This document shows, in pieces, positions 1-64,000 of a stretch of 64,000 bases of DNA. Position 1 is the stretch's first letter; every line of letters begins with the position of its first letter. The stretch is from positions 1-64,000 of the forward strand of contig CACKYY010000002.1 of assembly GCA_902604525.1 (NCBI GenBank), in the 5' to 3' direction. A program made the translations under genes and the position numbers. The stretch is from an uncultured Pelagibacteraceae bacterium (GTDB lineage Bacteria; Pseudomonadota; Alphaproteobacteria; Pelagibacterales; Pelagibacteraceae). The notes below the pieces were generated by a model, which was given only the letters and a program-made list of their open reading frames with translations, did not search any database and had not been told where the DNA came from.

Positions 1-394
1 GGTATACTACTAACTTTGACAAAAAATATGTTTGAATACCAAAAAGAAAAATTCCAACTAAACTTCTTAATAAACCAAAAAATTTTGCACCATTAAAACC
101 TAAAGATGATCTCAAAAGAACTGCAAAAGGTAATCCAAATTTTTGAGAAGGTTTTCCTATTAAATTACAAAAAATATAAACTAAAAAAGATCCTAAAATA
201 GTCCCAAAAAATACAACAAAAGTATTAAGGTTATAAATTATATATAGAGACGCAATCAAAGAAAAGCAAATAACACTCTGTATATTTACTCCCCAAAAGC
301 AAAAAAGATCTTTCCAATTCCAAGTTTTGTAATTTGGATTTACAGTAACAAGATCCCAATTTGAAAGAGAATATTTAACTTTTGGCTGATTCAC
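1..394 (-). CDS. NCS1 family nucleobase/cation symporter permease, N-terminal part (runs off window edge)
   Basis: Manual minus-strand translation from GTG at 394: MNQPKVKYSLSNWDLVTVNPNYKTWNWKDLFCFWGVNIQSVICFSL...GKPSQKFGLPFAVLLRSSLGFNGAKFFGLLRSLVGIFLFGIQTYFLSKLVVY. Matches NCS1 signature style (GIPFPVLxRxSFGxxGAxxxxLLRxxVxxxWFGIQT). Not in the ORF track. Confidence 0.75.
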   Translation of the reverse strand, partial: MNQPKVKYSLSNWDLVTVNPNYKTWNWKDLFCFWGVNIQSVICFSLIASLYIIYNLNTFVVFFGTILGSFLVYIFCNLIGKPSQKFGLPFAVLLRSSLGFNGAKFFGLLRSLVGIFLFGIQTYFLSKLVVY

Positions 395-419
395 TAAATT
401 TATTTTAAACTAATAAATT

Positions 420-1754
420 CTACTGTCCATATAAGAGAGTTGGCAGCCAGAGTGCAATTTGAGGAAAAATAATAATTAAAACTAAACCAATGACCTGTAG
501 AACCATAAATTGCATCATGCCATAATAAATATCTTTTAAATCCCACTCAGGCACTACTCCTTTTAAAAAATAGGCCGAAAGGGCTACAGGTGGGGAGAGC
601 CAGGCGGTTTGTAAATTAACTGCAACCAATATTGCAAACCAAGTTAGGTTAAATCCTAAAGCCTCAACTAAAGGTAATATGATTGGGACTATAATCATAA
701 CGATTGGCACCCATTCAAGTGGCCATCCCAACAAAAAAATCATAATCATTATCATGGCTAAGATTAAGTACTTATTCATTTCTAGACCTAATAGAAACTC
801 AGTTAATAGCGTTGGAGTACCTAATCTTGCAAAAACTGCTCCAAAAAAGTTTGAAGCAGCAACTAAAACCATTATTAATGCTGTAATCTCTAAAGTTTTA
901 ACTAAAGCATCTTGTAGTTTCGGAAGAGTTAACTTTCTATAAGCTATCGAAAGAATTAAAGCACCCATTGCACCACAACCTGCTGCTTCTGTTGGTGTAG
1001 CAAAACCAAATAAAATACTTCCTAAAGCAGCAAAAACTAAAGCTGCAGGGGGAACTAATCCAAGAAAAAATTCAACCCATACTTCTTTCATGCTAGCAGC
1101 TCGCATTTCCTCTGGAAGAACTGGGCCTAATTTTGGGTTAATCATACATCTGATTGTGGTGTAACCAGCATATAAACTTGCAAGAAGAATTCCTGGAATT
1201 ATAGCGGCTGCAAATAAATCGATTACTGGAATTTCCATGATCGGTCCCATTACAACAAGCATAATACTTGGAGGTATTAATATTCCTAAAGTCCCTCCAG
1301 CAGTTATAGTTCCTGCTGCTAACCTTACATCATATCCCGATCTATTCATTGACTTTGCAGCCATAATTCCCAAAATAGTAACTGATGCACCAACGATTCC
1401 TGTTGCTGCAGCAAAAATCACGGAAACAAATAATACTGCATAATATAAAGATCCTTTTACTTTTGCTAACATCATTTGGAATGAAGAAAATAATCTCTCC
1501 ATCAAACCTGCTTGCTCCATCATTATTCCCATAAATACAAAGAGTGGGACTGCGGCGAGTGTTTGTTCGGTCATAACCATCGAAAATTGGAGAGTCATGA
1601 GATAAAATACTAGCTTACCAAAACCTAAATAACCAAAAACGAAACCTAAAAAAATTAATGTAAATGAAATTGGAAAACCAACAAAGATAGCAAAAAGCAT
1701 TACCCCAACAAGAATAAAGCCTAAAATAGCTGGATCTATTAGCTCAGCAATCAT
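420..1754 (-). CDS. dctM: TRAP transporter large permease (DctM)
   Basis: Multi-TM protein with GIVGASVTILGIMAAKSMNRSGYDVRLAAGTITAGGTLGILIPPSIMLVVMG, typical of DctM. ATG at 1754 overlaps the dctQ TGA (ATGA). Confidence 0.93.
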   Translation of the reverse strand: MIAELIDPAILGFILVGVMLFAIFVGFPISFTLIFLGFVFGYLGFGKLVFYLMTLQFSMVMTEQTLAAVPLFVFMGIMMEQAGLMERLFSSFQMMLAKVKGSLYYAVLFVSVIFAAATGIVGASVTILGIMAAKSMNRSGYDVRLAAGTITAGGTLGILIPPSIMLVVMGPIMEIPVIDLFAAAIIPGILLASLYAGYTTIRCMINPKLGPVLPEEMRAASMKEVWVEFFLGLVPPAALVFAALGSILFGFATPTEAAGCGAMGALILSIAYRKLTLPKLQDALVKTLEITALIMVLVAASNFFGAVFARLGTPTLLTEFLLGLEMNKYLILAMIMIMIFLLGWPLEWVPIVMIIVPIILPLVEALGFNLTWFAILVAVNLQTAWLSPPVALSAYFLKGVVPEWDLKDIYYGMMQFMVLQVIGLVLIIIFPQIALWLPTLLYGQ

Positions 1755-2365
1755 TTTTCTTCTCCAGGCCATTCACCTTTTATGGCAGCCCAATAACTTT
1801 TAAATAACTCTGAAATTCCTTGAATTAATAAAAAAACAATTCCAATCAATAAACAAGATTTGATAGGCCACATATAAGGCATCCATGTAGTGTCCATACC
1901 TTTCTCGCCTCTTTGAATAGACTCTCCAACAAATCCAATTGTCATATAAAGGAAAACTAATAATCCTGGAAAATAAAATAAAAGATATAACCAAAAATCT
2001 ATCTTACCTTGGTTTTTGGTTTTGAAATTTCTATATAAAAAGTCAGCTCTTATATGTACACCTTTAGAAAGAGCGTATGCAGCACCCAGCATGAATAATG
2101 CTCCATACAAAAAACGACTTATATCATAAGCCCAAATTGTTGGAGCTAAAAATAATTTTCTTGCAAGTACCTCATAAGTCATCGCAAAAATTAAAGGCAT
2201 TAAAATCCAGCAAACAACATTACCTACCCATTTACTAAATTTATCAATATTAACTATAGAACTAGCCATCCACGATGGCATATCTTCTGGCATTTTACCT
2301 GAACCACCTCGCCTTTCGGCAATCATTTCATCAGATATATCTAATTTAGTTGGTTCTTCTGCCAT
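1751..2365 (-). CDS. dctQ: TRAP transporter small permease (DctQ)
   Basis: 4-TM protein between dctP and dctM. ATG (MAEEPTKLDI) at 2365 preferred over the upstream TTG at 2398 that lies in a hairpin. Confidence 0.88.
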   Translation of the reverse strand: MAEEPTKLDISDEMIAERRGGSGKMPEDMPSWMASSIVNIDKFSKWVGNVVCWILMPLIFAMTYEVLARKLFLAPTIWAYDISRFLYGALFMLGAAYALSKGVHIRADFLYRNFKTKNQGKIDFWLYLLFYFPGLLVFLYMTIGFVGESIQRGEKGMDTTWMPYMWPIKSCLLIGIVFLLIQGISELFKSYWAAIKGEWPGEEK

Positions 2366-2377
2366 ATAAATTCTGTT

Positions 2378-2414
2378 AAAAAAAATTAGAGCGGACAATT
2401 AAGTCCGCTCTAAT
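2378..2414 (-). terminator. Hairpin plus U-tract between dctP and dctQ
   Basis: attagagcggac-aattaa-gtccgctctaat inverted repeat (2385-2414) with an A-run on + (T-run on -) at 2378-2384. Confidence 0.85.
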
Positions 2415-2439
2415 TATATAATCTAAGAATAATTACTGA

Positions 2440-3534
2440 TTACTTTAATGTTGCTGCGTGAGCCATTCCTAGCTTAGCATTTGACATTTGAGAACCACTC
2501 CAGAAAGGAACTGCTATATCAGCAAATTCTTTCATTGAAGTATATACTTCATTGAAAAATTTGTTATCTGCAGCGTTCTTGTTTAAAGAAGCTTTTGCAG
2601 CAGCCATATATTCTGTGAAATAATCAGAAGGTGTATCTTCTAAAATTACTCCATGAACTTCTGTTAGTTCTTTCAAAGCTTTACCATTTTCATAGATTCT
2701 GTAACTTAAAGATTTTGCTAATGATGCATTAGCAGCTACTTCAAGAGACTTCTTCTCATGATCAGACATTGCATTGTAAGTTTTTCCAGTAATATAAAAG
2801 TCAGCATTTACGACTACTTGGTGTAAACCTTGTAAGTAATAGTGCTTCAATACTTTTTGGAAACCAAAAGTTAAGTCTGGTTTTGGACAACACCATTCAG
2901 CAGCATCAATTGTACCTGCTTCTAAAGCTGGTAGAATGTCTCCACCGCCCATAGCTACAGATGCTATACCAATGTCTTTATAAGTTTGTCCTGGAATTCC
3001 TGGAGGAGTTCTGAATTTATATTTTCTAAAGTCAGCCATATCTTTAATTGGTTTTGGAAACCAGCCTAAAGCTTCTGGTCCAACTGGTTGAATCATAAAT
3101 CCTTTAATGTCTCTTCCCATTTCTTTCCATAATTGGTCATATAGTTCTTTTCCACCACCATATTGGAACCAAGATAAGAATGCGATATTATCAATACCTA
3201 CACCACCACCAGCTACTGGCGAACCAAATAACATAGCTGCAGGGTGATCACCTGACCAATAGTGAGTCCATGCGAAACCACAATCGATTAGACCTTTATC
3301 AACTGCATCTAAAGTTTCTTTTACACCAACAACAGCTCCTGCAGGTAAAATTTCAAACTTTAGAGATCCAGACGTCAAAGTTGTAACAGTGTCAGTAAAG
3401 TCTTTTAACATCTTAACTTCATCAGCTTTAGTGTTAAGTACTGTCTGACATTTTAGAGTTTTTGCAGCATTAGCATTTGAAATAAATCCAAACACCATTG
3501 CAACTGCAAATAACATTGAAATGATTTTTTTCAT
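2440..3534 (-). CDS. dctP: TRAP transporter solute-binding protein DctP (TakP-like, 2-oxo/keto-acid type)
   Basis: Signal peptide MKKIISMLFAVAMVFGFISNANA; LEAGTIDAAEWCCPKPDLTFGFQKVLKHYYLQGLHQ typical of TakP-like TRAP SBPs; adjacent to dctQM. Confidence 0.9.
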   Translation of the reverse strand: MKKIISMLFAVAMVFGFISNANAAKTLKCQTVLNTKADEVKMLKDFTDTVTTLTSGSLKFEILPAGAVVGVKETLDAVDKGLIDCGFAWTHYWSGDHPAAMLFGSPVAGGGVGIDNIAFLSWFQYGGGKELYDQLWKEMGRDIKGFMIQPVGPEALGWFPKPIKDMADFRKYKFRTPPGIPGQTYKDIGIASVAMGGGDILPALEAGTIDAAEWCCPKPDLTFGFQKVLKHYYLQGLHQVVVNADFYITGKTYNAMSDHEKKSLEVAANASLAKSLSYRIYENGKALKELTEVHGVILEDTPSDYFTEYMAAAKASLNKNAADNKFFNEVYTSMKEFADIAVPFWSGSQMSNAKLGMAHAATLK

Positions 3535-3674
3535 TTTTTTCCCTCTCTTTATTTTTAAAAAATAAAGCTTCTCTTATATTGAAATTCAAAACAAGCACTA
3601 AAATTGACATATTTTTAAATTTTTCGCAGATTTATTAGAAAAAAAAAATTTTTTACTTATAAAGGATATAATTA

Positions 3675-5270
3675 ATGAATAATTATGATTTTATAATACT
3701 TGGAGCTGGATCAGCTGGTTGTGTGCTAGCAAACAGATTGTCAGAAAATCCAGCTCATAAAGTCCTTCTTTTGGAGGCTGGTGGTAAAGATAATTATCCC
3801 TGGATACATATACCTGTGGGTTATTTCAAAACTATGCATAACCCAAAAACAGATTGGTGTTACAAAACTGAGCCTGATGAAAGTATGAACAATATTTCTA
3901 TTAGGTATCCTAGGGGTAAAACTTTAGGAGGAAGTTCATCAATAAATGGATTGTTATATATAAGAGGTCAAAATAGAGATTATGATGTCTGGCGTCAGTT
4001 AGGAAATACTGGTTGGGGATGGGATGATGTGTTGCCTTATTTTATAAAAGCAGAGGATCAAGAAAGAGGTAAAAATGAATTTCATGGAGTTGATGGACCT
4101 TTAGCGGTTTCTGATCAAAGAATTCATCTCCCACTATTAGATGAATTTCAAAATGCAGCTGAAGAGTTTGGAATACCTAAAACTAAAGATTTTAACACTG
4201 GCGACAATCTTGGATGTGGATATTTTCAAGTTACAGAGAAAGATGGTTTTAGATGTAGTACATCTGTGGGATATTTAAATCCAATTAAAAATAGAAAAAA
4301 TTTAGAAATTATTACTCATGCACATGTCAAAAAAATAATCTTTGAAAATAAAATAGCTAAAAGTGTTGAATTTTGGAAAGGAGATGAATTAAAAAAAGTA
4401 GAAGCTAATAGAGAAATAATATTATCCTCAGGGGCTATTGGTTCACCACAAATCCTACAAGTTTCAGGAATTGGAAGTTCTGATAAATTAAAAAACTTTG
4501 GGATAGAAATGGTGCATAATTTAAATGGTGTAGGTGAAAATTTACATGATCATCTTATGTTAAGACCTATTTATAAAATAAATGGTCTTAAATCTTTAAA
4601 CAAAAAAATTAATAGTCTGTTTGGAAATTTAATGATTGGATTAGAGTATATTTTTAAGAGAACTGGTCCTATGACTATGGGAGCTAGTCAACTTTGTATG
4701 TTTGCAAAAAGTGATTCTTCATTAGAATTACCAGATTTACAATGGCATGTTCAGCCAATGAGTATGGATACATTGGGTGCAACTAAAAATCATGACTTCC
4801 ATGCTTTTACACCAACAGTTTCCAACATAAAACCTACTAGCAGAGGTCATGTAAGTATAGTCGACAAAGACTCTAGAACTTACGCTAAAATTAAACAAAA
4901 CTATCTTTCAACTGATAATGATAGAATGATTGCAGCTAAAGGTCTAAAATTAACTAGAAAAATAATCATGGAGTCTGAAACTTTTAAAAAGTATTCACCA
5001 GAAGAATATAGACCTGGAATTAACATTAATGATGACGAAGAACTAGTAAAAGAAGCTTCAAATTATGCACAAACAATTTTTCATCCTGTAGGCACTTGTA
5101 AAATGGGTCAAGATGAAATGTCAGTAGTTGATGAAAAACTAAGAGTAAGAGGAGTAAGTAATTTAAGAGTAATCGATGCATCCATAATGCCAAATATTAC
5201 ATCGGGCAACACGAACGCTCCTACAATAATGATTGCAGAAAAAGGTGCAGACATGATACTTAATAATTAA
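3675..5270 (+). CDS. GMC family oxidoreductase (choline dehydrogenase-like)
   Basis: N-terminal FAD motif YDFIILGAGSAGCVLANRLSE, RYPRGKTLGGSSSINGLLYIRG, C-terminal FHPVGTCKMG and NTNAPTIMIAEKGADMI. Confidence 0.92.
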   Translation: MNNYDFIILGAGSAGCVLANRLSENPAHKVLLLEAGGKDNYPWIHIPVGYFKTMHNPKTDWCYKTEPDESMNNISIRYPRGKTLGGSSSINGLLYIRGQNRDYDVWRQLGNTGWGWDDVLPYFIKAEDQERGKNEFHGVDGPLAVSDQRIHLPLLDEFQNAAEEFGIPKTKDFNTGDNLGCGYFQVTEKDGFRCSTSVGYLNPIKNRKNLEIITHAHVKKIIFENKIAKSVEFWKGDELKKVEANREIILSSGAIGSPQILQVSGIGSSDKLKNFGIEMVHNLNGVGENLHDHLMLRPIYKINGLKSLNKKINSLFGNLMIGLEYIFKRTGPMTMGASQLCMFAKSDSSLELPDLQWHVQPMSMDTLGATKNHDFHAFTPTVSNIKPTSRGHVSIVDKDSRTYAKIKQNYLSTDNDRMIAAKGLKLTRKIIMESETFKKYSPEEYRPGININDDEELVKEASNYAQTIFHPVGTCKMGQDEMSVVDEKLRVRGVSNLRVIDASIMPNITSGNTNAPTIMIAEKGADMILNN

Positions 5271-5863
5271 TGTTTGCTGAATTATTTGCTCCTGAACAAA
5301 TAGCAATTTTAACACAAATAATATTTATTGATCTAGTTTTAGCCGGAGATAACGCAATTATCATTGGTATGGTCGCATCTAAATTTCCACCCAAACAAAG
5401 AAAAAAAGTAATTTTTTGGGGAATAGGGGGTGCAGTAATACTCAGAATAATATTAACACTTCTTACTGCTTATCTTTTACAAATTACTGGATTAAGACTT
5501 ATAGGAGGACTGTTATTACTTTACATTGTTTACAAATTGTATGTGGATGTAATTAAAGGATCTGAAAAAGAGGAAGATATTAAAGTAGATAATTCTAGTT
5601 TTTTAAAAGCAATATGGACTGTTCTATTAGCTGATTTCACAATGAGTTTAGATAATGTTTTGGGAGTCGCAGGTGCTGCTGGTGAACATTATGGACTTCT
5701 TATATTTGGTTTAATTCTATCGATAATATTAATGGCCACAGCTGCTACACTTATATCTGGATGGATTAAAAAATACAGATGGATAGCTTGGCTTGGATTA
5801 TTAGCAATTTTAGTGGTTGCAGTTGAGTTGATTTACACAGATATTAAAATATTATTCTTATAA
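5270..5863 (+). CDS. TerC family integral membrane protein (YjbE-type)
   Basis: FIDLVLAGDNAIIIGMVASKFPPKQRKKVIFWGIGGAVILRI; LLADFTMSLDNVLGVAGAAG. Confidence 0.88.
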   Translation: MFAELFAPEQIAILTQIIFIDLVLAGDNAIIIGMVASKFPPKQRKKVIFWGIGGAVILRIILTLLTAYLLQITGLRLIGGLLLLYIVYKLYVDVIKGSEKEEDIKVDNSSFLKAIWTVLLADFTMSLDNVLGVAGAAGEHYGLLIFGLILSIILMATAATLISGWIKKYRWIAWLGLLAILVVAVELIYTDIKILFL

Positions 5864-6621
5864 TGTATCTTCAGAAAATAAGTCTCAAAAAAAAATATGC
5901 TTTAGTGACTGGTGCTGGAAAAGGTCTGGGTAGAGCTTGCTCTATAGCATTAGCAGAAGCAGGTGCAACGGTGATAGCATTGAGTCGAACCCAATCTGAT
6001 TTAAGCAAATTAGAAAAAGACATTAAAAAAGTTAAAGGTAAAATTGTAAAAATTCATTGTGATGTAATGAAGTATCAGGATTTAAAAGAAAAATTAAATA
6101 AAATTAAAATTATAGATATTTTGGTTAATAATGCTGGAACCAATATACCGGAACCTTTTGAAAAAATTCAGCAAAAAAGTATGAATTATTTGATAGATCT
6201 AAATCTAAAAGCTGCATTTAATGTAGCTCAACTTGTCGTTAAAAAAATGCTTAAAAATAAAAAAAGACCTGGTTCTATAATAAATATGTCTTCTCAACTT
6301 GGTCATGTAGGCTGTGAAGGAAGAAATATATACAATATGACTAAATTTGGCATTGAAGGATTAACAAAGGGTATGGGTGTTGAATTAGCAAAAAAAAATA
6401 TAAGAGTAAACACAGTAGCACCTACTTTTGTAGAAACGCCAATGGTTAAAAAATTTTTTAAAAATAAAAAATTTAAAAAATTTGCTATTGGAAAAATTCC
6501 TATGGGTAAAGCTGCTACTGAGAGTGATGTGGCAACCACTGTGTGTTTTTTAGCTTCATCAGCATCCTCAATGATTACTGGTACATCAATAATAATAGAT
6601 GGTGGATGGACAGCGCAATAA
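5863..6621 (+). CDS. SDR family oxidoreductase
   Basis: TGAGKGLGRACSIALAEAGA, NNAGTN, YNMTKFGIEGLTKGMG, IIIDGGWTAQ. Confidence 0.9.
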   Translation: MYLQKISLKKKYALVTGAGKGLGRACSIALAEAGATVIALSRTQSDLSKLEKDIKKVKGKIVKIHCDVMKYQDLKEKLNKIKIIDILVNNAGTNIPEPFEKIQQKSMNYLIDLNLKAAFNVAQLVVKKMLKNKKRPGSIINMSSQLGHVGCEGRNIYNMTKFGIEGLTKGMGVELAKKNIRVNTVAPTFVETPMVKKFFKNKKFKKFAIGKIPMGKAATESDVATTVCFLASSASSMITGTSIIIDGGWTAQ

Positions 6622-7406
6622 TTTATAGAACATTTCTAGTTTTATTATTATTAACTTCAGCAAGTTATGCTATTGAATTTCGAGGAAAATTTTTTCAAGG
6701 TCATTTTATACTTGGTATTACTGACCCTAATGCTAAGATTTTAATCGGAAAACAAGAAGTAAAAGTCTCAGATGATGGAAATTTTGTTTTTGGGATCGAT
6801 AGAGATCAAAAATATGATCTTACTATAACTAAAATTTTTAAGGGAAAAAAAACAATAATTACAAAAAAAGTTATAAAAAGAAAATATAATATTCAAAGAA
6901 TTGATGGACTTGCAGAAAATAAAGTTACTCCACCTGAATCTGTTTACAAAAGAATTAAAAAAGAAAATAATGCTATAGGTAAAGCAAGAGCAATAAATTC
7001 AAATCTACAATTCTTTAAAGAAAATTTTATTATGCCAGTTGAAGGAATTATAAGTGGAGTTTATGGAAGTCAGCGAATTTTAAATGGTAAACCTCGATGG
7101 CCGCACTATGGAATTGATATTGCTGCTAAACAAGGAACTATGATTAAATCCTCTGGATCTGGAACTGTAACTATGGCTGAAGACGATTTATATTATACAG
7201 GAGGAACTGTTATAATGGATCACGGACATGGAATTTCTACAATATACTCACACCTAGAAAATGTTTTGGTCTCAGTAGGTGACAATATCAATCAAGGAGA
7301 TATTATTGGAACAGTGGGTTCAACTGGAAGATCAACTGGTCCACATTTAGATTTTAGAGTTAATTGGTTTCAAACTAGACTGGACCCAATGTCTGTAATA
7401 AATTGA
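6606..7406 (+). CDS. M23 family metallopeptidase (secreted/periplasmic)
   Basis: WPHYGIDIAAKQGTMIKSSGSGTV, VIMDHGHGISTIYSHLENVLVSVGDNINQGDIIGTVGSTGRSTGPHLDFRVNW. ATG at 6606 with signal peptide; ORF-track start at 6543 is less likely. Confidence 0.9.
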   Translation: MDSAIIYRTFLVLLLLTSASYAIEFRGKFFQGHFILGITDPNAKILIGKQEVKVSDDGNFVFGIDRDQKYDLTITKIFKGKKTIITKKVIKRKYNIQRIDGLAENKVTPPESVYKRIKKENNAIGKARAINSNLQFFKENFIMPVEGIISGVYGSQRILNGKPRWPHYGIDIAAKQGTMIKSSGSGTVTMAEDDLYYTGGTVIMDHGHGISTIYSHLENVLVSVGDNINQGDIIGTVGSTGRSTGPHLDFRVNWFQTRLDPMSVIN

Positions 7407-7409
7407 TTT

Positions 7410-7532
7410 ATGCAAACATTAATACTTATCGCTTTAGTTATCGTTATAGCTTGGGTTTTATTTCGCCCAATCACTAAAAAAGAACTAGATAGATACAATA
7501 ATATAAACAAGCCAGATATGGATTTAAATTAA
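7410..7532 (+). CDS. Small single-TM protein (40 aa)
   Basis: Manual translation MQTLILIALVIVIAWVLFRPITKKELDRYNNINKPDMDLN; starts 3 nt after the M23 stop; not in ORF track. Confidence 0.5.
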   Translation: MQTLILIALVIVIAWVLFRPITKKELDRYNNINKPDMDLN

Positions 7533-9313
7533 TAATTTAAAGAAGGCTGTTTTTTCATATCTTCTTTTTTAATACCAGCAACCCTAACTGGTTTTTTCAT
7601 CGCATCACGTCTAAATGGTTCACCAAGCTCTTGATTTAAAATTACCTCAATAAATGTTGTAATTCCCTTCTTTTGATCATCACAAGATTGTTTGATAGCA
7701 TTGGTAGTTTCTTCCATCGTTTTAACTGTTACTCCTTTTAAACCACAAGCATCAGCTACTTTTGCATAACTAAGTTCTGGATCAAGCTCTGTTCCAACAA
7801 AATTATCATCAAACCATAAAATAGAATTTCTTTTTTCTGCTCCCCATTGATAGTTTCTAAATATTACCATGGTTATTGAAGGCCATTCCTCTCTAGCACA
7901 TGAGCTCATTTCATTCATACTAATACCAAAGGCTCCATCACCAGCAAAACCAATCACTGGTGTATCTGGGCAGCCAATTTTTGCACCCAAAATTGATGGA
8001 AATCCATATCCACAGGGACCAAACAATCCTGGGGCTAGATACTTTCTTCCTTTTTCAAAAGTTGGATAAGCGTTTCCAATTGCACAATTATTTCCAATAT
8101 CGCTTGAAATAATTACATCCTCAGGCATACCAGCTTGAATTGCCCTCCAAGCTTGTCTTGGGGACATTCTATCTGAGTCTCTTTCCCTTGCCTCTTTATT
8201 CCAAACTGTTCCCTCATCATCTTCTTCATGATCTAAACTTGATAATTTTTGTAACCATGCAGATTTAGTTTGATGAATTATGTCTTTTCTTTTTTGTCTA
8301 TCTTTGTCACCTGCAATTGGAGAAAGTTGAGCCAGTAATTGTTGAGCTACAAGTTTTGCATCTCCACAAATACCAACTGTAACCTTTTTTGTTAAGCCGA
8401 TACGATCTGAATTCATATCAACTTGAATGATACTTGCATCCTTTGGCCAATAATCCATACCGTACCCTGGTAAAGTTGAAAAAGGATTTAGTCTAGTTCC
8501 TAATGCTAAAACTACATCAGCTTGTTTGATTAGTTCCATGCCAGCCTTTGAACCATTGTAACCTAAAGGCCCTGCTGCTAAAGGATGACTTCCCGGAAAG
8601 CTATCATTATGTTGGTAACCCGAACAAACTGGAGCATCTAATTTTTCTGCAAGTTTTTTACAATCTTCAATCGCACCTCCAATAACAACACCTGCTCCAG
8701 ATAAAATTACTGGAAATTTTGCATTAGATAACAAATCAGCAGCTTTTTGAATTGCTTCTACACCACCAGCTTGTCTTTCTAATCTAACAATTGGTGGAAG
8801 ATCTATATCAATAACTTGAGTCCAATAATCTCTTGGTACATTGATTTGTGCTGGAGCTGATCCTCTAATTGCTTTTTCTATAACTCTATTTAACACTTCT
8901 GCCATTCTAGATGGGTCTCTAACCTCTTCTTGGTAACAAACCATGTCTTTAAATAAATTCATTTGTTCGACTTCTTGAAAGCCACCTTGACCCATAGTTT
9001 TGTTAGCAGCTTGAGGTGTAACTAATAAAAGAGGAGTATGATTCCAATAAGCTGTTTTAATTGGTGTTACTAATCCTGTAATTCCAGGACCATTCTGAGC
9101 AATAACCATAGACATTTTACCTGTGGCTCTTGTGTAACCATCTGCAATTAATCCACCATTAGTTTCATGAGCAACGTCCCAGAATGTGATACCAGCATCT
9201 GGAAAAATATCTGATATTGGCATAAAGGCTGAACCAATAATTCCAAAGGCGTGTTCAATACCGTGCATTTGTAAAACTTTTACAAAGGCTTCTTCTGTTG
9301 TCATTTTTGTCAT
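7529..9313 (-). CDS. xsc: Sulfoacetaldehyde acetyltransferase (ThDP-dependent)
   Basis: Full-length ThDP enzyme; MTTEEAFVKVLQMHGIEHAFGIIGSAFMPISDIFPDAGITFWDVAHETNGG is characteristic of Xsc; GFAGDGAFGIS ThDP motif; sulfonate gene neighbourhood. Confidence 0.92.
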   Translation of the reverse strand: MTKMTTEEAFVKVLQMHGIEHAFGIIGSAFMPISDIFPDAGITFWDVAHETNGGLIADGYTRATGKMSMVIAQNGPGITGLVTPIKTAYWNHTPLLLVTPQAANKTMGQGGFQEVEQMNLFKDMVCYQEEVRDPSRMAEVLNRVIEKAIRGSAPAQINVPRDYWTQVIDIDLPPIVRLERQAGGVEAIQKAADLLSNAKFPVILSGAGVVIGGAIEDCKKLAEKLDAPVCSGYQHNDSFPGSHPLAAGPLGYNGSKAGMELIKQADVVLALGTRLNPFSTLPGYGMDYWPKDASIIQVDMNSDRIGLTKKVTVGICGDAKLVAQQLLAQLSPIAGDKDRQKRKDIIHQTKSAWLQKLSSLDHEEDDEGTVWNKEARERDSDRMSPRQAWRAIQAGMPEDVIISSDIGNNCAIGNAYPTFEKGRKYLAPGLFGPCGYGFPSILGAKIGCPDTPVIGFAGDGAFGISMNEMSSCAREEWPSITMVIFRNYQWGAEKRNSILWFDDNFVGTELDPELSYAKVADACGLKGVTVKTMEETTNAIKQSCDDQKKGITTFIEVILNQELGEPFRRDAMKKPVRVAGIKKEDMKKQPSLNY

Positions 9314-9425
9314 AAAAAAAGAACCTCTCTAATACGTAATTTATTACTCTTAAAATTCGTTTGTTAATTTTAGCGATTAATATATAAGTTTTTGGGAAAT
9401 TCAAACAAACAAATCGACACCATAT

Positions 9426-9710
9426 ATGGCCACAGATATAATAATACACGACAAAAAAGATAATGTCGGCGTAGTAGTGATAGAAAAAATCACCCCAAAG
9501 CAAGATTGTTCTTGTTGGATAATGGAAGATGATAGTACAGTAAAAATACAATCATTAGATGAAATACCATTGGGTCATAAAATTGCTATGACTGATCTTA
9601 ATGAGGGTGATACAATTTTAAAATATGGTCATGATATTGGTAAAGTTGTCAAATCAACAAAAAAAGGTGAGCATGTTCATGTTCACAATGTAAAAACTAA
9701 AAAGTGGTAA
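9426..9710 (+). CDS. suyA: (2R)-sulfolactate sulfo-lyase small subunit (SAF domain, UxaA N-terminal-like)
   Basis: Short SAF-domain protein followed immediately by the UxaA-C-like large subunit and divergent from xsc. Confidence 0.8.
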   Translation: MATDIIIHDKKDNVGVVVIEKITPKQDCSCWIMEDDSTVKIQSLDEIPLGHKIAMTDLNEGDTILKYGHDIGKVVKSTKKGEHVHVHNVKTKKW

Positions 9711-9713
9711 TTG

Positions 9714-10880
9714 ATGGAAATTCCAAAAAGTTTTTTAGGTTATAAAAGAGAAAATGGCAGAGCAGGAACAAGGAATCACGTAATTATTCTTCCTGTTGAT
9801 GATATCTCTAATGCATGTGCTGAAGCTGTAGCTAACAATATTAAAGGGACCATTGCACTTCCTCATTCTTACGGCAGACTTCAGTTTGGTGCTGATTTAG
9901 AGCTTCATTTTAGAACTATGATTGGCACTGGTTGTAATCCAAATGTTGCAGCTGTAATTGTTATAGGAATTGAACCTAAATGGACTAAAAAAATAGTTGA
10001 TGGAATAGCTAAAACAGGAAAACCAGTTGAAGGCTTTCACATTGAAAGAACTGGGGATATTGGAACTACAATGAAAGCCTCAAAAAAAGCGCAAGAATTT
10101 GTAATGTGGGCATCTGAAAAACAAAGAGAAGAATGTCCACTAAGTGATTTGTGGATATCAGTTAAATGTGGAGAGTCTGACACTACATCAGGTTTGGCAT
10201 CTAACCCAACTGTTGGAAATTTAATGGATAAGTTGGAACCTCTAGGTGTTCATTTATGTTTTGGAGAAACTTCAGAATTAACTGGTGCTGAAAAGATTTG
10301 CGCAACAAGAGGAGCAACAAAAGAAGCTTCAGATAAATTTTTGAAAACATGGAATGCATATAATGATTTTATATTGAAGGAAGCTACAGATGATTTATCT
10401 GAAAGTCAGCCAACAGCTGGAAATATTGCTGGTGGTCTTACCACAATTGAAGAAAAAGCGTTTGGAAACTTTCAAAAAATTGGAAATTGTAAATTTATTG
10501 ACGTTTTAGAACCTGCTGAAGAACCAACTAAAGGAAAAGGTTTGTATTTTATGGATACTTCATCAGCTGCAGCTGAGTGCGTAACACTTCAAGCAGCAGC
10601 AGGTTTTAATATTCATTTATTTCCAACTGGACAAGGAAACATTGTTGGAAATCCAATTGAACCAGTTATTAAACTAACCGCTAATCCTTTAACAGTTAAA
10701 AGTATGGGTGAACACATTGATTGCGATGTATCAAAAATACTTTCACGAGAAATGAATTTATCAGAAGGTGGTGATGAATTAATTAAAACAACATTAAGAG
10801 TTGCTAACGGACGATTAACATGTGCTGAAGCTTTAGGTCACAAAGAATTTGTTATGACAAAACTTTATAGAAGTGCCTAA
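9714..10880 (+). CDS. suyB: (2R)-sulfolactate sulfo-lyase large subunit (UxaA C-terminal family)
   Basis: [37 protein letters not shown]...; [24 protein letters not shown] typical of SuyB/UxaA. ATG at 9714 follows a TTG at 9711. Confidence 0.82.
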
Positions 10881-10896
10881 TTAATTTTTTAATTTC

Positions 10897-11970
10897 ATGA
10901 TTTATAAAAAGTACTTGGTATTGATACCTGGTATAATTTTAGCTTTTATTCTTTACACTTTATCGCAAGGTATAAATAACATAGTTGGAATAGAACTAAT
11001 GGGGTATACTAAAAGTCCCATTTCTACAGCAATGATTGCCATATTATTTGGTATGTTATTTGGAAATATATTCAAAATCAGGGAAATTTTTTTAAAAGGT
11101 TTGGATTTTACTCAAAAAAATATTCTAAAGCTTGGTATTATTTGTTTAGGAATTCAACTTAAACCTTTTGCATTTTTAGAATTTGGTAAAATAGCAATCC
11201 CATTAATAATAATTTGTATTGTTAGTGTTTTATTAATTATAAAACTAATAAGTAGAAAAATAATAATCCCAAAACGTATGTCCTACCTTATTTCTATTGG
11301 CAGTACTGTTTGTGGTACTACAGCAATAATGGCAATGGCTCCTGTGATAAACGCAAAAAAAAATGAAGTATCCTATGCAATTGCTAATATTACTTTGTTT
11401 GGTATTATTTCAATGCTCATTTACCCTTACTTTGCTAATTTTTATTTTAATGGTGAATCATTATTTATTGGTTTGTTTTTAGGTACTGCTATACACGAGA
11501 CAGCTCAAGTTGCAGCAGCTGGACTAATTTATGATCAACAATTTAATAGTCCAGAAACTTTAAATATTTCTACAGTAACTAAATTGATTAGAAATACATT
11601 TTTAATAATTATGATACCTCTATTTGCCTATCTGTATTCCAGAGGTCAAATTAAACAGAGAAAATACTCAATTATTAGTTTTTTTCCTTACTTTGTATTA
11701 GGTTTTATAGCCATGATAATTTTAAGAAATTTAGGTGATCAAATATTCTTGGTTAACCAAAATGAAATTTGGTTAAGTACAGTAGAAAATATAAAATTTT
11801 TATCTAAAATTTTTTTAACAATGGCAATGGCTGCAATAGGTCTTTCAACGAATTTGAGGGAGGTTAAGAATATGGGCTATAAGCCATTTCTTGTAGGTTT
11901 TGTTGCTATGGCAACAGTTGGATTAATTTCAATTATTACAATAGAAATATTTATTAATTATATTATTTAG
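10897..11970 (+). CDS. YeiH family (UPF0324) putative sulfate/sulfite exporter
   Basis: GSTVCGTTAIMAMAPVINAKKNEVSYAIANITLFG and GLFLGTAIHETAQVAAAG are hallmark YeiH-family motifs. Confidence 0.85.
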   Translation: MIYKKYLVLIPGIILAFILYTLSQGINNIVGIELMGYTKSPISTAMIAILFGMLFGNIFKIREIFLKGLDFTQKNILKLGIICLGIQLKPFAFLEFGKIAIPLIIICIVSVLLIIKLISRKIIIPKRMSYLISIGSTVCGTTAIMAMAPVINAKKNEVSYAIANITLFGIISMLIYPYFANFYFNGESLFIGLFLGTAIHETAQVAAAGLIYDQQFNSPETLNISTVTKLIRNTFLIIMIPLFAYLYSRGQIKQRKYSIISFFPYFVLGFIAMIILRNLGDQIFLVNQNEIWLSTVENIKFLSKIFLTMAMAAIGLSTNLREVKNMGYKPFLVGFVAMATVGLISIITIEIFINYII

Positions 11971-13045
11971 CTTTAATAAGTAATTTTATTTTTAAGTTTG
12001 ATACAAATTTTCTCATGAATGCTGCAGCAACTCCTAAAACGATAGCAAACATTATTGTGAATAAACCATAAAAAAATGGCATCTCATTAGAAAAGTCGAT
12101 GATAAATTCTGAAAAAAAGTTAAGATTTTTACTTTTAGTTGATTGAACATTATTTAAAATTTCATTAGCAAAAAAAGTGTCATAGGCAATAGCTATTCCA
12201 ACAATTAATAATAATATTGCAAGTAAAGCTCGCAATCCAGAGCTATCAATTCTTTCACCAATTTTTTGACCTACTTGAACTCCAATTATTGAGCCTATAA
12301 CTAACATTAAAACTAAAAGTAGATCTATTGATCCATAATTAAACGAGTGTAAGAAAGTGACTATTACGCTTACGAAAATTGTTACAAATAAAGAAGTTCC
12401 TGGAACTAATTTAGTAGGCATCTTTATTATATAAATCATTGCAGGTACTAGTATGAAAGCACCACCAATTCCCATAATAGCGGCAATAAATCCAACAATA
12501 AGTCCTATAAAAATTGGGGTAAAAATACTCTCATACAATTTTGATTTAGGAAATCTCATTCTAAGTGGAAGGCCATGTATCCAATAATGAGTATGTGCCT
12601 TTTTTTTTGCTAGAACATTTCTTTTTGCCTGGTCTATTTCTCTTAAACTTTCAACAAGCATCAAGGTTCCAATTATTGCTAAAATATACATATAGGCTAA
12701 TGAAATTACAGTATCTATTTTTCCAATATCTTTAAAATATGAGAAAGTATAAATTCCTATTGTAGTTCCAATTGCACCACCAATAACTATTATAAAACCC
12801 ATTTTATAATCCAAAATATTTTTTAAATAGTATGTAGTTGATCCAGATACTGATGTGGCTAAAATATTATTTGCTTCATTTGCAACTGCATAAGCAGGTG
12901 GAATACCTAAAAAAATTAAAAAAGGTGTCATTAAAAACCCACCTCCAACCCCAAATAATCCTGATAAGACTCCAACTATTGCACTTAATAAAAGTATTTC
13001 TATAGGATTAACAAATACTTGTGCAATTGGTAAAAAGACTTCCAT
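11963..13045 (-). CDS. TauE/SafE family sulfite exporter
   Basis: VGVLSGLFGVGGGFLMTPFLIFLGIPPAYAVANEANNI and GFIAAIMGIGGAFILVPAMIYIIKMPTKLVPGTSLF repeats typical of TauE/SafE. Confidence 0.9.
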   Translation of the reverse strand: MEVFLPIAQVFVNPIEILLLSAIVGVLSGLFGVGGGFLMTPFLIFLGIPPAYAVANEANNILATSVSGSTTYYLKNILDYKMGFIIVIGGAIGTTIGIYTFSYFKDIGKIDTVISLAYMYILAIIGTLMLVESLREIDQAKRNVLAKKKAHTHYWIHGLPLRMRFPKSKLYESIFTPIFIGLIVGFIAAIMGIGGAFILVPAMIYIIKMPTKLVPGTSLFVTIFVSVIVTFLHSFNYGSIDLLLVLMLVIGSIIGVQVGQKIGERIDSSGLRALLAILLLIVGIAIAYDTFFANEILNNVQSTKSKNLNFFSEFIIDFSNEMPFFYGLFTIMFAIVLGVAAAFMRKFVSNLKIKLLIKAK

Positions 13046-13076
13046 ATAAATTTAAAAAATGCGGCTTAAAAATAAC

Positions 13077-13211
13077 TTAGTTAAAAGTAACAAAAGTACC
13101 AACTAAAATTACACCCCAGTATGCAAGTAAACTCATTAAAATACCTACTTTAATATATGATGATTTTAATCTGGGGAGTTTATTAAAAATTTTTATTTCT
13201 GAAAGGTGCAT
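13077..13211 (-). CDS. Small single-TM protein (44 aa) in the apr/tauE cluster
   Basis: Manual translation MHLSEIKIFNKLPRLKSSYIKVGILMSLLAYWGVILVGTFVTFN, complete ORF between tauE and the 116-aa ORF; not in ORF track. Confidence 0.55.
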   Translation of the reverse strand: MHLSEIKIFNKLPRLKSSYIKVGILMSLLAYWGVILVGTFVTFN

Positions 13212-13275
13212 TTATCTCGTCATTACACCCACTGAAAAATTTGTCAAATAATTATTTAATTTATGCCAATTTTTT

Positions 13276-13626
13276 TCAATAAATTGTTGCCCCATAAACT
13301 TTGACAAGATTATCTTCCACACCTAGAACTAATCTACCTAAGAACTCACCAGGTAGCTCCTTGTTCGTTTGTTTTATCAAAACTGTTACGTGATCCCCTC
13401 GTCTTAAGCATCCAAAAGGTTCAAAAGTTTCCTTTAAATTAACAATTAATTTATTGTTTGCCCACTGTTTACCTAATTCAACTTCATTTGCTCCAAAAAG
13501 CATCTGAGTAGAGAAATCTCTTGTAAATCCTCCATAATCTTTAAGATTAGATGATTTTACTAAATTATCCCAAATTGGTTTGGCTAATTCATATATTTCA
13601 TCATCAGTTTTAGATAAAATATCCAT
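13276..13626 (-). CDS. Conserved-looking hypothetical protein downstream of aprA (116 aa)
   Basis: Complete ORF 22 nt downstream of aprA on the same strand; no family recognised. Confidence 0.75.
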   Translation of the reverse strand: MDILSKTDDEIYELAKPIWDNLVKSSNLKDYGGFTRDFSTQMLFGANEVELGKQWANNKLIVNLKETFEPFGCLRRGDHVTVLIKQTNKELPGEFLGRLVLGVEDNLVKVYGATIY

Positions 13627-13647
13627 ATTTATTTGTAATTTTAATTT

Positions 13648-15507
13648 TTAAGAGGCTTTTTTCTTCTCGTTCTCATCCACGATATGGTAAACAGGAACCT
13701 TCTCAAGATTAAATTTACCTGTCTTAGGATCTCTTCTAGAAACTGTTAAACAGTGCCAGTTTTCATCATCAAGTTTCATATGGTCTCCTCTATAGTAATA
13801 ACCCGGCCATCTAGTTTCTTCTCTAAACATTGTATGTTCTGTTACACACTGAGATGTAAGAGCTCTGTGTTTAAGCTCCCAAGCTCTCATAAGTTGATGA
13901 TAATCTTCAGCTCCAACATTTTCTAGGTCTTCCTCTAACCAAGTCAAAAGCTCTAAACCTCTTTTTAACATATTAGCGTTAGTCATGTAGTTAGTCGCTA
14001 TACCACCAACATATTCATCCATAATCCTTTGTAAACGTTGAAGTCCTTGTATTGGAGAGATATAACTTGGGGATACTGTCCCACCTGTTATTTCATTTTG
14101 AGCGACCTTATAAGTTTCAAGGGGTTTATAAACTTTAGCTTTAAAATCATCACATTGTTTATCTGATACATTTAAACCTTCGGCTTTTTTATCCTCAATA
14201 TATTTAACAGCAGCTTTTGCAGCTAATCTACCTTCTGTGAATGATCCAGAAGAAAATTTATGTGCACTTCCACCTACAGTGTCTCCTGCTCCAAATAGAC
14301 CATCAATTGTAAGCATTCTGTTGTATCCCCAGAAATATTCTGGAGGAGATAAATCCTCAGGTCCACTAACCCAAGCTCCAGAACATGTAGCATGTGAACC
14401 CATTACATATGGTTCTGAAGTAGTTAGCTCTGGATTTGTATATTTTGGATCAATATTTTGGGATGCCCAAACTACAGCTTGACCAACTGTCATTCCTAAA
14501 AAATTTTCCCAGCCTACAGTTTCTAAATGTGGATCTTGAAAAGCTTCTGTTGTAACCATTTGAATTGGCCCACCGCCTGCCATTGTCTCTTGAATAAAAG
14601 CATGATTTCTTAGACAAGTTGGAGTTGGATGGTGATCAATATATTCACCAACTAACTCTTTAGTTTGATCATACCATTTTTTTTCATAGTTTTCGCCATT
14701 AGCATTTTGTGTATAAGTTTTTAAGTGCAAGAAGTATGCACCCACAGGACCATAACCATCTTTAAATCTACATAACACAATTCTATTTTCCATTTGTGTC
14801 ATTTTAGCTCCAGCAGCAATTGGTAATGCATAAGCTGAGCCATTACTCCATGGTGCATACCATGTTCTACCCATCCCTTCACCAACAGCTCTTGGTTTAA
14901 ATATATGAGAGGCGCCACCTGCTGAAACAATTACAGCTTTAGCTCTAAATACATGAAAATCTCCAGTTCTCATGTTAAAACCTACGGCACCACCTACTCT
15001 ATTTTCTTGAGCTTCATCCATTAAAAGATGAGTAATCATAATTCTATTATAAATTTTATCTGCAGATTTTTTTGCTGCCTCTGCAACAATTGGCTTATAA
15101 CTTTCACCATGTATCATGATCTGCCACTTACCTTCTCTAAGATATCTTCCAGTTTCTTCATTCTTCATCATAGGAAGACCCCATTCATCAAACATATGAA
15201 CTGTGGAGTCTACGTGACGAGCCATATCGTATCCTAAGTCTTCTCTCACCATTCCCATTAAATCATTTCTTGCGTATCTAACATGATCTTCAGGTTGATT
15301 TTCACCCCACTGCATTCCCATATAACAATTGATTGCATAAAGACCTTGAGCAACAGCACCACTTCTATCAATGTTAGCTTTTTCAACACAAACAATTTTC
15401 ATATCTCTACCCCAGTGCCTTGCCTCAAAAGTAGCACCTGTTCCTGCCATTCCTCCACCTACAACTAGAATATCACAATCTTCGTAATGTGTTTTATGCT
15501 TTGCCAT
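13648..15507 (-). CDS. aprA: Adenylylsulfate reductase alpha subunit
   Basis: CDILVVGGGMAGTGATFEARHWGRDMKIVCVEKANIDRSGAVAQGLYAINCYMG FAD domain; CRFKDGYGPVGAYFLHLK; adjacent to aprB. Confidence 0.96.
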   Translation of the reverse strand: MAKHKTHYEDCDILVVGGGMAGTGATFEARHWGRDMKIVCVEKANIDRSGAVAQGLYAINCYMGMQWGENQPEDHVRYARNDLMGMVREDLGYDMARHVDSTVHMFDEWGLPMMKNEETGRYLREGKWQIMIHGESYKPIVAEAAKKSADKIYNRIMITHLLMDEAQENRVGGAVGFNMRTGDFHVFRAKAVIVSAGGASHIFKPRAVGEGMGRTWYAPWSNGSAYALPIAAGAKMTQMENRIVLCRFKDGYGPVGAYFLHLKTYTQNANGENYEKKWYDQTKELVGEYIDHHPTPTCLRNHAFIQETMAGGGPIQMVTTEAFQDPHLETVGWENFLGMTVGQAVVWASQNIDPKYTNPELTTSEPYVMGSHATCSGAWVSGPEDLSPPEYFWGYNRMLTIDGLFGAGDTVGGSAHKFSSGSFTEGRLAAKAAVKYIEDKKAEGLNVSDKQCDDFKAKVYKPLETYKVAQNEITGGTVSPSYISPIQGLQRLQRIMDEYVGGIATNYMTNANMLKRGLELLTWLEEDLENVGAEDYHQLMRAWELKHRALTSQCVTEHTMFREETRWPGYYYRGDHMKLDDENWHCLTVSRRDPKTGKFNLEKVPVYHIVDENEKKKAS

Positions 15508-15977
15508 TAATAATAAACTCCTTTTTTAAAAGAGTCTTTTGGAACACTAGGTAATTCACCATCAATGTTAAGTCCTTCTGGCTCTGTATATAATCTTTGA
15601 GAATTAATCTCTCCCTGATTAGGTTTATCACCTTCAGCTAATTTAGGGATAAATTTACCCCATGGTTTTGTTGTTATTGGTGAGACAAAGTCCTTAGTAG
15701 TTCCATTTCTAAATTTAATCTTCCAAGAAATAGTACCTTTTTCTTCTTCTCTTCTAACTCTTACACTGTGGCCCATTGGAGCAAAGTCAGCATAACCTCT
15801 GACATCAATTGCATGATTAGGACAAGCTTTTACACATGAATAACACTCCCAACAAAAATTAGGTTCTATATTTTTAGCACGTCTTATATTTTCATCAATG
15901 TGCATTATATCTGAAGGGCAAATATCCACACAGTGACCACATCCGTCACATCTGGTCATATATACAAAAGTTGACAT
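15507..15977 (-). CDS. aprB: Adenylylsulfate reductase beta subunit (2x[4Fe-4S])
   Basis: CDGCGHCVDICPSDIMHID and CWECYSCVKACPNHAIDVRGYADFAPMG. Confidence 0.96.
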   Translation of the reverse strand: MSTFVYMTRCDGCGHCVDICPSDIMHIDENIRRAKNIEPNFCWECYSCVKACPNHAIDVRGYADFAPMGHSVRVRREEEKGTISWKIKFRNGTTKDFVSPITTKPWGKFIPKLAEGDKPNQGEINSQRLYTEPEGLNIDGELPSVPKDSFKKGVYY

Positions 15978-16008
15978 AATTTAATTATTTCCTTTTCTTG
16001 TTATCATA

Positions 16009-16803
16009 TTAATAATGTTTTGGCTCTTCTCTTTTTATACCTAAGCCAAATTGCTCAGGTGCGTCTGCAGGTGGTGGTAGATTATCTCTTGAACCATCCG
16101 CTTCTGCTAAATTTTTCTGTATTGCTGCTCCAGGTTTATAAAACATATGAGCAAACTTAGACCAATATATTCCTCCAAATAAAATTAAATTTGAAACTAC
16201 ATATAAAGTTAAAAATAAATATGATAATCCAGTTTGTCCATTAAACTGAGTATATGACCATAACAATCCAAAAGTTGCACAAGCTAATAGAGCTAAAACA
16301 AATAAGTCTGCTTTAATAATTCTGTACCATGGATGTGCTTCGGCTGAAACATCCACTCTTAAAAAAAACCAGAACCAATATCCACCAACACATGTTAATA
16401 TTGCTCCTATATGCCATATCATAGACCAAATAGTTGAAGATGATTTTTCTACGCCTGTATAGCCAAAGACTAAAACAGCAGATGCAACCCAAAATAAAAT
16501 TGTACCATACATTCCAAGTACATGGGCTAATCTTCTTTTACCAAACCCAAGCTCAGAGGTAGTGCCAATATCGTAAACCGTTGTCTTTGCAACGATAGAT
16601 ACTTTTTCCCCTACACCAAGTTCTTTTGTTGCATTAAGTTTTGCTTTTTTAGCATTATTAAAAAAATATGTTAGATTCCTGTGAGAAATCATTTGGATAA
16701 TTGTTCCAGCTGCAATTAATAATACCATTGCAATAATAAAACTTTGCATAGCAAGTGGAGAAACTGTCTCTGCTAAAGCAGAAAATGGATTTGTATTTAA
16801 CAT
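16009..16803 (-). CDS. aprM: AprM-type membrane anchor of APS reductase
   Basis: Multi-TM protein immediately upstream of aprBA; size and position match AprM of SAR11 and sulfur oxidisers. Confidence 0.8.
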   Translation of the reverse strand: MLNTNPFSALAETVSPLAMQSFIIAMVLLIAAGTIIQMISHRNLTYFFNNAKKAKLNATKELGVGEKVSIVAKTTVYDIGTTSELGFGKRRLAHVLGMYGTILFWVASAVLVFGYTGVEKSSSTIWSMIWHIGAILTCVGGYWFWFFLRVDVSAEAHPWYRIIKADLFVLALLACATFGLLWSYTQFNGQTGLSYLFLTLYVVSNLILFGGIYWSKFAHMFYKPGAAIQKNLAEADGSRDNLPPPADAPEQFGLGIKREEPKHY

Positions 16804-16915
16804 TTTACCCTTAAATTAAATTATTTTGATCTAATTTAAAAGTTTTTCTAATCTAGTTAAATCTTCATATCAACATAAACTATTGGTTATTTTGTCCTTA
16901 ATAACAACTTAGAAT

Positions 16916-17320
16916 TTATATTTTTCGTTTGTAGTGTTGATTTTTAGGAATTACAGACCTTACTCCCCCTTGGGGATTCTCTACATCTCCGTCTCTTCTA
17001 GGTATAAGATGGATATGGCAATGCATAATAGACTGTCCTGAAATTTTTCCTGCATTTGTCCCAATATTAAAAGCTTTAACAGTTTTATCTTTTGCAGTTA
17101 TTTCACTCTTTATTTTTTTTATCAGATCATTGCATGCTATTAACTCATCGTTAGTTAAATCAAAGTAATCATTTAGATGCCTTTTGGGGATAATTAAGCA
17201 ATGAAGATTAGATACAGGATATGTGTCGTAACTTGCATATGCTAGGTCATTTTCATGAGCGACACCGCTTGTTTTAGAATTACAAAAAAGGCAAGGATTA
17301 TTGGGATCTTTAACCATCAA
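16916..17320 (-). CDS. HIT family protein
   Basis: CLFCN zinc motif and histidine triad HCHIHLIPRRDGD. Confidence 0.9.
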   Translation of the reverse strand: MMVKDPNNPCLFCNSKTSGVAHENDLAYASYDTYPVSNLHCLIIPKRHLNDYFDLTNDELIACNDLIKKIKSEITAKDKTVKAFNIGTNAGKISGQSIMHCHIHLIPRRDGDVENPQGGVRSVIPKNQHYKRKI

Positions 17321-18088
17321 TTAATACCTTGGATATTTTTTTGCAGCAACTGAATAATGGTTATTTAGTAAATTAAAAATTTTTAAACTTTTTCTTTTCC
17401 ATCCAATTTTATCTACAGTTTTAACGGAGGCAACACCTTTACCCGAGCCTATCAAAATAATTTCATCATATTTTGACATTGTATCTATCATTATTTCCTT
17501 TTTAATTATTTTTTTTATTTTAGACTCAAAAAATTTATAAGTAATTCCTTTATAGCAATTTTTTGCAGGAGAATATAATTTATTATCTCTAACAAAAATA
17601 ATATTTGAAGTGCCGGTTTCAAATATTTTTTTATCTGAACACAATCCAATATCTGATCTAGAGTTATCCATTTTTGATAAGTATTTTAAAATTTTCTTAT
17701 ATTTAAGATTTTTATATTCAGGTTTTTCTCTTTTTAATTTTACAAGTTTTAAATTGAAATCAAGTTTTGGTTTAATTCTTTTCCTTAAAGATATAGATAT
17801 TATTTTTTTATTTACTGCAACTCTCAACAAATGGTTATAGTTTTTTTTAGGATCTAAATTATTTTTAATCAATTTATTAATATCTTTTTTTATAGAAGAT
17901 TTAAAAATTCTATATTTTTTTATTGATTTTAATAAATTTTGAATATGCTCATTAAAGAAAAGGATTTTTGGAGATGAATCATAAATCCACATAGTCGTGA
18001 ACACACCATGATCACCCCAGAGATCTTGAAATTTTGTCTCTTTGAGATCTTTAAGCTGATAGGATTTTTTTAATAAGTAAGTTACCAT
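17321..18088 (-). CDS. pabC: Aminotransferase class IV, probable 4-amino-4-deoxychorismate lyase
   Basis: WGDHGVFTTMWIYD, FETGTSNIIFVRDNKLYSP, downstream of pabB-pabA. Confidence 0.72.
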   Translation of the reverse strand: MVTYLLKKSYQLKDLKETKFQDLWGDHGVFTTMWIYDSSPKILFFNEHIQNLLKSIKKYRIFKSSIKKDINKLIKNNLDPKKNYNHLLRVAVNKKIISISLRKRIKPKLDFNLKLVKLKREKPEYKNLKYKKILKYLSKMDNSRSDIGLCSDKKIFETGTSNIIFVRDNKLYSPAKNCYKGITYKFFESKIKKIIKKEIMIDTMSKYDEIILIGSGKGVASVKTVDKIGWKRKSLKIFNLLNNHYSVAAKKYPRY

Positions 18089-18608
18089 TTATAGTTAAAA
18101 ATGACTCAGGGTGAAATTGAAATCCGTAAATTTTATCAAAGTTATTTTCTAATGCCATTGCTGATCCTGAAATAACACATCTCATAGTTATGTCAAAATT
18201 TTTGGAATAAAAAGGTTCTTTTAGCTTTAAGGAATGATAACGACCCACCTTATAAATATTTTTATTTTTAAAAATAGAATTTTTACTTACAACTTTTATT
18301 TTTGACTGAAACCCATGATAAATTTGTTTTTGTTGTACTATTTTTGCACCCTCACAAAATAATATTTGCTGAAATCCTAAACAAATTCCAACTATTCTTT
18401 TTTTTCCTTTAAATTTTTTATAAATCCTACTAGTTATTGGATAGTCTTTTGGAGATCCAGGTCCTGGAGATAAAACTATTGTTGATGCTTCTTTTAAATA
18501 TCTAATATTAATCTCGTTATAATTTGTACATTTAACTTTATCAAACAAAGATAATTGATGGACTACGTTATGAGTAAAGGAGTCTTTATGATCAATCACA
18601 TATATCAT
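18051..18608 (-). CDS. pabA: Aminodeoxychorismate/anthranilate synthase glutamine amidotransferase component
   Basis: IDHKDSFTHNVVHQL, VLSPGPGSPKDYP, GICLGFQ, FQFHPES. Confidence 0.82.
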   Translation of the reverse strand: MIYVIDHKDSFTHNVVHQLSLFDKVKCTNYNEINIRYLKEASTIVLSPGPGSPKDYPITSRIYKKFKGKKRIVGICLGFQQILFCEGAKIVQQKQIYHGFQSKIKVVSKNSIFKNKNIYKVGRYHSLKLKEPFYSKNFDITMRCVISGSAMALENNFDKIYGFQFHPESFLTINGNLLIKKILSA

Positions 18609-19768
18609 TTAAACAAATCTATTAGTGCTTTTGCTTTTATAAAATTTTCATTAAACTCATGATTAGCGTTGCTATCAATTACAACACCTGAGGCGACTGA
18701 AATTTCTGAAATATTTTTAAAATTTAGTATTGAACGTATAATAATATTAAACCTCATATCTCCATTAAATTTAATATAACCAAAACTGCCAGTATAAATA
18801 TTTCTGTTTTCTTTTTCTTGCTTATTTAGAAGATTAAGTGTGCTTATTTTAGGACACCCAATTACCGACCCACCAGGCATCATTGATTTAACTATATCAA
18901 TGGTTTTTATCTTTTTATTCAACTTGCCTTTTATCAAACTTACATAATGAAAAAGGTCCTTGTATTCTTCTACAGTTTTTTCTTTTTTAATTTTAACTGA
19001 TCCATGAACACAAATACGTGATAAATCACTACGTTCCATATCAACAATCATATTATGCTCTTTAGTCTCCTTAATATTTTTCCTAAAATATTGGAGAGCT
19101 TTGCTTTTATTTAAGCTTTTATTTTTCTTTAGTGTGCCTGCAATTGGTTTAGTTATTATTGATCTTCCTTTTTTTTCAATTAAAGTTTCTGGAGAGCAGC
19201 TAATTACTGAATAATTTTTGTCTTTAATCAAAAAAGCCTCTGGCGCAAGATTGGATTTGGATAATCTACAGAAAAAATCTAAAGGATCTATTTTCGATTT
19301 ATTCTTATATTTAGTACAAATTTTAATTTGATATGTTTCACCTTGTCTAATTTTTTTTTTAAACTTATTAAAAATTTTTGTGTAATTTTTTCTATTAATA
19401 TTTATTTTAAAATTTTTTTTTTTGTTTTCGATTAATGGAGCTTTGAAATATAAATTTTCATTTAAACTTATTAAAGTTTCAGGTTTATAAAAAATTCCCT
19501 TTGGAAAATTATTAGTTTTTTGTTTTGGAAATTTAATTCCAACTAGGTGATTTAATAATTCATAACCAAAAAAACCAATATAAAGATCTGTCTTTTTGGT
19601 TTTTTTTTTATTTAAATTAATTGAATTTAAAAAATTAATTATATTTTTATTTGATAAAATTATTTTTTCAGAAAAATCTGTAAATAAATCATACCCTTTT
19701 GATGTTTTATAGATAACATAAGGTTTACCTGACAAATTAATATCGTTTAAAATTTTAAATGTTTTCAA
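18605..19768 (-). CDS. pabB: Aminodeoxychorismate synthase component I
   Basis: Chorismate-binding motifs SCSPETLIEKKGRSIITKPIAGT, DMERSDLSRIC, MMPGGSVIGCPK. Confidence 0.85.
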   Translation of the reverse strand: MKTFKILNDINLSGKPYVIYKTSKGYDLFTDFSEKIILSNKNIINFLNSINLNKKKTKKTDLYIGFFGYELLNHLVGIKFPKQKTNNFPKGIFYKPETLISLNENLYFKAPLIENKKKNFKININRKNYTKIFNKFKKKIRQGETYQIKICTKYKNKSKIDPLDFFCRLSKSNLAPEAFLIKDKNYSVISCSPETLIEKKGRSIITKPIAGTLKKNKSLNKSKALQYFRKNIKETKEHNMIVDMERSDLSRICVHGSVKIKKEKTVEEYKDLFHYVSLIKGKLNKKIKTIDIVKSMMPGGSVIGCPKISTLNLLNKQEKENRNIYTGSFGYIKFNGDMRFNIIIRSILNFKNISEISVASGVVIDSNANHEFNENFIKAKALIDLFK

Positions 19769-19769
19769 T

Positions 19770-20990
19770 TTAACTTGTTTTTAATCTTATTACTGCTTCT
19801 TCTTTTATTGGAAGATGAATTATTGCAGCAAAAACTGACAATGCAATTGCTAAATACCACGCATAGTCATATGAACCATAGAGATCATAAAATAAACCAC
19901 CTAGGTATGCTCCAAAAAATGAACCGATTTGATGACTTAAAAAGACAATTCCATAAAGTAGTCCTAGATATTTTGTTCCAAACATATGGGCAACTATTCC
20001 ACTTGTAGCTGGTACAGTTGACAACCACAAAAAACCAAAGCTAGCACCAAAAATAAAGGCATTAATATTGCTAGGTGGTAAAAATATAAACAAAATAATT
20101 GATAAGCCTCTTAAAGCATAAATAAAACTTAAAATTATTTTTTTACTTATTTTAGTGGATAAATAACCACTCAAAAGTGAACCAAATATATTGAATAATC
20201 CAATCAAAGATAAAATTGCGGCTGCAGTCCAACTCTCTAAGCCTCTATCGATTACATAAGTTGGAACATGAGTTCCAACCAATGTAATATGAAAACCACA
20301 AACAAAAAAACCAGCGACTAATAAAATATAACTTTTTGTTCCAAATGCTTCTTTTATTGCCTCCAAAGTACCCTGGGAGTTTGGTTCTTCAATGCTTTGT
20401 TCTATTGAAGGAGACCTTACAAAATAAGAAACAATTAAGCCTATAAATAATGCAATAATAAAAGCTATCAAGGTAATTTGCCATCCATTTACGCTTAATG
20501 AATAGGTTGTAAAAAGTGGAGATAAAAAATATCCAAATGAACCTATTGCTGTTACTAAACTCATTGCAATTGTTCTATTTGATAATGGGAAATGTTTACC
20601 TACTATTGCCATTGGAATACTAATAGCAGTACCGCCTAAACCGATACCAACCAAAATACCCATGTCTATTTGAAAAAATATTCCTGTATTTGGACCTGCG
20701 TAAAGAAAATAAATACCTGCTATAAAAAAAACAAATGCTAAGGATATAGCTTTATGTCCACCATATTTATCTGCTATTGCACCAAAAATGGGTCCAGTAA
20801 GTCCCCACATTAACATTTGTATTCCTATTGAAAGTCCAGCCTCTGTTAATGAAATTCCTAAATCTTCTTTAAAATCCATAAAGAACAAACCAAAAGTTTG
20901 TCTAATACCTAGTGATATAAGAACTACCAGACAAGCAGCTATTAAAGTTACTAAAGCTGTTTTATTTCTAAAGAATTTTTCATTAGTCAT
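19770..20990 (-). CDS. MFS transporter
   Basis: 12-TM pattern, GPIFGAIADKYGGHKAISLAF; monocarboxylate/OFA-like. Confidence 0.88.
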   Translation of the reverse strand: MTNEKFFRNKTALVTLIAACLVVLISLGIRQTFGLFFMDFKEDLGISLTEAGLSIGIQMLMWGLTGPIFGAIADKYGGHKAISLAFVFFIAGIYFLYAGPNTGIFFQIDMGILVGIGLGGTAISIPMAIVGKHFPLSNRTIAMSLVTAIGSFGYFLSPLFTTYSLSVNGWQITLIAFIIALFIGLIVSYFVRSPSIEQSIEEPNSQGTLEAIKEAFGTKSYILLVAGFFVCGFHITLVGTHVPTYVIDRGLESWTAAAILSLIGLFNIFGSLLSGYLSTKISKKIILSFIYALRGLSIILFIFLPPSNINAFIFGASFGFLWLSTVPATSGIVAHMFGTKYLGLLYGIVFLSHQIGSFFGAYLGGLFYDLYGSYDYAWYLAIALSVFAAIIHLPIKEEAVIRLKTS

Positions 20991-20996
20991 ATCAGA

Positions 20997-22172
20997 TTAT
21001 TTTAAATGTTTGAGAGCTTGTTTAATATCAGCGATAAGATCGCTAGGATCCTCTAACCCAATATGCAATCTTACTAAATGTTCATCTTTAGATAATTTTA
21101 AAAATTTTCGCGTTCCAGTCTCTCTATGCTCTTGATGAAGGGCTAAACTTTCAAATCCCCCCCAACTATAACCATAACCAAATAGTTTTAACGAATTAAC
21201 AAATTTCCTAATAGAATTAATATTTTTACATTTTATTTTTAAACCCATTAAACCTGAGGCTCCTGAATAGTATTTTTTCCACATTTTATAATTGTAAGAA
21301 CCTTTATTATGAGGATAAAGTAATTTTATATTTTTAAATTTGGATAAAAATTTTGCTATTTTTTTTGCATTTTCCCTATGTCTATCCAGTCTGACATCCA
21401 ATGTTCTTAAACCTCTAGTAATTAAATAAGCATCATCAGGACCAAGTCTTAAACCAGTAATTCTCTCTGCAGCCTTTACTTTAGAAAATACTTTTTTATT
21501 TACTGCTAAAGATCCCCCCATAACATCAGAATGACCTGAATAGTATTTTGTAGCAGAGACAATTGCCATATCAAATCCAAGTTTGATAGGTTTTAAAAAA
21601 TATGGTGTTCCCCATGTATTATCTATAGCAGTTAAAATTTTATTTTTTTTAGCAATAGAAATTATTTTTCCTAGATCTTGAAAATCAAAAGAATTACTTC
21701 CTGGATTTTCTACAAAAATTAACTTTGTTTTTTTTGTAATATTTTTTTCTAAAGTTTTAAGATCATGAGGATTATAAAATGTTGTTTTAATATTGAAATC
21801 TTTTAAAAAATTTTCGGTTAATATTCTTGTTGGACTATAAACTGGATCTGCCGCAATAATTTCATCTCCAGGCCTAGTAACACTAAATATAGCTAAAAAA
21901 ACTGCCCCGAAACCTGTTGGTGTTGTAAAAACATGATAACTTTCCTCAAGCTTGGTTAAAATTTTTTGTAAAATATAAGTAGTTGATGTACCTTGCCTTG
22001 CATAATCATAATGACCACCAATTGGATTTTTTTGAGCTTTAGCTTGAGTTTTTCTTATATCTCTCATTGATTTAAAAATTATAGTGGACGCTCTTACAAC
22101 TGGAGGGTTTACTGACTGATTATGAAAATCTTTAGCTGTGTGCTTAAGAAAAGTCTTAAAAGAGCTACTCAT
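20997..22172 (-). CDS. metC: Cys/Met metabolism PLP-dependent enzyme, probable cystathionine beta-lyase
   Basis: AIDNTWGTPYFLKPIKLGFDMAIVSATKYYSGHSDVMGG PLP-lysine motif; LHIGLEDPSDLIADIKQAL. Confidence 0.85.
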   Translation of the reverse strand: MSSSFKTFLKHTAKDFHNQSVNPPVVRASTIIFKSMRDIRKTQAKAQKNPIGGHYDYARQGTSTTYILQKILTKLEESYHVFTTPTGFGAVFLAIFSVTRPGDEIIAADPVYSPTRILTENFLKDFNIKTTFYNPHDLKTLEKNITKKTKLIFVENPGSNSFDFQDLGKIISIAKKNKILTAIDNTWGTPYFLKPIKLGFDMAIVSATKYYSGHSDVMGGSLAVNKKVFSKVKAAERITGLRLGPDDAYLITRGLRTLDVRLDRHRENAKKIAKFLSKFKNIKLLYPHNKGSYNYKMWKKYYSGASGLMGLKIKCKNINSIRKFVNSLKLFGYGYSWGGFESLALHQEHRETGTRKFLKLSKDEHLVRLHIGLEDPSDLIADIKQALKHLK

Positions 22173-22245
22173 AATAAAATTTGATATGTTTAAAAGACAA
22201 TGCTATATCCCATGAAAAACGTCAATATAATTAAAATAGGATTGA

Positions 22246-22329
22246 ATGAGTTACCCAAAAAAACATAGAGGTCGAAGAAAACAAGGCTCGAAAAAAAGAA
22301 GAGCTAAAAGAAAAAATAAAAAGAAGTAA
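22246..22329 (+). CDS. Very small, highly basic protein (27 aa), possible ribosome-associated peptide
   Basis: Manual translation ATG..TAA: MSYPKKHRGRRKQGSKKRRAKRKNKKK; sits in the gap between divergent metC and convergent mnmA. Confidence 0.5.
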   Translation: MSYPKKHRGRRKQGSKKRRAKRKNKKK

Positions 22330-22337
22330 ACAGGCTT

Positions 22338-23456
22338 CTATTCTTTAATCCACCCACCGCCAAGAACTTTATACCCAAATTGGTCTTTGTTATAAAAAAC
22401 ACAAGCCTGCCCAGGTGAAATACCATCCTCTGGTAAAGTTAGATTAACAACCCCTGTTTGATTATCCTTTAAATTTACATTTGCCTCTAACAAATCTCCT
22501 GTTGACCTTACTTTCACAAAAATTTTTTTTTCTAAATCTGTATTAGGAGCTAGCAAATTTATATTTTTTAAAGAAATTGTTTGTTTTCCAAGTTTTTCTT
22601 TTGGACCTACAATTATTTCATTTTTATCAGAATTAATTTTAAGTACATAAAGAGGCTCTCTATCTGAAACCTTTATTCCTTTTCGCTGACCTATCGTAAA
22701 ATTGATAATACCATCGTGGACACCTATAACTTCACCATTTAAATTTTTAATATTTCCCTTTTGGAATGAGTCGGGTCTAAATTTTTGTATAACTGACGCA
22801 TAATCACCATTTGGAACAAAACATATATCTTGGCTGTCAGGCTTGTCAGCAACATTTAAATCTAAATTTTTTGCTATCTCTCTAGTTTTATCTTTCAACA
22901 TTCCACCTAAAGGGAATCTTAAATAGTCTAATTGCTCTCTAGTTGTATTAAATAAAAAATAGCTTTGATCTCTATTCTCATCAATTGCTCTGTACATGTT
23001 TGTTGTATTTTTTTCCGTAATACTTTTTACATAGTGACCTGTCACCAATGCATCAGCATTAAGCTCTTTTGATACCTCAAATAAATCTTTAAATTTTACA
23101 GTTTGATTACATTGAACACAAGGAATAGGGGTTTCGCCTTTTAAATAACTATCAACAAAATTATCTATTACTCCTTGTTTAAATTTATCCTGATAATATA
23201 AAATTTTATGTTCAATATCTAATTTATTAGCTACTCGTTTTGCATCCATAATATCTTGGCCAGAGCAACATTGTTTCGAGGCTGCTACTTCTTTACCATC
23301 ATCATATAATTTTAAAGTAATACCTATAACTTTATAACCTTCTTGCTTCATCATGCCTGCAACTGTTGAAGAATCTACACCTCCAGACATAGCTACAACT
23401 ACAGTAGTATTTGATGGTTTTTTATTAAAACCTAAAGAGTTTAATTCTTCGTCCAT
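22338..23456 (-). CDS. mnmA: tRNA 2-thiouridine(34) synthase MnmA
   Basis: [49 protein letters not shown]-like motif, [11 protein letters not shown]. Confidence 0.95.
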
Positions 23457-23497
23457 AAGGTGGTATTTATACTGATTTACAATATAAGTTAAATTAA

Positions 23498-23668
23498 ATG
23501 ATTTTAGATTATGAACCAGGTGACAAAGTTACTAATCCAAGCAATAAAGAATGGGGAATAGGACAGGTACAATCTATAATAAACGACAAAGTCACTGTTA
23601 ATTTTGAAAATGCTGGTAAAAAAGTAATTAATGCAAATAACATCGAATTGAGAAAACTTGGTAAATAA
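23498..23668 (+). CDS. DUF3553 domain protein (56 aa)
   Basis: Manual translation [56 protein letters not shown], CarD/Tudor-like small domain; not in ORF track on this strand. Confidence 0.75.
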
Positions 23669-23671
23669 AAA

Positions 23672-24436
23672 ATGGATTTAAAAAAGATAGTTAAGGATTT
23701 AATTGAAAGTTTTTTAATTGCTGGAGACTTAGCTATTGAATTAAGAACAAAAGGTTTAATAAAAAAAATTAAATCAGATAACACCCCTGTGAGCAATGGT
23801 GATATAGAAGTAAACGAGCTTATTACAAAAGAAATAGCTAAGATCACACCAGAAATTCCTATAATTTCTGAAGAAAGTTTGGAGAATAAAAATAAATCGA
23901 ATTTAAAAAATTTTTGGCTGATTGATCCAATCGATGGAACACATGATTACATAAATAATTTAGAGGAATTTACAATTAATGCTGGACTAGTAATGGGTAA
24001 TAAACCAGTTGCAGGTTTAATTAATGCTCCTGCTAAAAAAAGAATGTTTTACTCCTATGGAGAGGGTAACGCATATGAAATTAAAAACGGTAAAGAATTA
24101 AATCTCAGTGAGTCAATTATAAAAAACACGGGTCGAATTAGATTTATTTCATACTCAAATAAAATTAGGCCTGAGATTCAAAAAATTTATAACGATTTAG
24201 GAGTAGAGGAGAATATTAAAATGAAAAGTTCTTTAAAATTTTGTGTAGTTGCAACAGGTGAATACGATGGTTATGTTGCAGAGCCTAGAGCTTATGAATG
24301 GGATATTGCTGCTGGTCATGCAATTTTAAATCATGCAGGTGGAGAAGTTACTGATTTTAGTGGAAATGAGATTTTATATGGTAAGCCAGATTTAAAAAAC
24401 TCAAGTCTAATTTTAAAAAGTAAAACTATATTGTAA
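23672..24436 (+). CDS. cysQ: Inositol monophosphatase family protein, CysQ-like 3'(2'),5'-bisphosphate nucleotidase
   Basis: FWLIDPIDGTHDYINNLEEFTINAGLV, YVAEPRAYEWDIAAGHAILNHAGG. Confidence 0.82.
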   Translation: MDLKKIVKDLIESFLIAGDLAIELRTKGLIKKIKSDNTPVSNGDIEVNELITKEIAKITPEIPIISEESLENKNKSNLKNFWLIDPIDGTHDYINNLEEFTINAGLVMGNKPVAGLINAPAKKRMFYSYGEGNAYEIKNGKELNLSESIIKNTGRIRFISYSNKIRPEIQKIYNDLGVEENIKMKSSLKFCVVATGEYDGYVAEPRAYEWDIAAGHAILNHAGGEVTDFSGNEILYGKPDLKNSSLILKSKTIL

Positions 24437-24579
24437 TGGATGAACAGCTAAGAATTATATTAATTATAATTGTATCAGTCTCTATTTTTGGATTATTAGT
24501 TTTTGTTTTTGTTAAAAATTATATAAGAAATAAAATTAATCGTCTTTTAAAAGATGAGGATAAAAAAAATTTAGAGTAA
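24436..24579 (+). CDS. Small single-TM protein (47 aa)
   Basis: Manual translation MDEQLRIILIIIVSVSIFGLLVFVFVKNYIRNKINRLLKDEDKKNLE; ATG overlaps the cysQ stop (TAATG). Confidence 0.55.
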   Translation: MDEQLRIILIIIVSVSIFGLLVFVFVKNYIRNKINRLLKDEDKKNLE

Positions 24580-25134
24580 ATTAATAATTTTTAAAAATTC
24601 CTCTTTCTCTATATCCATAACTTTTTTTGAAGTTTCAAAATCAAAACCATTTCTTGCTAATAATGATATGTCTTTTTTATAAAATAAAGTTCTATTATCT
24701 TCAGCTCTAGCTGGTCCTATTCTTTTTTTTTTACAAATTTTTATTGCAGAAAAGAAGTCTTGATCACTATTATCTTCTCTAATCTTATTGACTGTGTTTT
24801 TAATAAACTCTTGATTTATTCCTTTTCCCATTAAGTAGTTACGAATTTTATTAAGTGAATGTCCTCTTTGAACCATGCTCTTTGCTTTACTTTCAGAGTA
24901 AAATTGATCGTTAATAAATTTATTTTTTTCTAAGTCAGATAAAACAATATCAATTAGTTTATTAACATCCTTTTTTCTTGTATCTGATGCAGAGAGTTTC
25001 ATGTATTTTTTTAATAAATACGTTTTAAGTTGTTGCTTAGAAGGTGCGTACTTTTCAACATATGCAAAAGAAAAACTTCTCATTTCATCTACTGTGACTT
25101 GAAGAGTTTTTTTTCTATTTCTTATAGGAATCAT
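24571..25134 (-). CDS. recX: Regulatory protein RecX
   Basis: RecX-like three-helix repeats (YAPSKQQLKTYLLKKYMK; QFYSESKAKSMVQRGHSLNKIRNYLMGKGI). Confidence 0.8.
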   Translation of the reverse strand: MIPIRNRKKTLQVTVDEMRSFSFAYVEKYAPSKQQLKTYLLKKYMKLSASDTRKKDVNKLIDIVLSDLEKNKFINDQFYSESKAKSMVQRGHSLNKIRNYLMGKGINQEFIKNTVNKIREDNSDQDFFSAIKICKKKRIGPARAEDNRTLFYKKDISLLARNGFDFETSKKVMDIEKEEFLKIINLL

Positions 25135-25160
25135 GATTAGATTGAATATAATATAATTAA

Positions 25161-25634
25161 ATGATCGAACAAATTTATACTTATTTTACAATTGAAACGC
25201 TTTATATGTGGATTAATTTAGGGGTTATCCCTTTCTGGCTTATTTTAATCTTTTTTCCACAATCTTATTTATGTCGATTTTTTGTAACCTCTATTTTCCC
25301 ATTTGTGTTACTAAGCGGTATTTATATTTTTATTTTATATAAATCCTTGCTAATTGATTATGATTTTGAGGGAAATTTTAATCTTTATTTGGGTCTAAAT
25401 GAATTATCCAGATTATTTGAGGACTCATTGTACTTAATGATTTTCTGGACTCATTTCATAGCTATAAATTTATTTGTTGGTGGATGGATTGTTAAGGATG
25501 CTCAAAAATTTTCAATTAATAAAATTCTGCTTGCAGCACCATTGATAATTACATATTTGATAGGACCGTTTGGTGTTTTTGTTTATTGGATAATTAGAAT
25601 TTTTTATGCAAAAAGAATAAATTTATATGAGTAA
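25161..25634 (+). CDS. ABA4-like (DUF4281) membrane protein
   Basis: 4-TM protein; LYMWINLGVIPFWLILIFFPQS, FWTHFIAINLFVGGWIVKDAQ, GPFGVFVYWIIR typical of DUF4281/ABA4. Confidence 0.78.
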   Translation: MIEQIYTYFTIETLYMWINLGVIPFWLILIFFPQSYLCRFFVTSIFPFVLLSGIYIFILYKSLLIDYDFEGNFNLYLGLNELSRLFEDSLYLMIFWTHFIAINLFVGGWIVKDAQKFSINKILLAAPLIITYLIGPFGVFVYWIIRIFYAKRINLYE

Positions 25635-26205
25635 TCATATAGATTTTTATTTTGATTTTATAAGCCCATACGCCTTTATCGCTTATAAAAATATTATCAA
25701 AATTGAAAATATAAAATTCAATTATAAGCCTATTCTATTAGGTGGGTTGCATAATTTGGTTGATATAACTGCACCAGCTCTTAACAAATTTAAATTAAAA
25801 AATATGAAAAATGATTGTGAATTGATTTCTAAAAAAAATAAAATTAGTTTTATCTGGAATTCAAAGTTTCCAATTAATTCACTTTATATAATGAGAGGTT
25901 TCTTGGCAGTAGAAGAGAGTAAGAAAAAGGATTATTTAGAAACTTTTTTTAATGCTTATTGGCAAAATGATACGGATTTAACTGATGAAAAAAATATAAT
26001 TCAATTAATAGAAAATTTAAGTATCAATCACGAAGAATTTTTTAAAAGTATTTCTAAACAAGAAATTAAAGATGAATTAAAAAAATTTACTAGTGAAGCC
26101 TTTAAAAAAGAAATTTTTGGGGCCCCCACATTTATTGTTAATAATAAAATTTTTTGGGGACAGGATCGTTTAAATTATGCTTTAGATGAATTTAAAAATA
26201 ATTAA
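25627..26205 (+). CDS. 2-hydroxychromene-2-carboxylate isomerase family (DsbA-like)
   Basis: IDFYFDFISPYAFIAYKNI, APTFIVNNKIFWGQDRLNYALDEF. Confidence 0.88.
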   Translation: MSNHIDFYFDFISPYAFIAYKNIIKIENIKFNYKPILLGGLHNLVDITAPALNKFKLKNMKNDCELISKKNKISFIWNSKFPINSLYIMRGFLAVEESKKKDYLETFFNAYWQNDTDLTDEKNIIQLIENLSINHEEFFKSISKQEIKDELKKFTSEAFKKEIFGAPTFIVNNKIFWGQDRLNYALDEFKNN

Positions 26206-26585
26206 ACTATTTTAAATTTACTTTGTCTGATAGCTCCAAATCCACCATCTATATGAGAAACATTTTTAAATCCCATATCTTTTAAAGTTTTTGCTGCGAG
26301 AGCAGATCTTAATCCACCAGCACAGAATAAAACCATTTCTTTTTCCTGATCAAGTTTTCCTTCTTGAAAATATGGGCTTCCTGGATCAAGCCAAAATTCT
26401 AACATTCCTCTCGGAATATGGTGGGAGCCTTCTACTTTTCCATCACGTTCCAGCTCTCTAATATCTCTTATATCAATTAAATTACATTTATTATCCTCAA
26501 GTAATTTAACTGCTTCATCAGTGTCAATTGTTTTTATCTCTTTTAAAGCATTATCAACAAGAGTTTTAGATGATAGGATTGACAT
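26202..26585 (-). CDS. Rhodanese-like domain protein
   Basis: NLIDIRDIRELERDGKVEGSHHIPRGMLEFW, MVLFCAGGLRSALAAKTLKDMGF. Start MSILSSKTL at 26585 preferred. Confidence 0.88.
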   Translation of the reverse strand: MSILSSKTLVDNALKEIKTIDTDEAVKLLEDNKCNLIDIRDIRELERDGKVEGSHHIPRGMLEFWLDPGSPYFQEGKLDQEKEMVLFCAGGLRSALAAKTLKDMGFKNVSHIDGGFGAIRQSKFKIV

Positions 26586-26603
26586 AAAAATATAATTTAA
26601 CTT

Positions 26604-27632
26604 ATGAAACTTCAAAATCAAAACATAAAATCAAATTTTTTAAAAAAAATTTTTATTAAAATCTGTAGAAAACTTGATTTTGAAATTATAGATCAAGGAA
26701 AACTGCATTTACCAGTAATGAGTAAATATGGTCATAATAACTTATCAAAAATAGGTAAAGAGTCTCTTATATTACCAATGGGCAGAACAAAAATTACTAG
26801 ATCAGTGAAATCACTCAATATTATTCTCAGAACTTGCGCTTCGGTTAATATGTTATCCCAATCTAAAAAAAGAGTTTTTAATTTAAAAAAAGAAGATTAT
26901 TCACTTAAAACATTAACCTCTTTAATTAATTCAATTAACAATAGTAAAAAATTATTTAAAAAAATTAGATTAAAGTTCACCATTATTGATCATAACTCTG
27001 ATGAAAAAATTGTTAAAAAAATGAAAAAACTATTAAAGGTACAATTTTTTAAAAGTGAAATAATAAAATTAAATATAGAGCATTATAAAAAAAACATAAA
27101 AAAACTTAATCAAGAAGGAAAAAAAGTTACCGACAATCAAATTTCTAATATGTGTAATATAAATCAGTCCTTAAATTTAGGAAAAGACTGTGATGACTTA
27201 GTTTATTTTGTTGAAGACGATTACATTCATTCAGTAAATGCTATTGCAGAAATGATTTATACTTATGAAAGAATTTCTAGTCAAACTGGGAAAGAATTAA
27301 TCATATGTCCATCTGACTATCCATATTTGTATAATAAATTAGAAAATTCAAATATTTTTTTGGGTCATGGACATCACTGGCGATCTATAAATGAAACTTT
27401 GTGTACTTTTTTAACAAGTTCAAAGATTGTTAATAAACATTTTAAGAAATTTGTTAGTGCTTGTGAATTTGAACATAATCCTTTTGAAAAACCTTTTCAT
27501 GATATATATAAAACTGAGCTGTGTATTAGTCCAATGCCAGCAATAGCAGTTCATTATACTAACATTAACTCTATTTATGGTTTATCACCTTTGATAAATT
27601 ATAAAAAACTATGGAATAAAAATAAGATATGA
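26604..27632 (+). CDS. Putative glycosyltransferase-like protein
   Basis: LNIILRTCASVNMLSQS...FTIIDHNSD...LVYFVEDDYIHSVNAIAEMIYTYERIS, GT-A-like DDY motif. Confidence 0.55.
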   Translation: MKLQNQNIKSNFLKKIFIKICRKLDFEIIDQGKLHLPVMSKYGHNNLSKIGKESLILPMGRTKITRSVKSLNIILRTCASVNMLSQSKKRVFNLKKEDYSLKTLTSLINSINNSKKLFKKIRLKFTIIDHNSDEKIVKKMKKLLKVQFFKSEIIKLNIEHYKKNIKKLNQEGKKVTDNQISNMCNINQSLNLGKDCDDLVYFVEDDYIHSVNAIAEMIYTYERISSQTGKELIICPSDYPYLYNKLENSNIFLGHGHHWRSINETLCTFLTSSKIVNKHFKKFVSACEFEHNPFEKPFHDIYKTELCISPMPAIAVHYTNINSIYGLSPLINYKKLWNKNKI

Positions 27633-28099
27633 CATTAAAAATTAATTCAAAAGCACCAGCTTTTACATCACCTTCTACATCTAAAAATAATTATTCTTTA
27701 AAAGACTCTTTTGGAAAATATGTTGTTTTATACTTCTATCCTAAAGATGACACTCCTGGATGTACAATTGAAACTAATGAATTTAATAAATTACTGCCTA
27801 AATTTAAAAAATTAAAATGTGAAGTTTATGGTATTTCGAAAGATGGCTTAAAAAGTCACAATAAATTTAGAGATAAATATAAAATTAAATTTGATTTAAT
27901 AGCTGACGAAGAGTTAAAAGTCTTAAAAAAATATAAAGTATGGAAAAAGAAAAAATTTATGGGTAAGGAATTTATGGGAATTGTTAGAACTACATATTTA
28001 CTCGATAAAAAAGGTCAAATATTAAAGGTTTGGAACAACGTCAAAGCCAAAGACCATGCTGATGAGGTCTTAGAAACCCTTAAAAGTATTACAAAATAA
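27629..28099 (+). CDS. bcp: Peroxiredoxin, BCP family
   Basis: VVLYFYPKDDTPGCTIETNEFN, VYGISKDGLKSHNKFRDKY. Confidence 0.93.
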   Translation: MTLKINSKAPAFTSPSTSKNNYSLKDSFGKYVVLYFYPKDDTPGCTIETNEFNKLLPKFKKLKCEVYGISKDGLKSHNKFRDKYKIKFDLIADEELKVLKKYKVWKKKKFMGKEFMGIVRTTYLLDKKGQILKVWNNVKAKDHADEVLETLKSITK

Positions 28100-28100
28100 A

Positions 28101-28121
28101 AAGGCCCCTTTCGGGGCCTTT
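28101..28121 (+). terminator. Rho-independent-like terminator after bcp
   Basis: aaggcccc-tttc-ggggcctt perfect 8-bp stem just after the stop. Confidence 0.8.
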
Positions 28122-28168
28122 GCTTAACTAACAAGAGAGAGAGATATTTTGTTAATTTTTTTTTGTTA

Positions 28169-28211
28169 GGAGCTCTTCAATGAGATAACGACATGGAGAT
28201 CGAAGAGCCCC
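28169..28211. other. Structured inverted repeat between bcp and amtB 3' ends
   Basis: ggagctcttc-(23 nt)-gaagagcccc: 9 paired positions with one A/C mismatch, no adjacent U-tract. Confidence 0.5.
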
Positions 28212-28225
28212 TATATTGCATGCAA

Positions 28226-29527
28226 TTAGTCTCGTATTGCGTATGCTATTACACCAGTTTCGGTTACGTCAGTACCTTTGGATTCAGCCTCTTTACTTAA
28301 TCTAATTCCAAACGTGGCCTTCATAACTGAGAACACGATATATGACACAACAAATACAAAAATGTTTATTGATAGCACACCAACTACCTGTGCACTAAAT
28401 GATGCATCAGTGTTTGTCAGTGGTACCGCAAGTGTTCCCCAAATTCCCGCAAACATGTGAGCTGGAATTGCACCTACAACGTCGTCAAGTTTGAAACTGA
28501 ACAATAATTTAGTTCCAAATACAACAAGTAAACCACCTACTGCTCCAATGAAAATTGCAGCTAGAGGTGTTGGTGCTAATGGTTCAGCAGTTACTGCAAC
28601 TAATCCACCAATTGCTCCATTTAACATTTGCACAACATCTGTTTTACCGTACATTAATCTTGTTATTGTTGCTGCAGCCATTACACCACCACAAGCAGCA
28701 AGATTAGTATTAATAAAAATATTAGATACAGCAACTGCGTCAGCAAATGTTCCAATCGCTAATTGAGATCCTCCGTTGAACCCAAACCAACCTAACCATA
28801 GGATAAATACACCTATTGTTACTAATGGAATAGAAGATGCAGCAAAAGGTTTCATAGCTCTAGCTTCACCTTTACTGTCAAATCTTCCTGTACGCGAACC
28901 TAGCAACATTATCCCAGCTAGTGCTGCTGCACCACCTGTTGAGTGTACTAATGTTGAACCAGCGAAATCTGAGAAGCCAAGTTCTGCCAACCAGCCTCCA
29001 CCCCACTGCCAACCCATTACTATTGGATAAATAATTCCTGCTAAAATTGCTGCGAATAGAAAGAACGGCCAAAGTTTAACTCTTTCAGCCATTGCTCCTG
29101 AACAAATTGAAACTGTTGTTGCACAGAAAACCATTTGGAAATACCAGTCAGAACCATCTGCATATCCAGTATCAACTGAACTTGCATCTGACCATGGAGT
29201 AAATGTTCCAATGTATCCACCTTCTGGGATTCCATACGCTAAGTTATATCCAAACAACCAAAACATTATTCCCGCAATTGAATAAAGACCAATGTTCTTT
29301 GCACAAATTACCGAAACACTTTTTGAAGTTACCATACCAGATTCTAGCATCGCAAATCCTGCTGCCATAAACATGACTAGGAAACCACAAATTAGAAATA
29401 GTAGTGAATTGAATATAGCTTGAACTTCAGCAGAAACAGTTGTTTCTGCCATTCCTGCACTACTCATGCTTAATAAAAATATTAAACTAAGAAGTGGCGC
29501 AGATATTCTTTTTATTAATTTAGTCAT
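28226..29527 (-). CDS. amtB: Ammonium transporter
   Basis: AAGFAMLESGMVTSKSVSVICAKNIG, GGWLAELGFSDFAGSTLVHSTGGAAALAG, HMFAGIWGTLAVPLT. Confidence 0.96.
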   Translation of the reverse strand: MTKLIKRISAPLLSLIFLLSMSSAGMAETTVSAEVQAIFNSLLFLICGFLVMFMAAGFAMLESGMVTSKSVSVICAKNIGLYSIAGIMFWLFGYNLAYGIPEGGYIGTFTPWSDASSVDTGYADGSDWYFQMVFCATTVSICSGAMAERVKLWPFFLFAAILAGIIYPIVMGWQWGGGWLAELGFSDFAGSTLVHSTGGAAALAGIMLLGSRTGRFDSKGEARAMKPFAASSIPLVTIGVFILWLGWFGFNGGSQLAIGTFADAVAVSNIFINTNLAACGGVMAAATITRLMYGKTDVVQMLNGAIGGLVAVTAEPLAPTPLAAIFIGAVGGLLVVFGTKLLFSFKLDDVVGAIPAHMFAGIWGTLAVPLTNTDASFSAQVVGVLSINIFVFVVSYIVFSVMKATFGIRLSKEAESKGTDVTETGVIAYAIRD

Positions 29528-29530
29528 AAG

Positions 29531-29552
29531 ACCTCCACTGTTAAAGGAAGGT
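29531..29552 (-). promoter_or_regulatory. Possible Shine-Dalgarno-sequestering hairpin upstream of amtB
   Basis: On - strand: ACCTTCC-TTTAACAGT-GGAGGT-ctt-ATG; ACCT(U)CC pairs with the GGAGGT SD. Confidence 0.45.
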
Positions 29553-29622
29553 TTATATTTTTTAATAAAACTAAAAACTAACGCTGATTAGGAAAATTGG
29601 CTATGCGGTATTTGCATATAGA

Positions 29623-29660
29623 AACAGCCCTAACGTGTAATTTTTTACATTAGGGCTGTT
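29623..29660 (-). terminator. Strong hairpin downstream of hup, probable terminator
   Basis: aacagccctaa-cg-tgtaa-tttt-ttaca-ttagggctgtt: 11+5 bp stem. Confidence 0.75.
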
Positions 29661-29670
29661 AAGAAAAATG

Positions 29671-29946
29671 CTATTTATTAAACACTTCTTTTAAAGCTTT
29701 TGCGGGTAAAAATTTTACCTTTTGAGAAGCAGCAATTTGAATTTGCTCACCTGTTCTAGGGTTTCTTCCAACTCTAGCTTTTCTTTTAGCTACTTTATAA
29801 GTACCAAATCCAGCAATTTTCACTGAATCATCCCCTTTTAAAGCATCTAAAATAGTATTAGTAATTGTATCAAATGTTCGCTCCGCATCAGCTTTGCTCA
29901 AGTTTAGTGAGCCTGAAAGCTTTGCAATTAGTTGTTTTTTGTTCAT
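29671..29946 (-). CDS. hup: DNA-binding protein HU
   Basis: MNKKQLIAKLSGSLNLSKADAERTFD...GFGTYKVAKRKARVGRNPRTGEQIQI. Confidence 0.95.
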   Translation of the reverse strand: MNKKQLIAKLSGSLNLSKADAERTFDTITNTILDALKGDDSVKIAGFGTYKVAKRKARVGRNPRTGEQIQIAASQKVKFLPAKALKEVFNK

Positions 29947-30103
29947 TTTAGCTCCGGTTTTATTGGTTAATATTCATACTTGTCATAAACGTTGATAAAT
30001 CAAGCTTTTTTTTAGTGTTAAAAAATTCATATAACACAACATGTTGTAAAAATAGAAAAAAGTATTGAATTTACTTACTTTTTTAAAGTTAAGGAAAATT
30101 TTA

Positions 30104-31216
30104 TTAACTAAATAAACCTAAATCTTTTAGATCATTAAAAGTTGTGAAAAACATTAATGATAGCAACAAAAACAAACCGATTCGAAAAAAACCTTCTTGT
30201 GTTTTTTGCGACAAAGGACGGCCTAAAACCTTTTCAAATGCGTAAAACATTAAATGACCTCCATCAAGCATTGGTATTGGAAATAAATTGATTAGACCTA
30301 GACTAATAGAGATATAAGCCATCATACTGATAAAAGCTAACACTCCAAAAGTTGCAACTTGACCAGAAATTTTAGCAATTCTAATTGGACCACCAAGTTG
30401 AGAAGTATCTGCTTTTCCCAATATCATTCCACCAATATATTTCAATGATGATGTGCTTACATAATATACTTCATTAGCTGCGTGATATAATGCCTGTGCA
30501 GGGCCTAATTTTATATGATTAACCTCGTTATTATAAGCCCCAAGTTTTATTCCAACCATTCTTTTATTAATTTTATTTCCTAATCCATCCTCACCTTCAA
30601 CAATATTAGGTTTAACTTTTAAGATTAACTCCTCATAAGATCGTTTAACTTTGAAATCAATAATGTCTCCTGTTGACATGGTAATAAATTTAGAGACCTC
30701 CATGATACTTTTAACTTTATTTCCATCTATTTCTAAAATCACATCTTGATTTTTAAGTCCTCCTATCATTGCTGGGCTATCTTTTTGTACCTGATTAATG
30801 ACTGCTGGAGTAAAGTCTTTACCAACGAATATATATATTGAAAAAAATATGACTAAAGCCAACAAAAAATTTGCCAAAGGTCCCCCAAAAACTATTAAAA
30901 CTCTTTGATACAAAGGTTTTAAAATAAATAACTTTTCTCTCTCTTCTTCGTTATATTTTTCAAGTATTTCTTGGTGGTCTGATTGAGAGTATACATTTCT
31001 ATCACCGAAAAATTTTACATAACCCCCTAGTGGTATTGCGCATATCTTCCAACGAGTTCCATGTTTGTCATTCCAGCCAAATAATTCTTTACCAAATCCA
31101 ATTGAAAAATCAGTGACTCCTACTCCATATTTTCTAGCAAAATAATAATGACCATATTCGTGAATGAATACCACTACTAAAATTAGAACTAAAAACGGGA
31201 TTATATATGTCAACAT
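30104..31216 (-). CDS. rseP: RIP metalloprotease RseP (site-2 protease)
   Basis: VVFIHEYGHYYFARKYGV zinc motif, PDZ domain, LINLFPIPMLDGGHLMFYAFE. Confidence 0.94.
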   Translation of the reverse strand: MLTYIIPFLVLILVVVFIHEYGHYYFARKYGVGVTDFSIGFGKELFGWNDKHGTRWKICAIPLGGYVKFFGDRNVYSQSDHQEILEKYNEEEREKLFILKPLYQRVLIVFGGPLANFLLALVIFFSIYIFVGKDFTPAVINQVQKDSPAMIGGLKNQDVILEIDGNKVKSIMEVSKFITMSTGDIIDFKVKRSYEELILKVKPNIVEGEDGLGNKINKRMVGIKLGAYNNEVNHIKLGPAQALYHAANEVYYVSTSSLKYIGGMILGKADTSQLGGPIRIAKISGQVATFGVLAFISMMAYISISLGLINLFPIPMLDGGHLMFYAFEKVLGRPLSQKTQEGFFRIGLFLLLSLMFFTTFNDLKDLGLFS

Positions 31217-31341
31217 AAGCTAAATATATTAAAAATTAGCATTATAACAACCATGCATTCATCATTAATCCTGACACTTTTTGTCCTTTCATCAGCTAAA
31301 TTTGATTAAATAGTGATAATAATATAATCAACATTAAATAT

Positions 31342-31827
31342 ATGCCCTCTTTTGATGTAGTTAGTAAAATAAACCACCAAGAATTTGATAACGCTCTGTC
31401 AAACTGTTTAAGAGAAATTAGTAACCGCTTCGATTTTAAAGGGTTACATATCTCTATAGAGCGAAAAGAAAATTTAATTACAACTCTTGCCCCAGATGAA
31501 TTGAAATTAAGGCAAGTTAATGAGTTATTGCAAACTCATTTAATCAGACGAAAAGTTGATCCAAGAGTACTTAATATGAAAAGTTCAGAAAGCGCATCCG
31601 GAGGATCTATTAGACAATTAAGTGAATTAAAGGAGGGTATTAGTCAAGAAAATGCAAAAAAAGTAATTGCTGATATAAAAAAACTTAAACTAAAGATACA
31701 AATAAAAATTCAAGGAGATGAATTGAGAGTGGATGGTAAAAAGAAAGATGAACTTCAAGAAGCAATTAGTGCCATAAAATCTATTGATATTGGTCTTCCT
31801 ATAGAATTTGTAAATTTTAGAGATTAA
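31342..31827 (+). CDS. yajQ: YajQ family nucleotide-binding protein
   Basis: MPSFDVVSKINHQEFDNALSNCLREISNRFDFKG...IQGDELRVDGKKKDELQEAI. Confidence 0.94.
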   Translation: MPSFDVVSKINHQEFDNALSNCLREISNRFDFKGLHISIERKENLITTLAPDELKLRQVNELLQTHLIRRKVDPRVLNMKSSESASGGSIRQLSELKEGISQENAKKVIADIKKLKLKIQIKIQGDELRVDGKKKDELQEAISAIKSIDIGLPIEFVNFRD

Positions 31828-31913
31828 TCCTTGATTAAACTATTCATTGTATTTGGTTTAAAAAGATATAAGCATCCATCATAAATACTTAATATATACC
31901 TTTTCCTATCCTA

Positions 31914-33380
31914 ATGAATTTCTCAGATTTACAAATTGAAAATAAGCTTAAAAAGTCAATTGAACTAGCTGATTTTAAAACTCCCACTCCAATTCAAAGT
32001 CAATCAATTCCAATCAGTCTTGAGGGTAGAGATATTTTAGGGACCGCACAAACTGGAACGGGTAAAACTTTAGCCTTTACCGTCCCAATGATTAATAAAT
32101 TAATTAAAGATAAGCAGGCAATGGCATTAATTGTTTGTCCTACAAGAGAACTTGCAACACAGGTAATGGCAACCATTTTAAAATTAAATGTTAGAGAAAT
32201 AGGAATTGGAAATGCTCTTTTAATTGGTGGTGAGAGCATGCAAAAGCAACTTAGAAAGTTAGGCAAACGTGCAAGAATAATAGTTGGTACTCCTGGACGA
32301 ATTAATGATCACTTAAACAGAAAAAGTTTAGATTTATCAAAAGTTAATTATTTAGTCTTAGATGAGACTGACCGTATGCTTGATATGGGTTTTACTCCTC
32401 AAATAGAACAGATTTTAAATTTTATACCAAAAGAACATCAAACATTATTATTTTCAGCAACTCTACCAAATGATATTTTAAAAATATCTCAAAGGTATCT
32501 AAATAATCCAGAAAGAATATCTGTTGGATCTTTATCAGCCCCAATTGATAAAATTAAGCAAGAAACATTTGAGGTTTCGCAGGATAAAAAATATCATGAA
32601 CTAATCAATCAACTTGTAGAGAGAAGTGGGTCCATCTTAGTATTTGTTAAAACTAAACATGGTGCAGATAAAATAGTTAAAAGACTTAAATATGATGGTC
32701 ATAAAGCTGATGCTATTCATGGAAACTTAAGACAAAGTAAACGAGACAGAGTTATCAATGGATTTAGAAATGGACACAGTCGTATCCTAATTGCAACCGA
32801 TGTTGCAGCACGTGGGTTAGATATCCCAGTTATCAAACATGTTATTAATTACGATCTACCACAAGTTCCAGAAGATTATGTTCATCGAATAGGACGAACC
32901 GGTAGAGCTGGTAAAGAAGGTTCTGCTTTAACCTTTTTAACACCAAGTGATCGATCCATGTGGAATTCTATAAGTAAATTAATAGATCCAAATTACAAAC
33001 CACGTCAAAGAGATAGAAATCAAAAAAAAAGTTTTAGGGGAGGTAAAAAAGGTAAGGCTACATTTAACAAAAAAAGAAAATTTAATGATAACAAAAAAGG
33101 TAGATTCAGAGATAAAAAGAAGTTCTTTAAGAACAATGAGGATAAAAAAACTAATTTTAAAGGAAAAAATAAATTTTTTAAAAAAGATGGAGATAAAAAA
33201 TCAAAATTTAAGGACAAGAAAAAATCTTTTGGCTTTACCAATAATCCAAAATATTTTGGTAAAAAAACAGATGATGTAGTTGAAAAAGACAATAAAAGAA
33301 CCTCTTTTAAAGGAAAAAAAAAATTCACAAAAAGACAAAGACCTAAAAAATTTTCATTTAAAAAGCATAAAAAGAAATAA
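31914..33380 (+). CDS. DEAD-box RNA helicase (RhlE-like) with long Lys-rich C-terminal tail
   Basis: AQTGTGKT, PTRELATQ, DETDRMLDMGF, SATLP, HRIGRTGRAG; Lys/Phe/Asn low-complexity tail from about residue 365. Confidence 0.93.
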   Translation: MNFSDLQIENKLKKSIELADFKTPTPIQSQSIPISLEGRDILGTAQTGTGKTLAFTVPMINKLIKDKQAMALIVCPTRELATQVMATILKLNVREIGIGNALLIGGESMQKQLRKLGKRARIIVGTPGRINDHLNRKSLDLSKVNYLVLDETDRMLDMGFTPQIEQILNFIPKEHQTLLFSATLPNDILKISQRYLNNPERISVGSLSAPIDKIKQETFEVSQDKKYHELINQLVERSGSILVFVKTKHGADKIVKRLKYDGHKADAIHGNLRQSKRDRVINGFRNGHSRILIATDVAARGLDIPVIKHVINYDLPQVPEDYVHRIGRTGRAGKEGSALTFLTPSDRSMWNSISKLIDPNYKPRQRDRNQKKSFRGGKKGKATFNKKRKFNDNKKGRFRDKKKFFKNNEDKKTNFKGKNKFFKKDGDKKSKFKDKKKSFGFTNNPKYFGKKTDDVVEKDNKRTSFKGKKKFTKRQRPKKFSFKKHKKK

Positions 33381-33383
33381 GAT

Positions 33384-34010
33384 TTAATTAGAAATCTTTT
33401 GGATCAATGAGGCTGTATTGTTTGTGGGTTTATTTACATCCTTTGAAACCTTATGAAAAATAAGATCAGGAACTTTACGTTCATTCAAAAAGGCTGAGCC
33501 CTGTAGCTCTAAATTTAAATAACGATTTACATCTGCGTGATTAAGGATTACAGGCTGACGGTGATGAATTTCTTTAATATTTTCTTTTGCTTCTTCTGTA
33601 ATTAAACAAAATTGGTCCTCTTCAAAAATACCAGCAAAATAAATTACATTACTATCTTTTCTAACAAAATAATGAGGAGTTTTTTCATTCTCTTCCCTCT
33701 TCCATTCATAAAAACCATCTGCAACAGCAACACATCGATGATTTTTAATCAGTTTTTTAAATGAAACCTTTTCATCAATCGTTTCTAATCTTGCATTAAT
33801 CAATGCTTTGAATTTTTTATTTTTTACCCAACTAGGCACTAATCCCCACTTTAAAGCCTCTAAAGTGTTACCATTTTTATATTTTTTTATAACTGGAAGT
33901 TTTTGATAAGGATGAGCGTTATAATTTTCTGTATCCTCAACTTGAATAGCAGATTTTACTAAAGAAGAAGTTTTAGTAACTGGATTTTTAACAACATACC
34001 TTCCGCACAT
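33384..34010 (-). CDS. yedK: SOS response-associated peptidase (SRAP/HMCES family, YedK)
   Basis: N-terminal MCGRYV catalytic Cys; NARLETIDEKVSFKKLIKNHRCVAVADGFYEWK. Confidence 0.93.
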   Translation of the reverse strand: MCGRYVVKNPVTKTSSLVKSAIQVEDTENYNAHPYQKLPVIKKYKNGNTLEALKWGLVPSWVKNKKFKALINARLETIDEKVSFKKLIKNHRCVAVADGFYEWKREENEKTPHYFVRKDSNVIYFAGIFEEDQFCLITEEAKENIKEIHHRQPVILNHADVNRYLNLELQGSAFLNERKVPDLIFHKVSKDVNKPTNNTASLIQKISN

Positions 34011-34558
34011 TATATTGATTGTTGTTTAATTAATTCTTCTATTTGTCTTATCATGATTTCCGGAGATTGCATTGATGGGTGTATCTCTTTTGCCTGCTGA
34101 TAACTAAGAATTGCTTTTTCATAATTTTTTAATTGTATATTTACTAAACCTTGTCCTGCCAAAGCACCAAAATGTCTTTCTTCTATTGCTAAAACTTTAT
34201 CAATATCATCTTGAGATTTTTTGAATTCTCCTATCAAATAAAAAACTGTTGCTCTTTTATTCCATGCTTCAGCCCAATTTTGATCAAGATTTATAACCTC
34301 TGTAAAAATCTCTATTGCTTTACTTAGTTGTTGATTTCTTACAAACTGAGAGCCTTCCTCTAACCTTGCAGTAAGTTTTGCATCAGTTGGATGAGTACTC
34401 CAAATTTTCCATATTTCCTGTTCAACAATAGATGATACTTTTGACTTATTGGCCTTTAACTCATTGAATAATTGGTTAAGTCTTACATCTCTTTCATTTG
34501 AAAAGGAGCTCGTCTGAGAAAATAAATAAAATAAGAATATTAAAAAAAACCTTTTCAT
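34010..34558 (-). CDS. TPR repeat protein with signal peptide
   Basis: Signal peptide plus TPR-like helices (AEAWNKRATVFYLIGEFKKSQDDIDKVLAIEERHFGALAGQGLVNIQLKNYEKAI). Confidence 0.8.
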   Translation of the reverse strand: MKRFFLIFLFYLFSQTSSFSNERDVRLNQLFNELKANKSKVSSIVEQEIWKIWSTHPTDAKLTARLEEGSQFVRNQQLSKAIEIFTEVINLDQNWAEAWNKRATVFYLIGEFKKSQDDIDKVLAIEERHFGALAGQGLVNIQLKNYEKAILSYQQAKEIHPSMQSPEIMIRQIEELIKQQSI

Positions 34559-34598
34559 AGTTTGATATTATCAAAAAAGAGTTTTGGAGTCTTTGGTC

Positions 34599-35051
34599 TT
34601 AAGTGTCTTGGTTGTTTTTTTTACAACTATAAAATGAAATATCTTTCTCTTTTTTATCAGAGTTTATTTTTCGGGTAATTTCATGGATCAATTCTCCAGT
34701 ACTTCTAGTAAAGACTGCAGACTCAGAATAATTTCGTTCTTGATCAAAAGCTTGTATCAAAATTATATCTTTATTAGATATTTTTACTTCCAAATTAATC
34801 TTATTAATAAATTTTGATAAATTTTTTATAACTAATATATCTGGATTTTTTGCTATTATTTTTAAACTTTCGATATTTTCTCTTTTAATTTGATCATTTG
34901 TAAAAGAAACAAAGTTATGTTCTGCGTTTTTAATAATAACTTTTTCAAACTTACAATTAAGATCTAAATCCGTTTTAACTGAAATATTAATATTTTTTGC
35001 ATAAACATTGCTAGTTAAAAAAAAGGTAATTATCAAAATAAAATATTTCAT
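34599..35051 (-). CDS. Hypothetical secreted protein (150 aa)
   Basis: Signal peptide MKYFILIITFFLTSNVYA; no family recognised. Confidence 0.6.
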   Translation of the reverse strand: MKYFILIITFFLTSNVYAKNINISVKTDLDLNCKFEKVIIKNAEHNFVSFTNDQIKRENIESLKIIAKNPDILVIKNLSKFINKINLEVKISNKDIILIQAFDQERNYSESAVFTRSTGELIHEITRKINSDKKEKDISFYSCKKNNQDT

Positions 35052-35057
35052 AAAATA

Positions 35058-36068
35058 TTATTTTAAAATTTCATTTAATGGTGTTATTTGGCCAATTTTA
35101 AAAATAAGCGCATCCTCTTTTTTGAAACCATATTTTTCCGCATTATCTTTAAATCGATCTCTTGGTTCCATAATTGGTTCTAACGATAATACAAAAGTAC
35201 CCCAATGCATACCAATTACTTTTTTACTTTTTAAATCTCTAGAAATCTCAAGCGCCTCTTCAGGGCTAGTGTGATAAGATGATTTATCTTTATATGGAGT
35301 TAATGGATAAAAATTATACGCTCCGATATTTATAATATTAATATCTATTGGACCGTATTTTTCGCCAATCTCTTTATAAATATTTCCAACTCCAGTATCA
35401 CAGGCAAATAAAATTTTTTTTCCATCATATTCAATTAAAAAATTTCCCCATAAAGTTTTATTGGTATCTGTTAAACTACGTTTAGACCAATGAACTGCTG
35501 GCAGAAATGTTATTTTCATTTTTTCATTAATGATGATTTCTTCATACCAATCCATTTCATTAACATCGCTGTATCCATTTCTTTTAAAATACTTACCTAG
35601 TTTTAATGGAGCCATTACTTTGGTATTTTTGAAAGGGAATTTTCTGATTGTCATCATATCTTGATGATCATAATGATTATGAGTTAGTAAAAAAATATCT
35701 ACAGGAGGTATTTCTTTTAAATTTATAGCTGGTTCAGTAAATCTTTTAGGTCCAAAAATTAACGGACCTGCATTTTTAGAAAAAACAGGATCAGTTATAA
35801 TTGTTGTATTCCCTAATTTTATCAAAAAAGTTGCGTGCCCTATCCATCCAATATAATCACCGTCTTTATGTTTTTTAATATCAGCTAATACTTTTTCTTT
35901 ATCTACAACATGATCTTTTGGAACAGTCATATTGAGTTTCTTTTTTTCTTTATTAAATACTTTAAAAGACCACCGAAAATTTTGATCAACTTTAGGGGAA
36001 CCTAGAGGGTTTCTAAAAGTGCCGTCTGGTAAATGATGATAAGGTATTTTATCCATATATAAATACAA
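35058..36068 (-). CDS. MBL-fold metallohydrolase (NAPE-PLD/UlaG-like)
   Basis: GWIGHATFLIKLG, LLTHNHYDHQDMMTI, FACDTGVGN, GMHWGTFVLS. Confidence 0.88.
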   Translation of the reverse strand: MYLYMDKIPYHHLPDGTFRNPLGSPKVDQNFRWSFKVFNKEKKKLNMTVPKDHVVDKEKVLADIKKHKDGDYIGWIGHATFLIKLGNTTIITDPVFSKNAGPLIFGPKRFTEPAINLKEIPPVDIFLLTHNHYDHQDMMTIRKFPFKNTKVMAPLKLGKYFKRNGYSDVNEMDWYEEIIINEKMKITFLPAVHWSKRSLTDTNKTLWGNFLIEYDGKKILFACDTGVGNIYKEIGEKYGPIDINIINIGAYNFYPLTPYKDKSSYHTSPEEALEISRDLKSKKVIGMHWGTFVLSLEPIMEPRDRFKDNAEKYGFKKEDALIFKIGQITPLNEILK

Positions 36069-36113
36069 AATTAATAGTTAATGATAAATTCATAAAATTA
36101 TAAATTTTATTTT

Positions 36114-36728
36114 TTATTTATCTAAAATAGCAATAATACTTCTTTTAATATTTTCACTTATTTTTATTGTTCCTTGCTGGTTAGGATGTATCCCATCTTG
36201 TAGATTTAAACTTGGGTTAAGTGCCACACCCTCTAAAAGAAAAGGTATAAATTGTAAATTATGCTTCTTAGATAATTTTGGATAAATAGCATCAAAGTCT
36301 TTCTTATATTTTATTCCATGTGTTGTTGGAGCAATCATTCCAGCTAAAATTATTTCTATTTCTTTCTTTTTTGCAATTTCTATTATTTGTTCTAAATTTT
36401 TTTTTGTTTCATTTGGTTGTATTCCTCTAAGCATATCATTTGCACCCATTCCTAAAATGATAAGATCTATATCTGGATCTGATAAACTCCACTCCGCCCT
36501 ATTCAATCCGCCTGAAGATGTACTCCCTGAAACACTTCCATTTATAACTTGAATATTGAATCCATCTTGTTTTAATTTATTCTCTAAAACCAACGATAAA
36601 TGATGTTCTTTAGGTAAACCATAACCAGCCATTAAGCTGTCTCCAAATAATACGACCTTTTCTATTGCACTTGCATTTATGTGCACTAGAAAGATCAATA
36701 AAATTTTTATAAATAAAGTTTTATTCAT
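36114..36728 (-). CDS. tesA: SGNH/GDSL hydrolase, arylesterase/thioesterase I
   Basis: VVLFGDSLMAGYGLP, GANDMLRGI, DGIHPNQQG; opposite ybbA/ybbP as in other proteobacteria. Confidence 0.88.
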   Translation of the reverse strand: MNKTLFIKILLIFLVHINASAIEKVVLFGDSLMAGYGLPKEHHLSLVLENKLKQDGFNIQVINGSVSGSTSSGGLNRAEWSLSDPDIDLIILGMGANDMLRGIQPNETKKNLEQIIEIAKKKEIEIILAGMIAPTTHGIKYKKDFDAIYPKLSKKHNLQFIPFLLEGVALNPSLNLQDGIHPNQQGTIKISENIKRSIIAILDK

Positions 36729-37392
36729 GTCTGCACTTCTTAAATTAAAAAAAATAAATCTTAAATACCAAACTGGCAAAGATAATATCAGAGTTTTAAA
36801 GAATATAGATTTAAATATTAAGAAGAAAGAAACTGTTTCAGTTGTAGGTGAAAGTGGTTCTGGAAAAACTAGTTTAATAATGCTTATTGGTGGATTAGAA
36901 AAGCCAACCTCTGGGAAAATTATTTTTCAAAATCAAGAAATTACAAGCCTTAATGAGGATGAAGTAGCTGAAATTAGAAAGAAAAATATTGGAATTGTAT
37001 TTCAATCTTTTTATCTAATCCCAAATTATACTGCAGTTGAAAATGTTGCCTTAACACTTGAGCTAAATAATTTTAAAAATCCTGAAAAAGAAGCAAAAAT
37101 TTTATTAGATCGTTTTGGTTTAAAACATCGTTTTAATAATCTTCCAAGTCAACTATCTGGTGGGGAGCAGCAAAGAGTAGCTATAGCAAGAGCAATCGCT
37201 ATGAAACCTGAATTGATTTTAGCTGATGAACCAACTGGTAATTTAGATACTGAAAACTCTACATTGATTTCAAATATATTATTTAAATATGTGAAAGAAG
37301 AAGGTTCTTCTTTAATTATGGTCACTCATGACCCCAAACTTGCTGATAAAGCAGAAAGAAAAATTAAAATTAAAGATGGAAAAATCAAATAA
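36727..37392 (+). CDS. ybbA: ABC transporter ATP-binding protein (YbbA/LolD-like)
   Basis: [53 protein letters not shown] at 36727. Confidence 0.86.
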
Positions 37393-39910
37393 CTCTTCAG
37401 AATTTAATCTAATACTTAAATATGCTCTAAAAGATTTAAGTAGAAACTATCATAAAATCTCAAGCATCATTATAACTCTTTTCATTAGCCTTTTTATTTT
37501 AAGTGCTATTTTCACAATCGAAGATAGTTTGAAAAAAGAACTAAATGATAACGCCAAAGCATTATTAGGTGGAGATTTAGAGATTGATTACAATCGTAAT
37601 CAAGGAAACTTGGATTTGGTAAATCAAGTTAAAGAATTTGCAACTGTATCTCAAATGATTGAATTTAGTACAATGCTTTCAACAACTGGAAGAGAGAAAA
37701 ATAAATCTTTATTTACAAGAATTAAAACTGTGGATGAAAAATATCCACTTTATGGTCAAGTTGATTATGAGCCGATCGGAGCTTATGAAAGAATGCAAAG
37801 AGAACCAAATACAATTTTGATTAACGAAAGTTTATCAAAGACACTTGACATAAAAATTAACGAGCAAGTTAAAGTTCAAGACCAAAACTTTAATGTGATT
37901 GGAATTATTAAATCAGTACCAGATGTAAGTGGATTTGTTGCATTTGGTGATTGGGCCCTAGCTGGCAAACAAACTTTAGAAATATTAAAACTAAATGGAA
38001 TAGGAAGTTTTTTAAATTATGAGTATAAAGTAAAATTTAATAATGATGATGATCCAGCGCAAATTGAGAAAAAAATCGAAAATATTTTCAAAAATGATCA
38101 AAAAGTAAAACTTAGATACCCTGAAAATTCAGCAAGTGGTATTAAAAGAATTATTAACAATTTCTCTCAATTTTTATCTCTTGTATCTATAAGTGCAATG
38201 TTGATTGCTGGAATTGGAATTGCAAATACTTTATTATCTTTTATCAATCAAAACAATATGTCAATTGCTGTTAGAAAAGCAGTAGGATTTTATTCTGGAA
38301 ATATCAAAACACTTTATTATCTACAATTATTTATTTTACTGTTTGTTATTACTGTAATTTCATATGGGTCTAGTTTCTTAATTGTTCCAATAGCAGATAG
38401 ATACTTATCTGATGGTTTAGGATTAAACGTTTATCCAGTTTTTTCTTTTTTGAATTTTTTTAAAATATTTTTAGTTGGATTGCTAGTCCTTATAATTTTT
38501 TCTATACCAACAATAAGTTCTATTGATCAAGTAAAAGCTTCTAATTTGTTTAGAAATGTATTTCAAAATTTACAATTTTATTATTCAAAAAAATCAGTCG
38601 CTGTAAGTTTTATTTTGTTATCTACTTTAATTTTATTATTTACCATTGGATCTGAACAGCCAACTTATAGTTTGGGATATTTTATGGCTTTTTTTGTATG
38701 TTTAATAGTTTTTTTCTTGCTTTCAAAGTTAATTATTTTTTTTCTAAAAAAATTTAAATCAAGTTCAATTGTTTCACTAAAAGTATCAATTAAAAATATT
38801 ACTCAAACAAAAAGTATTACTCCTATTACTGTAATGTCTCTAGGTTTAGGCGTTACATTATTGTTAACTCTGGCTTTAGTGGGTACTAACTTTCAAAGAG
38901 AAATAGCTAAATCTATCCCTGATATTGCACCTGATTATTTTTTTGTTGGCATTCAAAAAGGAGAGCGTGAAAAATTTGAGCAAGGTATTTTAAACATGGA
39001 TAAATATGCAAACATTGAAATAGTTCCAATGGTATCATCTGGTATTACAAAAATTAATGGAGTTGATCCTAATACATTCATCAAACCTGATAATGATAGT
39101 TATTGGGTAATTGGAAGTGAACGAAGATCATCATGGGTAGAGGATATTCCAAAAGATAATCCGATCTTAGAGGGAGAATGGTGGGATTTATCTAAGCCAA
39201 ATCAGTTACAAATATCGCTGGATGCTAAAGTTGCAAAAGATTTTAATATTCAACTAGGTGATATTTTTACTTTGAATATTTATGGAAGAGAGATTGATGG
39301 AGAAGTAATTAATTTTAGAGAAGTAGATTATCGTGATCTTAGTATTAATTTTGCAATGCTGTTTAACCCACAATTTGCAAAGGAAATTCCACATGAATAC
39401 TTAGCAACCGCAAAATTTAATTCTGATAAATTTGATGAAACAGAAATGTTGGAGATAATGCCAAGTTTATCCATGATTAAAATTGCAGATTATCTCCAAA
39501 AAGTAACTACAGTTTTAAACAAAGTATTCATAGCTGTTACTTTAATTTCCGCTGTAACAATTATTATTGGTTTAATTGTAATATCAAGTGCAATTATGGT
39601 TCAGGGAAAAATAAAAGAGTATCAAAATCTAGTTTTTAAAATCTTGGGTTTTTCAAAAAAACAAATTATTTTCTCATCCTTAATTGAATTCATAATTATT
39701 TTTATGTCTGTGATTTTGATTGCAACATTTTTTGCAGTAATAGGGTCTAAATTTATTTTAGAAAATATATTTGAACTAGTTTGGCAGTTTGACTTTAAAA
39801 TTTTAATTTATTTGGCTTTTTCAATTGGGTTGGTTACTTTAATGTTGATTTTAATTACAAATTTAAGATATTTAAATCCTAAAATCTATCCGCTTATAAG
39901 AAATCAATAG
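37376..39910 (+). CDS. ybbP: ABC transporter permease (FtsX-like, YbbP family)
   Basis: Large FtsX-domain permease immediately after ybbA; ATG at 37376. Confidence 0.84.
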   Translation: MEKSNNSSEFNLILKYALKDLSRNYHKISSIIITLFISLFILSAIFTIEDSLKKELNDNAKALLGGDLEIDYNRNQGNLDLVNQVKEFATVSQMIEFSTMLSTTGREKNKSLFTRIKTVDEKYPLYGQVDYEPIGAYERMQREPNTILINESLSKTLDIKINEQVKVQDQNFNVIGIIKSVPDVSGFVAFGDWALAGKQTLEILKLNGIGSFLNYEYKVKFNNDDDPAQIEKKIENIFKNDQKVKLRYPENSASGIKRIINNFSQFLSLVSISAMLIAGIGIANTLLSFINQNNMSIAVRKAVGFYSGNIKTLYYLQLFILLFVITVISYGSSFLIVPIADRYLSDGLGLNVYPVFSFLNFFKIFLVGLLVLIIFSIPTISSIDQVKASNLFRNVFQNLQFYYSKKSVAVSFILLSTLILLFTIGSEQPTYSLGYFMAFFVCLIVFFLLSKLIIFFLKKFKSSSIVSLKVSIKNITQTKSITPITVMSLGLGVTLLLTLALVGTNFQREIAKSIPDIAPDYFFVGIQKGEREKFEQGILNMDKYANIEIVPMVSSGITKINGVDPNTFIKPDNDSYWVIGSERRSSWVEDIPKDNPILEGEWWDLSKPNQLQISLDAKVAKDFNIQLGDIFTLNIYGREIDGEVINFREVDYRDLSINFAMLFNPQFAKEIPHEYLATAKFNSDKFDETEMLEIMPSLSMIKIADYLQKVTTVLNKVFIAVTLISAVTIIIGLIVISSAIMVQGKIKEYQNLVFKILGFSKKQIIFSSLIEFIIIFMSVILIATFFAVIGSKFILENIFELVWQFDFKILIYLAFSIGLVTLMLILITNLRYLNPKIYPLIRNQ

Positions 39911-39927
39911 TAAAAAAAATAATAGAT

Positions 39928-40197
39928 TTATTTCCATCGTTTTAAAGAATTCAGTAATTTTGATCCTAAAGGACTAATAGGTTCTTGAAGTATAATTTCT
40001 TTTCCTGTTTTTTCTTTTACAAGTCTTAATAATTTAGTTGCCAAACCTTGTTTTCTAAATATTGGATTAACAAAAATATATTCTACTTCACCATTTATAT
40101 TAAATCTTACAAAGCCTAATGTTGTATTTTCATTTTTGAAGGTAAATACACCATCGGATAAATCTATTTGATATTTTGAAAGATCAATTTTCGTCAT
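39928..40197 (-). CDS. Small GNAT-like N-acetyltransferase
   Basis: EYIFVNPIFRKQGLATKLLRLVKEKTGKEI acetyl-CoA loop-like motif. Confidence 0.65.
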   Translation of the reverse strand: MTKIDLSKYQIDLSDGVFTFKNENTTLGFVRFNINGEVEYIFVNPIFRKQGLATKLLRLVKEKTGKEIILQEPISPLGSKLLNSLKRWK

Positions 40198-40202
40198 TAT
40201 CC

Positions 40203-40367
40203 TTAGTAATTTAAGAGCAAAAGAATGATTGCTATAATTACTATTACGGAACTAACAACAATATAATTTAGTTTAATATTTAATTTTTTTTCACCAAAGT
40301 CACTAATTTTTTCCCAAAACAAAACAATCAAAAAAACTAAAACAGCAGGAATTATAAATTTTATCAT
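40203..40367 (-). CDS. Small two-TM protein (54 aa)
   Basis: Manual translation MIKFIIPAVLVFLIVLFWEKISDFGEKKLNIKLNYIVVSSVIVIIAIILLLLNY; not in ORF track in this frame. Confidence 0.5.
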   Translation of the reverse strand: MIKFIIPAVLVFLIVLFWEKISDFGEKKLNIKLNYIVVSSVIVIIAIILLLLNY

Positions 40368-40437
40368 TATTTATAATTACTATAAACCTTTTGAATTTCT
40401 TTGCAAAATTTACCCTATCTGTTAAGCATTTTCGAAA

Positions 40438-41577
40438 ATGAAGAATAAAAACTTTGGCTTTGGAACACAGATCAGAAAATCCCCATACTTTGACTCCACA
40501 GTTAAATGGGGTGCCACTGGTTTTTCTGTATATAATCATATGTATATTCCAAGAGATTTTGGTAGTCCTGAGCAAAACTTTTGGAACTTGATAGAAAAAT
40601 CAATACTTTGTGACGTTGCAGTTGAAAGACAGGTCGAAATTACAGGACCTGATGCTTTCAAATTTACTCAACTACTTACGCCAAGAAATCTTTCAAATGT
40701 AGCAATTGGTCAATGTAAATATGTTTTAATTACCAACAATGATGGTGGAATATTGAACGATCCAGTTTTATTGAGATTAGCTGAAAATCATTTTTGGCTT
40801 TCACTAGCAGATAGTGATGTTTTGTTATGGGCTCAAGGTGTTGCAGTTAATTCAGGAATGAATGTTAATATAACAGAACCTGATGTTTCACCATTACAGC
40901 TACAGGGACCTACTTCAAAAGACATAATGGTAAAACTTTTCGGAGAAAGTATTAAAGATCTTAAATATTATTGGTTTAAGGAATATGATTTAGATGGCAT
41001 ACCATTAATTATTTCTAGAACGGGCTGGTCTAGTGAGTTTGGTTATGAATTATTTTTAAGAGATGGTTCTAAAGGAAACGACTTATATGAAAAAATAATG
41101 AGTGCTGGAAAAAAATATGGTCTACAGCCTGGCCATACTTCGTCAATAAGAAGAATTGAAGGTGGAATGCTTTCCTATCATGCTGATGCTGATATTAATA
41201 CTAACCCATTCGAATTAGGTTTAGATCGTTTGGTATCTCTAGATAGTGATATTGAATTTATTGGAAAGGCAGCTCTTAAAAAAATCAAAGCTGATGGTAT
41301 AAAAAGAAAACAAGTTGGTTTAGAGATTAATTGTGAACCGCTATCTGGGCCTAACACAACTTTCTGGTCTATAAAAAAAGATAACAACAAAATTGGAAAA
41401 GTAACATCTGCCGTATATTCGCCAAGATTAAAAAAAAATATTGCACTTGCAATGATAAATATTGAAAATTCAGAAATTGGAACTAGTCTTGAAGTAAACA
41501 CCAATAAAGGTAATTTTGAAGCTATAATAGTAGAAAAACCTTTTTTTGATCCAAAAAAGAAAATAGCTAGTAATTAA
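40438..41577 (+). CDS. DmdA/GcvT-family aminomethyltransferase-like protein (DmdA-like)
   Basis: ERQVEITGPDAFKFTQLLTPRNLSN, GGILNDPVLLRLAENHFWLSLADSDVLLWAQG, EFIGKAALKKI, typical of the DmdA/GcvT superfamily. Confidence 0.8.
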   Translation: MKNKNFGFGTQIRKSPYFDSTVKWGATGFSVYNHMYIPRDFGSPEQNFWNLIEKSILCDVAVERQVEITGPDAFKFTQLLTPRNLSNVAIGQCKYVLITNNDGGILNDPVLLRLAENHFWLSLADSDVLLWAQGVAVNSGMNVNITEPDVSPLQLQGPTSKDIMVKLFGESIKDLKYYWFKEYDLDGIPLIISRTGWSSEFGYELFLRDGSKGNDLYEKIMSAGKKYGLQPGHTSSIRRIEGGMLSYHADADINTNPFELGLDRLVSLDSDIEFIGKAALKKIKADGIKRKQVGLEINCEPLSGPNTTFWSIKKDNNKIGKVTSAVYSPRLKKNIALAMINIENSEIGTSLEVNTNKGNFEAIIVEKPFFDPKKKIASN

Positions 41578-42341
41578 GTTTTAATTTTGTAACCTTTTTT
41601 AAGCAGCACAGAGACTACAGTTACACATATTACTAAAAATAGAACCATTAAACTGACACTAATCCATATATTGAAGTCAGAAACTCCATAAAATGCAAAT
41701 CGCAAACCATTAATTAAATATACTACTGGGTTGAAATAAGTAACCGTCTGCCAAAATTCTGGTAACATATCTAAAGAATATAAGCTTCCACCTAAAAAAA
41801 CCATTGGTGTGATCACTAGAGTTGGAACAATTGACATTTGTTCAAAATTTGAGCTCATTAAGCCAATTAAAAAACCAAATAAAGCAAATGTAAAAGCAAC
41901 TAATACTAATAAAAAAATCATTAACAATGGATACATAACTTGAACTTCTACAAAAAAAGTAGCTGTTAAAAAAATTACTACACCAACAAGTAATGTTTTA
42001 GTTGCACCAGCACCAACAAATGCCAATACAATTTCAAATGTAGAAATTGGAGCTGCTAGAATTTCATACATTGTACCGTTAAATTTTGGAAAGAATATAC
42101 CAAACGAAGTATTACTAATTGATTGAGTTAACAATGTAAGCATTAATAGTCCTGGCACAATAAAGGATCCATAACTTATGCCATCAATTTTCTCAACATA
42201 ACCACCTATTACTGAACCAAAAACAATAAAATATAATGAAGTTGAGAGAACAGGTGAAAACAAAGATTGCATTAATGTTCTTTTGAAACGATCCATTTCA
42301 TGAAGATACATTGCTCTAAATGCATAATAATTAAATTTCAT
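41574..42341 (-). CDS. ABC-2 type transporter permease
   Basis: [63 protein letters not shown]. Confidence 0.9.
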
Positions 42342-43266
42342 TATTCTCCTTAACTAAACTAACAAATATTTTTTCTAATGTGGTTTGCTCTGTTTTGAGA
42401 TCTTGAAGTTTCAAACCTGCATCTTTTAAATCTTTTAAAAGATTAGTTATACCAGTACTTTCAGCATTAACATTATAAATATAATTAACTGATTTTTTAT
42501 CATTTCCTATCTCTAAATTATATGTTTTTAAACTATCAGGCACTTTATTTAACTCATTTTGAAGATTTATAGTTAACTTTTTATGACCCATTTTTTTTAA
42601 TAATTCATCTGTTTTATCTATAACAATAATTTCTCCTTGATTAATTACAGCTACTCTATCTGCAATTGCTTCGGCTTCTTCAATATAATGAGTTGTTAAG
42701 ATGATAGTAACTCCAGTCTTTCTCAAATCCTCAACCACTTTCCACATATCTCTTCTCAGTTCAACATCAACTCCAGCGGTTGGTTCATCTAAAAATAATA
42801 TTGAAGGTTCATGAGATAAAGCTTTAGCTATTAAAACTCTTCGCTTCATTCCACCAGAAAGCTGTCTAAGTCTTAAATCTTTTTTATCCCACATACTTAA
42901 ATCTTTTAAAATTTTTTCAATGTGTTTAGGATTTGGTTTTTTTCCGTTTAAACCTCTTGAATATGACACGTTATTAAAAACTGTTTCAAATAATTCTAAT
43001 GTAAGTTCCTGGGGGACTAATCCAATTCTTGAACGGGTCTCCCTATAGTCATCAATTATGTCAAAATCTTCAACTGTTACTTTCCCTGATGAGGGTGTTA
43101 CGATGCCACAAATAATACTAATTAAAGTTGTCTTACCAGCACCATTTGGTCCTAGAAGAGCGATAATTTCACCTTTTTTAATATCTAAATTAATTTTTTT
43201 TAGAGCCTCAAATCCATTGTCATAAACCTTTGATAGATCTTTTATTGTGATTTGATTAACTGACAT
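42331..43266 (-). CDS. ABC-2 type transporter ATP-binding protein
   Basis: [50 protein letters not shown]. Confidence 0.93.
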
Positions 43267-43327
43267 TTAAACAAGTTATATAGAGACAATTTGTGGGATT
43301 ACAATAAATTTTAATTTGTTGTAATTT

Positions 43328-43723
43328 TTGCTTATGAAAAATATTTTTATCTTTTTTTTGTTCTTAATTACATTGAATGCCAATGCTATGGAGAAGGAAA
43401 CAACTTTTGACCAAAAGCTGTTTAACAAGGCTCAATCTGAAGGGAAAGTAATTATAATTAGTTCTTGGATTAAGTACTGTTCATCTTGTGCAGGTCAAAT
43501 GAAAATTTTAAATAAAGCAAAAAATGATGGTAAATTAAATGACATAGAGTTTAACAACATTGAATATTTTTCCTTTGATGTCACAAACAGAAACATAGCT
43601 GATTTATTTAATGTTCAATATCAAACAACTCTTATAATTTTCAAAAATAAAGAAGAAGTGTATAGAAGTCTTGGTGAAACTACCAAAGACTTACTTTATG
43701 AAGCTATAAAATCATCAATTTAA
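43328..43723 (+). CDS. Secreted thioredoxin-like protein
   Basis: Signal peptide; SSWIKYCSSCAGQMKIL (CxxC); YQTTLIIFKNKEEVYRSLG. Confidence 0.72.
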   Translation: MLMKNIFIFFLFLITLNANAMEKETTFDQKLFNKAQSEGKVIIISSWIKYCSSCAGQMKILNKAKNDGKLNDIEFNNIEYFSFDVTNRNIADLFNVQYQTTLIIFKNKEEVYRSLGETTKDLLYEAIKSSI

Positions 43724-43729
43724 TAATCA

Positions 43730-45169
43730 TTATTTTTTAATTTTTAAAATCACGGCTGGCAAAAAAGTTGCAATTAAAAAAGATAAAAATAATAAGGATT
43801 GAGTAACAAAAGGGTTAAATGCTTCTGTTGGTACCAACAATCCCACTAATAAACTTTTTGAAAAATCTGGAAAAGGAAACATTAAAAATCCCGCAATTAA
43901 TCCAACTAGTATTGAAATATATGCAGTTTTTTCATTAATCTTCTTATTATAAAAACTATAGAAAACGGTTAAAACAAAAGCGCAACAAAATAAATCTGCT
44001 AGCAAAAATAAATATAATATATCAAATCCTTTAGAAGCAACAATAAATACAATAATTGACAGTCCGATAATGAAATATTTAGAAAGTTTATAATAATCAG
44101 TTTTATTTTTAAAATTAAATGTTGCTTTGCCATCAACTACAAATAGACTTGATATTGCATTAATTAGAGTATCTACCGTTGAAATAGTCAAAGCCAAACC
44201 AAGTATGATAATTAATAATGACAATAATTCAGTTTGTTCTTTTAACAGTAATGTAAAAAATCCAAGATCTGGTCTATTAGTTGGATCAACTGAAAAAGAT
44301 ACCATGCCTATAAAACCCATTAAGAATACAATTGGAACAATAATTAAAAAGGAAATAATCAATCCTTTTTTAAGTGTTTTATAATCTTTAGCAGCATAAA
44401 CTCTTTGCCAATTACCTTGGTGAAATAGATTCGTTGCAGCTACTGCAATAAAAAAAGTTAGACCTGCAGTATAGCTTGGTAAATAAGAAGAGCTTAAGAG
44501 CTGAGGATTTTTACTCTCAATAAACTCAAAAGAAAAATTGTCTCCATTAAATAATGTAATATATGAAATTGTTATCAATAACAAAACTGCTATGACAAAC
44601 ATCTGAATATTATCTGTAAAGATTGAAGCTCTCAAACCTCCATACAAAGTATAAGTTAGAGTAGAAATAATAACTATCAATGCAGTAATCCATAATTCTG
44701 TTCCAGAAATGTAATTAATTAGAACAGCTACAGCTGTGACTTCTGCGCATAAAAAAATAAACATATAAAAAATTGTCATTAGTAAAATTAATTTAAATAA
44801 ACTTTTACCAAATTTTTGTCTCATATATTCAATAAGTGAAGAGCCTTTAGGAAAGTCTGATCTAATTTTTTTTCCTAAATAAATTAAAAATATCATCGGA
44901 AAACCAGTTCCTAATGCATAACCAATTACTGCTCCTATACCACCCCATGTTGAGGCTGAAGCTGGTCCAAATAAAATCCAAGCACCTAAAGCTGATGCAA
45001 CCAAACTTGTTGTAAGTGAAAACAAACCAATATTTCTATTCGCGGTTAAATAATTATTTATTCCTTGGAATTTTTTTGAATGATAAATTCCAAAAATTAC
45101 AAATATTAAACTTATAATTATTATTAACGTTAATGATGATGATTGACTTATAAAGTATGTTTTATCCAT
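43730..45169 (-). CDS. thiV: Sodium:solute symporter (SSS), TPP-riboswitch associated; putative thiamin pyrimidine (HMP) transporter ThiV
   Basis: 13-TM SSS protein (LTANRNIGLFSLTTSLVASALGAWILFGPAS); preceded by a TPP riboswitch. Confidence 0.8.
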   Translation of the reverse strand: MDKTYFISQSSSLTLIIIISLIFVIFGIYHSKKFQGINNYLTANRNIGLFSLTTSLVASALGAWILFGPASASTWGGIGAVIGYALGTGFPMIFLIYLGKKIRSDFPKGSSLIEYMRQKFGKSLFKLILLMTIFYMFIFLCAEVTAVAVLINYISGTELWITALIVIISTLTYTLYGGLRASIFTDNIQMFVIAVLLLITISYITLFNGDNFSFEFIESKNPQLLSSSYLPSYTAGLTFFIAVAATNLFHQGNWQRVYAAKDYKTLKKGLIISFLIIVPIVFLMGFIGMVSFSVDPTNRPDLGFFTLLLKEQTELLSLLIIILGLALTISTVDTLINAISSLFVVDGKATFNFKNKTDYYKLSKYFIIGLSIIVFIVASKGFDILYLFLLADLFCCAFVLTVFYSFYNKKINEKTAYISILVGLIAGFLMFPFPDFSKSLLVGLLVPTEAFNPFVTQSLLFLSFLIATFLPAVILKIKK

Positions 45170-45173
45170 TTTA

Positions 45174-45240
45174 TCCCTTTCTGAATTACCGGACAGGTTC
45201 TTAGGGTATAATCTCAGTCTATAAAGACACCCCTTGTAAA
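45174..45240 (-). promoter_or_regulatory. TPP riboswitch (THI element)
   Basis: - strand: tttacaaGGGGTGtctttatagaCTGAGAttataCCCTaaGAACCTGtCCGGTaattcagaaaggg; contains conserved GGGGUG, CUGAGA, ACCC..GAACCUG. Confidence 0.92.
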
Positions 45241-45289
45241 TTTTTTATTACATATGCGTTTTAAAGAAAAGCTTAAAAATTTATTAATT

Positions 45290-45574
45290 TTATTTTTGAC
45301 TTAGTATTTCAACCATACATTGAGTTGCATAATCTCTCCACTCAGAGGAGGTATTGTTTTTTAAACTATTCAAATGATCTCTATTACTTTGAATGTCATC
45401 TTTGTGCTTTAATTTATCGGCACCGTTTAAATTTGCCTCCATATTAGATAAATTAGTTTCCATTGCATTTATCCAGCTTTTTCCAAGCTCAACACATTTT
45501 TGATCATCTTTTTCGTCACAAATTTGCTTAAAAAAATTGAATATTACATCATCAGTCTTAACAGAACTGCTCAT
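45290..45574 (-). CDS. Hypothetical protein (94 aa)
   Basis: Complete ORF of soluble composition between the thiV leader and the pentapeptide gene. Confidence 0.55.
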   Translation of the reverse strand: MSSSVKTDDVIFNFFKQICDEKDDQKCVELGKSWINAMETNLSNMEANLNGADKLKHKDDIQSNRDHLNSLKNNTSSEWRDYATQCMVEILSQK

Positions 45575-45577
45575 TGA

Positions 45578-46087
45578 CTATTGATTGCAGGTTCCAATTG
45601 ACTCTGGACCACATGTTTGTCCATTAGTCCAAGTTGCACCAATTAAATTAGCACCATCAAAGTTAGCATTAGTTATATTTGAAGAGGTAAAGTTTGACTC
45701 CATTAAATTTGAGTTCTGAAAATTAGCTTCAATTAAAGTTGCCCCCATAAAATCCACTCTTGTTAGATTGGCACCAGTGAAATTTGTTTTTTCAAAATTG
45801 GCACCTATAGAAACTGTTTCATACAGATTAGCTCTTACAAATGTAGACTCGGGAAATGTGCCAAATGATAAATTGGAGTTCATCATTATGCTTTTGTCTA
45901 AATTTACCTGAATAAAACTTGCAAAAGACAAATTAGAATTTGGGAAATAGCTTCCTTGTAAATCTTGTGCATCAGAAAATCTACAATTAGAATAATCTAC
46001 ACCTTCAGTTAATGGATCATCGCATGCGGCATTTGAGTTAACAGAAAAAAATATGCTTAGTAAAATTGTAAGAAGTAACTTTTTCAT
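45578..46087 (-). CDS. Secreted pentapeptide-repeat protein
   Basis: Signal peptide MKKLLLTILLSIFFSVNSNA; repeats ANFEKTNFTGANLTRVDFMGATLIEANFQNSNLMESNFTSSNITNANFDGANL. Confidence 0.85.
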   Translation of the reverse strand: MKKLLLTILLSIFFSVNSNAACDDPLTEGVDYSNCRFSDAQDLQGSYFPNSNLSFASFIQVNLDKSIMMNSNLSFGTFPESTFVRANLYETVSIGANFEKTNFTGANLTRVDFMGATLIEANFQNSNLMESNFTSSNITNANFDGANLIGATWTNGQTCGPESIGTCNQ

Positions 46088-46190
46088 AAGTAAAATTAAC
46101 AAATAAAATTTGGCAAAACAATGAATGTTTAAAAGTTTAAAGATTATTTAACAATGGCATTTGTGAGTTTTTGAAGTATATCTATCATTT

Positions 46191-47255
46191 ATGAAAGAAT
46201 ATAATATTGCAGCTATTCCTGGAGACGGGATAGGAAAAGAAGTGGTGCCAGAAGGAGTTAAAGTACTTAAAGATGTAGCCTTAAAACATCAATTTAAAAT
46301 AAACTTTACAGAATACGATTTTGCATCGTGTGATTATTATGAAAAGCACGGAAAAATGCTTCCTGATGATTGGAAAGATACTCTGATTAAACATGATGCA
46401 ATATTTTTCGGTGCAGTGGGAATGCCAGATCAGTTGCCTGATCATATTTCTTTATGGGGGTCTCTCCTCCAGTTCAGAAGAGAGTTTGATCAATATATAA
46501 ATCTTAGACCGGTTAAGCTTTTCCCAGGTGTAAATTCACCATTAGCTAATAAAAAACCTGGAGATATTGACATGATGATTGTTAGGGAGAACACCGAAGG
46601 AGAATATTCATCTGTTGGTGGAAGAATGTACAAAAATACAGATCGTGAAATAGCCATTCAAGAAACAATTATGTCAGCTCATGGAATTGATAGAGTTCAA
46701 AAATTTGCTTTTGAATTAGCAAAAATAAGAAAAAGAAAAAAATTAACAAATGCAACAAAGTCAAATGGTATTTCGATCACCATGCCGTTTTGGGATGAAC
46801 GTTTTGAAAAAATGAAAAAAAATTATCCTGAAATTAACACTGATCAATTTCACATTGATATTTTGGTAGCAAGATTTGTTTTAAACCCTGAATGGTTTGA
46901 TGTAGTTGTGGCATCAAACTTATTTGGAGATATTTTATCTGATCTGGGACCAGCTTGCACTGGAACTATTGGAATTGCTCCATCAGGTAATATTAATCCT
47001 GAAAATAAATACCCGTCATTGTTTGAGCCAGTACATGGTTCTGCACCTGATATAGCTGGAAAAGGAGTTGCTAATCCAGTTGGACAAATTTGGTCTGGTG
47101 CAATGATGTTAGATTATTTGGGGGAAAAAGAGGCTGCAAATTCAATTGTGACAGCTATTGAAAAATCGTTAAAAAATGAAAAAAATAGAACTAAAGATTT
47201 GGGTGGTGAAAGCAATACTATTGAATGTGCTAAATCTATTTTATCTAATCTTTAA
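46191..47255 (+). CDS. Isocitrate/isopropylmalate dehydrogenase family, tartrate/D-malate dehydrogenase-like
   Basis: AAIPGDGIGKEVVPEGVKVL, MIVRENTEGEYSSVGGRMYKN, VASNLFGDILSDLGPACTGTIGIAPSGNINP. Confidence 0.88.
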   Translation: MKEYNIAAIPGDGIGKEVVPEGVKVLKDVALKHQFKINFTEYDFASCDYYEKHGKMLPDDWKDTLIKHDAIFFGAVGMPDQLPDHISLWGSLLQFRREFDQYINLRPVKLFPGVNSPLANKKPGDIDMMIVRENTEGEYSSVGGRMYKNTDREIAIQETIMSAHGIDRVQKFAFELAKIRKRKKLTNATKSNGISITMPFWDERFEKMKKNYPEINTDQFHIDILVARFVLNPEWFDVVVASNLFGDILSDLGPACTGTIGIAPSGNINPENKYPSLFEPVHGSAPDIAGKGVANPVGQIWSGAMMLDYLGEKEAANSIVTAIEKSLKNEKNRTKDLGGESNTIECAKSILSNL

Positions 47256-47299
47256 GTTTTATTTCTTATAAATTAATAAAAATTATTTTTTACTTAGAA

Positions 47300-48061
47300 T
47301 TAAGTTATTCCACCATCAACAACAAAACTTTGCTTTGTGCACCCTGAAGACTGATCTGATGATAAAAATAATACCAAGCTAGCTACATCATCTGGTTTAA
47401 GTTGTCTTTTAATTGCTTGACTATCTAATATAAGTTTTTTGTATTTAGGTGTAAGCCAGTGTTTTATCTGTCTTTCTGTGGCAATTGAGCCTGGTATGAC
47501 AGAATTAGTTCTAATATTGTATTTTCCAAATTCTTGAGCGAAAGATCTAGTTAAACCAACTACAGCTGATTTTGCCGTTTCATAAACAACTTTATCTCCT
47601 TCTCCTAATACCCATGATACTGAACTCAGATTAACAATAGATCCTGATTTGATTTTTTTCATACCTTTTACAACTGCTTGTGCAGCAAAAAAATAATGTT
47701 TTAAATTAATTCCCATTCTATTTTCCCAATACTTCTCATCAACTTGTTCTGTAGTGTGCCTATCATCATTTGCAGCACTATTAATTAGACAATGAATTGC
47801 GCCTTTTTTGGAAATGATATCTTTAATAATATTTTGTAATTTTTTAACATTCAAAATATTACATTCAATGAATTTAGGAACTCTGAAACCCTTTTTTTTT
47901 ATCTTTTTAATTAATTTATTGGATGATTTAAGATCAATGTCTATGAAGTAAACATCACTTTTTTGTTCACAAAAATATTCAACAATAGTAGCTCCAATTC
48001 CAGAACCACCTCCAGATATAAACACTCTTTTATTTTTTAAATCTGAGTATGTTACCTTCAT
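47300..48061 (-). CDS. SDR family oxidoreductase
   Basis: ISGGGSGIGATIVEYF, NSAANDD, YETAKSAVVGLTRSFAQEFG, FVVDGG. Confidence 0.9.
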   Translation of the reverse strand: MKVTYSDLKNKRVFISGGGSGIGATIVEYFCEQKSDVYFIDIDLKSSNKLIKKIKKKGFRVPKFIECNILNVKKLQNIIKDIISKKGAIHCLINSAANDDRHTTEQVDEKYWENRMGINLKHYFFAAQAVVKGMKKIKSGSIVNLSSVSWVLGEGDKVVYETAKSAVVGLTRSFAQEFGKYNIRTNSVIPGSIATERQIKHWLTPKYKKLILDSQAIKRQLKPDDVASLVLFLSSDQSSGCTKQSFVVDGGIT

Positions 48062-48063
48062 AA

Positions 48064-49158
48064 TTAAAGTCTTTCCTTTGTCTTAAAATCAAATAAAGAT
48101 GTATGTTTTAAATCAAAATATAATTTCATTTCTTTTTCAAGTTCAATCTTAATTGTAGATGGGAATTTTGCTAGAATTTCTTGATTTGAATAGTCTAATG
48201 TGACTATTTGTTCATGACCAATATACTCACTTAAATCAGCTCGTAGATTAATATCAAAGTCTTCCTCATTTAATTTTTTGAAATAAATATGCTCTGGTCT
48301 AATCCCAAAATATATTTCTTTATTATTTAAATCTGACTTTTCTATAAAATCATAATTATTAATTGGAACCTCTAAAGTTGATCCATCAGCAATAAAAGAA
48401 ATATTATTTGAGTTTTGGATTATTTTACCTTTAATTAAATTCATCGATGGTGACCCAATAAAGTCTGCAACAAAGGTGTTACTGGGTTTGTTGTAAATGA
48501 TTTCTGGAGTATCATTTTGTTGAATTACTCCATGATTCATTATGGCAATTTTTGTTCCTAAACTCATAGCTTCTGTTTGGTCGTGAGTTACATAAACTAC
48601 AGTAGTTTTTAATTGTTGGTGAAGTTTTTTTATTTCTCTTCTCATTTCTACTCTTAATTTTGCATCCAAATTTGATAACGGTTCATCAAATAAAAAAATT
48701 CTTGGTTCCCTTACTAAAGCCCTACCAATAGCAACTCTTTGCCTTTGACCTCCAGATAACTGAGAAGGTTTTCTCTCTAATAATTTATCTACCTGTAAAA
48801 ATGTTGAAACTTTTTCTAATTGCTTTTCAATTTTTTCTTTTGAGGTTTTGGCTTGTTTAAGACCAAAAATCATATTTTCTTTTACATTCATAGATGGATA
48901 GAGTGCATAAGATTGAAAAACCATTGCAATATTTCTATCTTTTGGCTCTACTTTACTAACATTATAATCATCTATAAATACATCTCCCTCATTAATTGTT
49001 TCGAGACCCGCTATAATATTTAATAAAGTCGACTTTCCACATCCAGAGGGTCCCAATAGAACTAAAAAATTTCCCTCATCAATTTCTAAATTAATTTTTC
49101 TCAATACCTCAGTCGTTCCAAAGTTTTTTGATAGTTCCTCAATTTTTAAAGTTTTCAT
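48064..49158 (-). CDS. Sugar ABC transporter ATP-binding protein (UgpC/MsmK-like)
   Basis: LLGPSGCGKSTLLNIIAGLE, LSGGQRQRVAIGRALVREPRIFLFDEPLSNLDAKLRVEMRREIKKLHQ, TOBE domain. Confidence 0.93.
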   Translation of the reverse strand: MKTLKIEELSKNFGTTEVLRKINLEIDEGNFLVLLGPSGCGKSTLLNIIAGLETINEGDVFIDDYNVSKVEPKDRNIAMVFQSYALYPSMNVKENMIFGLKQAKTSKEKIEKQLEKVSTFLQVDKLLERKPSQLSGGQRQRVAIGRALVREPRIFLFDEPLSNLDAKLRVEMRREIKKLHQQLKTTVVYVTHDQTEAMSLGTKIAIMNHGVIQQNDTPEIIYNKPSNTFVADFIGSPSMNLIKGKIIQNSNNISFIADGSTLEVPINNYDFIEKSDLNNKEIYFGIRPEHIYFKKLNEEDFDINLRADLSEYIGHEQIVTLDYSNQEILAKFPSTIKIELEKEMKLYFDLKHTSLFDFKTKERL

Positions 49159-49160
49159 GC

Positions 49161-50066
49161 TTATCCTTTCACAGCTCCTGAAGTTAATCCTCTAATAAAA
49201 TATTTTCCTGCTAGAACGTATACAATAAGTGTTGGTATACCAGCGATAATAGCTGAGGCCATATCGACGTTATACTCTTTAACACTTGTGCTTGATAAAA
49301 CCATATTATTTAAAGCAACCTGAATTGGTGCTGCCTCTCCAAATGAAAAAGTTGATCCAAACAAAAAGTCATTCCAGATTTGGGTAAATTGCCAAATAAC
49401 AGTTACAACTATTATCGGTGCCGAAATAGGAAGTAAAATTTTAAAAAATATTTTAAAAAAACCTGCCCCGTCTATTCTTGCAGCTTTCACTAATTCAGTA
49501 GGCACCGAAATATAATAATTTCTAAAAAATAAGGTAGTAAATGGAATTCCGTAAACTGTATGAACTAATACAAGCCCTACAACTGAATTTGATATTCCTA
49601 AAGTTCCCAGAGTTCTAGCCATAGGAAGTAATATTGCTTGGAAAGGAATAAAACACCCAAATAATAAAAATAGAAAAACCCACTGATCTCCTCTAAATCT
49701 CCATTTAGTTAAAACATAACCCGTCATTGCTCCTATGAATGTTGAAAAAAATACTGCTGGCACTACCATTTTAATTGAATTCCAAAAATAGGGTCTTAAA
49801 AAAGTATCTCCTGCTCCATAACCTCTTCCACCCCAAGCAACTAACCATGAGTCAAAATTTAATGAGCTAGGCCAAGTTAAAAGTGTTCCTTGTCGAATTT
49901 CTTCCATTGTTTTAAGAGAAGTAACAACCATTACATAAAGAGGGAAAATAAAATAGGAGGCAAAAAGAATTAAAACAAAATACAAAAACCACCTCAAAAA
50001 AATATTTGTATATTTAGATTTTTGTTCTAGTTCTTTATAAGAAGATGATTGATAGTTATCTTGCAT
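49161..50066 (-). CDS. Carbohydrate ABC transporter permease (MalG type)
   Basis: ELVKAARIDGAGFFKIFFKILLPISAPIIVVTVIWQF EAA loop. Confidence 0.92.
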   Translation of the reverse strand: MQDNYQSSSYKELEQKSKYTNIFLRWFLYFVLILFASYFIFPLYVMVVTSLKTMEEIRQGTLLTWPSSLNFDSWLVAWGGRGYGAGDTFLRPYFWNSIKMVVPAVFFSTFIGAMTGYVLTKWRFRGDQWVFLFLLFGCFIPFQAILLPMARTLGTLGISNSVVGLVLVHTVYGIPFTTLFFRNYYISVPTELVKAARIDGAGFFKIFFKILLPISAPIIVVTVIWQFTQIWNDFLFGSTFSFGEAAPIQVALNNMVLSSTSVKEYNVDMASAIIAGIPTLIVYVLAGKYFIRGLTSGAVKG

Positions 50067-50931
50067 TTTCTCTCCTCAGTTCTGAATATAAATAAGGAAT
50101 TATTACTGCAGCTACAGCCATAAACATCATCATCGCACTTGCTGCAGATAATCCTACTTGACTTTTATGAAATGCTGCTTGTGTCATAAATAAAGCTGGC
50201 ATTGTGGTTGAAATACCTGGTCCACCTTGTGTTAAGGCAACTATAAGATCATAACTTTTAATAGATATATGAACTAAAATTACAAAACTTGTAAAGAATA
50301 CAGGCCTCATCATAGGTAGTAATATTTTCCAATAAACAGTAAATAAACCAGCGCCGTCTATTTTTGCAGCTTTTACAATTTCATCCTCGACTGACCTTAA
50401 TCCAGCTAAAAATAAAGCCATTACAAAACCAGCAGATTGCCATACACCTGCTATAACAATGGTGTAAATAGCCATTTCCCTATTGACCAACCAATCAAAA
50501 GTGAAATTTTCAAATCCCCAATCAATAAACATTTTCTGTATTCCAAGAGTTGGATTTAAAATCCATTTCCACGCAGTTCCAGTAACAATAAATGACAGTG
50601 CCATTGGATATAAATAAATTGTTCTTAAGACACCCTCAGCTCTAATTTTTTGATCTAAAAAAATTGCTAAAATTATTCCTATAACAATGCAAAAAATTAA
50701 GAATAAAGCTGTGAAAACTAATAGGTTATCTACCGATATAAGCCATTTTCTTGAAGCCCATAACTTTTCATATTGTCCAAAACCCCACAACTCATATTTT
50801 GGTAAAATTTTTGAATTTGTAAAAGATATATATAAAGTCCAAAGCACAAAACCGTAAACAAACCAACCAATTAGTCCAACTGCTGGAGCCATTACAATTT
50901 TTGGTAAATTTTTTTCTAACCACTTGAACAT
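50056..50931 (-). CDS. Sugar ABC transporter permease (MalF type)
   Basis: EIVKAAKIDGAGLFTVYWKILLPMMRPVFF EAA loop; ATG (MFKWLEKN) at 50931. Confidence 0.91.
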   Translation of the reverse strand: MFKWLEKNLPKIVMAPAVGLIGWFVYGFVLWTLYISFTNSKILPKYELWGFGQYEKLWASRKWLISVDNLLVFTALFLIFCIVIGIILAIFLDQKIRAEGVLRTIYLYPMALSFIVTGTAWKWILNPTLGIQKMFIDWGFENFTFDWLVNREMAIYTIVIAGVWQSAGFVMALFLAGLRSVEDEIVKAAKIDGAGLFTVYWKILLPMMRPVFFTSFVILVHISIKSYDLIVALTQGGPGISTTMPALFMTQAAFHKSQVGLSAASAMMMFMAVAAVIIPYLYSELRRENAR

Positions 50932-50950
50932 TGTAAATATTATTTTGATT

Positions 50951-50983
50951 AAAAAAAAGGCCACTTAGTTAAAAGTGGCCTTT
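50951..50983 (-). terminator. Hairpin plus U-tract between sugar SBP and permease
   Basis: aaaggccactt-agttaa-aagtggccttt perfect 11-bp stem with T-run on - strand. Confidence 0.85.
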
Positions 50984-50997
50984 AGATTTTTTATGTA

Positions 50998-52254
50998 TTA
51001 CATATTAGCTAGAACTGAGTCAGCTAATGCGTTTGCAGCATCTACTGAAGACATATCAGAATTAAAATGTTCTGTAATTATATCTTGTAGAGCAGCTTTC
51101 ATAGTATTACCTTGCGCCATACCATGAGCGAAACTTGGAACTAATCCACCTTTTGCACCTGCAGTTTTGATATCTGCATTAGATGTTTTTGCACACTTAT
51201 CAAATTCATCCATTGATACGTCTAGACGAGCTGGTATTGAACCTTTGTATAGGTTAAAAACTTTTTGAAAGTTCTTACCCATCATTAGTTTAGCTAATAA
51301 CTTTTGACCAGCTTGTTTGTCTGGATCACTAGACTTGTAGAAAATAAAACTATCTACGTTGTATAAGTAACCATTATTTGATGGAGTTGCGGCACAATAA
51401 TAGTCTACACCTGGTGTTTTACCAGCAGCTGTAAATTCTCCTTTAGCCCAATCACCCATAATTTGAAAACCAGCTTTACCTTCAATAACCATACCGGTAG
51501 CAACGTTCCAGTCTCTTCCTGGACTACCTTCATCAGTATAACCTTGTAGTTTTCTCATTTGATCAAAAACCTTAACTGTAGTTTCGCTTCTCAAACAACT
51601 TTCTTTTAGATCAACATAGCAATTTTTATAGTAGTTATTTCCACCTATACCCATAGCAACTGCTTCAAAAACTGTAGCATCTTGCCAAGCTTGTCCACCG
51701 TGAGCAAAAGGAATTATACCAGCTGCTTGTAACTTATCAGCAGCAGCATTTAATTCATCCCATGTAGTTGGAACTGAAATACCATTTGAATCAAATACAG
51801 CTTTATTCGCCCACATCCAGTCAATTCTATGAATGTTTACTGGAGCTGCACAATAAGGTCCGCTGTTATTTTCACATTTATGAATAGCTGCAATCATCGG
51901 ATCTAATAAATTATCCCAACCTTCAGATTGAGCAATTGAGTCAATATTGTATGGAGCAACTACACCTTCTTGATCATACTCTTGAATTGTAGGACCTTTT
52001 ATTTGTGAAGCAGATGGAGGATCACCAGCAACAATTCTTGCTTTTAATGCAACGTTAGCAGCGTCTCCACCACCACCTGTTACAGGCATGTCTAACCATT
52101 CACCACCATTAGCAGCAAAATCGTCTTTTAAAACTTTTAAAGCAGCTGCTTCACCACCTGAAGTCCACCAGTGCAATACCTCAATTTTTGGTCCTGCATA
52201 AGATGAGGTAGATGTGAATGCAAATGCAATCAAAGCGATTAATAATTTTCTCAT
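50998..52254 (-). CDS. Sugar ABC transporter substrate-binding protein
   Basis: Signal peptide; KIEVLHWWTSGGEAAALKVLKDDFAANGGEW typical of family 1 extracellular sugar-binding proteins. Confidence 0.93.
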   Translation of the reverse strand: MRKLLIALIAFAFTSTSSYAGPKIEVLHWWTSGGEAAALKVLKDDFAANGGEWLDMPVTGGGGDAANVALKARIVAGDPPSASQIKGPTIQEYDQEGVVAPYNIDSIAQSEGWDNLLDPMIAAIHKCENNSGPYCAAPVNIHRIDWMWANKAVFDSNGISVPTTWDELNAAADKLQAAGIIPFAHGGQAWQDATVFEAVAMGIGGNNYYKNCYVDLKESCLRSETTVKVFDQMRKLQGYTDEGSPGRDWNVATGMVIEGKAGFQIMGDWAKGEFTAAGKTPGVDYYCAATPSNNGYLYNVDSFIFYKSSDPDKQAGQKLLAKLMMGKNFQKVFNLYKGSIPARLDVSMDEFDKCAKTSNADIKTAGAKGGLVPSFAHGMAQGNTMKAALQDIITEHFNSDMSSVDAANALADSVLANM

Positions 52255-52443
52255 ATCTTATCTTCCCTTTTTTGTTATTTATCGTTTTTTTATAAAATGA
52301 GACTATAGGTAGATTATAGACATAAAGTAAATTAAAAAGATTTATTACAACTTAAAGTTGATATTTAATTTTTTAAATTTTTTAATCTTTTTTTTTATAA
52401 AAAATATATCACTTATTTTATAATTCAATTTAAGATTGAAAAT

Positions 52444-53346
52444 TTAATTTTCTACGATTCTACCAAGACGAGCTGCACCTCTAACACCACTTGCATCTCC
52501 GAATTTAGGTTTGAGGAAAACCCCTTGGTATTCTTTTCCTATAACAAATTTCTTAACCATAGACTCGACTTCACTTAAAAAATCAATTTCATTTGAAACT
52601 CCACCGCCAAATATAAAGGCATCAGGATCCAAAATATTAATAATGCTTGAAAGAGACATGGCTAGATTTACTTTAAAGTCATCTATAAATCTTTCTGCAT
52701 CTAAATCATGTTTACGATTTAACTCGAAAATCTCGTTTGTTTTTAAATTTTTTCCATAAAGTTTATTAAATCGTTTAGCTAATCCTAAACCAGAGATAAA
52801 ACTTTCAATCTCAGCCTCTCTAGCATTATTTGAGTCAAAATTTTCTTTTTTTGCTGCAAAATATGGAATTTGATTATGTCCCCACTCACCCGCTACTCCA
52901 TTTGGACCAGTTATAATTTGTTTATCAATTACAAGTCCACCTCCAGCTCCTGAACCTAAAATAATACCATAAACTATTTTGTAATTTTTTCCTGATCCAT
53001 CTATTGCTTCAGATAACGCAAAACAATTTGCATCATTTTCGCAAAAAATCTCTTTACCAAGTGCTTTACGTAAATCATTTTGAAAGGGTTTTTTTTCTAA
53101 CCAATAACAATTTGGTGCATTTTTTACCAAACCTGTTTGAGGAGAGTGTATTCCAGGATGACATACCCCAACAGGTAATTCCATTTTAAATTCTTTTTCT
53201 AATTTTTGACTAATATCTTTAATAGCATTAATTATTGATAAATAATCTTTGGGACATTCAGTCCTGGATCTGTGTTTCTCTTGACCGTTTTGTTCTAAAA
53301 CTACAGTTTCTATTTTTGTAGCACCAACATCTATACCTATTTGCAT
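52444..53346 (-). CDS. ROK family sugar kinase
   Basis: IGIDVGATKIETVVLEQNG, GVCHPGIHSP, CENDANCFALSEA, GVAGEWGHNQIPY. Confidence 0.92.
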   Translation of the reverse strand: MQIGIDVGATKIETVVLEQNGQEKHRSRTECPKDYLSIINAIKDISQKLEKEFKMELPVGVCHPGIHSPQTGLVKNAPNCYWLEKKPFQNDLRKALGKEIFCENDANCFALSEAIDGSGKNYKIVYGIILGSGAGGGLVIDKQIITGPNGVAGEWGHNQIPYFAAKKENFDSNNAREAEIESFISGLGLAKRFNKLYGKNLKTNEIFELNRKHDLDAERFIDDFKVNLAMSLSSIINILDPDAFIFGGGVSNEIDFLSEVESMVKKFVIGKEYQGVFLKPKFGDASGVRGAARLGRIVEN

Positions 53347-53348
53347 AA

Positions 53349-54098
53349 CTAATATGTAGCTCTACCACCGCTTAAGTCAAAAACAGCAGCTGTTGAAAAT
53401 GAATTTTCTTCACTAGATAACCATGTTACTAAAGATGCTAATTCCTCAACTTTTGCAAACTTATTTCTTGGGATTTTTGAAAGCATATAATTGATATGTT
53501 CTTCAGTCATTTGATTAAAAATCCTTGTTTTTGCTGCTGCAGGAGTAACACAGTTTACTGCTATATTTTTTTGAGCAAGCTCTTTTCCTAGTGATTTAGT
53601 AAGCCCAATTACTCCAGCTTTTGAAGTACTGTATGCACTGGCATTAGGATTACCTTCTTTACCAGCTATAGATGCTATGTTTACAATTCTACCATAATTA
53701 TTTTTTTCCATGAAAGGAACGACTGCTTTACAGCAATAAAAAACTGCGTTGAGGTTTAAATTTATTACCTTATTCCACTCTTCTAAAGGATATTCTGCAA
53801 CTGTGGTATTCATACCTGCCACACCTGCGTTATTTATAAAAATATCTATTTTTCCGTGCAAATTTTCAATTTTGGTTAATTTTTCATTAATCTTTTTAAA
53901 ATCACTTACGTCTACTATTTGATATGATAAATTTTTGGAGTTTACTTTTTCTAAGGCTTTCTTAGCTTCATTTTCATCAATATCCCAAATAACAACTTTT
54001 GCTCCTGAATCTATAAACCTTTCTGTAATTGCCAAACCAAATCCTTGCGCCCCACCAGTTACTACGGCTACTCTGTTGTTTATATCAAACTTAATCAT
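53349..54098 (-). CDS. SDR family oxidoreductase
   Basis: TGGAQGFGLAITERFIDSGAKV, NNAGVAG, YSTSKAGVIGLTKSLGKELA. Confidence 0.91.
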   Translation of the reverse strand: MIKFDINNRVAVVTGGAQGFGLAITERFIDSGAKVVIWDIDENEAKKALEKVNSKNLSYQIVDVSDFKKINEKLTKIENLHGKIDIFINNAGVAGMNTTVAEYPLEEWNKVINLNLNAVFYCCKAVVPFMEKNNYGRIVNIASIAGKEGNPNASAYSTSKAGVIGLTKSLGKELAQKNIAVNCVTPAAAKTRIFNQMTEEHINYMLSKIPRNKFAKVEELASLVTWLSSEENSFSTAAVFDLSGGRATY

Positions 54099-55572
54099 AT
54101 GAATTTTTTATTTTTTTTGATCTTATTAAAGGAAAAGCAAGTGCAATTAAAGATAAAATAAAGAATGTTAAGGCAATGGGTCTAGTTAGAAACATTAGCC
54201 AGTTCCCATCAAATATTACAATTGATTGTCTCAAAGTTCCCTCAACAAGTTCACCTAAAATTAATCCAATAATAACTGGAACAACAGAAAAACCATATCT
54301 TCTCATAAAAAAACCAAGCACACCAAAAAACAACATTATCCAAACATCAATTATGGATTGGCTTAATGAGTACGTTCCACATACTGACACTGCAAAAATC
54401 ATTGGCCATAAAATTTTATTAGGTACAAGAGTGATTCTTGCAAAAATTTTTGCACCAAAAAAACCGAAAATAAAAAATAAAACATTGGCCACAAGCATTG
54501 CTCCAAAAATTCCATAAAGGAATTCTGGTTGCTCTTTGAATAAATCTGGTCCAGGTCTTACTCCATGAATAATTAACCCTGTTAATATAACTGCAGTAGT
54601 TGCACTTCCAGGAATACCAAGTGCTAATGTAGGAACCATAGCGCCACCTGTAGCAGCATTATTTGCTGCCTCGGCACCTGCAATTCCCTCTACTGAACCT
54701 TTTCCAAATTCTTCAGGATTTTTTGAAAATCTTTTTGCCTCTGAATAACCAATCAAAGATGCAACAGTCCCTCCTTCTGCTGGTAATACTCCTATAAATG
54801 ATCCAATTCCACTAGATCTAAGAATTGTTTTCCAGGTTTTTTTATAGTCATCTTTAGTTGGAAGCTTTACCGCTTTTAGGGCTACTCTCTTAAATACTTG
54901 ATCAAGTAATGTAGATTGAGTTAACATTTCGCTGATAGCAAATAATCCAACAACAACTGGTATAAATCCTATGCCCACTGAAAGTTCATTAATACCATAA
55001 GTAAATCTATCTATTGATGTCATGAAATCTTTGCCAACTGTTGAAATTAAAATTCCAAAAGCTCCAGCTATTAAATTTTTTATTGGACTACCATCTCCGA
55101 TTGAGGCCAACATTGTTAAACCAAAAATTGCTAAAGCAAAATATTCAGGTTGACCAAATTCGTATGCAAGATTTGCAAGTATTGGTGCAAAAAATACTAA
55201 TACAATTACACTAAATATCCCACCAACTGTACTTGAAACCGTTGCCATACCTAAAGCTCTACCCGCCTCACCTTTTTGAGCCAAAGGATATCCGTCCAAA
55301 CATGTTGCTGCTGCTGCTGGAGTGCCTGGTGTATTAATAAGTACAGCAGTGATTGCTCCTCCATATGTTCCTGCACAATATATAGATGTTAACAAAATAA
55401 TTGCAGACAATGGATCTAACGTCATCGTAAAAGGCAATATTAATGCACCACCAGTCGTAGGACCTAAACCAGGTAGAACTCCTAAAACTAATCCAAATAA
55501 AGTTCCAAATAACAAAACTAATAATAGCTTTGAACTAAACAAAGGAGCCATCATTAAAATTAAATTATCCAT
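54091..55572 (-). CDS. tctA: Tripartite tricarboxylate transporter permease TctA
   Basis: GLVLGVLPGLGPTTGGALILPFTMTLDPLSAIILLTSIYCAGTYGGAITAVLINTPGTPAAAATCLDGYPLAQKGEAGRALG. Confidence 0.95.
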   Translation of the reverse strand: MDNLILMMAPLFSSKLLLVLLFGTLFGLVLGVLPGLGPTTGGALILPFTMTLDPLSAIILLTSIYCAGTYGGAITAVLINTPGTPAAAATCLDGYPLAQKGEAGRALGMATVSSTVGGIFSVIVLVFFAPILANLAYEFGQPEYFALAIFGLTMLASIGDGSPIKNLIAGAFGILISTVGKDFMTSIDRFTYGINELSVGIGFIPVVVGLFAISEMLTQSTLLDQVFKRVALKAVKLPTKDDYKKTWKTILRSSGIGSFIGVLPAEGGTVASLIGYSEAKRFSKNPEEFGKGSVEGIAGAEAANNAATGGAMVPTLALGIPGSATTAVILTGLIIHGVRPGPDLFKEQPEFLYGIFGAMLVANVLFFIFGFFGAKIFARITLVPNKILWPMIFAVSVCGTYSLSQSIIDVWIMLFFGVLGFFMRRYGFSVVPVIIGLILGELVEGTLRQSIVIFDGNWLMFLTRPIALTFFILSLIALAFPLIRSKKIKNSYD

Positions 55573-55573
55573 C

Positions 55574-56080
55574 TCAATAATAGTAAAGATTAGTGATTAT
55601 TCCAGGAGGAAATCTTAGTCCTAAAATCATTTCAAAAAAAATAAAGACAACTAATGGAAAAATTATACTTACTAGTAATAAATAAAAAATTCTTCTTTCG
55701 CCCCAATAATAAGAGACAAAAATTGACAATACTGAGATTGCTAGAAAAAAATCTAAATTTTTTGAGATAATTATAAAAATAATGAAACTCAAAATTGTAA
55801 GGAAAAAAGACTTTGGTAAACTTTTTTCCTTTTTCCAAGGTTTTTTAAAAGACAAATAATAAATAATTGAAGTTAACGCTATAATTAAGACTAGTAATCC
55901 CTTCGGGAATGTTGCTGGTTGAATACCTCTGTTTAAAATTGGTGGAACAGTATCAAATGAAAAAGTTGATATTAGTAAAATTGCTGAAACTAAAATAATT
56001 ACAAAAAAAACCTTAAATTCTGTCCTAAAAAAAAAGGGCAAACTTTTGTTTGCCCTTTTTTTATCATGTACATTATTCAT
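55574..56080 (-). CDS. tctB: Tripartite tricarboxylate transporter TctB
   Basis: 4-TM small protein between tctC and tctA; start site uncertain because a terminator-like hairpin lies at codons ~7-17. Confidence 0.8.
   Translation of the reverse strand: MNNVHDKKRANKSLPFFFRTEFKVFFVIILVSAILLISTFSFDTVPPILNRGIQPATFPKGLLVLIIALTSIIYYLSFKKPWKKEKSLPKSFFLTILSFIIFIIISKNLDFFLAISVLSIFVSYYWGERRIFYLLLVSIIFPLVVFIFFEMILGLRFPPGIITNLYYY
56027..56060 (-). terminator. Hairpin plus U-tract after tctC, inside the 5' end of the tctB ORF
   Basis: aaaaagggcaaac-tttt-gtttgcccttttt perfect stem, T9 on the - strand. Confidence 0.85.
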
Positions 56081-56104
56081 ATTGAGAAATGTACTTAATT
56101 AAAA

Positions 56105-57079
56105 TTACTTAATGTAACCTAAAGCTTTAAGTTGAGCAGTCATTTCTGCAAGCATAGTTTCCATTTGCTTACCCCACTCATCAGCTCCAACAACACTAGT
56201 TGAATCAAGACCAATGTCAGTTAAAAAACTTTGGAAATATTTATGCTCCATAGCTTTTATCATTGCATCCTCTAATTGCTTTTTTCTATCTCCAGGAACA
56301 CCTTTTTTTGTTACAAAGCCTCTTACTGTAGATAAAACAACTGGAATTCCTAATTCAGTTGCAGTAGGAACATTACTTAATTTTTCCATTCTATTACTTG
56401 CTAAGACAACTGACACACATAATGTACCATCTTCTATTTCAGTAACAGCCTCACCTAAATTTAAAACACCTACATCAATATCTCCTTTGATAAGATTAGT
56501 TTTAATAGGTCCTACACCTTTATAAGCTACAATTGTTGGATCTGTTAATTTTCCTTTTTTAGTAAAAGCAATAGCACTTACATCATCAATACCACCTACG
56601 TGTGTTGTTCCATATTTCAATGATTTTGATTTTTGAGCACTAATAAACTTTTTTGCATCTTTGATGTCATTTTTACAATTAACAACAAATAATTGAGGAT
56701 CATCAGTTCCTCTCGCTAGCGGTTGCATATCACTTAATTTAACTTTGGTTTTTCCCAAAGCCATAGATACAGCATGTCCAGTAGTCCAAGTTAAAGTATG
56801 ATTTCCATCTGCTGGTAAAGTCATCATATAATCCATAGACGCAGCTCCACCACCACCTTTTTTGTTAACTAATTGCATATCTTGTTTTAGATACCTTCTA
56901 GTTCTCAATAACATCATTCTAGTAGTTACGTCTGTACCACCACCAAAACCAGCATGTGTAACTGCTTGAATTGGGTGACCATCTGCTTTTGCAGATGTAA
57001 TCATCAATGGAAGTGCTACAATAAAGAATTCAGTCACTAAAAACGCAGCAGCCAAAAACAACTTAAAGCTTTTTTTCAT
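56105..57079 (-). CDS. tctC: Tripartite tricarboxylate transporter substrate-binding protein TctC
   Basis: Signal peptide; THAGFGGGTDVTTRMMLLRTRRYLKQDMQLVNKKGGGGAASMDYMMTLPADG. Confidence 0.92.
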   Translation of the reverse strand: MKKSFKLFLAAAFLVTEFFIVALPLMITSAKADGHPIQAVTHAGFGGGTDVTTRMMLLRTRRYLKQDMQLVNKKGGGGAASMDYMMTLPADGNHTLTWTTGHAVSMALGKTKVKLSDMQPLARGTDDPQLFVVNCKNDIKDAKKFISAQKSKSLKYGTTHVGGIDDVSAIAFTKKGKLTDPTIVAYKGVGPIKTNLIKGDIDVGVLNLGEAVTEIEDGTLCVSVVLASNRMEKLSNVPTATELGIPVVLSTVRGFVTKKGVPGDRKKQLEDAMIKAMEHKYFQSFLTDIGLDSTSVVGADEWGKQMETMLAEMTAQLKALGYIK

Positions 57080-57148
57080 TATTTCCCTCTTTAGTTAATT
57101 TATATTTAAATATATAACCATACTCCAACATAAGAGGTAAAGAAAAAA

Positions 57149-58144
57149 ATGTCTGAAAATAAAAACAATATAGCTGTTTTATTAGGTGACCCGTCAGGAA
57201 TAGGTCCTGAGTTAATTGTAAAATTACTTGACAACAAAATTTGTAATAAAGCTAATTTAGTTGTTATTGGAGAAAAAAAAATTTTAGAGGACGGTGAGAA
57301 AATTGTTGGAAAAAAAACAAACTTAAAAGTTGTTGAAAATTTTAAAGACATAAATTTTAATGGTGAAAATAAATTTTTTCTTGATATTTCAAAAGGTGCA
57401 AACAGAGATTATAAATTAAGTGAAGTGTCTGCTGAGTCTGGAAAAACAGTATTAGATGCTTTGGAATTAGCTTTAGATCTTGCAAAAGAAAAGAAAATTG
57501 ATGCTATCAATTTTGGTCCAATGAATAAAACTAGTTTGATAATGGGAGGTTGTGAATACAATGACGAACATGATTTTATGCAAGCAAAACTTGAGATGAA
57601 AGAATTTTGTTGCGAATTTAATGTTGTTGATAATTTTTGGACTGCTAGAGTCACTTCGCACATTCCACTAAAGGATGTGGCTAAAAATATTACAAAGGAA
57701 AATATATTAAAACCAATTAAACTTTTAGATAAAACTTTAAAAATGAGTGGTATTGAAAAACCAAGAGTAGCTGTTCAAGCACTTAATCCTCATGCTGAAT
57801 TTGGAAATGAGGAAAAAGATGAAATAATACCTGCTATAGAGGAAGCAAAAAAACTTGGAATTGATGCTGATGGACCACTGCCATGTGATACTTCATTTAT
57901 AACAGCTTTCAAAAATAAGAATCATGATTGTATAGTTGGCATGTATCATGATGCATTACAGTGCGGTTTAAAAGCTTTTGGATTTGACAGGGGAGTTACA
58001 GTTTCTGGTGGATTAAGTGTTCCTGTTACTACACCTGCCCATGGGACTGCTTTTGATATAGCTGGAGAGAATAAAGCAAATCTAGAGCCAACATTAAATT
58101 CTTTTAAATTAGCATTAACAATGGCTGAAAATAAAAATAAATAA
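57149..58144 (+). CDS. PdxA family 4-phospho-hydroxyacid dehydrogenase (PdxA2-like, probably catabolic)
   Basis: [84 protein letters not shown]. Confidence 0.88.
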
Positions 58145-59319
58145 TGTCTAAAATAAAAGAAATTAGAACAAAAGTATATCAATGGAATGGTAAAACTGTT
58201 CCACCTCAAAATAATTTTTGTACGAATGCTTCAGATCTTCTATTTGAAAAATCAGATGCAATGGGATCATTTAGATTTCATGAATGGCTGATATGTGAAA
58301 TAGAAACTGATGATGGTGTTATTGGAATTGGAAATGCAGCACTAGCTCCACAAATTGCAAAAAAAACTATTGATACTTATTTAAAACCATTAGTAATTGG
58401 TGAAGACCCTTTTGATTACGCTTACATCTGGGAAAAAATGTATAGAAGAACACATGCTTGGGGCCGAAGAGGAATTGGTATGGTCGCAATCTCAGCAATT
58501 GATATAGCGATCTGGGATATAATGGGGAAGGTAACTAAAAAACCAGTATTTAGACTTCTTGGAGGCAGAACAAAAGAAAAAATCCCTGTCTATGCATCAA
58601 AGCTTTATAGCCAACCCATTAAAGCTCTTCAAAAAGAAGCTGAGAGTTACGTAAAGCAGGGTTTTAAAATGTTTAAAATGAGATTTGGTTGGGGTCCAAA
58701 AGATGGTCCTGATGGTATGAAAAAAAATATTGCGCTTGCTGAAGGCGTCAGAGAAGTAATTGGTGAAGATACAGATTTGATGATGGAATGCTATATGGGT
58801 TGGAACTTAGATTATGCGAAAAGAATGATACCTAAATTAATGAAATTTAATCCAAGATGGCTTGAAGAACCAGTGATTGCAGATGATATTCATGGTTATA
58901 AAGAATTAAATAAAATGAATATGATACCAATTTCAGGAGGTGAACATGAGTTTAATATATTTGGTTTCAAACAGTTACTTGACCTCAAAGCTGTGAGTTA
59001 TATTCAATATGATAACAATAGAGTGGGAGGTTTTACTGCGGCTCAGAAAATTAATGCTATTGCAGAAGCTCATCAAGTTCCAGTTATTCCTCATGCAGGA
59101 CAAATGCATAACTACCACTTAACAATGTCAAATTTTAATTGTCCAATATCAGAATTTTTTCCTGTTCATGACGTTGAGATTGGAAATGAACTTTTTTACT
59201 ATATCTTTGAAGGAGATCCGGCTCCTAAGGATGGTTTTATAGATCTAGATGATAATAAACCAGGACTAGGTCTAACAATAACTGACAAATATAAATCTGA
59301 CTTTAAAATTATAGAATAA
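58144..59319 (+). CDS. Mandelate racemase/muconate lactonizing (enolase) superfamily, L-rhamnonate dehydratase-like
   Basis: [87 protein letters not shown]. Confidence 0.87.
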
Positions 59320-60231
59320 TTAATAGTTATTTACTTCTTTAAATGTTGGCATTGAACTTGCTGCCCCTGCTCTAGTTGTAGATATACCTGCAACTTTATT
59401 TGCAAAAATCAATGCATCTTTAAATTTTAAATCATCTGCTAAGCCTACTGCAAAAGCTCCATTAAATGCATCACCAGCACCGGTAGTATCTACAACCTGA
59501 TCTTTTAATTTTAAAGCATCAATAAAGTATTCCTCATTTTTATTAGCAAAATAGACACCTCTTTCTCCCAAAGTAATAATAATATTTTTTACCCCTTTTT
59601 TTAAAAATTCTTTTCCAGCAATCTTAATATCTTCCTCAGTAGTAATTTTATTTTTTAAATAAAATTCAGCCTCAGTTTCATTTGGTGTAAAAAAATCTAA
59701 TAGAGTAAAATTTTCCTCATTGATTTTTCTAGCTGGTGCAGGATTTAAAATAGTTAAACAATTATTTTCCTTAGCTTTTTTTAAAGAATAAATTGTAACT
59801 TCATCTGGAGTTTCCATTTGAGTAAGAAAAATTTTAGATTTTTTAAGAATTTCTAAATTATCATCGATATCTTTGCTATTTAACTGAGCAGCTGCACCTG
59901 GAACAATATTAATTGCATTACTGCCATCATTATCAATCATTATGCCAGCAACCCCAGTAGATAGGTTTTTATCTTTTGTTATGGCCTTAGTAATTACACC
60001 TGCATCTTTATATATTTTAAAAGCCATATCTGCGTGGCTATCTTTGCCCATTTTAGTTATAAAATTTACTTTTCCATTAAGTCTTGCTGCAGCAATTGCT
60101 TGATTTGAACCTTTGCCGCCTGGGCCAACTAAATGATCTTTTCCTAGAACTGTCTCTCCTTTAATTGGTATCTTTTCTGAATAAAAACAAAGGTCCGCTA
60201 CAAAAACTCCAAATATACAAATAAACTGCAT
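59320..60231 (-). CDS. rbsK: Ribokinase (PfkB family)
   Basis: GPGGKGSNQAIAAARLNGKVNFITKMGKDSHAD, VVDTTGAGDAFNGAFAVGLA. Confidence 0.92.
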   Translation of the reverse strand: MQFICIFGVFVADLCFYSEKIPIKGETVLGKDHLVGPGGKGSNQAIAAARLNGKVNFITKMGKDSHADMAFKIYKDAGVITKAITKDKNLSTGVAGIMIDNDGSNAINIVPGAAAQLNSKDIDDNLEILKKSKIFLTQMETPDEVTIYSLKKAKENNCLTILNPAPARKINEENFTLLDFFTPNETEAEFYLKNKITTEEDIKIAGKEFLKKGVKNIIITLGERGVYFANKNEEYFIDALKLKDQVVDTTGAGDAFNGAFAVGLADDLKFKDALIFANKVAGISTTRAGAASSMPTFKEVNNY

Positions 60232-60234
60232 TAT

Positions 60235-60705
60235 TTAATTTTTTAACGACCAAACCTTACCGTCTGGTAAAATTACCCCTTTAGTTAATATAAAACATCC
60301 ATAAGGTCTTGCATCAGTAGTTGAAACTATACAGTAAGCTTTTTTGGCTTTTTTATAAAAATCTTGTCTAGAAATAGAACCAACATTCCAATTTTCACCT
60401 GAAACTTTTTTAACTACTTCAATAAATTCTTTATGAGTTTCTGTTAATTCATCTGGTTTATCATCTACTTCCATTCTTAAGGCCGGAGATCCACCTTGTG
60501 AAACAACAAAGCTATCTAGTGGGAAAACTGAAAGAATTGCTGAAGCTGCTTCTTTAATACCAACTCCATCTAATCTTATTACTTTATCATTAGATGTGTT
60601 TGCTGGAAAATTTGCATCAGCTAAAATTAATATTTCTCCATGTCCCATTGATCTTAAATGGAATAGTAATTCAGGACTTAAGACTGGATTAATATTAATT
60701 AACAT
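60235..60705 (-). CDS. RbsD/FucU family sugar mutarotase
   Basis: NPVLSPELLFHLRSMGHGEILILADANFPA, RPYGCFILTKGVI. Confidence 0.9.
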   Translation of the reverse strand: MLININPVLSPELLFHLRSMGHGEILILADANFPANTSNDKVIRLDGVGIKEAASAILSVFPLDSFVVSQGGSPALRMEVDDKPDELTETHKEFIEVVKKVSGENWNVGSISRQDFYKKAKKAYCIVSTTDARPYGCFILTKGVILPDGKVWSLKN

Positions 60706-60720
60706 TAAATTATTATATTA

Positions 60721-60756
60721 CATAAAAAAAAAGGGTGGAATAAAATTCCACCCTTT
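60721..60756 (-). terminator. Hairpin plus U-tract between ribose-type SBP and RbsD/FucU
   Basis: aaagggtggaat-aaa-attccaccctt perfect stem with T9 on - strand. Confidence 0.85.
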
Positions 60757-60778
60757 AACTTTTACTTTATTCTAAAGA

Positions 60779-61711
60779 TTATTTAAAATCGTTAGCGTTT
60801 GCTTTTGTTACTAATTGTGTACCAGTATCGATATTTGGATCAATACTTCCACCATTAGCTAACTCAAGAGCATATTTAACTCCATAAGCACCCATGTTAT
60901 AAGAGAACTGAGCAATTGTTGCTGTCATTTCACCTTTTAGAATACTTGTAGCTGCATCTGGTGTAGCATCAAATCCAACAACTACTACATCATTCATATC
61001 AGCATCTTTTAGAGCTTGCATAGCACCTAATCCCATATTGTCGTTTGAAGCAAATATTGCTTTGATGTTAGGATTTTTCAAAATTATAGACTCTGTTACT
61101 GATCTACCTTTTGCTGTATCCCACTCTGCAGTTTGTGTTGCAACAATGTTTAAACCACAATTTTTAAATCCTTTAATTGCACCATCTCTTCTAAGTAAGG
61201 CAGTAGACTGAGACTCAATACCAGTTAAGATCGCAACATCAGAACCTTTTGGAGTTTTATCACAGATAAATTTTGCAGCTAACTCTGCGCCATTCATATT
61301 ATTAGTTCCAATAAATGTTACACCTTCGTTTATTCCTTTAGTATCAACAAATACAACTGGAACTCCACTTTTAATAGCATCATCAACAATTGGTGCAAAA
61401 GCATTTGGATCTCCTGGTGCTAGCGCTAAAGCATCAACACCTTTTGCAAGTTGGTCCTCAACTTGATTTATTTGTGCTTGAACATCACCTTCTTGAGGAG
61501 GTGCAATTAAAATTAGTTTAACTCCTAATTTTTTGGCTTCTTCCTCAGCACCTTTTGTTACAGACGCCCAGAACGGATTTCCAGATCCAGGACCTTTGAT
61601 GCTAAACAAGATTTTTTTACCATGTCCATCAGCAAAAGAAACTGAACCTAAACTAATTGATAAAAATATTGCTGTAAACAGAACAACAATTTTTTTTGTT
61701 AAGTTTTTCAT
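60779..61711 (-). CDS. Ribose-type sugar ABC transporter substrate-binding protein (periplasmic binding protein 2B family)
   Basis: Signal peptide; LFSIKGPGSGNPFWASVTKGAEEEAKKLGV, FASNDNMGLGAMQALKDADMNDVVVVGFDATPDA. Confidence 0.92.
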   Translation of the reverse strand: MKNLTKKIVVLFTAIFLSISLGSVSFADGHGKKILFSIKGPGSGNPFWASVTKGAEEEAKKLGVKLILIAPPQEGDVQAQINQVEDQLAKGVDALALAPGDPNAFAPIVDDAIKSGVPVVFVDTKGINEGVTFIGTNNMNGAELAAKFICDKTPKGSDVAILTGIESQSTALLRRDGAIKGFKNCGLNIVATQTAEWDTAKGRSVTESIILKNPNIKAIFASNDNMGLGAMQALKDADMNDVVVVGFDATPDAATSILKGEMTATIAQFSYNMGAYGVKYALELANGGSIDPNIDTGTQLVTKANANDFK

Positions 61712-61822
61712 TTATTTATTCCCCTATAGTTATTTGAATAATCTAAATTAAATAAAAATTTGAGAAAAAATTCAACTGTTTATAAAGTCAAAACAACTTT
61801 TACGTGTAAAAACTGATTATAA

Positions 61823-62863
61823 TTATTTTCTAGTTCCTAAGTCTCTTCTTAAAACATCTATGTAAACAGCTATTACAATAATAGAGCCTATTAAAACCTG
61901 CTGCCAAAATGAACTTACATCCATTAAATTAAGTCCATTTCTTAAAATACCCATAATCATGACGCCAGCAAAAACTCCTAACACAGTTCCTCTTCCGCCA
62001 AAGAAACTTGCTCCTCCAATAATGCATGCTGCAATAGCATCTAATTCGGATTGTAAACCTGCATTTGGATAACCAGAGTCAGTCCTTCCTGCTAAAATTA
62101 ATGCACCAATGCCAGATAAGAAACCACAAAGAGAATATACTATGATTAAAATTTTATTTACATTTATGCCTGATGCTCTAGCAGCACTAGGATTTCCACC
62201 TATGGCGTAAATCCACTTTCCTGTTCTACTATGATTAAGAAAGAACCAAAAAATAATATATACGACTGCGATTAAAACTAAACTAACGGGCAGATATTGT
62301 GACTTTTCTAATCCTAACCAAGTAAGATCAATTCTACCATGACCCAGGTATCTTACTTCATCTGTAAAACCGCTAATTGGAGTTCCTCCTGATATTAAAT
62401 TCCCTGTTCCTCTAAATATATAAAGTGTGCCCAAGGTCATTATAAATGGATGGGGCATCCTTAATAAGGTTATACCTGCTCCATTAAACAAACCACATAA
62501 AAAACCTGCTATTAAAGGAGTTATGACAACTATAAACCAAGGCGCTCCTGCTTTAGCTACAATTGCCAAAACCATGAGTGACAACATCATTATTGAACCA
62601 ACAGAAAGATCTATACCAGCAGTAACGATAACCATAAAGACACCTAGGGCCAACATTGACTGCCAAGAGATTTGTTTGAAAACGTTAGTTACATTTCTCC
62701 ATGACAAAAACACATCTGGTTGCAAAATGTGCATTACCAGTATCATAAGTACAAGCAATAAAAGAATGCCATACTTTTCAATGTAGGGCATTAACTTTAG
62801 ATATAGACTTTCTTTCTTATTATCTTTTTCTTCCATTTTATTTTTTACCCATAATCCATCCAA
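61823..62863 (-). CDS. Ribose-type ABC transporter permease
   Basis: GVFMVIVTAGIDLSVGSIMMLS, NPSAARASGINVNKILIIVYSLCGFLSGIGALILAGR, GGASFFGGRGTVLGVFAGV. Confidence 0.93.
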   Translation of the reverse strand: MDGLWVKNKMEEKDNKKESLYLKLMPYIEKYGILLLLVLMILVMHILQPDVFLSWRNVTNVFKQISWQSMLALGVFMVIVTAGIDLSVGSIMMLSLMVLAIVAKAGAPWFIVVITPLIAGFLCGLFNGAGITLLRMPHPFIMTLGTLYIFRGTGNLISGGTPISGFTDEVRYLGHGRIDLTWLGLEKSQYLPVSLVLIAVVYIIFWFFLNHSRTGKWIYAIGGNPSAARASGINVNKILIIVYSLCGFLSGIGALILAGRTDSGYPNAGLQSELDAIAACIIGGASFFGGRGTVLGVFAGVMIMGILRNGLNLMDVSSFWQQVLIGSIIVIAVYIDVLRRDLGTRK

Positions 62864-63587
62864 TTACTTCGTCCCTTGAAGTATTTGAAAGTTCAGACTC
62901 TGCAAAATTTGTACCCTGAAATAGCGCCATGACTCGGTCGCAAACTGAAAAAATATCATCCATTCTGTGACTTATAACTATAACGCCAACACCAGTTTTT
63001 TTTAGACTATTAATAAGATCTAATACTTTTCCAACTTCTTTAATTGCAAGTGCTGCTGTAGGTTCATCCATGATGACAACTTTTGCATTAAATGCTGTTG
63101 ATCTAGCAATTGCAACCGCTTGTCTTTGACCTCCAGAAAGTTCCTCAACTTTTTGATCAGCACTCTTAACATTTATTTTAAGTTTTCCTAAATGAGCGTT
63201 TGTTAATTCTTTTATTTTATTAAAATCTAAAAATTTTAAGAAACCAATATTTTTAGTTGGTTCTCTACCTAAAAAAATATTTTCTCCAATAGGTAAGTTT
63301 CCGGCTAGAGCAAGGTCTTGATAAACCATTTCTAATCCAAGGTTTTGTGAGTCCTTAGGGCTCTCTAAAATTTCCTCTTTACCTTGAAAATATAATGAAC
63401 CTGAACTTGGTTTATATAGACCTGATAGTACTTTCATTAAAGTTGATTTTCCTGCTCCGTTGTCTCCAACTACACCTAAACATTCTCCAGCATGTACTTT
63501 TAAATCAACATTTTCTAAAGCTGTGATCGTTCCAAAATATTTTGTTATTCCTTTTGCTTCTAATAGAGGATTGTTGAAAGTTGACAT
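62838..63587 (-). CDS. Sugar ABC transporter ATP-binding protein, single-domain (FrcA-like)
   Basis: VVGDNGAGKSTLMKVLSGLYKPSSG, LSGGQRQAVAIARSTAFNAKVVIMDEPTAALAIKEV. Confidence 0.92.
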   Translation of the reverse strand: MSTFNNPLLEAKGITKYFGTITALENVDLKVHAGECLGVVGDNGAGKSTLMKVLSGLYKPSSGSLYFQGKEEILESPKDSQNLGLEMVYQDLALAGNLPIGENIFLGREPTKNIGFLKFLDFNKIKELTNAHLGKLKINVKSADQKVEELSGGQRQAVAIARSTAFNAKVVIMDEPTAALAIKEVGKVLDLINSLKKTGVGVIVISHRMDDIFSVCDRVMALFQGTNFAESELSNTSRDEVIGWIMGKK

Positions 63588-63609
63588 AAGTTACGAAATT
63601 ATAAAAAAA

Positions 63610-64000
63610 TCAATTAATTGCAACAGGTTTTGAGACTATTAGATTGACAGTCTTTTTATTTGCTATTTTGCAGAATTTGGGTTTTAAATTTTTTCTAATT
63701 AAACTCATATCTTTTAAAACTATATCCCCCATATTAAAAAAAGCAGACTTTAACGCTCCCGCTCTGTGAGCAGAAAACAAAATATTCTTTACTTTTCTTA
63801 ACGAACTTTTTTTTGGCACTGGTTCCTCAGGAAAAACATCTGTAGCAACAAATATATTTCTTTTTTTTACTACGTTTATTAAATCCTTAAAATTTACAAC
63901 CGCAGCACGACTCATCAATATAAAACAGGAATTGGGCTTTATCTTCTTTAAAAGCTTTTTGTCTATGAAGTTTTGGTTTTTTGTAGTCACGGTCGCTAAT
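63610..64000 (-). CDS. D-2-hydroxyacid dehydrogenase family, C-terminal part (runs off window edge)
   Basis: In-frame upstream codons continue past 63990 (LATVTTKNQNFIDKKLLKKIKPNSCFILMSRAAVVNFKDLI), matching the NAD-binding domain pattern LPxTxxTxxLIxxxxLxxMKxGAxLINxxRGxxVD. Confidence 0.72.
   Translation of the reverse strand, partial: LATVTTKNQNFIDKKLLKKIKPNSCFILMSRAAVVNFKDLINVVKKRNIFVATDVFPEEPVPKKSSLRKVKNILFSAHRAGALKSAFFNMGDIVLKDMSLIRKNLKPKFCKIANKKTVNLIVSKPVAIN

Follow-up and report, generated by a model that had tools for sequence, protein, structure and literature searches.

A conserved terminator-like hairpin inside the tctB coding sequence of a SAR11 tripartite tricarboxylate transporter operon

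The tctC-tctB junction, its two hairpins and the tctB start

The 64,000-nt stretch of DNA analysed here (the window) encodes on its minus strand a tctC-tctB-tctA operon, assigned by Pfam to the tripartite tricarboxylate transporter (TTT) family. The named relatives that carry the tctC protein all belong to Pelagibacteraceae or Pelagibacterales, and the window is thus of SAR11 origin. The genes and the elements of the tctC-tctB junction are as follows.

57079-56105, minus strand: tctC, upstream cistron, substrate-binding protein (SBP) of the TTT family (PF03401 TctC, E 2.2e-16)
56094-56068, minus strand: hairpin H1, read from the sequence, with arms GTACATT (56094-56088) and AATGTAC (56074-56068) and, in the window, a 13-nt loop that includes the tctB ATG
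56080-55574, minus strand: tctB, small membrane subunit (PF07331 TctB, E 6.5e-12, residues 26-158)
56080-56078, minus strand: tctB start codon ATG, 24 nt 3' of the tctC stop codon
56062-56029, minus strand: hairpin H2, terminator-like stem A7-GGGCAAAC-AAAA-GTTTGCCC-T7 in tctB codons 7-18, supported by folding, covariation and third-position diversity
56062-56056, minus strand: A7 of H2, read from the sequence like the next three parts
56055-56048, minus strand: GGGCAAAC of H2
56047-56044, minus strand: AAAA of H2
56043-56036, minus strand: GTTTGCCC of H2
56035-56027, minus strand: T9 tract of H2, encoding Phe-Phe-Phe
55572-54091, minus strand: tctA, large membrane subunit (PF01970 TctA, E 5.1e-158)

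In this order, tctC-H2-tctB-tctA, the hairpin H2 sits between the 5' SBP gene and its membrane-component genes. Its core corresponds to codons 9-15 and, with the A and T tracts, it covers codons 7-18, which encode MNNVHDKKRANKSLPFFF. The terminator-like hairpin that a sequence-only reading had placed in the 5' coding region of tctB was confirmed by direct reading of the sequence and by the ORF listing. The minus-strand RNA from 56125 to 55990 folds at -35.4 kcal/mol, compared with -18.0 +/- 3.1 kcal/mol for shuffled sequences (z -5.6; 0 of 200 shuffles as good).

Orthologous junctions of this genus and of further genera in the family (158 junctions, giving 101 distinct 120-nt sequences) were compared with that of the window. 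All 101 have the architecture of an intrinsic terminator, with a 6-9 bp GC-containing core stem, a loop of 4-8 nt and a run of five to nine T (nine in 83 junctions, eight in 9, six in 8 and five in 1). H2 scored as a strong terminator by a formula that is indicative only. It was absent from the minus-strand list of a generic promoter and terminator scan, presumably because the stem was extended through A7/T7, leaving too few unpaired T; the site itself is unambiguous despite this miss. An Rfam search returned 21 matches, every one below the gathering score and mainly to short sRNA models, and H2 was thus assigned to no known Rfam family.

The second hairpin, H1, had not been described in the sequence-only reading. 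Both of its arms are found in 98 of the 101 distinct junctions (90 with AATGTAC and 8 with GATGTAC, the latter with one G-U pair), separated by a loop of 9-15 nt, and it is missing in the three most divergent orthologues (L166-L168). The arms are almost invariant though the 5' arm is non-coding. As the stem barely varies, covariation is uninformative for H1. A role of H1 as a DNA operator is unlikely because the spacing between the arms varies from 9 to 15 nt, unlike that of a fixed dimer site. The offset of H1 from the tctC stop codon is 8-15 nt, which approximates the leading edge of a terminating ribosome.

The start codon of tctB was then considered. The gap between the tctC stop codon and the tctB ATG ranges from 11 to 27 nt and falls in all three frame classes, and in every one of the 101 junctions a distance of 25, 26 or 27 nt separates the A of the ATG from the first G of the H2 stem. 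Summing gap and distance puts H2 at 38-53 nt past the tctC stop. There is no Shine-Dalgarno-like sequence ahead of the tctB ATG in the window. The ATG at 56080 does lie upstream of the hairpin, as first reported, and it is followed by no further in-frame ATG, nor GTG, before the first TM segment. The only other candidate among ATG, GTG and TTG in that interval is an in-frame TTG at codon 14, in the 3' arm of the stem.

If tctB started at a non-ATG codon inside the hairpin, such as this TTG, or after it, the hairpin would merely be intergenic, and the related paralogues L039-L044 do start directly after their own hairpin (MIKDIKIL...). However, the frame is open from the ATG through the hairpin into TctB in all 101 distinct junctions, and length changes inside the hairpin are of +3 only, whereas the stretch before the ATG shifts by single bases. 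Moreover, the TTG is just GTTTGCCC spelled out, and it is absent from the hairpins of L166-L168, whose ATG is kept. The non-ATG start past the terminator, which the sequence-only reading had kept as a fallback, was rejected on this frame and indel evidence and appears highly improbable. Since the frame is always open, hairpin indels keep the frame and no other in-frame ATG or GTG occurs before the first TM segment in the window, a tctB start at the ATG upstream of H2 is well supported by the comparison.

Selection on the RNA structure and on the reading frame

In an alignment of 67 sequences, 94.6% of the cells of the 15-bp stem are paired, and seven pairs have changed on both sides (17 such cells). 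None of 500 shuffles reached the observed covariation values, the shuffle mean being 2.0 pairs, and controls in which the partner was slid gave 0-2 pairs. The nine innermost pairs of the stem are all standard in the 88 sequences that share the register of the window. The stem alignment suggested in the sequence-only reading thus shows that compensatory changes are kept, and the original observation stands on stronger evidence than was first claimed for it.

The L019-L022 clade gives the clearest example, in which AGG GCA...CCC TTT has become GGG ACA...TCC CTT, so that two pairs were swapped, one from A-U to G-C and one from G-C to A-U. This compensatory set is wholly non-synonymous and alters four of four amino acids (RA..PF to GT..SL). 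In L166-L168, the hairpin is retained in frame and the peptide is largely different (KKGRFNAALFSL, KKGGFLSALFSS). Codons 8-18 have a third-position diversity of 0.007, lower than any other 11-codon stretch of tctB; the values are 0.24 for codons 2-7 and 0.36-0.43 further downstream. Taken together, these comparisons indicate that selection acts on the H2 stem at the RNA level and on the frame at the protein level, and that the stem is kept by evolution even at the expense of TctB amino acids.

Hairpins at other substrate-binding protein genes of SAR11

Of the 39 close co-directional junctions in the window, only 4 carry a strong hairpin no more than 100 nt past the upstream stop codon, each of them after an SBP gene. 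Besides tctC, these are the following.

2440-3534, minus strand: DctP SBP gene with a hairpin and T tract just downstream
50998-52254, minus strand: SBP_bac_1 gene with a hairpin and T tract just downstream
60779-61711, minus strand: Peripla_BP_4 gene with a hairpin and T tract just downstream

At the other gene ends of the window a strong hairpin was found in only 1 of 28 cases. In 400 kb of a complete relative, sampled as 20 separate 20-kb stretches of one genome, such a hairpin was present at 7 of 245 co-directional junctions, five of them after SBP genes and the rest after phoH and metK. Both surveys start from hairpins and covered part of the upstream proteins, so that SBP genes lacking a hairpin could be missed. 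The reverse survey, which covered the TctC, DctP and SBP_bac_3 genes of six SAR11 genomes, found that about 48 of 53 genes have a hairpin no further than 100 nt from their stop codon (47 passing a somewhat looser hairpin filter, plus L197, whose evident hairpin the filter dropped). No hairpin was found after the other five (L225-L228 and L236). L225-L228 form one SBP_bac_3 orthologue group, which has no hairpin though a GTG-starting gene begins at +40. These surveys suggest that SAR11 uses strong hairpins mainly at SBP-permease junctions. A search of the open-access literature found no prior description of SAR11 terminators or of SBP hairpins.

In the 53-gene sample, the hairpin lies inside the downstream ORF at 9 of 11 TctC junctions, while the hairpin-bearing DctP and SBP_bac_3 junctions offer an ATG or GTG downstream of the hairpin. 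Location inside the downstream ORF thus appears, in this sample, to be a feature of tctC-tctB. The tctC-tctB junctions are of several types. Type i, the window family, has the ATG upstream and a hairpin with a T tract in the ORF. In type ii (L189, L192, L262-L291 and L314-L333), a second and widespread lineage (162 of 397 genomes), the GTG start of tctB is part of the 5' arm of a terminator-like stem (GAGCAGTGA/TCACTGCTC), which is followed by T5-T6 or TTCTTT. The GTG is kept and the frame is open in 46 of 46 cases, and the stem pairing is maintained by compensated and wobble changes, with the exception of one unpaired end. A good Shine-Dalgarno sequence (AGGAAGAGCAGTG) precedes some type ii genes and none precedes others. 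Type iii (L191, L194 and L292-L300) has an in-frame GC-rich hairpin that encodes TctB residues, for example GCGCCTGATAAAACAGGCGC, in several sequence versions and without a T tract; it is likely a stabiliser or processing element. Type iv (L185) has an 11-bp stem with a long loop. In the paralogues L039-L044, a GC hairpin without a T tract stands just before the ATG. Outside the window family, the hairpin of SAR11 tctC-tctB junctions can precede the ATG, overlap the start codon or, lacking a T tract, lie within the ORF; the hairpin is constant and its position relative to the start is variable.

Possible roles of the hairpin and comparison with known systems

The reading of H2 that we consider probable is that of a partial (leaky) intrinsic terminator, which would end most tctC transcripts and allow only the smaller part to continue into tctBA, giving an excess of the periplasmic binding protein relative to the two membrane subunits. 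In the window lineage the terminator would have been absorbed into the downstream gene, the same nucleotides serving as the tctC 3' end and as TctB codons 7-18. The T tract kept in all 101 junctions, the association with SBP genes and the covariation all count in favour of this reading. The stem begins 38-53 nt past the tctC stop codon and 25-27 nt past the tctB start, far enough that H2 should not be blocked by ribosomes terminating on tctC or initiating on tctB. In E. coli, near full efficiency is seen for terminators more than about 30 nt past a stop codon or within the initial 100 bp of an ORF, and one placed 30 bp after an AUG by Li et al. (2015) lost only about 10% to translation (PMC4824070). 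In Clostridia, internal terminators after SBP genes set the SBP:permease ratio (PMC9045158). On the strength of the E. coli distances and the Clostridia precedent, H2 can be read as a functional terminator inside the operon, biasing expression towards tctC relative to tctBA. Its strong score gives no sign of leakiness, and tctBA could alternatively be transcribed from a promoter of its own. For Pelagibacter, the published iron-limitation study reports fold changes rather than absolute SBP:permease levels and therefore does not bear on the proposed SBP excess (PMC2864753).

The sequence-only reading had favoured translation-coupled antitermination. As in pyrBI, a ribosome that started at the tctB ATG and trailed RNA polymerase would open H2, and transcription of tctBA would depend on translation of tctB. 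The ATG, ORF and terminator do follow one another as this model requires in all 101 junctions, a terminator within a translated ORF is known from pyrBI (PMC5021804, PMC4824070), and when the ribosome footprint was masked in the folding, H2 was abolished once the P site had passed about codon 5 and reached about codon 6. However, the initiating ribosome itself, which was supposed to unfold the hairpin, covers only to about +15, and with the A tract beginning at +19 and the GGG at +25 to +27 it leaves H2 intact, as does a ribosome at the tctC stop codon in the same type of folding. Furthermore, the E. coli terminator 30 bp inside an ORF lost only about 10% because the ribosome had not caught up (PMC4824070), no competing antiterminator structure appeared in the folds of either free or ribosome-masked RNA, and other tctC-tctB lineages have a different geometry, so that the spacing between ribosome and hairpin is not conserved. 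Antitermination is thus unsupported, and we regard it as quite unlikely. Alternatively, H2 may stabilise the 3' end or mark a processing site, like SRPS or REP elements, the operon being read through and cleaved, the hairpin shielding the tctC message from 3' exonucleases and the T tract being incidental. The GC hairpins lacking a T tract that are kept at homologous tctC-tctB junctions (L191, L194 and L039-L044) are in line with it, and SRPS operons are a known means of setting stoichiometry (PMC8219983), but the tract of 5-9 T is kept in every one of the 101 window-family junctions though it dictates codons there. Overall this explanation seems rather unlikely; a stabiliser or processing role may exist, possibly alongside termination. 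Because several SBP hairpins, those of L191, L194 and L039-L044 among them, have no T tract, the selection shared by SBP hairpins may be partly for 3'-end stability or processing and not for termination.

If H2 acts as a partial terminator, the tctC mRNAs that end there would contain the AUG of tctB plus about 17 codons but lack a stop codon. In E. coli, stop-less RNA of this kind cut expression of the upstream gene by about half, and silencing the AUG restored it (PMC4824070). This effect suggests a job for H1, and for the GTG within the type ii stem, in hiding the tctB start on the terminated RNA. H1, with an AUG in its loop that has no Shine-Dalgarno sequence, may limit futile non-stop translation of these mRNAs. 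Alpha-tmRNA is present in three complete relatives, and ribosome rescue is therefore available; the tmRNA was not found in the window genome, which is incomplete (82%). More tentatively, there may be a recurring SAR11 design in which the 5' end of a gene incorporates the terminator of the SBP gene before it, with the start codon held in a hairpin on the terminated RNA, sparing stop-less messages translation and destruction by trans-translation; we put this forward as a possibility on the doubtful side. The placement of the start in the 5' arm of the type ii stem may dictate GTG over ATG.

Several known systems resemble this junction in part. The terminators of ABC importer operons in cellulolytic Clostridia are, like H2, stem-loops with a U tract directly after the 5'-most SBP gene and before the membrane-component genes, with a role in SBP excess (PMC9045158). 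They belong to ABC transporters of Firmicutes and are intergenic, in regions over 50 bp, whereas H2, as a putative terminator, belongs to a SAR11 TTT transporter and lies within the downstream ORF, coding for the TctB N-terminus. The pyrBI attenuator is also a Rho-independent terminator within an ORF and close to its start, a position that frame conservation and the predicted translation of tctB assign to H2 as well. The pyrBI terminator is in a separate 135-bp leader ORF, pyrL, with programmed pausing of RNA polymerase, while H2 is in the structural gene tctB, where no antiterminator or pause element was found. Construct W48, with tR2 30 bp after the AUG, has nearly the geometry of H2 (25-27 nt), with an upstream cistron, a short gap, a start codon and a terminator, and it yields a stop-less terminated RNA (PMC4824070). 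It is an artificial E. coli construct and, unlike the window junction, has no conserved hairpin around the start codon. SRPS stem-loops, like H2, follow one cistron of an operon and tune its relative level, but they act by processing and decay, require no U tract and are intergenic (PMC8219983). The rhtB element of Ca. Pelagibacter ubique is likewise a conserved SAR11 hairpin, with a tract of 6-9 U in about half of the cases and some copies near liv transporter genes (PMC2704228). It is a bulged, intergenic hairpin with a conserved loop, and the comparison with H2 is by description.

Internal terminators that set the SBP:permease ratio are already known as intergenic elements. The present case would be such a terminator conserved inside the downstream coding sequence, with compensatory changes that sacrifice amino-acid identity, in one of the ocean's most abundant bacterial groups. 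If SAR11 terminators work in this way, genome sequence could reveal much of the stoichiometry of their transporters. Messages lacking a stop codon would then be a routine product of termination, a link between the dense packing of genes and ribosome rescue. The N-terminal residues of such proteins should be interpreted with caution, as they may reflect selection on RNA and not on protein. Were the start-sequestration design true, termination, start-codon sequestration and protein coding would share one stretch of RNA.
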